From a virus: 34,264 nucleotides of DNA. The notes beneath the pieces were generated by a model. It was not told the DNA's origin, did no database searches, and saw only the letters and a list, made by a program, of their open reading frames with translations. The DNA lies in the IMG/VR virus record IMGVR_UViG_3300048125_000056, positions 1 to 34,264 of that record; one strand, 5' to 3'. Position numbers and translations under genes: made by a program. Below are positions 1 to 34,264 of this stretch, piece by piece; within the stretch, counting starts at the first letter, position 1; the number at the start of each line of letters is the position of its first letter.

Positions 1-214
1 GCAGATCTGACCTTTGGTGAACGACTTGTGTTAAATGCACCAAGTCCTCTTTGATATACACTAGCCAACATACCTACAGTTACACCATAACCTAATTTAG
101 ATTTATACTTTTCATTAAATTCATTTGCTTTCTTTTGCAGGGTAGCTCTATCTTTTGCAGATACCTTAGCACCTGTTTTACCTTTGGCATTACCTTTAGC
201 TGTACCTTTTCCTT
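1..214. repeat. Left copy of terminal redundancy (circular permutation)
   Basis: Bases 1-214 match 34051-34264 at 213 of 214 positions. The single difference is A at 87 versus G at 34137. This is the overlap expected when a circular or circularly permuted genome is written as a linear contig. Removing one copy gives a unit of about 34,050 bp. Both copies lie inside the prohead protease gene, whose reading frame continues across the join. Confidence 0.95.
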
Positions 215-1445
215 TAGGGTTTGGGTTAGGAGTTCCTGATGCTGGTGCTTTAGGTGATTTTCTTACACCACCTTTAGGACCTACTTCTGCGTACATACTT
301 TTCTTTACGCATTTACCAGTTTTATCTTTTACAAATCCCTTAGGGCATTTCTGCATATCTTCTTTTATATGTTCTTTACAGGGCATATACCAATCTTTGC
401 CTTCAAAGTTATGTACATGAAATCCTTCACATCCAATATTTTTAGCCATCTCTTCAGCTTTTTCTTTACTAGAATATGCTAATCTATCATCTATAATTGC
501 AAAGTCATCATCTATAACTTGACTTACCAAGTCTATCTCACCTAATTCTTTTAATTTAGATACAGACCATCTTAGACCAGCTTTACCACCCCAAGCATCA
601 TACATTAGTTTACCACATCCATCAGAATATGTTTTAGATACTTCTAGGTCTTTTTTATGTCTAGCTAGAAAGCTTCTCATTCTTTTTATAGTAGAAACAG
701 ATAATGGTGTTTTTTTTGCCAGTTGTGAAGCTCTTCGTTTTCCTACAGCAGTGCCACATGAACCCCAACCATTTTTATCTACATATTCTAATACTCTTTT
801 AGCATTGTTTACTACACCTTGAGGATAGTCACTATAAGATGCAAGTTCTGTTCTTTTAGATTCAATAAAGTCTTTTACCTCTAATAATATTTCTTCTGCT
901 TCAGATTCATCTAGTAATTCTGTACTCATTTCTACTTTATCTGTAAAATATCCTTCTATAGAAAAACCTGAGACTAAACCTGTCTTAACATAGTTTTCCC
1001 AAACATCATCGTTGTTTACTTTCATAGAAACCATCCAAGTTCCTACTGGTAAATCCATGTCGTATTTTTTAGATTTATCATGTACTTCATCTTCTATAAT
1101 CCATGATTCTACTACAGACAAACCATTTAAAGATGCTTGGTGTTCTAGTGTAGATTTATTCTGATTGCCTTTCATAAGAAATAGTTCTGATGCTTTTCTT
1201 ACTGTATCTTCTGAAAAGTATATATAATATTCATCATCTTCTGTTTGACGATATATATTTTTGTTTGGCACTAAAGCAGCACCCATTAGTATTCTCTTTT
1301 CTGAATCTACTTCTGCTAATTGTATTTTATGGTCTTTTGATAAAGCAATAAACTTCTCTTCTATAGCAGGTTTGTCAACTATACTAATAGCTTCTATTCC
1401 TGCAAGTAATGCTTCATCGTCTATTATTAATTCTATAATTCTCAT
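1..1445 (-). CDS. Prohead protease, XkdF-like domain fused to DUF5824-like C-terminus (N-terminal part, split by window edge)
   Basis: This probably matures the capsid by cleaving scaffold and head proteins inside the procapsid. The frame is open from ATG at 1445, through base 1, to the stop at 33924, giving 523 residues. Residues 1-150 look like the XkdF serine-protease family: an early SIVDKPAIEEKF block and, near residue 145, KTGLVSGFSIEGYF. A second conserved phage block follows around residues 190-260 (GWGSCGTAVGKRRASQLA; MYDAWGGKAGLRW). A Cys/His-rich stretch comes next (GCEGFHVHNFEGKDWYMPC), then a low-complexity Lys/Gly/Pro linker, then a DUF5824-like end. The start overlaps the tape-measure stop as ATGA. 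The domain names are my recognition; the open frame I checked by translation. Confidence 0.8.
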   Translation of the reverse strand, partial: MRIIELIIDDEALLAGIEAISIVDKPAIEEKFIALSKDHKIQLAEVDSEKRILMGAALVPNKNIYRQTEDDEYYIYFSEDTVRKASELFLMKGNQNKSTLEHQASLNGLSVVESWIIEDEVHDKSKKYDMDLPVGTWMVSMKVNNDDVWENYVKTGLVSGFSIEGYFTDKVEMSTELLDESEAEEILLEVKDFIESKRTELASYSDYPQGVVNNAKRVLEYVDKNGWGSCGTAVGKRRASQLAKKTPLSVSTIKRMRSFLARHKKDLEVSKTYSDGCGKLMYDAWGGKAGLRWSVSKLKELGEIDLVSQVIDDDFAIIDDRLAYSSKEKAEEMAKNIGCEGFHVHNFEGKDWYMPCKEHIKEDMQKCPKGFVKDKTGKCVKKSMYAEVGPKGGVRKSPKAPASGTPNPNPKGKGTAKGNAKGKTGAKVSAKDRATLQKKANEFNEKYKSKLGYGVTVGMLASVYQRGLGAFNTSRSPKVRS

Positions 1446-3217
1446 ATTCCTGCTGTGTTTGTTATATTTCTATCTAATTCTTGTTGTGAAGATATCTCTT
1501 TACCTACTACAAAAGCTTTTAATGGTTTGTTCTGCTGTGAAGAAACAAGTCTTCCTAACTGAGATACTTGAGATGCACCAACCACATTAAAGTCAGGTGC
1601 TTCTACAGTAGATCCTGAGCCAATAGAACCGCCCCTCATTCTAGGGTTGGTAGGGTCTGTACCAATAATATTTCTTACTTGAGCAAATCCAATTAAAGCT
1701 TGAGTGGCTGCATAAATTCCACTTAAAGGTGGTGAATTTTCAGCTATAGCTTTTGTTATACCTTGATATGTGTTAAATAAAGCTTGTGCTATAGCAACTG
1801 TTTTGCCTACTTTACTTTGTTCTCCAGCAGCCTGTATAAATGCTGATGCTAAATCTTGTAAAGCTTCTTTTTTCTCTACAAGCAGAAGTTTATCATAATA
1901 CTTGTTCACCTGTAGTTTTGAATCCTGCTTGTATTTTTCGTCAGCAATAATGCTTTCAATTTCAGCTAACCTTTGTTTCCTAGCCAATTCTATTCTACCA
2001 CCTATAGTTGTTAATTCTCTTACCTCTAAATCTTCATTCTTTTTAAAATATTCCTCTCTTATTTTACCCAGTTGTCTAATAGCTTCTATATGTTTTTGTA
2101 TCTGTTCTATTTGTTGCTTAGTGACAGAATCAAATTCTTTTTTAGTTACTATATTTTTCTCTTCTGATAAATTTAAGTTTTCTATTTCATCGTATACCTT
2201 TTTTAATTCATCTATATATTGTTGGTTGGTTTTATTAACACCATCTTGTATTTCTTTTACTTTTACTATGGTTTTCTGTCTTCTTTTCTCTGTTTGTTCT
2301 GTACCATCTACCGCTTTATTATATTTGTCAAATAATTCTGTACCTATCTTTAAAGAAGGGAAGAACATGGCGGTAAGTGGATTGTTAACAATTAACTTAA
2401 AGAAGTTAACTACCTTTTCTGATACTTTACTAAAAAATTCACCAATAGGCTTTAACAATGTTTTAAGTAACGTAAAGAATTTATTTATACCTGAGCTTTC
2501 TTTTTGTCTTATTTTTTGTATTTCTATAAGTGCCTTTTTGTTATTTTCATCTATAAGTGACAATATAGCTTTAGCTTTAGCTTCAAGCATAGCTAATTTT
2601 ATGGCTTTTTCTATTTGTTCATTCGAGTCTTTACTTAATTGATTGTTTGCATCAAGTTCAATGTTTTGTAAGCCAGTTACCTTTTTAAGTCTATCTACAA
2701 GTTTTGTTCTTTGTTCATATGAACCATTACCGTTGTCAATAGCACCTTGTAAAGCTCTTATATTTATTTCTGTCTGTTTAAATGAAGCCTGTGCTTCTAT
2801 CAGTGCATCTTTTAGTTTTCTTGTTGCATTTGCAGCGCCACCAAATGCTTTCATAATTCTAGGTAAAAATGTAATCAGTAATTGTATGCCAATTAAAAAC
2901 AAGTTCTGAACTTTAAGTAGGTTTTTAATAGATGCAGCATATGATCCTGAAGCATCTTTTGACATCCTAAATAAATTTACTAATTGACCTAAGTTGTTTG
3001 CCATAGCTGTAAAACCAAAACTTGCATCTGAAGCAAGTCTACTTGTTTCCATAAGTATTGCATTATCAATACCTGCATTTGCATTTGGGTCTTTACCTTT
3101 TTTCTGTACTCTGTTAACAGATCGTTCTAACTTGTTAAAGCTTTCTTTAACTTTGTTTACGTTCCTTGTAGCACCACCACCATCTACCAGTATTCTAACT
3201 AGAACTTCTTGTGCCAT
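1442..3217 (-). CDS. Tail tape-measure protein (591 aa)
   Basis: This sets tail length and is threaded through the tail tube. It starts with MAQEVLVRILVDGGGATRNV and has long Lys/Glu/Gln-rich helical, coiled-coil-prone stretches. Hydrophobic segments lie near residues 95-125 (KVQNLFLIGIQLLITFLPRI) and again around 245-285. The C-terminal third contains KTVAIAQALFNTYQGITKAI, a block common near the end of tape measures. At 591 residues it is short for a tape measure. The usual 1.5 Å per residue rule would suggest a tail of roughly 90 nm (inference). It overlaps the 52-aa gene upstream and is coupled by ATGA to the protease downstream. Confidence 0.85.
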   Translation of the reverse strand: MAQEVLVRILVDGGGATRNVNKVKESFNKLERSVNRVQKKGKDPNANAGIDNAILMETSRLASDASFGFTAMANNLGQLVNLFRMSKDASGSYAASIKNLLKVQNLFLIGIQLLITFLPRIMKAFGGAANATRKLKDALIEAQASFKQTEINIRALQGAIDNGNGSYEQRTKLVDRLKKVTGLQNIELDANNQLSKDSNEQIEKAIKLAMLEAKAKAILSLIDENNKKALIEIQKIRQKESSGINKFFTLLKTLLKPIGEFFSKVSEKVVNFFKLIVNNPLTAMFFPSLKIGTELFDKYNKAVDGTEQTEKRRQKTIVKVKEIQDGVNKTNQQYIDELKKVYDEIENLNLSEEKNIVTKKEFDSVTKQQIEQIQKHIEAIRQLGKIREEYFKKNEDLEVRELTTIGGRIELARKQRLAEIESIIADEKYKQDSKLQVNKYYDKLLLVEKKEALQDLASAFIQAAGEQSKVGKTVAIAQALFNTYQGITKAIAENSPPLSGIYAATQALIGFAQVRNIIGTDPTNPRMRGGSIGSGSTVEAPDFNVVGASQVSQLGRLVSSQQNKPLKAFVVGKEISSQQELDRNITNTAGI

Positions 3218-3353
3218 ATCTTATTCTTTTTAGTGTTTGCTTTAATTCTTTAATATCGCTTACAGCTTTATATTTACCTTTAGCGATGTCAACATCTTCT
3301 GATATGCCATACCAATCATCTGCATTCAATAATTCTAATATATTTCTTATCAT
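3195..3353 (-). CDS. Small hypothetical protein between tail-tip protein and tape measure (52 aa)
   Basis: This short ORF begins MIRNILELLNADDWYG and ends with a basic helix. Its start overlaps the stop of the 763-aa tail protein as ATGA, and its last 23 bases overlap the tape-measure start. It fills an otherwise empty 130-bp gap and keeps the coupling seen throughout the tail operon, which argues that it is real. Just upstream of the tape measure is where tail assembly chaperones often sit, but there is no sequence evidence for that role. Confidence 0.6.
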   Translation of the reverse strand: MIRNILELLNADDWYGISEDVDIAKGKYKAVSDIKELKQTLKRIRYGTRSSS

Positions 3354-5641
3354 ACTATTTCTCCTTCAAATAGGTTTAATAATTCTAATGTACTTTTACC
3401 AGTTCTTATGTCTGTAGTTATAGAATTTATTCTATAAATATTATCCTGAAATTTAAGCTGATCATTTAATTTATATCTGATTATCACGTTTGGCGGCAGA
3501 TATGCAGTAAATTTAACAACCTTCTTCAAAGGATTAAATACAGATCTAATATAACTACTATAAAACTTTTTAAATAACGAATTATTTGCCAACTGTTGCT
3601 CATCTCCTTGCTCAAAACCAGTTCCTGCAGTGTTTAGCAGACTATTGTAATCCGTTAATTCGAATTCATCTACCTCTGAGTCAAAGTTTATCATGAAATC
3701 AGGTGCTGCCGTTATAACACTTGAACCATCTTTAGTCGGTGGCTCATTAGCATTTGATGGTCTCCAGTAAGTTGAAATAGCATCTTCAGATCCACTAATC
3801 CAATTTATATAGTGATTGGCACTTGATATAGTTTGATATATGCCATAAAACAATAACGGCTTTATATTCTTTGAACTATAATTTCCTGTATCTTCATTAA
3901 AATTACCACCAGCAGCATAACCCCACTGAATTTCTGTTTGAGTTTGATTGTCTCCTAAATCTAATAAATGCTCATACTTTAAATGTGAAAAAGGTAATTG
4001 TACATCATACTTTTTACCAAAATCTGTATATCCTTCAGGAGTATATTCTGCATTACCAAAAATCTTATTATGTGTAACAAAGTGATTCTCCATTAGAATA
4101 GTATCTGTCTCTTCAAACTTAAAATGTATTGTAGTGAAAGGCAGAGTTGCGGAAACTGTATGTTGAGATATGTCAACGTAATCTTGTATGTCTATTGTGC
4201 CGCCTGTAGGATTGTTTACCGCATCAGCATAAAAAGAATCTAACGTCATGACTTTTATTTTACCAAAATCTGTATCAGATTCGTCATCCTCATAAAAAGC
4301 TACAAGGTTAAACATTTTAAATATACCTGATAAAAAGTCAATAATTTTCATGTCAGGCAAATGATCTCTAATAATTATTTTACTTGTAGTAGTATACGTT
4401 CCACCGCTATTTGCTGCTGCAAAAGTTGGTGAATAACCTGTAAATCTAAACAGTGCGACTTTAGCACTGAATTCAGCAGTAAATACAATACCTACATATG
4501 TTTCTACTACAAACCTTACCTTGTAAAGTCTAGGGTCTCTATTATGACAGAAGGTTTTGTTGAATTTTAATGTTTGTGTGCCTATACCTGATATTTCAGC
4601 TAGTGTATCTCCTGACACATCATCTATTGCTTTTATAGTATAATTCTTTTCTGTTTGCCCTACAGATGGTGTTATTTTAAGTTCCATAACAAAATAACCC
4701 TTTTTACAAGCACCTGAGAATATATGTTTTTTCATTTCAAAGTCTACTGTATGGTTGCTAGATACGGTAGGATTGGTTGTGAACTTATCGTCTGTAATAC
4801 TTATAGCAGGTAGATTTGTGATGTCTATAGTTTGTATTTCTTTCCCTTGAAATTCATAATCTATAATATCACCTGATGCAGAGCTTAACCACATAAATAA
4901 ATTAGTAAATGCTTCAGTACCAAAAAAGTCTCTTGTAAATACTATACCATATTTACCTTCTATAGCCTCAATAATATGTGAGCATTTTATAGCAGGCTTT
5001 AAGTCAGTAAAAGCCAAACCTCTTGTTGCATCTGTGCCTACACTAATTAAATTACCTGAATAGTTGCTAGGATCACTTGAGCCTAGAGAAGAGTCAAAAA
5101 ACAATCTTTTGGTCGGTGTAATAAGTGGATATATCACAGAACTATGTACACCTATGCCTGTGTTAAAACCACCCTTGACTGTAGCAGCATCATAAGTATG
5201 GTCATACAGTGTTAGTTGGTTAGATTTTCCTGCCTCTGTTAAGGCATCTAATTTATCTTCTTTTATTATATCTTTTAACTGTACTGTATTGCCAAAAAAG
5301 GTGATATTATAACTTGATGGTCTATTGTGATTCATGGTAACTGAATTGACCTGTATAAATCCTCTTCTAAATAAAAGAAAGTTTATGAATATTTTTGCAG
5401 CTTTTTTAGTTCTAGTATCAAATCCACCTTGAGTTATGTGTGGCGAATAAAAATGCCCAAATGTTTTATTGTTATCGTCTGATGCAGGAACAGTAAATGA
5501 TTGACTAAAATCTGTAAATACTTTACCAACATCTTTTAAATCTTGCAGGGTAGATGTTATTTCTATAGTTTCATCTCCGTACAAGTCTATTTTTCTGTCT
5601 TTATCGCTTGTATCTTGTATGTATAATTGTACTTCTGTCAT
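3350..5641 (-). CDS. Large tail-tip/baseplate-like structural protein (763 aa)
   Basis: The N-terminus (MTEVQLYIQDTSDKDRKIDL, then FTDFSQSFTVPASDDNNKTF) is a pattern I associate with large uncharacterised tail proteins of Bacteroidota phages. The rest is beta-rich with few charged helices. It lies immediately upstream of the tape measure in the transcription order, after two other beta-rich tail proteins. Distal tail, hub or baseplate protein is a positional inference. It starts on the last base of the upstream stop (TAATG) and ends in an ATGA overlap with the 52-aa gene. No catalytic motif is visible. Confidence 0.65.
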   Translation of the reverse strand: MTEVQLYIQDTSDKDRKIDLYGDETIEITSTLQDLKDVGKVFTDFSQSFTVPASDDNNKTFGHFYSPHITQGGFDTRTKKAAKIFINFLLFRRGFIQVNSVTMNHNRPSSYNITFFGNTVQLKDIIKEDKLDALTEAGKSNQLTLYDHTYDAATVKGGFNTGIGVHSSVIYPLITPTKRLFFDSSLGSSDPSNYSGNLISVGTDATRGLAFTDLKPAIKCSHIIEAIEGKYGIVFTRDFFGTEAFTNLFMWLSSASGDIIDYEFQGKEIQTIDITNLPAISITDDKFTTNPTVSSNHTVDFEMKKHIFSGACKKGYFVMELKITPSVGQTEKNYTIKAIDDVSGDTLAEISGIGTQTLKFNKTFCHNRDPRLYKVRFVVETYVGIVFTAEFSAKVALFRFTGYSPTFAAANSGGTYTTTSKIIIRDHLPDMKIIDFLSGIFKMFNLVAFYEDDESDTDFGKIKVMTLDSFYADAVNNPTGGTIDIQDYVDISQHTVSATLPFTTIHFKFEETDTILMENHFVTHNKIFGNAEYTPEGYTDFGKKYDVQLPFSHLKYEHLLDLGDNQTQTEIQWGYAAGGNFNEDTGNYSSKNIKPLLFYGIYQTISSANHYINWISGSEDAISTYWRPSNANEPPTKDGSSVITAAPDFMINFDSEVDEFELTDYNSLLNTAGTGFEQGDEQQLANNSLFKKFYSSYIRSVFNPLKKVVKFTAYLPPNVIIRYKLNDQLKFQDNIYRINSITTDIRTGKSTLELLNLFEGEIV

Positions 5642-6765
5642 TACCTAATACTTTGTACAAATTCAGAATCTGCTTCAAATTCTAAAGCATAGTTGATAAG
5701 CTTGTCATCTTTTCTAGTTAAAAAGTTTACATTATCAGATACAACTTTAACAGGCACTGCTAACGCAGAGGTTTGATCAGATGGACTTAATCTATTTGTA
5801 TCATGTATGTAAACATATTCTGAAACTAATATTTCCTTAATAACTTGATTGTGACTTGGGTGTATAAAGCCAGTATTCATTGTAAATCTTTCTCTGCCTT
5901 GATTTTCAATATATCTTGTTTGGTGTAGAGATGGATTGTAGGTTGTGGGGTTTGTTTCTATTTGTATAATTGATTTTTTATAATCTGTTCTATTTGTGTT
6001 AATACCATCTCTTTTAAGTGCAAAGAAATACATGCTTTGTATTACACCAAATTTATTTAGAAATGACAATTTATGTGGCAAGTTTTTACATTCGTCAATA
6101 CACTGGATATTTATAGTTCTAGTTGTGCCATCAGCTCTAGTGATTGTGACTTTATTTGCATTCACTGGTATAGAACTTGTATTTACAGATTTGTTGGAAC
6201 TAGAACTAAGAGATGCTGTCTTATCAATTTTAATGTCAACAGGAGGATTTAATCTAACTTCTTGTGCTATTGTAAAAGGAACTGCACTACCAGTAGTATT
6301 TAGTTTTAATTGTGTTGTATCTTGAAAATACACTACCTTAGTTACACCATCAGTTCCTTGCTGATAGAATGGTACAATAATTTCTGAACCACAAAGATTG
6401 TTGATTACAGAATTAGATATCATAAAATCTTTTGATAGCTCAGGATTTATGTTGTCATTTAACTGACCGTAACCTCTAAATGCTATAGCTTTTTGTTTTA
6501 TCTTTTCACTATCACTATCTGTGGTATCATCATCATATGTTCTTGTAATTTCCCATTCTACATTTTTTGTTTGTTTTATATTTCTGTAATTACCATCAAA
6601 CTCAACTTCAACATAATCTTTTACTAATTCTGCTATCTCAAAAACTATAGTAGTCTGATAAACAAGTTTGGTTTTAGTTATAGTATAGGTAGGTGTACTA
6701 GGTCTTTTCAGTATATCCCCACTCCATATATATAACTTTAATTCTGCTGAAGATAATTTAGCCAT
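5641..6765 (-). CDS. Tail structural protein (374 aa), function unassigned
   Basis: The product begins MAKLSSAELKLYIWSGDILK and is rich in Thr, Asn, Ile and Val, with predicted beta structure. Near residue 215 it has a short Cys pair (QCIDEC). It sits between a 484-aa and a 763-aa beta-rich protein in one coupled series (2 bp gap upstream, 1-base TAATG overlap downstream). That makes a tail-tip or baseplate component likely. I recognise the general type from Bacteroidota siphophages but cannot name a family. Confidence 0.55.
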   Translation of the reverse strand: MAKLSSAELKLYIWSGDILKRPSTPTYTITKTKLVYQTTIVFEIAELVKDYVEVEFDGNYRNIKQTKNVEWEITRTYDDDTTDSDSEKIKQKAIAFRGYGQLNDNINPELSKDFMISNSVINNLCGSEIIVPFYQQGTDGVTKVVYFQDTTQLKLNTTGSAVPFTIAQEVRLNPPVDIKIDKTASLSSSSNKSVNTSSIPVNANKVTITRADGTTRTINIQCIDECKNLPHKLSFLNKFGVIQSMYFFALKRDGINTNRTDYKKSIIQIETNPTTYNPSLHQTRYIENQGRERFTMNTGFIHPSHNQVIKEILVSEYVYIHDTNRLSPSDQTSALAVPVKVVSDNVNFLTRKDDKLINYALEFEADSEFVQSIR

Positions 6766-6767
6766 GT

Positions 6768-8222
6768 TTATGTTGTTAATGATTTTAATTCTACACTTGC
6801 TTCGCTTTCAGGGTCTATGTCAGGAAATAAACCTGATTCTTCTACTTGTGGATGGACTATTTTTGCATGTTCAATACTTAATGCATCGTTAAATGATAGC
6901 TCTGTTTCATTACTACCTTTGAATATAAAAGTTAGTTTAGAATCAGCACCTCTTAAAACACCTCTGCATATTAACGCTTGTACAGGTTCACCTGTAAAAC
7001 CACCATTAGACTGTGATCTTGTGTTTTGTATGTAATCACCATCAGCAACTCCATCACCACTGTCTACAATGTTTTTTTTAGGATGTCTTGTTACTGTTAT
7101 AATAAAAGGCATTTTATCTTGAAAAGATTCATTGTACGATAAGTCAGGTGGTAATTCGACTGTTATTTTATTATAATCTGTTTTATTTAAAAAGTCATCT
7201 CCTTTGTATTGGGCAGAGCAAGCAGTTCCAGTACCTCTGTTAAGTGTGGTGGTTTTTAGATTACTGAAATCCTGAAGACCTAAAAAAGAACTATCACTGA
7301 AAAATTGTTTATTTTCTTGACTCATTCTAGTTGTTGCATTAGCATCTCTCATTCTTTTATAAGCAGATACACCATCACCATTTGCACCTGAAGTAGTAGA
7401 AGCTGCTACAAACCTTCTAGTTGTACCTCTAGCAGTTAGTGAATAATTATTTGCATTTCTTACCTCAGTAAATAACACACTGTTGTCTTCATTAGAGATA
7501 ATAGTACTATCAGTCATTGTGTATGTTTTGCCATTTCCACCAATTAAAGTATCGTTTACTTTTACCGTAGCTCTAAATCTGTTTTTGTAGTTAAAAAGTG
7601 GATCTGGTAACATAGAATGGAAACTTACTATGGTGACAAAACCAGCAGAACTAGAAACTGTAGATACAGCAGGACAGCTTAATGTTAATGTCAAGTCAGG
7701 ATCTGTCGCATCAGGTATTAAAGGTAAATTTAACTCTAATTGTATGTCGTTTTCATCGGAAGATGATACTTGTGCGTTTACAGATACACCATTAGGATTT
7801 GCTTGTGTTGATGACAAGTTACCTGCTGTACCACCAACATTAGTCCATTCTGTAGCGAATTCATCAAGTCCTGCTTCCTGAAAGCTTTGACTTGCTAGAC
7901 TACTAGCTTTACCTATTCTGTATTTTATAGGTGTAATAATATTTGCGATAACTACACCAAATGTACCACTTTGTCTACCAACAGCAGAAATGTCGTAAGT
8001 TATGCTACCTGCAAAAAGACCAAGTGATGAGGTTGTGCCACAAATTAATTTTCTATTGTCTTTTGTCTCAGAAACAGTACCATCATCACCTTCATCTACA
8101 ATACATTCACCATTTTCGTCTCTTTCACAATCTTCACCATCAACTACTTTATCTTTCTTCCTAGATACAGTAATATAGTACGGAGATCTTACATTAAGTT
8201 TTTTTATATTAAATTCACTCAT
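6768..8222 (-). CDS. Tail-associated structural protein (484 aa), function unassigned
   Basis: The protein starts MSEFNIKKLNVRSPYYITVS. An acidic, Cys-containing insert follows around residues 27-53 (GEDCERDENGECIVDEGDDG). The remainder is a long beta-rich body full of Ser, Thr and Asn. The repeated phrases PYYITVSRKKDKVVDGED near the N-terminus and PFIITVTRHPKKNIVDSGD near residue 370 suggest two related modules. It follows the neck genes and precedes two further tail proteins with almost no gap. The acidic insert could bind metal ions, but that is a guess. Confidence 0.55.
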   Translation of the reverse strand: MSEFNIKKLNVRSPYYITVSRKKDKVVDGEDCERDENGECIVDEGDDGTVSETKDNRKLICGTTSSLGLFAGSITYDISAVGRQSGTFGVVIANIITPIKYRIGKASSLASQSFQEAGLDEFATEWTNVGGTAGNLSSTQANPNGVSVNAQVSSSDENDIQLELNLPLIPDATDPDLTLTLSCPAVSTVSSSAGFVTIVSFHSMLPDPLFNYKNRFRATVKVNDTLIGGNGKTYTMTDSTIISNEDNSVLFTEVRNANNYSLTARGTTRRFVAASTTSGANGDGVSAYKRMRDANATTRMSQENKQFFSDSSFLGLQDFSNLKTTTLNRGTGTACSAQYKGDDFLNKTDYNKITVELPPDLSYNESFQDKMPFIITVTRHPKKNIVDSGDGVADGDYIQNTRSQSNGGFTGEPVQALICRGVLRGADSKLTFIFKGSNETELSFNDALSIEHAKIVHPQVEESGLFPDIDPESEASVELKSLTT

Positions 8223-8741
8223 CTATACAAATTTTACAGTTTTATCATTCATATTAAACCCTGCCTTAATTAATATTTCATTTATATTTAATTCTACATC
8301 TTGAACTATAGGCGCAATAACTTTTAGATTTTTCATATCTTGTTTTATAGCTTGTTGTATAAATGGTAATTTATTTACACCTTTTATCTTAATCTTAGAT
8401 GCTATAGTTTCAGCTATTTTTTTTACTGCTGGTAGCTCAGGAGACTGATTTGCATAAGCTATTGGTTTCTTAACTAACCATTTAGCTATATCATGTACTT
8501 GTACTGTCTTTTTTCTACCCTTTTCTATATCCATTAAATATTTGTTACCAACAATATCTATGTTTAATGCATTTAACTTTTCTTTAGTTATCATGTTTTT
8601 CAATGACTTCTTTGCTGCACCAGTATATGTGATTTTAGATCTATCCTGTCTTTCTCTATCTAATTCAATCTTCAATAGTCTTATTAGTCTTTTGGCATAA
8701 TTTTTCATATATGCTTTTGTATTTTTTATTTTTATTGACAT
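8223..8741 (-). CDS. Neck/tail-completion protein (172 aa)
   Basis: A basic, helical protein that starts MSIKIKNTKAYMKNYAKRLI. It contains a stretch (KYLMDIEKGRKKTVQVHDIA, then WLVKKP) resembling head-closure or HK97 gp10-like tail-completion proteins in phages of this group. It overlaps the preceding gene by 10 bp and directly precedes the tail proteins. That fits a role in joining the head to the tail or terminating the tail tube. The family assignment rests on pattern and position only. Confidence 0.6.
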   Translation of the reverse strand: MSIKIKNTKAYMKNYAKRLIRLLKIELDRERQDRSKITYTGAAKKSLKNMITKEKLNALNIDIVGNKYLMDIEKGRKKTVQVHDIAKWLVKKPIAYANQSPELPAVKKIAETIASKIKIKGVNKLPFIQQAIKQDMKNLKVIAPIVQDVELNINEILIKAGFNMNDKTVKFV

Positions 8742-9223
8742 TCTGTTCCGTCTCTATTTATTAGTGCCATGTCATTGTTAGGCATACGTAAGGATAAATT
8801 CATACTCCATCCTGATACCTTATTTTCAAACTTATCTTCAAATAATTCTGCCATAGGATCAGAATTAAGGTGAACTAAATCATCGTACAACTGTCCTCTT
8901 CTTACAGCAGATTGTAAACCATTTACTACAGTAAGTAATGTATTGTGTATATCGTGTTTGTTATCTAAACCTAAATGTGGTTTTGCTTTACTTTGCTTGT
9001 CATCTTTATCTTCATCTACTAAATCCATTACTACAACATTCAAAGCTAAATTCATAACATGTTCTTCAAACGTCATTGACTGAATTGTTATATGTGCCAA
9101 TGGGTAAATACTTTGTTTTGATAAATCAACCTCTAATAAATCACCAAAGGTAACGGTGTTAATAGAAGCACTACCACTTAGGTAAGTATGTAATTTATCA
9201 ATAATGTCGTAATAACTTTTCAT
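8732..9223 (-). CDS. Tail terminator/neck protein (163 aa)
   Basis: The layout resembles tail terminator or neck proteins that are usually 130-170 residues long. An N-terminal helix (MKSYYDIIDKLHTYLSG) is followed by beta strands (YPLAHITIQSMTFEEHVMNL). A central acidic/Lys segment (DLVDEDKDDKQSKAK) comes before a second helical half. The start codon forms an ATGA overlap with the end of the minus-one extension of the upstream gene, and the gene overlaps the downstream neck gene by 10 bp. Confidence 0.6.
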   Translation of the reverse strand: MKSYYDIIDKLHTYLSGSASINTVTFGDLLEVDLSKQSIYPLAHITIQSMTFEEHVMNLALNVVVMDLVDEDKDDKQSKAKPHLGLDNKHDIHNTLLTVVNGLQSAVRRGQLYDDLVHLNSDPMAELFEDKFENKVSGWSMNLSLRMPNNDMALINRDGTECQ

Positions 9224-9239
9224 TTAAACTTCTGTTTCA

Positions 9240-9986
9240 TTATTTTTGCTTCAAGATCGTTTTTTTGTTTTTCGAAGGATAAGAAGGTAAGGCATTGGTG
9301 AATTTGTAATTTTGTAACTTCGTCAAACTTTCTGACATCTCCTCTAGCCAAAGCATATATTGATTGATACCAACCCCATTTTTGTCCAAAGCCACCTTCA
9401 AGTCCAGTGTTGTATCCGTCTTCAGTGTTTTTCGTATATAAGTCAGGGTAGCCTTCGACAATTCCATCCCTAAACGATAAAAAAAAACCACTGAACCCAT
9501 AACAATATTAAGTGGCATTTCTTTCATGAGATGACTTATTTCATCAGATGGTGAATATTCTGCAATCGTATATCTTTCTTTTTTCTTGAAGTTAACTGGT
9601 CTGTAAAGCACAGCCATCGCTTTATGCATATTTTGCCAATCACCAAGAAAGTTTTCTACATCTACATACTCACCTAAACTCATGTCATCTAATTTTGGTA
9701 TAAAACCCATTTCAACATCCAATAACTTAAATCTTTTTACTAAATCATATTTTTCATTAAACGCATGATTTAAAATAGATAATAATTTAGATACATCTTT
9801 AAATGGTATCTTATCAATATATTTTTCATTTATATTGCAAACGTGCTGAACTAACTTTCTGTTTATATATTCGGCATCTTTTTCTTGATCTTTATCTTTT
9901 ATATCTTTTAGATAGTCTTGATATTGACCTAAAGTAACTTCTTTAAGTGAACTTGGTACAACAATCTTTACTTTCTCTTTTATCAT
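9240..9986 (-). CDS. Tail assembly chaperone-like protein (248 aa), probable -1 frameshift near its end
   Basis: A helical, charged cytosolic-type protein (MIKEKVKIVVPSSLKEVTLG; later GFIPKLDDMSLGEYVDVENF) of a kind found at the head of tail operons in Bacteroidota phages. Chaperone is an inference from its position first in the tail operon. As read it stops at 9240. Seven T's on the plus strand (9260-9266) encode two Lys codons. A -1 shift there gives 13 more residues (NDLEAKIMKQKFK) and a stop at 9220 that overlaps the next gene as ATGA, the commonest junction in this genome. The sequence therefore holds either a programmed frameshift or a homopolymer length error. Confidence 0.65.
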   Translation of the reverse strand: MIKEKVKIVVPSSLKEVTLGQYQDYLKDIKDKDQEKDAEYINRKLVQHVCNINEKYIDKIPFKDVSKLLSILNHAFNEKYDLVKRFKLLDVEMGFIPKLDDMSLGEYVDVENFLGDWQNMHKAMAVLYRPVNFKKKERYTIAEYSPSDEISHLMKEMPLNIVMGSVVFFYRLGMELSKATLTYIRKTLKTDTTLDLKVALDKNGVGINQYMLWLEEMSESLTKLQNYKFTNALPSYPSKNKKTILKQK

Positions 9987-10194
9987 ATTATAATAACTTT
10001 GTTTCTATTTTGTGTATCTCACTAACTCAAATGACTCAGTGGCATATCAATAAATAATTATATATATTATATACATTATTATATTTTATATAAATACTTA
10101 TACTAATACATACTTATGTATAAAATAAAAAATATACTTACTTATGTATACATATAATTATATATATATATGCCATTAGGACAGTTGGAATATT
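9987..10194. other. AT-rich intergenic region with repeated TACTTA/TATATA words
   Basis: About 210 bp with no credible gene. It is almost pure A/T, with a (TA)n tract at 10151-10170 and two copies of tacttatgtata (about 10110 and 10140), plus further TACTTA words nearby. It lies upstream of the whole tail operon, so it probably holds that operon's promoter. I could not find a convincing TTTG-N19-TAnnTTTG pair in it. A replication-origin or operator role is possible. Confidence 0.5.
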
Positions 10195-10779
10195 CTAATT
10201 ATTCGTTGTGTAGTAATGACAATACAATTCATGGATCTTATCGTAAATTACTTTTGCTGTATACGTTTGGGGTGATCTGATTATCGTTCCATTGTTTTCT
10301 ATTTCTATGTACATTTCTTTTGTACCTGTTGGCACTGGATACATTCTTATGCCATTTTCTATACACCAACTAAAACAGATATGTGGTTCTATTTCGTCTT
10401 TCATTTTATCTATATTAGAATTTAACTTAATACTTATCTCTTCTTGCACTTTAAATAAATCCTCTATCTTCTTAGCCTCATTTATAATACTTTTTACTTT
10501 TTCTGAACCACCTTTAAACCATTCTGTTTTACTATCAAAAGACTTTACACCCATACAATCTCTATACTTCGTTGCTAAGTTTAACTTATTACCTACTTTT
10601 ATTATAGATTCAACTTGATTAGAGAATCTATGTTCCTTAACATAAGTTTCATTTACAGCTAATTCCATATTTTTTGTTACTTGAGTATGCCTCTTCTTTG
10701 GGTTATCTGTTATGCCAACTTTCCAAAACTCTTTGGCATCTTTATCTCTAGTTGTGTATATGTATAAATATCTTTTCAC
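10195..10779 (-). CDS. T5orf172/MUG113-like GIY-YIG family protein (194 aa)
   Basis: Residues 3-33 (RYLYIYT, then FWKVGITDNPKKRHTQV) match the T5orf172/MUG113 branch of the GIY-YIG superfamily, where YLYI replaces GIY and KVGIT replaces YIG. A conserved Arg follows (KKR). The C-terminal half is Lys/Glu-rich and helical. The family includes phage endonucleases and DNA-binding proteins. I do not see the usual catalytic Glu placed clearly, so nuclease activity is uncertain. The start is GTG at 10779, only a few bases after a -7-like TATATTTG, suggesting a nearly leaderless mRNA. Long noncoding spacers flank it on both sides, as expected for a free-standing homing-type or accessory gene. Confidence 0.6.
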   Translation of the reverse strand: MKRYLYIYTTRDKDAKEFWKVGITDNPKKRHTQVTKNMELAVNETYVKEHRFSNQVESIIKVGNKLNLATKYRDCMGVKSFDSKTEWFKGGSEKVKSIINEAKKIEDLFKVQEEISIKLNSNIDKMKDEIEPHICFSWCIENGIRMYPVPTGTKEMYIEIENNGTIIRSPQTYTAKVIYDKIHELYCHYYTTNN

Positions 10780-10783
10780 AAAG

Positions 10784-10803
10784 CAAATATAAGTAAGTTA
10801 CTT
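10784..10803 (-). promoter_or_regulatory. Candidate promoter -7 element with overlapping dyad operator
   Basis: On the minus strand TATATTTG (10784-10791) matches the Bacteroidota -7 consensus TAnnTTTG just upstream of the GTG start at 10779. Immediately behind it, 10791-10803 is a perfect dyad, AAGTAA-G-TTACTT, in the spacer where a repressor would block polymerase. No clear -33 TTTG is seen. Instead a TTGTCAGTTGGA motif lies at 10802-10813 in the opposite orientation. Confidence 0.4.
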
Positions 10804-11065
10804 GTCAGTTGGAGAATGTTATCTGTGTGGAGTGTAGGTTATTTATAGAAAAATTGTTTTTTATCCGTCAGAGTCTACCTAATATATACTATTCATGCAT
10901 AATAAAAAGATTAGCTGTAAGGAACGCAAATATTGGGGTGGGGTTAGGGTGTCAAAACCTATTTTAATTGCATTAGGCGTTCTAAGAAGCGTAAAATTCG
11001 CCCTATTTGATATAAAATTAATATGCCTTTTATTGATATTCAACCAATTACAAAAATAAACCCAT

Positions 11066-11088
11066 AAAAAAACCCTCTAAAAAGAGGG
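11066..11088 (-). terminator. Rho-independent terminator after GP88 gene
   Basis: Arms CCCTCT (11073-11078) and AGAGGG (11083-11088) form a 6-bp GC-rich stem with a 4-nt loop. On the minus strand this is followed by seven U's (A-tract 11066-11072). It lies about 40 bp downstream of the GP88-family stop and ends that transcription unit. Confidence 0.85.
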
Positions 11089-11125
11089 CTATATAATTAA
11101 TTTAATTTATTTAATTATTAATTTA

Positions 11126-11734
11126 TTAATGATAAACTAAACCAACTTTATTGGTCTTGTTGTGCCATTTAGTCGCATATAAATCGTAATCACTAGCATT
11201 TATATATCTAGCTTTTTTAAGTTCCTCTAAGCTCTCAAAAATAGATGCGTGCCTTTCGTTAGCTTTGTCTAGCTGATTATCTAATTTAGATCCCTCACTA
11301 AATATTATATCAAAATTATTAGGTAATTCAATAGACCTAAAAAAATTGTGTGATTTAGTGTAAGCATAAAACTTGACATCTTTACAGGCTCTAGCAATCT
11401 CTAACCATTTATTAAGATACTTAGGGCTGTAAAAGTCGCCACTATCATGAATTCGTATATAAGTTGCTTTTTTCTTTTTTATTTCAGCAATCATAAGAGG
11501 GACAAAAGAAATTGTTTTAGTTATTTCTAATCTTTTTTCCATTAGTTGCCCAATCTTAGGAAATCTTGTATAATTTCCTTTTTGTGCGTAACAATACTTT
11601 ACGCAATCACTAGCAAAAGGGCAAACTGTTTTACCCGTCACACTTTTATAAGCGGGTATTGAGAAATTAAAGACCCTCTCACCGAAATGAGAGGAAGTCT
11701 TTTTTAATTTACTATTTTGAGTTAATAAGTTCAT
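11126..11734 (-). CDS. GP88-family (gene product 88-like) protein (202 aa)
   Basis: The Cys cluster CPFASDCVKYCYA (C38, C44, C48) and the IRIHDSGDFYSPKYL block (residues 93-107) match the phage gene product 88 family first seen in mycobacteriophages. The spacing is C-x5-C-x3-C-Y, not the classical radical-SAM C-x3-C-x2-C. The family's function is unknown, and metal or iron-sulfur binding is an inference from the three Cys. It is the last gene of a cassette that runs from a promoter at 12522-12552 to a terminator at 11066-11088. Two short conserved-looking genes precede it with 2-3 bp gaps, so the three probably act together. Confidence 0.75.
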   Translation of the reverse strand: MNLLTQNSKLKKTSSHFGERVFNFSIPAYKSVTGKTVCPFASDCVKYCYAQKGNYTRFPKIGQLMEKRLEITKTISFVPLMIAEIKKKKATYIRIHDSGDFYSPKYLNKWLEIARACKDVKFYAYTKSHNFFRSIELPNNFDIIFSEGSKLDNQLDKANERHASIFESLEELKKARYINASDYDLYATKWHNKTNKVGLVYH

Positions 11735-11737
11735 AAT

Positions 11738-11992
11738 TTAATATATTATTTTTTCTTTATTTGTGTTAAATCCGATAAGACCATTTAATTTAATTTCAGC
11801 CTCTTTTTTACTCAATTTATCATAATGAACATAATAATTAAGTATTTGCTCAATGTATAAATTAAAGGGATGAAATCCACCTATTTTTTTATCCATTAAA
11901 TCGGACAAAAAGTGACCCTGATTAGGATTAAGTAGATATTGAATACGCAAGTATTCATTTACTATTAATTTTCGTGTTTTTGTATTATACAT
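11738..11992 (-). CDS. Hypothetical protein in GP88 cassette (84 aa)
   Basis: The product starts MYNTKTRKLIVNEYLRIQYL and is Tyr/Asn/Lys-rich and mostly helical, with no signal peptide or membrane segment. I do not recognise a family. It sits 2 bp after the 106-aa gene and 3 bp before the GP88-family gene, so it is translated in the same unit and may be a partner of one of them. Confidence 0.6.
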   Translation of the reverse strand: MYNTKTRKLIVNEYLRIQYLLNPNQGHFLSDLMDKKIGGFHPFNLYIEQILNYYVHYDKLSKKEAEIKLNGLIGFNTNKEKIIY

Positions 11993-11994
11993 AA

Positions 11995-12315
11995 TTATAT
12001 AATATTTAAAGTTTTATTATTTCCTGTCTCAACGTCAAAGAATTTAATATAGAATAAAGTATTTGAGTTGATTTTTCTATAATTTTTTATAGTCATGTCA
12101 TAAACTTTAAAGTGCCCATGATCTTTTGGGTCATGTTTTGCACCTGTACCCTTTACGCCAATTTTTACACCTCCTCTGTATTTTCCAAGTCTGGGCGAAC
12201 CATTTTTTTTAATGTGTCCAGCTCCGAAAATAAGACCGCTTTTAATGGCTTTTTCTACAAGTCTAAACTTATATGAATTAGATAATTTACTTTTTGTTTC
12301 TATATTTAGTTTCAT
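11995..12315 (-). CDS. Conserved-type hypothetical protein in GP88 cassette (106 aa)
   Basis: A short protein with a distinctive central block (FGAGHIKKNGSPRLGKYRGG, GVKGTGAKHDPKDHGHFKVY) followed by DMTIKNYRKI. I recall similar GTGH-/HDPK-/VYDM-containing phage and plasmid proteins of unknown function, but I cannot name a family. The Lys/Gly/His-rich loop suggests nucleic-acid or ligand binding. It precedes the 84-aa gene by 2 bp. The start is ATG at 12315, in an AT-rich leader like those of the neighbouring small genes. Confidence 0.6.
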   Translation of the reverse strand: MKLNIETKSKLSNSYKFRLVEKAIKSGLIFGAGHIKKNGSPRLGKYRGGVKIGVKGTGAKHDPKDHGHFKVYDMTIKNYRKINSNTLFYIKFFDVETGNNKTLNII

Positions 12316-12342
12316 AGTTATTTGTATTTAGTTAGTAATTAG

Positions 12343-12480
12343 TTAAAATATTTCTTTTATATCCTTAATAAATACTTTGATAAAATCTCTTATTACTATA
12401 TAGGTTAAGTATATAAATAAAGGTGATATTATATAAAGTACGTTAAAAAGTGTATTTATTTCGTTTAATGTAAGTTTCAT
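12343..12480 (-). CDS. Small membrane peptide (45 aa), first ORF of GP88 cassette
   Basis: The ORF starts MKLTLNEINTLFNVLYIISP and continues with a hydrophobic stretch (LYIISPLFIYLTYIVI), then a Lys-rich tail, so it is a likely single-pass membrane peptide. ATG at 12480 lies about 40 bp downstream of the perfect promoter at 12522-12552. It follows the same A/T-rich leader (ending in AAAAATTATG) as other small genes in this region. Because it is short and A/T-rich, a chance ORF is possible. Confidence 0.5.
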   Translation of the reverse strand: MKLTLNEINTLFNVLYIISPLFIYLTYIVIRDFIKVFIKDIKEIF

Positions 12481-12521
12481 AATTTTTGTATTTAGTTAAT
12501 ATTAATTTTAATTAGTTAAGA

Positions 12522-12552
12522 CAAACATATAACATATTTTCCATATGACAAA
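12522..12552 (-). promoter_or_regulatory. Bacteroidota-type promoter of GP88 cassette
   Basis: On the minus strand, TTTG (12549-12552), 19 bp, TATGTTTG (12522-12529). Both elements match the Bacteroidota consensus exactly (-33 TTTG, -7 TAnnTTTG). The bases after TTTG (TCATATGGAAAAT) match those in the promoters at 13680 and 23541, hinting at a shared regulator site. Transcription runs toward the 45-aa gene and the GP88 cassette. Confidence 0.75.
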
Positions 12553-12606
12553 ATAAAAGCCAATAAAATATTAATTAGGCTAAAAAAGTACTTTTGGAAT
12601 TATGGC

Positions 12607-12642
12607 AAAAAAAAAACCCCCTATTGAATTCACAAAGGGGGG
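12607..12642 (-). terminator. Rho-independent terminator of small-gene cassette
   Basis: Five C's (12617-12621) pair with the six-G run at 12637-12642 around a 15-nt loop. On the minus strand this is followed by ten U's (A-tract 12607-12616). It ends the cassette that starts at the promoter 13680-13710. The loop contains one copy of the 13-bp repeat described at 12622-12689. Confidence 0.8.
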
Positions 12643-12689
12643 TATTAAATTCATAGGGGTATTAAATTCACACCCCTATTAAATTCACA
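12622..12689. repeat. Repeat cluster A: four copies of a 13-bp word, some in hairpins
   Basis: Copies of tattRaattcaYa lie at 12622-12634, 12643-12655, 12660-12672 and 12677-12689, with starts 21, 17 and 17 bp apart. The spacers are runs of G or C that pair across a copy. On the minus strand ATAGGGGT and ACCCCTAT flank the third copy as a perfect 8-bp inverted repeat. A second cluster of the same word is at 13848-13920. The function is unknown; iteron, operator or RNA element are all possible. Confidence 0.85.
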
Positions 12690-12690
12690 T

Positions 12691-12816
12691 TCATGTTTTC
12701 ACTTTGAATATGTTTCCGTTCATTTCTTCGACCACCTTTCTAACTTTTGAATCTTTCTTAAGTTTGCTCAGATCCTTAGCTTTGAATCGTAGCCATATAA
12801 ATTTATCTTGTTTCAT
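12691..12816 (-). CDS. Small basic hypothetical protein (41 aa)
   Basis: The ORF begins MKQDKFIWLRFKAKDLSKLK and is rich in Lys. Its ATG at 12816 overlaps the stop of the 62-aa gene as ATGA, which is the reason to believe it. It is the last gene before repeat cluster A and the terminator at 12607. No family is recognised. Confidence 0.5.
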   Translation of the reverse strand: MKQDKFIWLRFKAKDLSKLKKDSKVRKVVEEMNGNIFKVKT

Positions 12817-13001
12817 AGATTATGTTTTATAAATTCCTTGTGTATATTATCATAAGTTTTTTTTGCATCTTTATCAGACTTCTCAGTAAGCATAGATGCT
12901 ACTAAGATTGATATTATTTGTTTTCTTTGATATTCAGGCAGGTAACAACATTGAGTTGCTAACTTATCAAAGTGCCATTCAGCGTATTTATTTTTTTTCA
13001 T
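12813..13001 (-). CDS. Small hypothetical protein (62 aa)
   Basis: The product reads MKKNKYAEWHFDKLATQCCY at its start and is helical and soluble-looking, with a Cys-Cys pair near residue 19. It belongs to a series of five short genes (13651 to 12691) driven by the promoter at 13680-13710. It follows the zinc-ribbon gene by 15 bp and overlaps the 41-aa gene by 4 bp. I do not recognise a family. Such series in phages usually encode early host-takeover proteins (inference). Confidence 0.55.
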   Translation of the reverse strand: MKKNKYAEWHFDKLATQCCYLPEYQRKQIISILVASMLTEKSDKDAKKTYDNIHKEFIKHNL

Positions 13002-13016
13002 AGTTATTTATTTTAA

Positions 13017-13214
13017 TTAGTAATATTTATTATCTCTTTCATCGTGAAAGCCAGTTCCATCTTTACATTTTGAACATCGACCAGTCACGTAATCATCATC
13101 TATTTGTACTTCACCTATTGGGTAAGCACCACAACAATCTGATAAGAAAGTTATATCATCGTACTTGTAACGTTCATCTAGCCAGTTAGGCTCACTATCT
13201 ACCATACTATTCAT
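13017..13214 (-). CDS. Small zinc-ribbon-like protein (65 aa)
   Basis: A Cys-Cys-Gly-Ala motif (SDCCGAYPIGEV, C27-C28) and a later GRCSKCKDGTGF (near residues 45-56) form a typical small zinc ribbon of the 'SxCCGAP...C-x2-C' type, common in phage and bacterial short proteins. The N-terminus is acidic. It probably binds one zinc ion and may touch nucleic acid or a host protein. It is 2 bp after the 72-aa gene in the small-gene cassette. Confidence 0.65.
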   Translation of the reverse strand: MNSMVDSEPNWLDERYKYDDITFLSDCCGAYPIGEVQIDDDYVTGRCSKCKDGTGFHDERDNKYY

Positions 13215-13216
13215 AG

Positions 13217-13435
13217 TTATTGTTTTTTTAGCTCATCTGTTTGTAAAAAATTTAATTCATCCTGTATTGTAGAAATACGTTCTAGAATTAAATCTTGCAA
13301 ATTTGTCCTTGCATCCATTGGCATATCCCTTTCTGGTATCAGTTTGGCAAACGCAACTAGTGTGCTTAATTTAGTTTTTATAACCTCATACGAGGTCTCC
13401 CTTTTAAATTGATGTAATGTAGTATTTGTTTTCAT
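13217..13435 (-). CDS. Small helical hypothetical protein (72 aa)
   Basis: The product starts MKTNTTLHQFKRETSYEVIK and looks almost wholly helical, with a coiled-coil-like end (LILERISTIQDELNFLQ). No family is recognised. Its leader is one of two identical 30-bp sequences (13430-13459) that overlap the start codon, suggesting a shared translation signal with the 66-aa gene upstream. Confidence 0.55.
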   Translation of the reverse strand: MKTNTTLHQFKRETSYEVIKTKLSTLVAFAKLIPERDMPMDARTNLQDLILERISTIQDELNFLQTDELKKQ

Positions 13436-13459
13436 AATTTTATTATTTAATTAGTTAAT
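13430..13459 (-). repeat. 30-bp leader repeat, copy 1
   Basis: Identical to 13646-13675 over 30 bp. On the minus strand it reads attaactaattaaataata followed by aaattatgaa, and it includes the ATG of the 72-aa gene. It has no Shine-Dalgarno sequence, as is normal in Bacteroidota, where A-rich leaders help initiation. Related but imperfect leaders precede 13214, 13001, 12480 and 12315. Confidence 0.8.
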
Positions 13460-13651
13460 TCTAAAAATTATACTCTCTACTATATTGTTGGTTTTAGAGT
13501 CAAATAGATCTTCTTCTACATATCTCATCTGATGAACATCAGAATCATCACAGAATCTAAAGTTAACATCTACATCATCTAAAGTTCTATTGTTGTATTT
13601 TAATTCTTCTTCTATTCTAGATAAGAATTTTTTTATTGTACTTGCTTTCAT
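13451..13651 (-). CDS. Small acidic hypothetical protein (66 aa), first gene of cassette
   Basis: The product starts MKASTIKKFLSRIEEELKYN and continues with an acidic middle (DDVDVNFRFCDDSDVHQM). It is the first gene after the promoter 13680-13710, with about 29 bp of leader, so its mRNA probably starts near 13676-13678. It is soluble-looking and no family is recognised. Its start lies in the second copy of the 30-bp leader repeat. Confidence 0.55.
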   Translation of the reverse strand: MKASTIKKFLSRIEEELKYNNRTLDDVDVNFRFCDDSDVHQMRYVEEDLFDSKTNNIVESIIFRIN

Positions 13652-13675
13652 AATTTTATTATTTAATTAGTTAAT
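13646..13675 (-). repeat. 30-bp leader repeat, copy 2
   Basis: Identical to 13430-13459 and includes the ATG of the 66-aa gene at 13651. The two genes share only short similarity past the start, so the repeat is a leader and not a gene duplication. It lies directly downstream of the promoter 13680-13710. Confidence 0.8.
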
Positions 13676-13679
13676 AGTA

Positions 13680-13710
13680 CAAATGTAATAATTATTTTCC
13701 AACTGACAAA
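13680..13710 (-). promoter_or_regulatory. Bacteroidota-type promoter of small-gene cassette
   Basis: On the minus strand, TTTG (13707-13710), 19 bp, TACATTTG (13680-13687). Both match the consensus exactly. The spacer begins TCAGTTGGAAAAT, shared almost letter for letter with the promoter at 12522 (TCATATGGAAAAT) and in part with 23541. It sits between the packaging-gene terminator (13750) and the first small gene (13651). Confidence 0.8.
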
Positions 13711-13749
13711 TATTATTTAAATTATTTTTTATATATATTTGCAGAAATT

Positions 13750-13780
13750 AAAAAACCCTCTGAAAGTATCAAAGGGTTTT
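13750..13780 (-). terminator. Rho-independent terminator after packaging genes
   Basis: Arms around ACCCTC (13755-13760) and AGGGTTTT (13773-13780) pair. On the minus strand the stem is AACCCT/AGGGTT, followed by a U-tract from the A-run before 13756. It lies downstream of the TerL-nuclease operon and upstream of the promoter at 13680, so it separates the two units. Confidence 0.75.
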
Positions 13781-13847
13781 CGTTAACTAATTATAATAAC
13801 CAAATCAAATTATGAAATAACATAATTGAAGTAGATGCTAATATAGG

Positions 13848-13920
13848 TATTAAATTCATATATACAAAATTTTGCCTATTGAATTCATAGGTTATTAGAT
13901 TCATAGCTATTAAATTCATA
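13848..13920. repeat. Repeat cluster B: four copies of the 13-bp word
   Basis: Copies of tattRRattcata lie at 13848-13860, 13877-13889, 13893-13905 and 13908-13920. The last three start 16 and 15 bp apart, and the first is 29 bp from the second. The word is the same as in cluster A at 12622-12689. Copies 3 and 4 encode the C-terminus of the nuclease (YEFNSYESNNL), and the others are noncoding. A degenerate match (tattaaattcaag) lies in the nuclease gene at 14080-14092. Confidence 0.85.
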
Positions 13921-14397
13921 AGCATCTTTTGATGCATCAGGGTAATGAATCTGTTGTATTTCTAAGTGTTTGATATCATCGTAAGATACTTTTACTATCT
14001 CATCTTTTCTACCCCATTTAGATCTAGTATATATTTTCCAATAGTCTTTTTTATTGGTAGTGGTTTCCGTAACACCACCTATTAAATTCAAGAGATCAAT
14101 TCTATTGTACATACAAAATGATTCTAATTCATGTACATAAAAACATATGTAGTCTGCTTTACCTTTTAGCCATCCATCTTTACCTTGTACGTTAGTAAGC
14201 TCTAACCAAATTGTATCTAGATGCCTACCACCTTTTACATCTACTCCTTTATCATTTACATAGAAGTCAATGTGTTTGTGCATGTTTTCATGCCTGTTAG
14301 ATTTTGTTACAGAATTAGATCTGTCTTTCATGCAAGTAGCAAAATGTTTCTCAACAAAGTCACCATACTTGAAATCATAATATTGTTTACGCATCAT
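13885..14397 (-). CDS. PD-(D/E)XK-like nuclease next to terminase (170 aa)
   Basis: The core HIDFYVNDKGVDVKGGR (D44, then D53-V-K55) followed by WLELTN (E66) resembles the PD-(D/E)XK nuclease fold, with D53-x-K55 as the catalytic pair. It directly follows TerL (6 bp gap), so it may trim or resolve DNA during packaging or replication. A restriction-like or Holliday-junction role is equally possible. Its C-terminus is encoded by two copies of the 13-bp repeat, which suggests the repeats have grown into the gene end or that the DNA element overlaps it. Confidence 0.55.
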   Translation of the reverse strand: MMRKQYYDFKYGDFVEKHFATCMKDRSNSVTKSNRHENMHKHIDFYVNDKGVDVKGGRHLDTIWLELTNVQGKDGWLKGKADYICFYVHELESFCMYNRIDLLNLIGGVTETTTNKKDYWKIYTRSKWGRKDEIVKVSYDDIKHLEIQQIHYPDASKDAYEFNSYESNNL

Positions 14398-14402
14398 ATA
14401 AA

Positions 14403-15614
14403 CTATCTTATAACGTAAGTACCTTTTGGATTGCTACGCAGAAGTAAATACTCAACAGCATACCTCATCGCATCCACACCATGATTGTAAGCATCTCTCG
14501 GCTTGACACCCCTGATATCCCAAACATAGTTGTTGAATTCTTTGACAAGGTTTTCTCCATCTAGATTGATGTTGTAATCTTGCATCAAAGCAATCCCTGT
14601 TACAATACTGCCCTTCTTCTTCACAGTGGCAGTGCAATTCAGCCCTCTTGAATTCAGCTCTGCAATTAGACGAGGTTCGCTGGAGTCTACAACAATAAGT
14701 CTCTTTCCTGCATATCTTAAACATAAGTCATATATATTTGAAGTAACTAACCCTTTTCTATAAAAGTGTTCCTTAACCCAAATTATTTTTCTAGCTTTAT
14801 CTACTGCAACTTCTGTAAGCACAGATTCATCTCTAGCGAATCCAATATCCAATCCAAAACAACTTATTGGTATCTCCCTATTGAATTGTCCAATCTGCCA
14901 ATCTTCAAATACAACTCCCTCAGCTTTCTGTAACCAACCACCCATGATTTGGTGTTCGTATTTCTGTGGCCTTCTTACTTTCATTTCTTCTACCTGCTTT
15001 ACAAAAGACTCTGATAAATGTTCTTGGTTATCTAAGTAAGTAGTATGAATATAACTTACACCATTTTTAGATCCATTGAATCCGTCAGCAATACCTCTGT
15101 TCTGAAAGAATCTCTGATATACCCAATGTTCTTTTGTAGTGGGATTAAGTATAAGTAAAACTCTGTTAGCAGATACTTTAGATCTAATACTATAATCTAT
15201 CTTATCAAAGTTATCTTCTTCCATAAGCTCTTCTGCTTCATCAAGTACAAAAGTATTTACTCCACTAATAGATTTAAGTTTAGCAGTCTGATCACCACTT
15301 GCAGTTTTTATGCCACTAAAATATATAGAAGAACCAGTAACCTTATTTTTTATTTCATACTTGGTTACCTCAAAGTTTTCTATTACTCCCATTAAATTAA
15401 GCTTTTCTACAAACTCAGGAATAATCGACATAGAAGCCGAAGTCATGGTGTACCTAGTAAATAGTATCCTGTTATCTTTTTCGTACGTTAGAAGAGCTAA
15501 AAATACCGTTACTGCGAATGATTTACCTGATCCTCTACCACCAGTAATTACTACGTATCTATCCTTTGTCTGAAACAGACTTTGATACTTTGGGTTTAGA
15601 TTCAGCTTTTGCAT
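14403..15614 (-). CDS. terL: Terminase large subunit (403 aa)
   Basis: This motor-nuclease pumps DNA into procapsids. The Walker A motif is GGRGSGKS (residues 25-32), Walker B TFVLDEAEEL (121-130), and a coupling-type motif LILNPTTKEHWV follows near 154-165. The nuclease domain has three acidic residues in the expected places: D256 (CFGLDIGFARDES), D310 (LIVVDSSEP) and D381 (YNHGVDAMRY). This is the Terminase_3/PBSX-like architecture at near-normal length. The start overlaps a 49-aa ORF, and TerS lies just upstream. Confidence 0.92.
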   Translation of the reverse strand: MQKLNLNPKYQSLFQTKDRYVVITGGRGSGKSFAVTVFLALLTYEKDNRILFTRYTMTSASMSIIPEFVEKLNLMGVIENFEVTKYEIKNKVTGSSIYFSGIKTASGDQTAKLKSISGVNTFVLDEAEELMEEDNFDKIDYSIRSKVSANRVLLILNPTTKEHWVYQRFFQNRGIADGFNGSKNGVSYIHTTYLDNQEHLSESFVKQVEEMKVRRPQKYEHQIMGGWLQKAEGVVFEDWQIGQFNREIPISCFGLDIGFARDESVLTEVAVDKARKIIWVKEHFYRKGLVTSNIYDLCLRYAGKRLIVVDSSEPRLIAELNSRGLNCTATVKKKGSIVTGIALMQDYNINLDGENLVKEFNNYVWDIRGVKPRDAYNHGVDAMRYAVEYLLLRSNPKGTYVIR

Positions 15615-15708
15615 TCTCTTTTATAAGATTGTTGATGTCTTTTTTAATTATTGGTAAGTGATAAAGAAGGTGAACTTTTTTCTCTAAGTCCTCAATCTTT
15701 TTTTTCAT
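15559..15708 (-). CDS. Small Lys-rich ORF overlapping TerS and TerL (49 aa)
   Basis: The ORF starts MKKKIEDLEKKVHLLYHLPI and is a probable coiled coil (heptad-like Ile/Leu/Val). It fills the 77-bp gap between TerS and TerL, overlapping them by 17 and 56 bp. The overlap with TerL is larger than usual here, so it may be a chance ORF. If real, a packaging accessory is the obvious guess. Confidence 0.4.
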   Translation of the reverse strand: MKKKIEDLEKKVHLLYHLPIIKKDINNLIKENAKAESKPKVSKSVSDKG

Positions 15709-16060
15709 TTGTATGAGAGTCGATTCTTTCATTTTCAGGTGTTACATCTATTGTTTTAGGTCTAGCAAAATCTATGACAGGAATATTAACTTTTGTATTA
15801 ACATCTATCTGTTGCATTTCTTTTGGTTTACCATATCTATAATTCATAAGATAATCCCACATCTTAGGATTACCAGCTTTAGCTTCTTTGGCAATATGCA
15901 TCCACATTTTCTCTGCACTACCAAAGTTCTTTCTAATGGCAAAGTCAATCAGACCAGTCATATTATCTGTGATAATCTTTCTAGGTCTACCTTGTCCTCT
16001 GCTGACACCTTTTACAGCACCATTGTTTTTTCTGCCATCTTGTTTTTTTATTTCTGACAT
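15692..16060 (-). CDS. terS: Terminase small subunit (122 aa)
   Basis: This probably recognises phage DNA and feeds it to TerL. The basic, Gly-rich N-terminus (GRKNNGAVKGVSRGQGRPRK) is followed by helices (FAIRKNFGSAEKMWMHIAKE) and a conserved-looking NPKMWDYLMNYRYGKPKEMQ, typical of TerS proteins in this group, then a Val/Asp-rich tail. It lies just upstream of TerL. The helix-turn-helix is not obvious by eye, so the call leans on length, composition and position. Confidence 0.75.
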   Translation of the reverse strand: MSEIKKQDGRKNNGAVKGVSRGQGRPRKIITDNMTGLIDFAIRKNFGSAEKMWMHIAKEAKAGNPKMWDYLMNYRYGKPKEMQQIDVNTKVNIPVIDFARPKTIDVTPENERIDSHTNEKKD

Positions 16061-16122
16061 ACCTCAATAATATAAATAAATGCTATAAGTATAGCACCTA
16101 CTAAATAAAACATTGTTCCCAT
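16048..16122 (-). CDS. Possible membrane micropeptide (24 aa)
   Basis: MGTMFYLVGAILIAFIYIIE is a single hydrophobic span. It fills the gap between the DnaA-like gene and TerS, starting 2 bp before the DnaA-like stop and overlapping the TerS start by 13 bp. A similar arrangement recurs for the other membrane peptides here, but at this length a chance ORF cannot be ruled out. Confidence 0.3.
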   Translation of the reverse strand: MGTMFYLVGAILIAFIYIIEVCQK

Positions 16123-16123
16123 A

Positions 16124-16498
16124 TTAATTTTGTTTTTCTAATTCCCTTTTCATTCTTACGTTTTCTCTTATCAGATCTTCAACGTAATACTTTTTGTTTA
16201 TCCACCAAGTATTATCTTTCATTTGTGAACATTCACTTTTTATTTTATGGTATGCTTTTAAATATTTCTTTTCACCATATATCATAAAATTATTAAATAT
16301 GTTATTTATGTTGTGTAAAACTGTCGCATGGTTTTTATCTAGTGTACTACCAATAAAATCTAAACTATCTTTAGTTAGTTCTTTACACAAACCAAAATAC
16401 AAAGCTCTAGCATAAACATATTCTCTTCTTCTACATATGTTTTCTAAATCTATATTTAATTCTTCTTCTACTTTATTTCTAATTATCTTATGTTTCAT
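16124..16498 (-). CDS. Stand-alone DnaA domain IV-like DNA-binding protein (124 aa)
   Basis: Residues 27-63 (EYVYARALYFGLCKELTKDS, LDFIGSTLDKNHATVLHNIN) follow the DnaA C-terminal signature: a helix of the 'ARxxAxYLxxELT' type, 'SLxxIG', then [DN]HxTVLH, which reads DNA-box bases. The ATPase domains of DnaA are absent. The protein probably binds DnaA-box-like sites. It could steer host DnaA to the phage origin or act as a decoy or regulator (inference). Its start overlaps the 61-aa gene by 4 bp. Confidence 0.75.
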   Translation of the reverse strand: MKHKIIRNKVEEELNIDLENICRRREYVYARALYFGLCKELTKDSLDFIGSTLDKNHATVLHNINNIFNNFMIYGEKKYLKAYHKIKSECSQMKDNTWWINKKYYVEDLIRENVRMKRELEKQN

Positions 16499-16680
16499 TT
16501 CCTTGTTTTTCTATAATCATTATATGCATCAAGTATACCTTGACAGCATTCATATTGTTCTAAATCTTCGTAGTGTTGTATTATTACATCAATATCGTCT
16601 TTTATAAGTAATCCTTGAATCAACGACATAATTACATCATCGTAGCACTCTTTTCGACTTACTGTTAAAGATTCTATCAT
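16495..16680 (-). CDS. Small hypothetical protein (61 aa)
   Basis: The product starts MIESLTVSRKECYDDVIMSL and looks like two or three helices (DDIDVIIQHYEDLEQYECCQ). No family is recognised. It is locked by 4-bp overlaps on both sides, between the exonuclease-like gene and the DnaA-like gene, so it is almost certainly translated. Confidence 0.6.
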   Translation of the reverse strand: MIESLTVSRKECYDDVIMSLIQGLLIKDDIDVIIQHYEDLEQYECCQGILDAYNDYRKTRK

Positions 16681-17444
16681 AATACTTCTTCTATGTATGT
16701 AGGTTCAAATTCTGTTTGACCTTTCTCAATTAACTTATAGTTTTCTATGCCATTCATTACAATTTGTTTGCCACTTAAATAAAAATCTTCACTTATAGTG
16801 TAGAAACCAAAATCACCAGTATTTCTGTCTATTGCTATAAATGTCCAGTTTGTATAATCTATGTTAAACAATTCTGTATAGATATATACTTGAGCTGCAT
16901 ATCCGTAATCTCTAGCATCCCATTTAAACCCTTTTAAATTCCTACAGGTTTTTAGATCTACAATATAACCATCACCTAAAATATCAGCTTTAGCTCTAAA
17001 ACAATAACCATTTATCATACCAACTGTTGGCACTTCTTTTTCACTATGTTCTAAAATATGTTCTACTTTTGGACAAGTTAAAAACTGCTCCGCTATTTGT
17101 TGCACCTTATAACGATCTGACATTAAATATACTTTGCCATGTTTTTCTTCTGCTTCTTGCCAAACTTTACCTGATCTTCTAGATACATCTACAAACACCT
17201 TATCTTCAAATACATCAGGCTCTAATAAATACCAGTGAAACAAACTACCAAAATCGAATTTAGTATCACTACCACCTGTTGAATTGACATACCTGTAATA
17301 ATTATTTGGTTTATTGGATAATACTTTTATAGATGAAGAGGAGAGAGAATTCTTCCCCATGTAACCATAGTAAAACTCATCGTCATACATATTGGTTTCC
17401 AACTCTTCCTCTCTCCAAAGTTCTCCATCTAATGTAACTATCAT
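16677..17444 (-). CDS. PD-(D/E)XK exonuclease, RecE/PDDEXK_12-like (255 aa)
   Basis: This probably resects double-strand ends to make single strands for the ERF annealing protein at 22979-23536. Features typical of the phage exonuclease family are an N-terminal SSSSIKVLSNKPNNYYRY helix, GSLFHWYLLEP (66-76), and the catalytic core FRAKADILGDGYIVDLKT (D154, D163-L-K165), followed by YAAQVYIYTELF, which places the conserved Q/Y. The length suits the family. Exonuclease and annealing protein are 6 kb apart, not side by side. Confidence 0.8.
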   Translation of the reverse strand: MIVTLDGELWREEELETNMYDDEFYYGYMGKNSLSSSSIKVLSNKPNNYYRYVNSTGGSDTKFDFGSLFHWYLLEPDVFEDKVFVDVSRRSGKVWQEAEEKHGKVYLMSDRYKVQQIAEQFLTCPKVEHILEHSEKEVPTVGMINGYCFRAKADILGDGYIVDLKTCRNLKGFKWDARDYGYAAQVYIYTELFNIDYTNWTFIAIDRNTGDFGFYTISEDFYLSGKQIVMNGIENYKLIEKGQTEFEPTYIEEVL

Positions 17445-17563
17445 CTATTTATTTTTTTTACCATATAACCTTCTTTCTTTAATAAGATTTTAGCTTGATT
17501 TAATTTGTAGTCTTTATCTGTTTTTCTAAAGTACTCAAATGTTTCGTTTGTTATTACACTCAT
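17441..17563 (-). CDS. Small basic hypothetical protein (40 aa)
   Basis: The ORF begins MSVITNETFEYFRKTDKDYK. It has ATGA overlaps at both ends, with the acidic 38-aa gene upstream and the exonuclease downstream, which is the main support. No family is recognised. Confidence 0.5.
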   Translation of the reverse strand: MSVITNETFEYFRKTDKDYKLNQAKILLKKEGYMVKKINR

Positions 17564-17676
17564 TTCTTTTTGTTTTCTGATTCATATAAATGTTCTTCTT
17601 CTTCCCATTGAATTTTCACTCTAGCTTCTTCACCAAGTATTTCTTCTTCTTCTAGTAGTCTTTTTATTTCTCCCAT
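17560..17676 (-). CDS. Small acidic hypothetical protein (38 aa)
   Basis: The ORF starts MGEIKRLLEEEEILGEEARV and is dominated by Glu, so it is probably one charged helix. It is coupled to the 40-aa gene by an ATGA overlap and lies 1 bp after the stop of the membrane peptide upstream. Its function is unknown. A DNA mimic or a partner of the basic 40-aa protein is conceivable. Confidence 0.45.
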   Translation of the reverse strand: MGEIKRLLEEEEILGEEARVKIQWEEEEHLYESENKKK

Positions 17677-17677
17677 A

Positions 17678-17857
17678 TTATAGTTTTATTATTATATATT
17701 TTAGTATTGATTCTATTCCTTTTAGTATTTTGTCTAAAGGATATTCTAGCACATAGTAAATAGTATATAATAATACTTTTACTATACAAAATACAACCAA
17801 TAATATAAAAGCTATAATTAAATGTGGTACTCTAAGTAATATTTTTAGTGCTTTCAT
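17678..17857 (-). CDS. Small membrane protein (59 aa)
   Basis: A long hydrophobic segment (PHLIIAFILLVVFCIVKVLL) spans residues 11-30, followed by a Tyr/Leu-rich amphipathic stretch and a Lys-rich end. It is probably single-pass in the inner membrane. A -7-like TAGATTTG (17874-17881) lies just upstream but lacks a matching -33 TTTG, so a promoter there is weak. Its stop is 1 bp before the next start. Confidence 0.5.
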   Translation of the reverse strand: MKALKILLRVPHLIIAFILLVVFCIVKVLLYTIYYVLEYPLDKILKGIESILKYIIIKL

Positions 17858-17902
17858 ATTTTTGCTTATGACACAAATCTATGAAAAATATTTTATATAA
17901 GA

Positions 17903-18061
17903 CTACTTACTAGGATCAAACGTGCCTTTCCATATAGATTGACATACTGCAAACCTCTGATCTCTATCATTAAATTCAGATATCATCTTTGCATTATTCA
18001 TACATCTTCTATTGAAGTCTAGTTTCTCTTCGTACTTTTTAGGTTTCATTCTAAGTGGCAT
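17903..18061 (-). CDS. Small basic hypothetical protein (52 aa)
   Basis: The ORF begins MPLRMKPKKYEEKLDFNRRC and contains RDQRFAVCQSIWKGTF, a pattern I have seen in short phage proteins of unknown function. It sits 3 bp after the 116-aa gene and reads in the same direction. Two Cys and many Arg/Lys suggest a small nucleic-acid or protein-binding module. Confidence 0.5.
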   Translation of the reverse strand: MPLRMKPKKYEEKLDFNRRCMNNAKMISEFNDRDQRFAVCQSIWKGTFDPSK

Positions 18062-18064
18062 AAC

Positions 18065-18415
18065 TTATTTTTTAGTTTCTTCTAATTCCTTTTGAAGATT
18101 AGCTAAAGCTCTCCAAGCAACCTTTGTTGAATGACGTATACCATCATCATCAAATGTACCTGCTTGAAGTAAATGCCTACTAAGTGCATCTAATTCATCT
18201 CCTGACTTAGACCTATCCCAATGTAATTCTTTATCAGGGTTATGTTGATTGTTACCCACATAACTACATTTAGATATTTCTCTAATAGCATCAGGAAAGT
18301 ATTTTAATACACCACTATAAACTGGCATAGACTTTCTATCTTCTTTAGAAGTAACTATACTGGTATTATTTTGTACGTATGACAATCCTGTCATTTCATC
18401 TAAAATTGTATCCAT
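18065..18415 (-). CDS. dATP/dGTP diphosphohydrolase N-terminal-like protein (116 aa)
   Basis: The region PVYSGVLKYFPDAIREISKC through WDRSKSGDELDALSRHLLQA (residues 31-84) resembles the Pfam domain annotated as dATP/dGTP diphosphohydrolase N-terminal. It has the helical 'YFP-A...VS..G...H' layout and two acidic-rich metal-binding helices (GDELDALSRH; DDDGIRHSTKVAWRALANL). Members, including MazG/MazZ-type enzymes, alter dNTP pools. Whether this one is active, and on which nucleotide, cannot be told. It is 1 bp after the 140-aa gene. Confidence 0.55.
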   Translation of the reverse strand: MDTILDEMTGLSYVQNNTSIVTSKEDRKSMPVYSGVLKYFPDAIREISKCSYVGNNQHNPDKELHWDRSKSGDELDALSRHLLQAGTFDDDGIRHSTKVAWRALANLQKELEETKK

Positions 18416-18416
18416 A

Positions 18417-18839
18417 TTATCTATTATATTCTATATATATATCTTCAAGCTTTCTAAGCACGTTGTTTACAAAACATGGTGAACAGCTAGTAGGTTCTAC
18501 TTTAGGTGCTTTAGGAAATACTCTACCATAAATATTTATTAATGCAACTTGTTCGTCTATTGTTATTTGTGATTTATGTGCCTTAAAATGTTTATCTAGA
18601 TAAGTATATTCATCTTCTGTTAAACATTGTGGTTTGACATAAGGAAACATTTTATTTAGTTTTTCTTTTCTTTCCTCACATCCACAATCTTCACCAAGTA
18701 TCCACTTAGCCACTTTATCTATACCAGTAGCCTTAAATACTTTTTCTACAGTATCACCAAAACCTTTACTGGTTTTTTTTGCTTTTAAGGTACTCGTACC
18801 ACTCTTCTCTAACTTCTGATCTAATTTTTTCTTTGCCAT
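18417..18839 (-). CDS. Conserved Bacteroidota-phage protein of unknown function, GEDCGC motif (140 aa)
   Basis: A Lys-rich N-terminus is followed by GFGDTVEKVFKATGIDKVAK, then GEDCGCEERKEKLNKMFPYV, CLTEDEYTYL and a second Cys pair SCSPC near residue 122. I recognise the 'GEDCGC.ERK.KLN..FPY' pattern from many Bacteroidota phages, always uncharacterised. The Cys pairs could bind zinc. The gene overlaps the sigma-like gene by 74 bp. A start at an internal Met would shorten that overlap, but none lies near the N-terminus, so the long overlap seems real. Confidence 0.7.
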   Translation of the reverse strand: MAKKKLDQKLEKSGTSTLKAKKTSKGFGDTVEKVFKATGIDKVAKWILGEDCGCEERKEKLNKMFPYVKPQCLTEDEYTYLDKHFKAHKSQITIDEQVALINIYGRVFPKAPKVEPTSCSPCFVNNVLRKLEDIYIEYNR

Positions 18840-19302
18840 TTTTTAATGTATTAAATATTGAACTTAAACTTATTTTCGTAACAGATGCTATCATTCTCAT
18901 AGACATTTGCTTCTTAAAATGTATCTCCCAAAGTTTTTTATCATACCAATACCAATTTCCTACTATATTTTCTATCTTACTAATTAACTTATCAAAGGCA
19001 TTTTCGTAATCTTGTTTATATGTTTCATCAGCACCTATATTATAATTATCTATAGGTAAATCTTTTTTTACTTTATGATAACCTGATAGAAATAAATTAC
19101 GCAGTGTTACATAAACATAATAAGTGTTTACATTTTTTTTATCGTACATGATTTTATCTACATTGTCTACATATTTACTTAGTCTCAAGTACATACCTTG
19201 TACCAATTCATTTGCAGCATCATCATCACATCCAAACGATTTTGCCATATGTATCCAGTCTTTATGTTTTTCTGCCAGTTTATCTATTAGTCTCCCCACC
19301 AC
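18766..19302 (-). CDS. RNA polymerase sigma-70-like factor (178 aa)
   Basis: The N-terminal half (FGCDDDAANELVQGMYLRLS, then NTYYVYVTLRNLFLSGYHK) matches the region 2 layout of small sigma factors. The C-terminal half (KKQMSMRMIASVTKISLSSI, FNTLKNGKEKIRSEV) looks like the region 4 helix-turn-helix. It would redirect host RNA polymerase to late or middle phage promoters. Its length is normal for ECF-type factors. It starts 16 bp inside the end of the 56-aa membrane peptide gene. Which promoters it reads is unknown. Confidence 0.7.
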   Translation of the reverse strand: MVGRLIDKLAEKHKDWIHMAKSFGCDDDAANELVQGMYLRLSKYVDNVDKIMYDKKNVNTYYVYVTLRNLFLSGYHKVKKDLPIDNYNIGADETYKQDYENAFDKLISKIENIVGNWYWYDKKLWEIHFKKQMSMRMIASVTKISLSSIFNTLKNGKEKIRSEVREEWYEYLKSKKNQ

Positions 19303-19457
19303 CAGTGAAAAGATATACCTACAATTCCTATAAAGAATTGTATCATATATTCCTTACTTAAGTCTTTTGGATGTGGTTCGTCTTCAGGTTTCATATCTGT
19401 ATCCCAATAGTTGATGCCTACACATAAACCATAAATAGGGAAAAATTGTACATACAT
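19287..19457 (-). CDS. Small membrane-associated protein (56 aa)
   Basis: MYVQFFPIYGLCVGINYWDT at the start and IQFFIGIVGISFHWWWGD at the end bracket an acidic linker that includes EDEPHP. The two short hydrophobic ends could make a hairpin in the membrane. I recall similar short proteins in flavobacterial phages but no function. It begins 5 bp after the RusA stop and overlaps the sigma-like gene by 16 bp. Confidence 0.55.
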   Translation of the reverse strand: MYVQFFPIYGLCVGINYWDTDMKPEDEPHPKDLSKEYMIQFFIGIVGISFHWWWGD

Positions 19458-19462
19458 AATTT

Positions 19463-19870
19463 TCAGTCTTCGTTATACTGTTTTATAACAGCTTCTATTC
19501 TAGGGTTTTCTCTATCTATTCCTCCGTATTTACAAGTAATCTTTTTTACAGTTTTTGTATCATCACTAACAATACATCCACAAGATGTCATTGTATCCTG
19601 AAAGAATTTATCTACGACTGATATTACGTTCATCAAATCTCTTACTCTGCTATCAGGTGCATAGTAAGTGTAATCTACTTCTACCTCACTATTAAATTTA
19701 AAATCTAACCTTTGGCTTACGTTTTTCTGAAATGCTTTTTTGATATCATTAGAGACAAAAGTATTCCAATTTCTATATTGGTTTAGATTCAGATAAAATC
19801 TTCTGAGTCTTCTTTTGCCTATTGTTATTCTAATTGGCAGAAGAACTTTTATTTCCTTTTCTAAGTTCAT
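19463..19870 (-). CDS. RusA-like Holliday-junction resolvase (135 aa)
   Basis: This would cut four-way junctions made during replication and recombination before packaging. The layout fits RusA: a basic N-terminus (PIRITIGKRRLRRFYLNLNQ), beta strands, then an acidic catalytic region with DSRVRDLMNVISVVDKFFQD and finally CGCIVSDDTK, where RusA has its GVI-x-DD end. I chose ATG at 19870; an upstream ATG at 19927 would overlap the primase-helicase by 98 bp and add a tail of unlikely composition. Confidence 0.75.
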   Translation of the reverse strand: MNLEKEIKVLLPIRITIGKRRLRRFYLNLNQYRNWNTFVSNDIKKAFQKNVSQRLDFKFNSEVEVDYTYYAPDSRVRDLMNVISVVDKFFQDTMTSCGCIVSDDTKTVKKITCKYGGIDRENPRIEAVIKQYNED

Positions 19871-21569
19871 CAATCTTTGTAAATGGTGTGGTTCCACCAA
19901 AGTAAAATCGTTGGCTTTTAATATCAAATTCTATATCTTTTATTTCCTGTGGAATTCCTACCAACTTCTGTTTCTTTATCTTCTGTGAACCAAAGATAGC
20001 TTTCTTTGATGAATAATCCAAAGCTCTCTCAGGTCTCCATACAAAAAGTACATTATCTGCTTTGTCCGCAAATGTACCTCCACCCTTGATTCTATTACTA
20101 TCAGGCTTAACATATTTACCATTATCTTCTTTAGTTGGAGTTACTTGATGTGCAACTAAATGTACTGATACTTTATATTTAAGTGCAAACCTTTTAAGTT
20201 CAGACATAAATCTAGATATATACAAATCTTCTCTTTCTCCTGATTTCATGCGATGTTGTACCGTATTATAAGGATCTATAATTAAACTTCTAATACCTCT
20301 TGTTTTAACTAAAAATTTAGCTCTTTCAAATATAGATTGTAATTGAAAATCAGCTCTTGGATAAATTACAAAGAAGTGTTTCTTCACAAATTCCATAGCT
20401 TCTTTATATTCTTTTATAGACATTTGATTTTTCTTATAGAAAGGATCGGATGTTTGACCAATATACATCTCTATAATATCATTAAATAAATCATTCATTG
20501 GCATATTCTCAGGTGAAAATACACCAAACTTCCAACCATCATGATATGCTTTTAATGTTGCCAATTGATTAAGAAATAAACTTTTACCTTCGTTTTGATA
20601 ACCTGTCCATATATTTACCTCACCTATTCTCCATGTCCAAGCATTATCTATCTCTCTTACATAAGTAGTGGATCCTCTTTCTTGACCATTATGAAATCCA
20701 TCTATCATAGATTCACCTACATCTGCTACAGAAAATATACCCTCTATTTTAGGTCTAGAAGCTATTTTTAGACGATTTCTGAGACTTTCTGCTCCTTCAT
20801 GCACTAAGACTTCATTTGCATCTTTATATGGCTTTAAATCGACTAAAAAACATTTTTCTGATTCAAATCTACGAATTAGTTCTCTTTGCAGGTTTCTACC
20901 ATTTTCATCTTCATCGGTAGCAATAAAGATTGCTTCTGCATTTTTAAATATATCATAGCAATTAGTTAAGCACTCTAGTTTTTTATCTATGTTACCATCT
21001 TGTGTGTTAGGTGCTCCCATATTTACAGATGTATGAGATTTAACACCTGCCACTTCCCATGACAAAGAATCCATTTCACCTTCACAGATTACAATTCTCT
21101 TCTGATCTACACAATTATCATAGTTATATATAATAGATTCAGCATCTTTAGATTGTGTGTAGCTTTTACCATCTATACCTCTTGTTTTGTAATTAGTTAT
21201 TTGCCCATCTTTAAAGTAGGGAAATAAAATACTTTTATCATTTCTAGTAGATACTATCTTATTGTTTTTTATAACTTCTTCTGTAATACCTCTATCAGTT
21301 AAAAAGGTTTTACCTTTTTCTGTTAAAGCTATCATATTAGACTTAGATGGTTTCTTGTATATTTTTGTTATTGGCATTATTTCTATATTATCTTTTATTT
21401 TTCCTTTCCAGCCACATTTATGGCAATAAAAAAGTCCTTGTATTGAATTTACAGATAAACAAGTATCCTTATAATTTTGTTTACCTAACCTCATACAATT
21501 AGGACATCTTAACTTTTGTTGATCCTTATTGTGATTTACGCTTATACCTAAATCTAAAAATGACTGCAT
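19830..21569 (-). CDS. Bifunctional primase-helicase, T7 gp4-like (579 aa)
   Basis: This unwinds the fork and lays down RNA primers. An N-terminal zinc ribbon has C22-x2-C25 and C49-x2-C52. The TOPRIM motifs are VICEGEMDSLSW (E162) and FIATDEDENGRNLQ (D218, D220). A DnaB-type RecA helicase follows: Walker A GYQNEGKSLF (322-331), SLIIDPYNTVQ for Walker B, and HLVAHQVTP. A conserved KGGGTFADKADN lies near the end. The architecture and length are normal. It is the largest gene in the replication operon, just after the HTH gene. Confidence 0.92.
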   Translation of the reverse strand: MQSFLDLGISVNHNKDQQKLRCPNCMRLGKQNYKDTCLSVNSIQGLFYCHKCGWKGKIKDNIEIMPITKIYKKPSKSNMIALTEKGKTFLTDRGITEEVIKNNKIVSTRNDKSILFPYFKDGQITNYKTRGIDGKSYTQSKDAESIIYNYDNCVDQKRIVICEGEMDSLSWEVAGVKSHTSVNMGAPNTQDGNIDKKLECLTNCYDIFKNAEAIFIATDEDENGRNLQRELIRRFESEKCFLVDLKPYKDANEVLVHEGAESLRNRLKIASRPKIEGIFSVADVGESMIDGFHNGQERGSTTYVREIDNAWTWRIGEVNIWTGYQNEGKSLFLNQLATLKAYHDGWKFGVFSPENMPMNDLFNDIIEMYIGQTSDPFYKKNQMSIKEYKEAMEFVKKHFFVIYPRADFQLQSIFERAKFLVKTRGIRSLIIDPYNTVQHRMKSGEREDLYISRFMSELKRFALKYKVSVHLVAHQVTPTKEDNGKYVKPDSNRIKGGGTFADKADNVLFVWRPERALDYSSKKAIFGSQKIKKQKLVGIPQEIKDIEFDIKSQRFYFGGTTPFTKIDELRKGNKSSSAN

Positions 21570-21605
21570 ATATATATATATATATTATATATAATATTAT
21601 ATTAT

Positions 21606-21917
21606 TTATTTATTTTTATGTATAATATTGTTATGATATGTCGCTTTGACAGTTGGAGTAACGTAAATCTTTCTATTCTTTCCATAGAATCCTGAACTTC
21701 TAGTTACCCTTTTAATTAGCTCCTTTTCCTCTAATGTATTTAATATTCTGTATAAAGTTCTTTGGTTAATATTTAACGTATCTGACATATGATTATTTGA
21801 TACAAAACAATATTCTTTTCTATCAAGTGAACATAGGTAAGATAAAACAGAAGACTCCTTAAACGATAAGGAGTCATCTAGATTTAGCTGTACATTTACA
21901 AATTTAGTTTTAGTCAT
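21606..21917 (-). CDS. Winged-helix DNA-binding protein (103 aa)
   Basis: I chose ATG at 21917, two bases after the ParB-like stop; an in-frame ATG at 21959 would overlap that gene by 41 bp. The product starts MTKTKFVNVQLNLDDSLSFK and contains the helix-turn-helix NHMSDTLNINQRTLYRILNT followed by LEEKELIKRVTRSSGFYGKN, a winged-helix pattern like replication-initiator or MarR/helix_turn_36-type proteins. It could regulate the replication genes or load the helicase. Both are inference from position. Confidence 0.65.
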   Translation of the reverse strand: MTKTKFVNVQLNLDDSLSFKESSVLSYLCSLDRKEYCFVSNNHMSDTLNINQRTLYRILNTLEEKELIKRVTRSSGFYGKNRKIYVTPTVKATYHNNIIHKNK

Positions 21918-21918
21918 G

Positions 21919-22629
21919 TTAGTATATTTTATTTTTTTGAGTACGATAATTATACGCATCTACAAATTCTCTGTAGATATCGGTCTCGTTGTTGTATATG
22001 CGTAATTTCTTTTTAGGTATTCTCTCTAAACATATTTTATCTACAAAACGTTTAGGATTATTTCTAATGACGTCTCTTATGACCCTAATCATTTTAGTGT
22101 GTAAAAAAATACCATCTTTTGTGTGTTTAAATAAATCAGTAGCTAGATTCAAAACCTTTTTACCCTGATTAATATTTATTTGATATGTTCTGTTTTTTAT
22201 AATTTTTGATGTATTTGTTACATTTTTAGCACAAAACGCATCATTTATTTTACTTGTAGTGAAATTATAAAAAGCATACATCTGTTCTAAAGAAATATAA
22301 GTAGTGTCTCCTTCCATAGCATATCTATGTACATAATCTTCGGTTCTCCAATTACTTTGTTTTGTATTCATGTGTAGCACACTATCTTGTGTGTAAATAT
22401 CATCTTCTATATACTTTACAGGTATATCTAATTCCACACAAGCCATAAACCTATGCTGTCCATCAGATATAAAATAGTATTTTCCTACTTTTCTAACACA
22501 TATAGATGCAAATTGTCCATGCTCTGCTATAGAGTTTTTTAGATACTTTACATGCGTTTTGTTTATATTTCTGTTATTATTATAAAATTTAAATAATTTA
22601 TATTTTTTACTTTCTTTTATTGAATTCAT
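21919..22629 (-). CDS. ParB-like nuclease-domain protein (236 aa)
   Basis: Residues 30-75 (LKNSIAEHGQFASICVRKVG, then YFISDGQHRFMACVELDIPV) match the ParB/Srx fold, with the D-G-Q-H-R signature at 56-60. The C-terminal half is basic, with many Arg/Lys. Stand-alone ParB-like proteins in phages are proposed to bind DNA, act as nucleases, or hydrolyse CTP. There is no ParA partner here, so plasmid-type partition is unlikely. It lies in the replication operon between the SSB-like gene and the HTH gene. Confidence 0.75.
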   Translation of the reverse strand: MNSIKESKKYKLFKFYNNNRNINKTHVKYLKNSIAEHGQFASICVRKVGKYYFISDGQHRFMACVELDIPVKYIEDDIYTQDSVLHMNTKQSNWRTEDYVHRYAMEGDTTYISLEQMYAFYNFTTSKINDAFCAKNVTNTSKIIKNRTYQININQGKKVLNLATDLFKHTKDGIFLHTKMIRVIRDVIRNNPKRFVDKICLERIPKKKLRIYNNETDIYREFVDAYNYRTQKNKIY

Positions 22630-22669
22630 TTCTTGTTGTTTTTATTTATATTAATTTAAAGTGCATACA

Positions 22670-22690
22670 GGGTAAGATATAATCTTACCC
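22670..22690 (-). other. 9-bp intergenic hairpin without U-tract
   Basis: GGGTAAGAT (22670-22678) and ATCTTACCC (22682-22690) form a perfect 9-bp stem with a 3-nt loop, 15 bp after the SSB-like stop. On the minus strand no run of U's follows, so it is probably an mRNA-processing, stability or attenuation element, not a terminator. Confidence 0.6.
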
Positions 22691-22704
22691 TTTCTGCGTT
22701 ATTG

Positions 22705-22971
22705 TTAAAATGGTAAATGATCTCCTGCACTTACAGGTTTTTCACCTGTTTTTTCCTCTTCAGACTTGTAGTCATTTACCCATACAGTATGTGTTTTACC
22801 ATACTGATCTTTCTCTCTTTTTTTACCTAAAGTAAGACGTATTTGTCTTTTACCATTATACTTATTTGTAAAAAAGTGATTTTTCATATCTTCTTCATTT
22901 AAGACTAATGTTGTATAGTATTCATTGTTCTGTGTTCCATTTCCCACAAAAATTCTTTCTTTATTATCCAT
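22705..22971 (-). CDS. Small ssDNA-metabolism protein with SSB-like C-terminal tip (88 aa)
   Basis: The product starts MDNKERIFVGNGTQNNEYYT, has a beta-rich body with basic stretches (KYNGKRQIRLTLGKKREKDQ) and ends KPVSAGDHLPF. The last residues resemble the acidic, Pro-Phe tip of single-strand-binding proteins (D-D-x-P-F), which recruits partner enzymes. It is directly downstream of the ERF annealing gene (7 bp), as expected for an SSB-like helper. A full OB fold is not obvious in 88 residues, so the function is tentative. Confidence 0.5.
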   Translation of the reverse strand: MDNKERIFVGNGTQNNEYYTTLVLNEEDMKNHFFTNKYNGKRQIRLTLGKKREKDQYGKTHTVWVNDYKSEEEKTGEKPVSAGDHLPF

Positions 22972-22978
22972 ATTAAAT

Positions 22979-23536
22979 TTATTGAGTTAGTAATTTTTTT
23001 TCTACTGTTGAATTTATCTTGTATTTCTTTTTCACATCTTCTATTGTATATCCTTTAGTCATCCAATGTTCTACATTTTTATAAGCTTCAGTTCCTACCT
23101 TTAGCTCAGGTAAAGCAGATATAGTTCTAGGTATAGATTTATCGTGTGTATTTGTAGCATCTGCATCTTTGGTATCATCAATTAAGAATAAACCATTAAG
23201 TGCATACTTTCTAGCATAACTAGAACTACTACCAAAAGACTGCGATATATCCATTCCTTTTCTGTTTAAATCTATACCAGCTTGTGCAGAATTTTCTTTC
23301 ACTTGTTTGCCATCAGATAATATTGTAGTCGCATTTACGTAAGCTATATTTAAACTTGCCATTTCTATAACTTCATCTGTAATAGTTAAACATAACTTAT
23401 GTTTTGTTAGCAGTGGTTTTACTGCTTCCAATATATCTTCACAACTACGATAATTATATTTACCAAAGTTGTTCCTTTGATTTTTAGGTGCTTTCAGTCT
23501 CCCCTGAATGTCTACCAGTTTTTCATCTATTGTCAT
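22979..23536 (-). CDS. ERF-family single-strand annealing protein (185 aa)
   Basis: This pairs complementary strands during recombination-driven replication. Residues 1-35 (MTIDEKLVDIQGRLKAPKNQ) and the signature GSSSSYARKYALNGLFLID (near residues 102-120) are typical of ERF proteins. I place the start at ATG 23536. An upstream ATG at 23569 would put the first 11 residues inside the promoter (23541-23570) and lacks family similarity. With the -7 element ending 5 bp before the ATG, the transcript may be almost leaderless. It is the first gene of the replication operon. Confidence 0.85.
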   Translation of the reverse strand: MTIDEKLVDIQGRLKAPKNQRNNFGKYNYRSCEDILEAVKPLLTKHKLCLTITDEVIEMASLNIAYVNATTILSDGKQVKENSAQAGIDLNRKGMDISQSFGSSSSYARKYALNGLFLIDDTKDADATNTHDKSIPRTISALPELKVGTEAYKNVEHWMTKGYTIEDVKKKYKINSTVEKKLLTQ

Positions 23537-23540
23537 ATTG

Positions 23541-23570
23541 CAAATATATAAAAAAATTCCAAATGACAAA
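23541..23570 (-). promoter_or_regulatory. Bacteroidota-type promoter of replication operon
   Basis: On the minus strand, TTTG (23567-23570), 18 bp, TATATTTG (23541-23548). The spacer starts TCATTTGGAA, shared with the promoters at 12522 and 13680. It lies between the late-gene terminator (23578) and the ERF start at 23536, so it drives early genes. The 18-bp gap is 1 bp shorter than in the other two promoters. Confidence 0.75.
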
Positions 23571-23577
23571 CTACAAT

Positions 23578-23606
23578 AAAAAAAGAGAGCTTAATTAAAA
23601 GCTCTC
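23578..23606 (-). terminator. Rho-independent terminator after lysis genes
   Basis: GAGAGCTT (23585-23592) pairs with AAGCTCTC (23599-23606) around a short loop. On the minus strand it is followed by a run of U's (A-tract 23578-23584). It ends the late transcript about 100 bp downstream of the 45-aa gene and isolates the early promoter at 23541. Confidence 0.85.
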
Positions 23607-23707
23607 ATAGGAAAAACGTAAAAACAAAAGGAGATAAATCCACAACAAAGATATATAATGAAGTACTATGTGGCAATGTATTGTTAATAACAATAATAAT
23701 TCCTTTG

Positions 23708-23845
23708 TTATCGCTTTCCTTGACCCCTATATTTCTTTTTATATATTTTACTAGATTTTAGACCACTAGATTTAGATTTTGCATGTACGTTTGGTCTTTT
23801 GACTTTATTTTTTTTTCTATATACAAATGCAGCTTGACGTGCCAT
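23708..23845 (-). CDS. Small basic protein after holin (45 aa)
   Basis: The ORF starts MARQAAFVYRKKNKVKRPNV and continues KSSGLKSSKIYKKKYRGQGK, extremely rich in Lys/Arg. I recall the 'LKSSKxYKKKYRGQG' ending from short proteins in several Bacteroidota phages. It may bind nucleic acid or membranes, but its role is unknown. Its start overlaps the holin stop as TAATG. It is the last gene before the late terminator. Confidence 0.6.
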   Translation of the reverse strand: MARQAAFVYRKKNKVKRPNVHAKSKSSGLKSSKIYKKKYRGQGKR

Positions 23846-24258
23846 TATTTATGATGTTTATTGCCAATTATCTTTTCTGCACCTCTAGATCCAAAGTAAC
23901 CTAAAAATACGATAGTAAGTAATTCTTTTATAATTGATAGTTCATCTAATTGTAGATACCATCCTATAACAAATGCTACAGTTAAAAATACAAGTGTAAG
24001 TGGTCTGACGTTTTTAGCTAACCAACTACTACTAGCAGAATCAGCTACCCATCTTTTTGTAATGCCATCAAATTCATGTATCTCTTGTTCTAGCTTTTTA
24101 AGTGCAACTTGTTTATCGCCATCAGACATTTCTGACCCACCAATGAGAGTACGAACAATATTACCAGCAGGGGAATCACTAGCGAGACTGGTAACGACAT
24201 TTGGGATTTTCTCAAGTAAGAATCTGCCAACCTTTGTATCTTTAAATTTCTTCTTCAT
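23845..24258 (-). CDS. Holin, 3TM-type (137 aa)
   Basis: This would make holes in the inner membrane at lysis. The N-terminus is amphipathic and basic (MKKKFKDTKVGRFLLEKIPN), followed by an acidic/Lys helix. Two hydrophobic segments then come close together (LTLVFLTVAFVIGWYLQL and IIKELLTIVFLGYFG, about residues 92-127), preceded by the conserved SSWLAKNVRPL. The tail is charged (EKIIGNKHHK). This matches the 3TM_holin pattern common in this phylum. It lies just after the endolysin, as expected of a lysis cassette. Confidence 0.8.
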   Translation of the reverse strand: MKKKFKDTKVGRFLLEKIPNVVTSLASDSPAGNIVRTLIGGSEMSDGDKQVALKKLEQEIHEFDGITKRWVADSASSSWLAKNVRPLTLVFLTVAFVIGWYLQLDELSIIKELLTIVFLGYFGSRGAEKIIGNKHHK

Positions 24259-24281
24259 CAGATAATGTGCTTCCTACAGTG

Positions 24282-24659
24282 CTAGTACAGCCAGAGAGCA
24301 TCCACTTTGTTTGGGTCGTTGTCAACGTGAATAAAGGATTTTGCGACTCCAAGTCTAGTGAATCCTGCCTTAACAAGGCTTCTAACAATAATTTCTCTAT
24401 CATTTGAATTTGTGCAGGATATGTCTGCAGCGAATCCATACAAATGTGAACTTCCTCTATTTGAGGAAGATTTAGGCACTCCTCCCACCTTAAGATTGTG
24501 AGTCTCGCTTCTATATCCTGAGTTAATTTTAAAGGATATTCCTGCGATTTCTCTTGCTTTGTCCAGCATCCGTAAGAAATCATGATCCATATTAATACCA
24601 CTATTCTCTTGGTCAGGACTGTCAAATTCAGATAATTCAAAATATTTAAGTTTAATCAT
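24282..24659 (-). CDS. Endolysin, M15-family peptidase (125 aa)
   Basis: This cleaves peptide bonds in peptidoglycan at the end of infection. The zinc-peptidase core is complete: INSGYRSETHN (46-55), GSSHLYGFAADIS (H72, D79) and SFIHVDND (H111, D113), with an LWLY end. This is the Peptidase_M15_3 layout at its usual length, with no signal peptide. That agrees with release by the holin. The start overlaps the 39-aa membrane peptide as ATGA. A same-strand ORF in another frame (24242-24640) is a shadow, not a second gene. Confidence 0.9.
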   Translation of the reverse strand: MIKLKYFELSEFDSPDQENSGINMDHDFLRMLDKAREIAGISFKINSGYRSETHNLKVGGVPKSSSNRGSSHLYGFAADISCTNSNDREIIVRSLVKAGFTRLGVAKSFIHVDNDPNKVDALWLY

Positions 24660-24775
24660 TTTAATAAACCAGTTATAATATATAGCACTGTTATTCCAAA
24701 CATCACTACTACCATTTTCGTTGTTAGTTCTAATTTATTCCAATTAGACACTAAATAATCTTTTATCTTTTTCAT
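24656..24775 (-). CDS. Small membrane peptide in lysis cassette (39 aa)
   Basis: [20 protein letters not shown] is followed by [18 protein letters not shown], a single transmembrane span. ATGA overlaps on both sides support translation. The position just before the endolysin suggests an accessory holin, pinholin or spanin-like role, but there is no diagnostic motif. Confidence 0.6.
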
Positions 24776-25155
24776 TTCTTTACGTTTTTACGCAAGTCAT
24801 CTATATAGAAAGAACTCATAAGAGATAATTTATCTATAGAATCTTCTTGCATTTTTATTATCATATGTTCTAAGCTATCTTTTTGTGATACCAACATATC
24901 TACTCTAGCTTCTAAAGTGCTTATCTTTTTCTTTGCACTTTCTAATTCATCAGGATTTCTACCTGTAATAGTTGATATAATCATAGCTACACTGGCAGCT
25001 ATCATACCAATTAATGTGTTTACTATACTAGCATTTTCTTTAGGTATAGTATATTCTGTTAAGTAAACAAGTATGCCTACTATTAGAAAGAATACAAGTA
25101 AAGCACCTGAGAAGTGTAATAAAAATCTAAATGTTCCGTTTTTAGGTAAATTCAT
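24772..25155 (-). CDS. Membrane protein with coiled coil, lysis-cassette partner (127 aa)
   Basis: Two hydrophobic segments ([19 protein letters not shown], residues 14-32; [20 protein letters not shown], about 43-62) lead into a Lys/Glu heptad-like helix ([20 protein letters not shown]). This layout fits a second holin or an i-spanin-like protein. The protein sits between two membrane peptides in the lysis cassette, with ATGA overlaps at both ends. No exact family is known to me. Confidence 0.6.
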
Positions 25156-25298
25156 TTTGTCTTTTGATATATTTGAATTATTACTAATATAATTGTAAGG
25201 ATCAGAACAGCAGTTTGTAAGTACATATTAACTTGTGGCATTGAACTAAATATTAATGCAAATGCTGAAAGTCCGTATGTTCTTAAATCTGTAATCAT
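25152..25298 (-). CDS. Small membrane peptide after LamG gene (48 aa)
   Basis: [20 protein letters not shown] is followed by a hydrophobic segment ([18 protein letters not shown]). It is probably one or two membrane spans. Its start overlaps the LamG stop as TAATG and its stop overlaps the next gene as ATGA. The N-terminal RTYGLSA is encoded by a 16-bp direct repeat that also encodes the LamG protein's last residues. Confidence 0.6.
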
Positions 25299-27376
25299 TA
25301 TGAAAGTCCGTATGTTGCTTTGTCTGCATCATAATTTGCAGTTACCTCACTTGCTGTTAATTCTTTGTCAAATACTCGAACCAGTCCCACCTTACCATCA
25401 TAATATCCACCAGAATAATTTCCATATCTACCAATTGTAAATGGCTTACCATTAGCCCTACTATCTATTCCAGCAGTGCCACTGTTTACAAATGAACCAT
25501 TTAAATACGCTTTCCTAGTTGTTCCATCAGAGGTATAAACTAATTGATACCATTGTCCAGAATTATAAACTCCAGCAGAAATATTACCTACCCCAATTAA
25601 AAAAATATTATAACTATTATTACTACTTCGGAGAGAAACACTTACGCCATATCCACTTGAGTCAGTCATACCCCACAAATAATCATCTGCTCTTACATCT
25701 GTATTAAACCACACTTCTACACTCCAATGTACTGATGCCCAATTTTTAATAAGGTTTGTTGAGAAATAATCATTACTACCATCAAAATTAAAATAATATG
25801 GAGTTGATGAATAAGTAAATATTGCTCCATTATTTGTGGCGTGATTACCATTAGGATAATCATTCTTTGTAGCTAAATAGTTTTGTGCTACTTGGGCTGC
25901 TGATAAAGCAGTATCATAAAATCTTACAACTCCTATTTCTCCATCGTGTCCGTTGTTGCCATTCAACGCATCGTAACCACCAATATTTAAAACATTCGTG
26001 TTTGTGACACTTGCTGTTGGTGCACCTCTTGCACCTAAAGTTGAACTTGTTGTTAGTTCTCCATTTACATACATTTTGCCATTACCACTTGAATCATTTG
26101 TAAATACAACGTGTTCCCATACTCCTACCGTTGTTGCTGCATTGCCACTATATATACCACCACCTTGCGCGTAACTATACCACAAATACCCATAAGCTGA
26201 ATTATAATAAAAAAAGTATTGAAATGTACCACTACTTGCTGTTCCTTTATGTAAAATAGTTCCTATACCTGTATCATCTCTTTTTACCCATACTTCCCAA
26301 CTTATATCTGCACCTTGATTTAAAGTAGCATCGTGTGGAAACTCTATCCTATCTCCTGCACTTGTAGCACCATCAAAAGTAAAAAAGTTACCAAGTTCTT
26401 TATCAAAAAGAGCATCGGTAACAGTAGCACTGTTACTTGTTATAGTATCATCCCAAGTACCACTTGTATAGTTTGCAGCATCTAAATTCATATCTAAATC
26501 TGTAGTATAAATAGAACTATAACTTAAAAAATTACCTGCTCTAAAGTTTTGTGCTATTTCTGAAGGTGTTAGTGCTACATTGTAAATTCTTGTAGTTCCT
26601 ATATCTCCTGTAAATTCGTATTGTGTTGTAAACCCACTGCCTAATATACCTAAATATAAATCTGCTGCAGCATCTGTAATTCTGTTAGCAGATAAAGTTG
26701 AGCTACCTTGTAAAGTTCCATTTACATATAATTTTACAGCACTACCAGAAGTGTTACCTGCAAGTGTAACAGCAAAGTGAGACCATTCGTTTGCATTATA
26801 AGAACCATTACTTGATGTAACTTGAGTTATTGCAGTTGAGCCATTATAAAATGTAGCATCAACAGCACCACTTGTACCTGATGTTCTTACGAAAAAATCT
26901 CTATTATCTCCTGCTGCTTCAAATCTACCAAAAAAATGTTCGTCTGCAGCATAAGATGGTTGTCTAAACCACATTTCATAGGTAGCTGCACCTAAATTTA
27001 AAGAACTGTTGTCTGATATTTGTAAATAATCGCCTGTTCCATCTAAAGTAAAATACCCTCTTACATCTGAATTATAGGCAGCGTTACCATTTAAAGCAGC
27101 ATTGTTTGTATTTGTGGTTTGGTCTTCCCAAGCACCACTTGTATAAACACCTCCATCTAAATTTAAAATCAAATTACTTGACTTGTCTGCTAAAGGTGTT
27201 ACTAAATCGTGAGTAGAAATATCAAACCAAGTGCCATTTGTATTTCCATCATTAGCTCCACCTTGTTCAATACTATCTTCATCGTTAGCATCAAGGTGTA
27301 ATACTAATCCTTGTGTTGCATCTGCATCTGCTGCTGCTGCTGCATCTTGATGAAATAATTTTTTACCTAAAGACAT
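25298..27376 (-). CDS. Tail-fibre-type protein with three LamG/concanavalin-like domains (692 aa)
   Basis: Probably a receptor-binding or sugar-binding protein on the tail or capsid surface. Three related domains lie at roughly residues 110-275, 325-500 and 525-690. Each has an aromatic strand with ATYEMWFRQ, ISWEVWVKR or WSVEVWFNT. Each closes with a matching phrase: GDIGTTRIYNVALTPSEIAQ, GEIGVVRFYDTALSAAQVAQ and GKVGLVRVFDKELTASEV, followed by a YG or NY end. This is the Laminin_G_3 pattern. An N-terminal stretch begins MSLGKKLFHQDAAAAADADA. Codon use is Ala/Ser/Asn-rich, like the neighbouring fibre gene. Confidence 0.85.
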   Translation of the reverse strand: MSLGKKLFHQDAAAAADADATQGLVLHLDANDEDSIEQGGANDGNTNGTWFDISTHDLVTPLADKSSNLILNLDGGVYTSGAWEDQTTNTNNAALNGNAAYNSDVRGYFTLDGTGDYLQISDNSSLNLGAATYEMWFRQPSYAADEHFFGRFEAAGDNRDFFVRTSGTSGAVDATFYNGSTAITQVTSSNGSYNANEWSHFAVTLAGNTSGSAVKLYVNGTLQGSSTLSANRITDAAADLYLGILGSGFTTQYEFTGDIGTTRIYNVALTPSEIAQNFRAGNFLSYSSIYTTDLDMNLDAANYTSGTWDDTITSNSATVTDALFDKELGNFFTFDGATSAGDRIEFPHDATLNQGADISWEVWVKRDDTGIGTILHKGTASSGTFQYFFYYNSAYGYLWYSYAQGGGIYSGNAATTVGVWEHVVFTNDSSGNGKMYVNGELTTSSTLGARGAPTASVTNTNVLNIGGYDALNGNNGHDGEIGVVRFYDTALSAAQVAQNYLATKNDYPNGNHATNNGAIFTYSSTPYYFNFDGSNDYFSTNLIKNWASVHWSVEVWFNTDVRADDYLWGMTDSSGYGVSVSLRSSNNSYNIFLIGVGNISAGVYNSGQWYQLVYTSDGTTRKAYLNGSFVNSGTAGIDSRANGKPFTIGRYGNYSGGYYDGKVGLVRVFDKELTASEVTANYDADKATYGLS

Positions 27377-27377
27377 A

Positions 27378-27875
27378 TTACAAATTTATTTCGTAGTTAA
27401 AAACATCTATTTTTTTAGTTAGTGCTTTTATCTCGCTTTCTTTTGTATCTACTGAACTTCTTATATTATCTCTTTCTGTTTCTATATCATCAGGTATTGC
27501 AGTACCTTTTTCTGCTTTTCTTGTTACATACCAATCAGTAGAACTTAATTTATTGTAAGCTACACTTTTTAATTCTTCTATCTTTTTTGCCTTAAGCTGT
27601 GCAAGTGTTTCGCTAAATGTTTTAGTTTTTACATCATAAATAAATACTGTTCTTTTTTCACCTGCTTCATTTTCATAATCATCTATGGTATGTAGGTTTG
27701 ATATGTATTGTGTTTTACTATCATAACTTGGTGTTATGATATCATAGAAACCATAAGACTCTAAAATACTACTATCTTTTTTATCAAAGTTTAAATATGC
27801 TTTACCATCAGCCTCAAACTCTGTTGGTAGTTTAGGATATTTAATTATTTTTCCGTTTACTATTCTTGCTTTCAT
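27378..27875 (-). CDS. Tail-fibre assembly/chaperone-like protein (165 aa)
   Basis: It begins MKARIVNGKIIKYPKLPTEF and has the composition of small proteins that follow tail fibres. Short beta strands come first, then a long Lys/Glu helix (LAQLKAKKIEELKSVAYNKL) and a TDWYVTRKAEKGTAIPDDIE segment. The 'SSTDWYVTRKAE.G..IP..I...R..IR' stretch resembles DUF4376-type tail-fibre assembly proteins. It is one bp after the fibre gene and one bp before the LamG gene. Confidence 0.65.
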   Translation of the reverse strand: MKARIVNGKIIKYPKLPTEFEADGKAYLNFDKKDSSILESYGFYDIITPSYDSKTQYISNLHTIDDYENEAGEKRTVFIYDVKTKTFSETLAQLKAKKIEELKSVAYNKLSSTDWYVTRKAEKGTAIPDDIETERDNIRSSVDTKESEIKALTKKIDVFNYEINL

Positions 27876-27876
27876 A

Positions 27877-29163
27877 TTATGGTTTTACTTGTGTTGCAAA
27901 TGTGTTAATTGAATAATGTACTAAAGCTGCTGAATCATCATCGTCAATACATACAACTTGTATTACATTTGTTGTGGATGTATCTAAAGAAGCAGATCCT
28001 ACCTTTCTTATAGTAGCACTTGTAAAATTTGTAGCTAAAGTTATATCAGCACTACTCAAAGTACCACTCATAACAATATCTACTACTTGTCCTAGTTTTA
28101 GATTCTGCAGAGTAAGTGTGGCTGTTGCTATGTTACCAGTAAGTAAAAACGTAGTTGCTGCTGAACAGTCTAGGTTTTGATTACCTGTAGCTGTACTAGT
28201 AGCCTTTGCTGTGTATCTGTTTTCTAATTTGTCGTGAGTTACAGCATCATTTGCAACCATAGCAGTAGCTACCGAACCTGAATCACCAGTTCCTACAAGT
28301 GTACCTGTAAGTGTAGGTAGTGTAAGTACAGCACTACTAGCTGCTGAGTGTGGTTGTGCTTGTAAAGTTTGTGCGTGTGCATTACTAGATTCACAATAGA
28401 ATTTTACTTTTGATACAGCACCAGTACCTGTTTTTATATCTATTTGACCATCTTGTAATACTACACCACCTGAAGTACCGTTACCAGCAGCAGTTACATT
28501 ACCACTGGTAGTTACTGTTCCTGTTACACCTAAAGCTGAACCAGTAAAAGTTAAGTTAGCTTCTGCATTACCATTTGTACTATCTACAGAAGTAACTACT
28601 CTATTATCACCTTGATTAGCTACTGCATAACTACTACCTGTAGCAGTAAGTTGTCCACTTGATGCACTAAGACCTGAACCCGCCATAGCTGTAGCTAAAT
28701 CTGCTATTGACTCTTTTCTTGTGCCATTTGAATCATTGGCATCTATAATAGCAATACTATCAGCAGATACGTCTACTGCTGCTGCTGCTAAATTATTCAT
28801 ATCTAAAGTAAGTGTAGCATCTCCACTATCTACTCCACCAGCTAAACCTGAATTTGCTGCTGTATTAATATCTGTGATATCTGCTGCTACAGATAAATCT
28901 ATTTTACCAGCACCAGTACCATTATCTGTATAGGTACTTGTAATATTACTTACACTGTTGCTTGTAAACATAGCACCAACGATGTCTTGCACTGATTCTG
29001 CAAAAGTTGGAGTACCTGTAGATAAATTTAATGAATCACTATAGGTAGTAGAAATACCATATATTTCGTGAAACATCTGTCTTGTAGCTTGAAAGGCAGC
29101 TCTGAGAGTATCTCCATCATTTGAATTAGCTGCTGATCCTACATTTATATTTATTGCTGCCAT
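27877..29163 (-). CDS. Tail fibre protein (428 aa)
   Basis: The N-terminus (INVGSAANSNDGDTLRAAFQ) is a phage fibre motif that I recognise from other marine phages. The body is beta-helix-like and low-complexity, rich in Ser, Thr, Ala and Asn, with repeated blocks such as NVTAAGNGTSGGVVLQDGQI. The C-terminal region is beta-rich. Together with the LamG protein and the helper at 27378 it makes a fibre-adhesin set. It lies 2 bp after the 58-aa gene. Confidence 0.8.
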   Translation of the reverse strand: MAAININVGSAANSNDGDTLRAAFQATRQMFHEIYGISTTYSDSLNLSTGTPTFAESVQDIVGAMFTSNSVSNITSTYTDNGTGAGKIDLSVAADITDINTAANSGLAGGVDSGDATLTLDMNNLAAAAVDVSADSIAIIDANDSNGTRKESIADLATAMAGSGLSASSGQLTATGSSYAVANQGDNRVVTSVDSTNGNAEANLTFTGSALGVTGTVTTSGNVTAAGNGTSGGVVLQDGQIDIKTGTGAVSKVKFYCESSNAHAQTLQAQPHSAASSAVLTLPTLTGTLVGTGDSGSVATAMVANDAVTHDKLENRYTAKATSTATGNQNLDCSAATTFLLTGNIATATLTLQNLKLGQVVDIVMSGTLSSADITLATNFTSATIRKVGSASLDTSTTNVIQVVCIDDDDSAALVHYSINTFATQVKP

Positions 29164-29165
29164 AA

Positions 29166-29342
29166 TTAATCGTAATTTGTTCTATCTATTGTTTCTAATA
29201 TTGTATCTATTGTTATGTTAATTGTAGATATAAAAAACTGAGCTGTTTCTGATATAAAAGCTAAAGCTTTGTTAAAACCCAAAAATATAAGTGCTGGTAA
29301 ATTACCCCACCAACTTGTTTCATAAACTTTACCGTAGCTCAT
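29166..29342 (-). CDS. Small structural-region protein (58 aa)
   Basis: MSYGKVYETSWWGNLPALIF leads into a mildly hydrophobic segment (LPALIFLGFNKALAFI) and a Thr/Asn-rich end. It sits in the late operon between the connector and the tail fibre, 2 bp before the fibre gene. The YGKxYxTxWWGN opening looks familiar from other phages of this type, but no function is known. Confidence 0.6.
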   Translation of the reverse strand: MSYGKVYETSWWGNLPALIFLGFNKALAFISETAQFFISTINITIDTILETIDRTNYD

Positions 29343-29427
29343 TATTATTCTTTTTAAGATAACCTGAAAGTCTTATTTCGTTCTTCTGTTTTGGTTTATA
29401 TTGTCCAATTTTTTTTCTTTTCTTCAC
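29329..29427 (-). CDS. Possible small basic protein with GTG start (32 aa)
   Basis: The product would read MKKRKKIGQYKPKQKNEIRL from a GTG at 29427 that overlaps the connector stop by 4 bp (GTGA), with a 14-bp overlap of the 58-aa gene. The coupling supports it. The small size and non-ATG start argue for caution. Confidence 0.4.
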   Translation of the reverse strand: MKKRKKIGQYKPKQKNEIRLSGYLKKNNNELR

Positions 29428-29927
29428 AGCACCCAACCAGCAAAATTAGAATCCTTATCAGGATATATTTCTTCATTTTGATTTGTATAATACTCAGGGT
29501 ACTTTGATGCAGCATTAAAACTCATAAAATCTATAAATCTATTTGTATAATATTCTGCATAATCTCTTTCTTTAGCAATAAGTTGATCTATTTCACTTTT
29601 TTCTGCTGTTTGACTATTTTCGCTTTCATGTTTGTGTACACCACCATTAGATATAGTATAGGCAGCAAAAGGTAAATATTCTGCCATAGCATAATGAATT
29701 AACATATCTTGTATATAATCATTTACTAAAGTGAGATAATCACCAGATAGACTACCAGCAACTATATCTGCACTAATCTTATCATATAAATCTGTACCTA
29801 AATAATTTCTAACATGAATCTCCTGTGCTAGTTTTATAAAATGTATAAATTTATCCGTATCTACAGAACCACTTATTGCAGTGTTTTTTACTAAGTCTTC
29901 TCTTTTTATAAATAGTGCTGTTGCCAT
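29424..29927 (-). CDS. Head-tail connector-like protein (167 aa)
   Basis: It follows the portal gene with a one-base overlap, where the connector normally lies. The helical layout (VDTDKFIHFIKLAQEIHVRN, YLGTDLYDKISADI, LVNDYIQDMLIHYAMAEYLP) resembles DUF6712-like proteins near the portal in Bacteroidota phages. It probably docks beneath the portal to admit the tail. No structural match could be checked. Confidence 0.65.
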   Translation of the reverse strand: MATALFIKREDLVKNTAISGSVDTDKFIHFIKLAQEIHVRNYLGTDLYDKISADIVAGSLSGDYLTLVNDYIQDMLIHYAMAEYLPFAAYTISNGGVHKHESENSQTAEKSEIDQLIAKERDYAEYYTNRFIDFMSFNAASKYPEYYTNQNEEIYPDKDSNFAGWVL

Positions 29928-31156
29928 TATTCTTCAGATTGTTCGTTTATTTCCTCTTCTCTTTCTATATCATCTTTTTTAACACCTGTTTCTTTTTCTA
30001 CTTCTGCATCTGATATAGCATTGGTCAGATCAGTAAATTCTAAAGGTTGTAATGTTTTAAAGTATAGATCTAAATCAATATTATTATACTCTAATATTTT
30101 TTGTAGTTCATCTATTATAGTTACTTGCATCGGTCTTATAACCGTATTGTCCATAAGTATAGATGCTGTTTCTAGTTCTTGTGCATTATTACCTAATCCA
30201 GTTTGATCTTTAATTCCAACTAACATAGGTGATACTATTCTGTGAGAAACCATAACTTTGGTCATGGATTCATTTGCAAGGAACTCATACTGCTGGTAAG
30301 CATCAGGAATCATGACTGGTTCAATAGTTGCAGCTAATTCTTTGCTGTCGTTAAATGCTAATATAAATTTACCAGCATTAGATGATCCACTAAACTTTTC
30401 ATAGATTGCTCTTTCTATTTCGTCTCTTTGTTCTTTGTTAGGTGTGCCATTATTGAAGTTAATTAACATACTTGGCTGCAAACCGTTTTGTATATTATTT
30501 ATATGATAGTTACCTATTTCTTCTTCTAGTTCAGCATATTGCAAACCACCTTGATAATCTACTGGTGAATAGTAATAGAATCCTGCCTTGTATGGGCGAA
30601 TATAAAGTATCTCTATGCCATCTTTAGACATTCCGAATGCTGAGATACGTTTAGGCTCGTCATCTTTCTTTATATCCTTCCATTTGGGGTGATAGTAGTA
30701 AGCCATTACTTTACCATCTGTAGCCTTTTCAGCTCTTAATGTTTCAATAGGTATATGTTCTACTTCAAACACTTTTGTTCTATCTTTTGTATATATTACT
30801 TGTACTGCAGCTTGACCCATCATTTTATAGTCATAGCATACTTTCTTCATACACTCTTTACTAAACAAGGTTCTCATTTGCTCGTAAGCTTCAGGTTTTT
30901 CTTTACTATCGGAAGCATCCAGTCCTCTACCATATATCATTTCAGATATACCATTTATTGCTGCATTGTTTGTAGCAGAACCGTTGTATCTATCAATTAG
31001 GTATTGAAAGTATTGGTTGTCATCACCATATTCTATATATTCTTTTCTAGGATTCTCTACTACTTGTGGAGACGTATATGAAGAAAGATTGATAACGTGA
31101 ACTGAATCTTTTGCCACTATATTTACATTCTTAGCTTTATTTCTATTTCTTGCCAT
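29927..31156 (-). CDS. Portal protein (409 aa)
   Basis: This forms the dodecameric DNA channel at one capsid vertex. The pattern fits small portals of this group: an early YGDDNQYFQYLIDRYNGSAT, then NAAINGISEMIYGRGLDASD, a stem-like VQVIYTKDRTKVFEVEHIPI, FKPYKAGFYYY-like strands, and late helices such as VSHRIVSPMLVGIKDQTGLG with NNAQELETASILMDNTVIRP. The C-terminus is acidic (GVKKDDIEREEEINEQSEE). It lies downstream of the capsid and tail-tube genes, an unusual order. Confidence 0.85.
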   Translation of the reverse strand: MARNRNKAKNVNIVAKDSVHVINLSSYTSPQVVENPRKEYIEYGDDNQYFQYLIDRYNGSATNNAAINGISEMIYGRGLDASDSKEKPEAYEQMRTLFSKECMKKVCYDYKMMGQAAVQVIYTKDRTKVFEVEHIPIETLRAEKATDGKVMAYYYHPKWKDIKKDDEPKRISAFGMSKDGIEILYIRPYKAGFYYYSPVDYQGGLQYAELEEEIGNYHINNIQNGLQPSMLINFNNGTPNKEQRDEIERAIYEKFSGSSNAGKFILAFNDSKELAATIEPVMIPDAYQQYEFLANESMTKVMVSHRIVSPMLVGIKDQTGLGNNAQELETASILMDNTVIRPMQVTIIDELQKILEYNNIDLDLYFKTLQPLEFTDLTNAISDAEVEKETGVKKDDIEREEEINEQSEE

Positions 31157-31157
31157 A

Positions 31158-31496
31158 TTAATCTAATACTATAAAATCATTATCGTAATTATCTTGAGTT
31201 ACATATTCTCCACTATTAATAAAGTATTTATCAAGTGCTGTTTGATCTGTACAGAATATTAGTCCTCTGTATATTTCTGTTGCGCCATCTTTAACTCTAA
31301 ACAAATATTGTCTACCTTCTTTTAGTGCAAAGCTACCAGTTAGCTTCATATAACCACCATCATCTGCTTTAGTAACAGTAACACTAGATGTAGTCCTTTT
31401 CTCTTTATCTGTAAGTGATAAAGTGGGTGAAGTGGCATCTGCTCTAGATATAAACTTTAAGAATTGATTATCTGTTGATGTTGTTAAAATATGCAT
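31158..31496 (-). CDS. Small late structural-region protein (112 aa)
   Basis: The product begins MHILTTSTDNQFLKFISRAD and is beta-rich, with an EGRQYLFRVKDGATEIYRGL block followed by IFCTDQTALDKYFINSGEYV. I recognise this pattern from late operons of Bacteroidota phages without a named function. It precedes the portal by 1 bp and follows the terminator at 31536-31566. It is therefore the first gene after that break, and some transcripts must pass the terminator or begin after it. Confidence 0.6.
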   Translation of the reverse strand: MHILTTSTDNQFLKFISRADATSPTLSLTDKEKRTTSSVTVTKADDGGYMKLTGSFALKEGRQYLFRVKDGATEIYRGLIFCTDQTALDKYFINSGEYVTQDNYDNDFIVLD

Positions 31497-31535
31497 ACCT
31501 AAATAACTGTATCATCTCCGTTTGTTTTTAGGCAT

Positions 31536-31566
31536 AAAAAAAAGGGATATAAATATACCCCTTTTT
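31536..31566. terminator. Bidirectional-type terminator after tail-tube gene
   Basis: A GGG/CCC stem extended by TATA (31544-31561) is bordered by eight A's (31536-31543) on one side and five T's (31562-31566) on the other. On the minus strand it reads AAAAAGGGGTATA, loop, TATATCCC, then a U-run. It lies 20 bp after the 192-aa gene and should end much of the capsid/tail-tube transcript. Confidence 0.75.
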
Positions 31567-31586
31567 ATTAATAAAACAAAGAATCC

Positions 31587-32165
31587 TTATACTTGTACTG
31601 GTGTACCAATAGTCGTATTGTCTCCTGATAAACCTGAGAACGTCAATGGATAATTGTTTACAGTAGGTGCTCCTACAGCACAGAAGTTTGGTGGAGTGCT
31701 TTCTTGTGCAACGAATGTATAATTGTATCCGTTGAAATCACCAAGTGCATTTCCAGTGCTTACTGTACCTTCCATTAAATCGGCACCATTTTCTCTACCC
31801 ATCAAAAGAATATTGTCGTTCTTATCTCTTACGAAGATGTGTGGTCTTCCTGCAGATAAAAGCTTTAACTCTTTGTGGTCTTCTTTAGTTAGTTTCTTAA
31901 GTGTTATGTTTAGTGTCTGCTCAAAAAAGACTGTACCATTTTCTCTTGAAGCTTGTACTGTCGTTTCAAAAGAATTGTTACCTTTTAGTTCATATTTTTG
32001 TGCTGTGATAGCATTCGATGAACTACCAGTAATATCTGTTACCTCATCACTTGAACCTAGAGTAACTGTACCTAAACCACCAAAGTCAACTAAATAAATT
32101 TCTTTAATACCCGCTACTGAATCTTTACAGGCTTCGGCTCTTGATCGTGTTAAACTACAACTCAT
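31587..32165 (-). CDS. Major tail (tube) protein candidate (192 aa)
   Basis: The opening MSCSLTRSRAEACKDSVAGI, then KEIYLVDFGGLGTVTLGSSD, matches a family I have seen next to capsid genes in flavobacterial phages and take to be the tail tube protein. The composition fits a beta-barrel (Thr, Ser, Gly, Asn), and SFETTVQASRENGTVFFEQT suits that fold. Position between the capsid and a terminator supports a high-copy structural protein. A head-decoration protein is the alternative. Confidence 0.65.
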   Translation of the reverse strand: MSCSLTRSRAEACKDSVAGIKEIYLVDFGGLGTVTLGSSDEVTDITGSSSNAITAQKYELKGNNSFETTVQASRENGTVFFEQTLNITLKKLTKEDHKELKLLSAGRPHIFVRDKNDNILLMGRENGADLMEGTVSTGNALGDFNGYNYTFVAQESTPPNFCAVGAPTVNNYPLTFSGLSGDNTTIGTPVQV

Positions 32166-32184
32166 TTTATATTTAGTTTTAGGT

Positions 32185-32217
32185 AGAATAGTGGGTAGAA
32201 TTAACTACCCACATTCT
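32185..32217 (-). other. Strong hairpin after major capsid gene
   Basis: GTGGGTAG (32191-32198) and CTACCCAC (32205-32212) pair around AATTAA. AGAAT/ATTCT extends the stem past a one-base bulge (32185-32217). On the minus strand no U-run follows, so this is not a classical terminator. Located 17 bp after the capsid stop and 20 bp before the tail-tube start, it could protect the capsid mRNA 3' end or damp downstream expression. Confidence 0.7.
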
Positions 32218-32233
32218 TATTAATAATTATCTC

Positions 32234-33157
32234 TTAGGTATAAAGTACTATCTCGCTACCAATCCCATGCTGGATACCAGCAGTAAATCTCATTACGACT
32301 CTTACGTTTTGAGATCCATCAAGGTCTGCCATATCAATAACTTTTACTTCATTGTGATCTGACAAAAGACCAGTTCCGAAATAAAGGTTAGATTTTTGTG
32401 CAGCTACCATAATATTTGTAGGTAATCCTTTTGCTAGTACAATATTGATACCATCAAAAGTTAGATTTCCACCATTAAACCACTGTGTACCTTTATTATC
32501 TGTACCAGCAGCACCAATATTGCTTGAAAATCCTCCTAAAGCTCTTACATATGCTCTGTAAACATTAGATGCTACGTAGATATATAAATCTTCTTTACCA
32601 TAAACAGTTTGAGGAATTGCATCAGCTACAGCACCTATTTGTGCTATAACATTTGAAGATGTAACGTCCGTTGCTGTAACATCTACAACATCTGAATCTG
32701 CAGCAAGTGTTTGCTTGAATCCATCAAATTGTCCTGCTGTTCCATTTACACCATTCCAAATATTTGTTTCCATTCTTTGTGCTACTTTGTCTGCTACGTG
32801 AGCAATCAAAAAGTCAGCAAAAGATGGTGGTAAATTTGAAAATGCAGAGTATCCCATTTGGATAGCTTCCCAATCAGTTGTAAAATCTTTCTTACATAAT
32901 TGTAGGTTCACCTGAAACTCTTCCATAGTAAGTACTCTTTCAGTAAGAGTAAGTGTGGAAGTAGGGTCAAAGTCACAAGTAGCATTTTTGACGATATCAT
33001 CAGTAGCTACTTTCTTAAGCACCTCTTTGTGCTTTACATTTGGTTTTATTGTTATTAGCTCGTTAGCTAATGTATCACCACTAAGTAGTGCTGCCGAAAT
33101 ATACTTACCAGCAAATTCACCAGCATAAGTAGTAGTAATAGAAGTTGTTGTTGCCAT
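32234..33157 (-). CDS. Major capsid protein, HK97-like (307 aa)
   Basis: This builds the icosahedral shell. The N-terminus (AGEFAGKYISAALLSGDTLA) is followed by a K-rich extended arm (KHKEVLKKVATDDIVKN), then FADFLIAHVADKVAQRMETN (a spine-type helix), VYGKEDLYIYVASNVYRAYV for the P/A domain, and NVRVVMRFTAGIQHGIGSEI near the end. These are the features of a small HK97-fold capsid protein. No N-terminal delta domain is seen. The scaffold is encoded separately, just upstream, and a strong hairpin follows the gene. Confidence 0.85.
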   Translation of the reverse strand: MATTTSITTTYAGEFAGKYISAALLSGDTLANELITIKPNVKHKEVLKKVATDDIVKNATCDFDPTSTLTLTERVLTMEEFQVNLQLCKKDFTTDWEAIQMGYSAFSNLPPSFADFLIAHVADKVAQRMETNIWNGVNGTAGQFDGFKQTLAADSDVVDVTATDVTSSNVIAQIGAVADAIPQTVYGKEDLYIYVASNVYRAYVRALGGFSSNIGAAGTDNKGTQWFNGGNLTFDGINIVLAKGLPTNIMVAAQKSNLYFGTGLLSDHNEVKVIDMADLDGSQNVRVVMRFTAGIQHGIGSEIVLYT

Positions 33158-33180
33158 TTTTAATTATTTTCTATGATTAT

Positions 33181-33705
33181 TTATTTACTTATTCTTTCTA
33201 GAACTCTATCTAGTGTACTGATAGGTCTATTCGGATTTCTAAAGCTTACATTAGCTTTATTTACTTCTGTTTCAGGACTATGTTTAATAGTTTCAGCAGC
33301 AGGTTCAGCAGAAAGTTTTTCGATTTGCTCAGACATCATTTTTTTATCTTTGTATGCCACTCCGAGATCCTCGTCTACTTTCTTCATAAGCTCTGCCATT
33401 TTCGACTCTAAAGAAGATATTTTAGATTCAAATTCTTCTTGCTTAACATAACCTTCCATCAGTTGAGTTTCTTCAGCTTCTACTTCCGTAGACTCTTCAG
33501 ACAGCTCACTTTCTTCAGAAGCTTCTTGTTTTACTTCTTCAGATAGTTCTTGTTTTGCTTCTTGGTTGTCTTCTTTTACTTGCTCAGATAAATTCTCTGC
33601 AACGACTTCTTCTTTGATGCCTTGAGCTAATTCATCTTCCTTAGTAAGCTTAGACAATTTCTGCAATATTTCATTTAAAATTGTTGTCGCTTTTGGAGAT
33701 TCCAT
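33181..33705 (-). CDS. Capsid scaffolding protein (174 aa)
   Basis: A Glu/Lys/Ser-rich, very acidic, coiled-coil protein. The middle (EEVKQEASEESELSEESTEV) is low complexity. A heptad helix follows (FESKISSLESKMAELMKKVD), and the C-terminus is conserved-looking and basic (ANVSFRNPNRPISTLDRVLE). It lies 23 bp upstream of the capsid gene and downstream of the protease, exactly where scaffolds are. It probably guides shell assembly and is then cut by the protease. Confidence 0.75.
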   Translation of the reverse strand: MESPKATTILNEILQKLSKLTKEDELAQGIKEEVVAENLSEQVKEDNQEAKQELSEEVKQEASEESELSEESTEVEAEETQLMEGYVKQEEFESKISSLESKMAELMKKVDEDLGVAYKDKKMMSEQIEKLSAEPAAETIKHSPETEVNKANVSFRNPNRPISTLDRVLERISK

Positions 33706-33720
33706 ATTAATATATTTATA

Positions 33721-33745
33721 AAGTAATTTAGATAAATAATTACTT
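33721..33745 (-). promoter_or_regulatory. Dyad/hairpin upstream of scaffold-capsid genes
   Basis: AAGTAATT (33721-33728) and AATTACTT (33738-33745) form a perfect 8-bp inverted repeat with a 9-bp loop. It lies 15 bp upstream of the scaffold start and has the same AAGTAA/TTACTT arms as the dyad at 10791-10803. It is A/T-rich, so a stem of marginal strength. An operator shared by both sites is possible but unproved. Confidence 0.4.
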
Positions 33746-33765
33746 AATATTAATATGTTTCATTT

Positions 33766-33924
33766 TTAAGTTCCGTCTCCTGTAATGTTACCAATTCCTT
33801 GTGCTTGTAGACTGCCATCACAACACTTAGAATGATAAGTAACACCATCAGGACATAAACATCCTCTTTTACCATCTTTAGGTGAACTTCTACTTACAGT
33901 TGCATTTTTTCTTCTACGTATCAT
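33766..33924 (-). CDS. Cys-rich small protein between protease and scaffold (52 aa)
   Basis: The ORF begins MIRRRKNATVSRSSPKDGKR and continues GCLCPDGVTYHSKCCDGSLQ, then AQGIGNITGDGT. Four Cys (C-x-C and CC) suggest a small metal-binding or disulfide module. I recall 'CLCxDxxxYxxKCCDGSLxAQGIG' as a recurring pattern of unknown function in Bacteroidota phages. It is coupled to the protease by TAATG. It could be a head accessory. Confidence 0.65.
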   Translation of the reverse strand: MIRRRKNATVSRSSPKDGKRGCLCPDGVTYHSKCCDGSLQAQGIGNITGDGT

Positions 33925-34264
33925 TACTTTTTACTTTTAGGATGTTTCTTAGGTAGCAAATCATAATCGGTAGTATACTTTGGATTTTGTGGTCTACCAT
34001 TTTTAATTAAATACAAGAATGCATTGGTTCTTGCAAATGCCCACTGCGAAGCAGATCTGACCTTTGGTGAACGACTTGTGTTAAATGCACCAAGTCCTCT
34101 TTGATATACACTAGCCAACATACCTACAGTTACACCGTAACCTAATTTAGATTTATACTTTTCATTAAATTCATTTGCTTTCTTTTGCAGGGTAGCTCTA
34201 TCTTTTGCAGATACCTTAGCACCTGTTTTACCTTTGGCATTACCTTTAGCTGTACCTTTTCCTT
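33924..34264 (-). CDS. Prohead protease fusion, C-terminal part (DUF5824-like)
   Basis: This is the downstream end of the gene that begins at 1445. From the join it runs through GYGVTVGMLASVYQRG, SASQWAFARTNAFLYLIKNG and a Lys-rich end (PKKHPKSKK), which resembles the DUF5824 family found in phage head proteins. A Met inside this piece would give a 65-residue ORF starting at 34121, but that is only an internal Met and not a separate gene. The stop overlaps the next start as TAATG. Confidence 0.8.
   Translation of the reverse strand, partial: GKGTAKGNAKGKTGAKVSAKDRATLQKKANEFNEKYKSKLGYGVTVGMLASVYQRGLGAFNTSRSPKVRSASQWAFARTNAFLYLIKNGRPQNPKYTTDYDLLPKKHPKSKK
34051..34264. repeat. Right copy of terminal redundancy
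   Basis: This repeats bases 1-214. The A/G difference (87 versus 34137) falls in the third base of a Tyr codon on the minus strand (TAT or TAC), so it is silent. A silent difference fits variation between individual phage genomes better than random sequencing error, although one base cannot prove it. Confidence 0.95.

Follow-up and report, generated by a model that had tools for sequence, protein, structure and literature searches.

A moron-like cargo unit in a flavobacteriophage-type siphovirus carries a candidate Fe-S enzyme of the GP88 family beside a small WYL_2 protein

For proteins of the GP88 family (PF17338; PHROG 1392, 'Gene product 88') neither Pfam nor PHROGs describes a function, and the first-pass annotation of this locus had likewise called the family one of no known function. 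One of them is encoded in a short run of genes near the terminase gene of the viral record analysed here, the whole of which (34,264 bases) we call the window. This raises the question of whether these genes form a unit of their own, which of them belong together, and what chemistry the GP88 protein may perform.

The cargo region and the boundaries of the GP88 unit

The main genes of the window, namely those for the portal, Erf annealing protein, ParB-like protein, primase/helicase, exonuclease, terminase large subunit (TerL) and tape measure, all lie on the minus strand. A Peptidase M15 family protein, a probable endolysin, is encoded on the same strand at 24282-24659. The virus is a marine flavobacterial-type phage, a siphovirus of flavobacteriophage type, and the isolated phage whose TerL matches best is Nonlabens phage P12024L (Inhavirus; seawater), at 52.6% identity. 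Both phages share the order TerL, gp40, gp42, gp43, gp45 and gp46, the homologs of the last four lying in the window at 8732-9223, 8223-8741, 5641-6765 and 3350-5641. They differ between the first two of these genes: in P12024L TerL (gp39) abuts gp40 directly, whereas here the distance from TerL to the gp40 homolog is 4,416 bp, the whole of this 4.4-kb region being absent from P12024L. In sister phages the corresponding distance is 3.5-5.5 kb. Judged from gene order, the region is cargo that was either inserted here or lost in P12024L, the direction of change not being polarised.

The cargo region holds at least two tandem promoter-terminator units, an arrangement absent from the first-pass annotation, and the GP88 unit is one of them (Table 1). 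It has the anatomy of a moron, with additional DNA separating two genes that adjoin each other in a related phage, and with a predicted promoter and terminator of its own. The promoter-genes-terminator insert of moron type that had been proposed is in this anatomical sense borne out, and we regard the cargo unit as virtually certain to be real. All the genes previously named exist at predicted open reading frames (ORFs) on the minus strand, encoding in order proteins of 45, 106, 84 and 202 aa separated by gaps of 27, 2 and 3 nt.

The predicted promoter follows the Bacteroidetes-type pattern TTTG-N19-TATGTTTG. By itself this bare pattern is not convincing, because it occurs six times in the window against 1.75 expected, a mild enrichment. 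The extended element TTTGTCANNTGGAA, for which shuffling predicts 0.00 occurrences, is present exactly three times, in each case on the minus strand and inside or overlapping an operon promoter (12539-12552, 13697-13710 and 23557-23570), the last copy adjoining the Erf recombination gene. Together with a TAnnTTTG box, the element also precedes the same 45-aa ORF in the sister phages L001, L021, L022 and L023. The unit can thus be credited with a predicted promoter conserved in sister phages, but not with a private one, the element being shared with two other operons. It is possibly the operator of a phage regulator. A reversed near-copy lies on the plus strand at 10801-10814, in a non-coding stretch beyond the GP88 terminator, and in L005, L009 and L010 the equivalent of the element is an inverted repeat, TTTGTC..GTGG-AAAA-CCCAC..GACAAA.

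The terminator of the unit was confirmed, its hairpin being placed slightly differently from the 11066-11088 of the first-pass annotation. Terminator-like sites number nine in 4 kb, against 0.9 expected. When hairpins were folded one by one, hairpin and T-run proved to be kept in eight phages, with stems that had changed and re-paired through compensatory changes. Another terminator precedes the promoter, so the GP88 unit is bounded on both sides.

Several other features of the region were noted. The non-coding stretch beyond the GP88 terminator (10780-11070; about 250-300 nt) is conserved in the corresponding position of sister phages, contains the motifs GGGCGAATTTTACGCC, TACTCTGAC and TCTCCAACTGCCA, has no Rfam match, and may be a packaging site, a region of late promoters or a small RNA. 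Across the window, Rfam and ARAGORN found no known RNA and no tRNA. A 194-aa protein encoded on the minus strand at 10195-10779 combines an N-terminal T5orf172 (GIY-YIG-type) domain with a C-terminal domain of 65-80 aa (phrog_5945), and the latter occurs alone in the sister phages L002, L005, L010, L015 and L023. The neighbouring cargo unit encodes, at 13017-13214 on the minus strand, a zinc-ribbon-like protein of 65 aa with CC and CSKC pairs, which has no Pfam match and is duplicated in L022 (6724-6915 and 6918-7073).

Table 1 Features of the cargo region in the window
Feature	Position	Strand	Remarks
Whole cargo region	9987..14402	-	TerL (14403-15614) on one side, 248-aa homolog of P12024L gp40 (9240-9986) on the other
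Intrinsic terminator of the GP88 unit (predicted)	11071..11090	-	dG -11.6 kcal/mol, z -3.5; structure kept in 8 phages
GP88 protein, 202 aa	11126..11734	-	C38-x5-C44-x3-C48-Y-A, R94-x-HDSGD, FYAYTK, R161-H162; (beta-alpha) half-barrel in the model
84-aa protein	11738..11992	-	clade-restricted GP88 neighbour, no known family; dN/dS 0.10
106-aa protein	11995..12315	-	diverged WYL_2/DUF2693-type Sm-like SH3 barrel (phrog_2267), by profile, homology and model
45-aa peptide	12343..12480	-	single-helix membrane type; conserved in sister phages; dN/dS 0.37
Promoter of the GP88 unit (predicted)	12522..12552	-	TTTGTCATATGGAAAATATGTTATATGTTTG; -33 TTTG, -7 TATGTTTG; common element TTTGTCANNTGGAA
Terminator of the preceding unit (predicted)	12617..12639	-	just ahead of the GP88-unit promoter
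Neighbouring cargo unit	12691..13651	-	ORFs of 66, 72, 65, 62 and 41 aa
Promoter of the neighbouring unit (predicted)	13680..13710	-	carries common element TTTGTCANNTGGAA
Terminator ahead of the neighbouring unit (predicted)	13751..13781	-	dG -16.9, z -6.0

Genes that accompany GP88

The 106-aa protein is a diverged member of the WYL_2 superfamily by its homology to proteins that pass the family cut-off. It scores 16.9 bits against PF10902, under the cut-off of 26.7, and matches phrog_2267 at 4e-6; its relative in L007, similar to it at 1e-15 (36%), passes PF10902 with 33.6 bits. Residues F30, K36, R42, R47, D73 and R80 are conserved, and a dN/dS of 0.12-0.18 indicates purifying selection. The model of the protein (pLDDT 72) matches Rof/YaeO, the WYL domains of BrxR, PafBC and CapW-ssDNA, and Hfq, with Z 5.5-7.1. 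Like WYL_2/DUF2693 (PF10902) and the WYL domains of BrxR, CapW, PafBC and DriD, which are the top structural matches, it is a predicted Sm-like SH3 barrel, and it shares with them the conserved basic residues K36, R42, R47 and R80. Makarova et al. (PMC4012209) assign DUF2693 to the WYL superfamily and report four conserved basic residues. Unlike the WYL proteins BrxR, CapW, PafBC and DriD, the WYL_2 type found here stands alone at about 90-106 aa and has no HTH. The WYL domains of PafBC bind ssDNA (PMC11804915), and by analogy a nucleic acid or nucleotide is the natural guess for the ligand of the 106-aa protein.

The first-pass annotation had also suggested that the three soluble proteins of the unit act together. 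The gene set does co-occur elsewhere: all four genes are kept in L001 and L021, and in L022 the 106-aa gene is accompanied by a GP88 of 56% identity and by a 98-aa protein that is related to the 84-aa one but diverged from it. The set is not obligate, because L023 has the 106- and 84-aa genes with other small genes in the place of GP88, and the 84-aa gene, restricted to this phage clade, is absent from most GP88 neighbourhoods. An obligate three-gene system is thereby ruled out; what recurs is GP88 with the 106-aa protein.

Related GP88 loci are not independent, and they were clustered by identity into groups before WYL_2 neighbours were counted. A WYL_2-like protein is the commonest neighbour family of GP88, present in 29 of 58 groups (85% clustering; 161 loci) against 15 of 58 for TerL. 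At 90, 80 and 70% identity it lies within 1 kb of GP88 in 38 of 78, 18 of 44 and 9 of 23 groups, which is 25-, 13- and 10-fold higher than in the more distant flanks (binomial p of 8e-22, 1e-9 and 3e-5); at 60% clustering, where 8 groups are left, the association is marginal (p 0.03). The WYL_2 gene may stand upstream or downstream of GP88, at most 60 nt upstream in 19 loci, and the two often share a strand and lie 1-11 nt from each other; no fusion between them was seen. WYL_2 loci were also gathered by single-protein scans, and where their downstream sequence was long enough, GP88 often followed at a distance of 1-2 kb. The same WYL_2 type is found upstream of a second GP88 subfamily (L227:1785-2520, L229:4397-5147, L232:4849-5593, L235:4849-5593 and L237:3486-4209). 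At distant GP88 loci, from mycobacteriophage, Streptomyces, cyanophage, an archaeal virus and Amycolatopsis, no WYL_2 gene was found within the flanks examined.

From this observed co-localisation we infer cooperation, and consider GP88 and WYL_2 reasonably likely to be functionally paired. If the region after TerL were instead a hypervariable slot in which both are common cargo with independent functions, this would accommodate its many unrelated small ORFs, its differing content even between near-identical phages, the presence of WYL_2 without GP88 in L023 and that of GP88 without WYL_2 in about half of the groups; we hold it to be unlikely, since within the flanks themselves WYL_2 clusters close to GP88, and since the pairing recurs in either order, with two GP88 subfamilies, in phages of 34 kb and of about 50-60 kb, and among different gene neighbours.

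Two further small families adjoin GP88. An uncharacterised family of 53-62 aa with the motif [FWD]C-x-x-P-x-[KR]T does so in 13 of 58 groups (for example L005:3452-3613, L010:3778-3939 and L063:1382-1570), with a conserved Cys-x-x-Pro and Thr (KFCRYPKKTKLYK / RWCKYPERTK). The other, a THSYGFH family of 84-98 aa, is found in 15 of 58 groups.

The GP88 protein, its relatives and its predicted fold

The membership of the 202-aa protein in the GP88 family and its C-x5-C-x3-C motif, both of which had been claimed, hold. The protein matches PF17338 over profile positions 2-200 of 230 (E 6e-39; 134.6 bits against a cut-off of 24.4), essentially at full length, with its three Cys and the family's (R/x)-HDSGD. 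It is under purifying selection, with a dN/dS of 0.06. Across 43 sequences, down to 35% identity, the residues C38, C44, C48, A50, R94, HDSGD (96-100), Y102, W110, F122, Y123, Y125 and R161 are invariant. All full-length copies among the 161 loci have three Cys ending in C-[YF]-A and an HDSGD-type motif, and all have the C-x5-C-x3-C spacing except L030, which has an insertion between the first two Cys. Distant members carry the three Cys at other spacings, L112-L114 with an extra C-terminal Cys cluster. The flavobacteriophage branch is compact (202 aa), with C-x5-C-x3-C and a WYL_2 neighbour, whereas in its mycobacteriophage counterpart the spacing is C-x6-C-x3-C, a Cys cluster follows at the C terminus, and the flanks examined contain no WYL_2. 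One pattern scan of viral contigs recovered more than 500 GP88 relatives, from viruses of bacteria and archaea.

In a literature search covering a minority of subscription journals, we found no paper on the function of GP88, on its relation to DUF5131 or on its pairing with WYL_2, and none on 'GP88 family', Gp37/Gp68 or DUF5131 in connection with radical SAM. The toxic gp88 of mycobacteriophage overexpression studies (PMC11797047, PMC9339283) was set aside: the name there is a gene number in Waterfoul and Hammy, and the passages in question make no mention of PF17338.

Profile comparison indicates that GP88 is very probably homologous to DUF5131 (Gp37/Gp68, PF07505). In hhalign the two aligned with a probability of 83-85% and a score of 42.8-43.6, against best scores of 23.5 and 19.9 among permuted controls (60 each), and the Cys motif, the SD/GD motif (SGD/MSD) and FYAYTK with FQILTK all fall in line. 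A Pfam scan with E up to 1 gave no direct PF07505 match for GP88. Like GP88, DUF5131 has a Cys motif ending in CYA, SD after strand 2 and LTKR after strand 3; it differs in its C-x6-C-x2-C spacing and its length of about 240 aa or more. The second GP88 subfamily (CPKASKGCAxxCL, FRLNGTSDLDF; PF17338 E 5e-34) looks intermediate between the two, its NGTSDLDF being closer to the NSMSDLF of DUF5131. Searches of the PDB returned nothing credible for the GP88 sequence and profile and no relative for a DUF5131 sequence, and NCBIfam gave no match.

The AlphaFold2 model of GP88 (pLDDT 87.9, pTM 0.87; least confident in the Cys loop, at pLDDT about 60) was compared with known structures. Radical-SAM enzymes make up 18 of the 21 best-ranked entries in VIA-align, among them viperin, QueE, EpeE, queuine lyase, LipA, TYW1, NifB and BlsE, with Z 5.2-6.3 and an rmsd of about 3.7-5 A. 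These are what the model best resembles, but the resemblance is weak, Z 6 being a level at which the similarity may reflect a common arrangement. Foldseek gave no PDB match at E<0.001; among viral models it retrieved GP88 and Gp37/Gp68-like proteins, and radical-SAM proteins ranked far below them. Direct profile similarity to Radical_SAM (PF04055) was about at control level, with a score of 18.5 against 15.6 for the best permuted control in one comparison and of 15.3 against 15.5 with the widest alignment.

The canonical cluster motif CxxxCxxC (or CxxxCx-aromatic-C) is absent from GP88, which has C-x5-C-x3-C instead; some radical-SAM enzymes have non-canonical Cys spacings. In the model, polar motifs lie at the strand ends, with HDSGD after strand 2, YTK after strand 3 and S at strand 4. 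Small radical-SAM enzymes such as QueE, viperin and queuine lyase resemble GP88 in the predicted half-barrel, in three Cys after strand 1 and in a core of about 200 aa, and differ from it in their CxxxCxxC motif and in the lack of a significant sequence match. We therefore describe GP88 as radical-SAM-like in modelled fold and motif order without assigning it as a member. It probably binds an Fe-S cluster, and whether its chemistry would be of radical-SAM type is, in our judgement, evenly balanced.

A different role, in which GP88 is a nucleic-acid-binding or regulatory factor whose three Cys, together with a His or Asp, hold zinc or else a cluster that is structural or senses redox state, would fit the unusual Cys spacing, the lack of a sequence match to Radical_SAM and the low confidence of the Cys loop. 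It is made unlikely by the TIM-type fold of the model, by conserved polar motifs placed at strand ends as is typical of an active site, and by the dominance of radical-SAM enzymes among the structural matches.

A proposed role for the unit

We tentatively read the unit as moron-like cargo with GP88 and WYL_2 as its core, GP88 being a minimal Fe-S, radical-SAM-like enzyme and WYL_2 its partner of nucleic-acid type. To judge from conservation, a promoter of the phage regulon would drive the membrane peptide, WYL_2, the 84-aa protein and GP88, and the unit's own terminator would end the transcript. The core would be a two-gene module, to which the 45- and 84-aa genes are probably accessory. GP88 would most likely belong to the DUF5131 (Gp37/Gp68) superfamily as a minimal TIM-half-barrel metalloenzyme of about 200 aa, with C38, C44 and C48 probably holding a [4Fe-4S] cluster and radical-SAM-like chemistry, suggested by fold and motif order, at the HDSGD site. 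The WYL_2 protein, probably an Sm-like binder of nucleic acid or nucleotides, may recognise, present, deliver or sense the substrate. GP88 would then modify a nucleotide, tRNA/RNA or DNA during infection, as part of takeover or counter-defence; a substrate of nucleic-acid type is possible, though open to considerable doubt.

GP88, DUF5131 and WYL_2 are each already known as uncharacterised or partly characterised families. That GP88 and WYL_2 form an undescribed phage two-protein system, in which a radical-SAM-like enzyme with a new C-x5-C-x3-C cluster motif carries out nucleic-acid or nucleotide modification guided or gated by WYL_2, within one viral superfamily with DUF5131, is a speculative proposal and rather doubtful as a whole. 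Were it true, the phage repertoire of takeover and counter-defence would gain a small enzyme family as well as a partnered system. The link to DUF5131, the class of chemistry and the recurrent partner together turn a family of undescribed function into one with testable predictions, namely an Fe-S cluster, SAM cleavage and partner binding.

No tyrosine integrase was found in the window, although the record may be incomplete, and takeover or counter-defence cargo is for this reason favoured over lysogenic conversion. Expression of the unit from a prophage, altering the lysogen, appears less likely on the same ground. The suggestion that the unit is a moron acting on the host or on superinfecting phages accordingly found no support, PADLOC-DB having no match for any of its proteins. 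Its fuller version, in which the three soluble proteins make up a system directed against other phages (superinfection exclusion) or toxic to the host, is improbable: the moron-like anatomy, the small membrane peptide leading the unit and the frequency of WYL domains in defence loci (PMC4012209) speak for it, and set against them, besides the missing integrase and PADLOC match, are a gene set that is not obligate (L022, L023, L005) and a promoter element common to the recombination operon.

The chromosome of Amycolatopsis sp. 2-2 carries two GP88 copies in similar surroundings (L103:6001-6573 and L104:6001-6573), with a long ORF that looks ParB-like by eye lying a few kb away, an arrangement that suggests spread of GP88 by an integrated mobile element.
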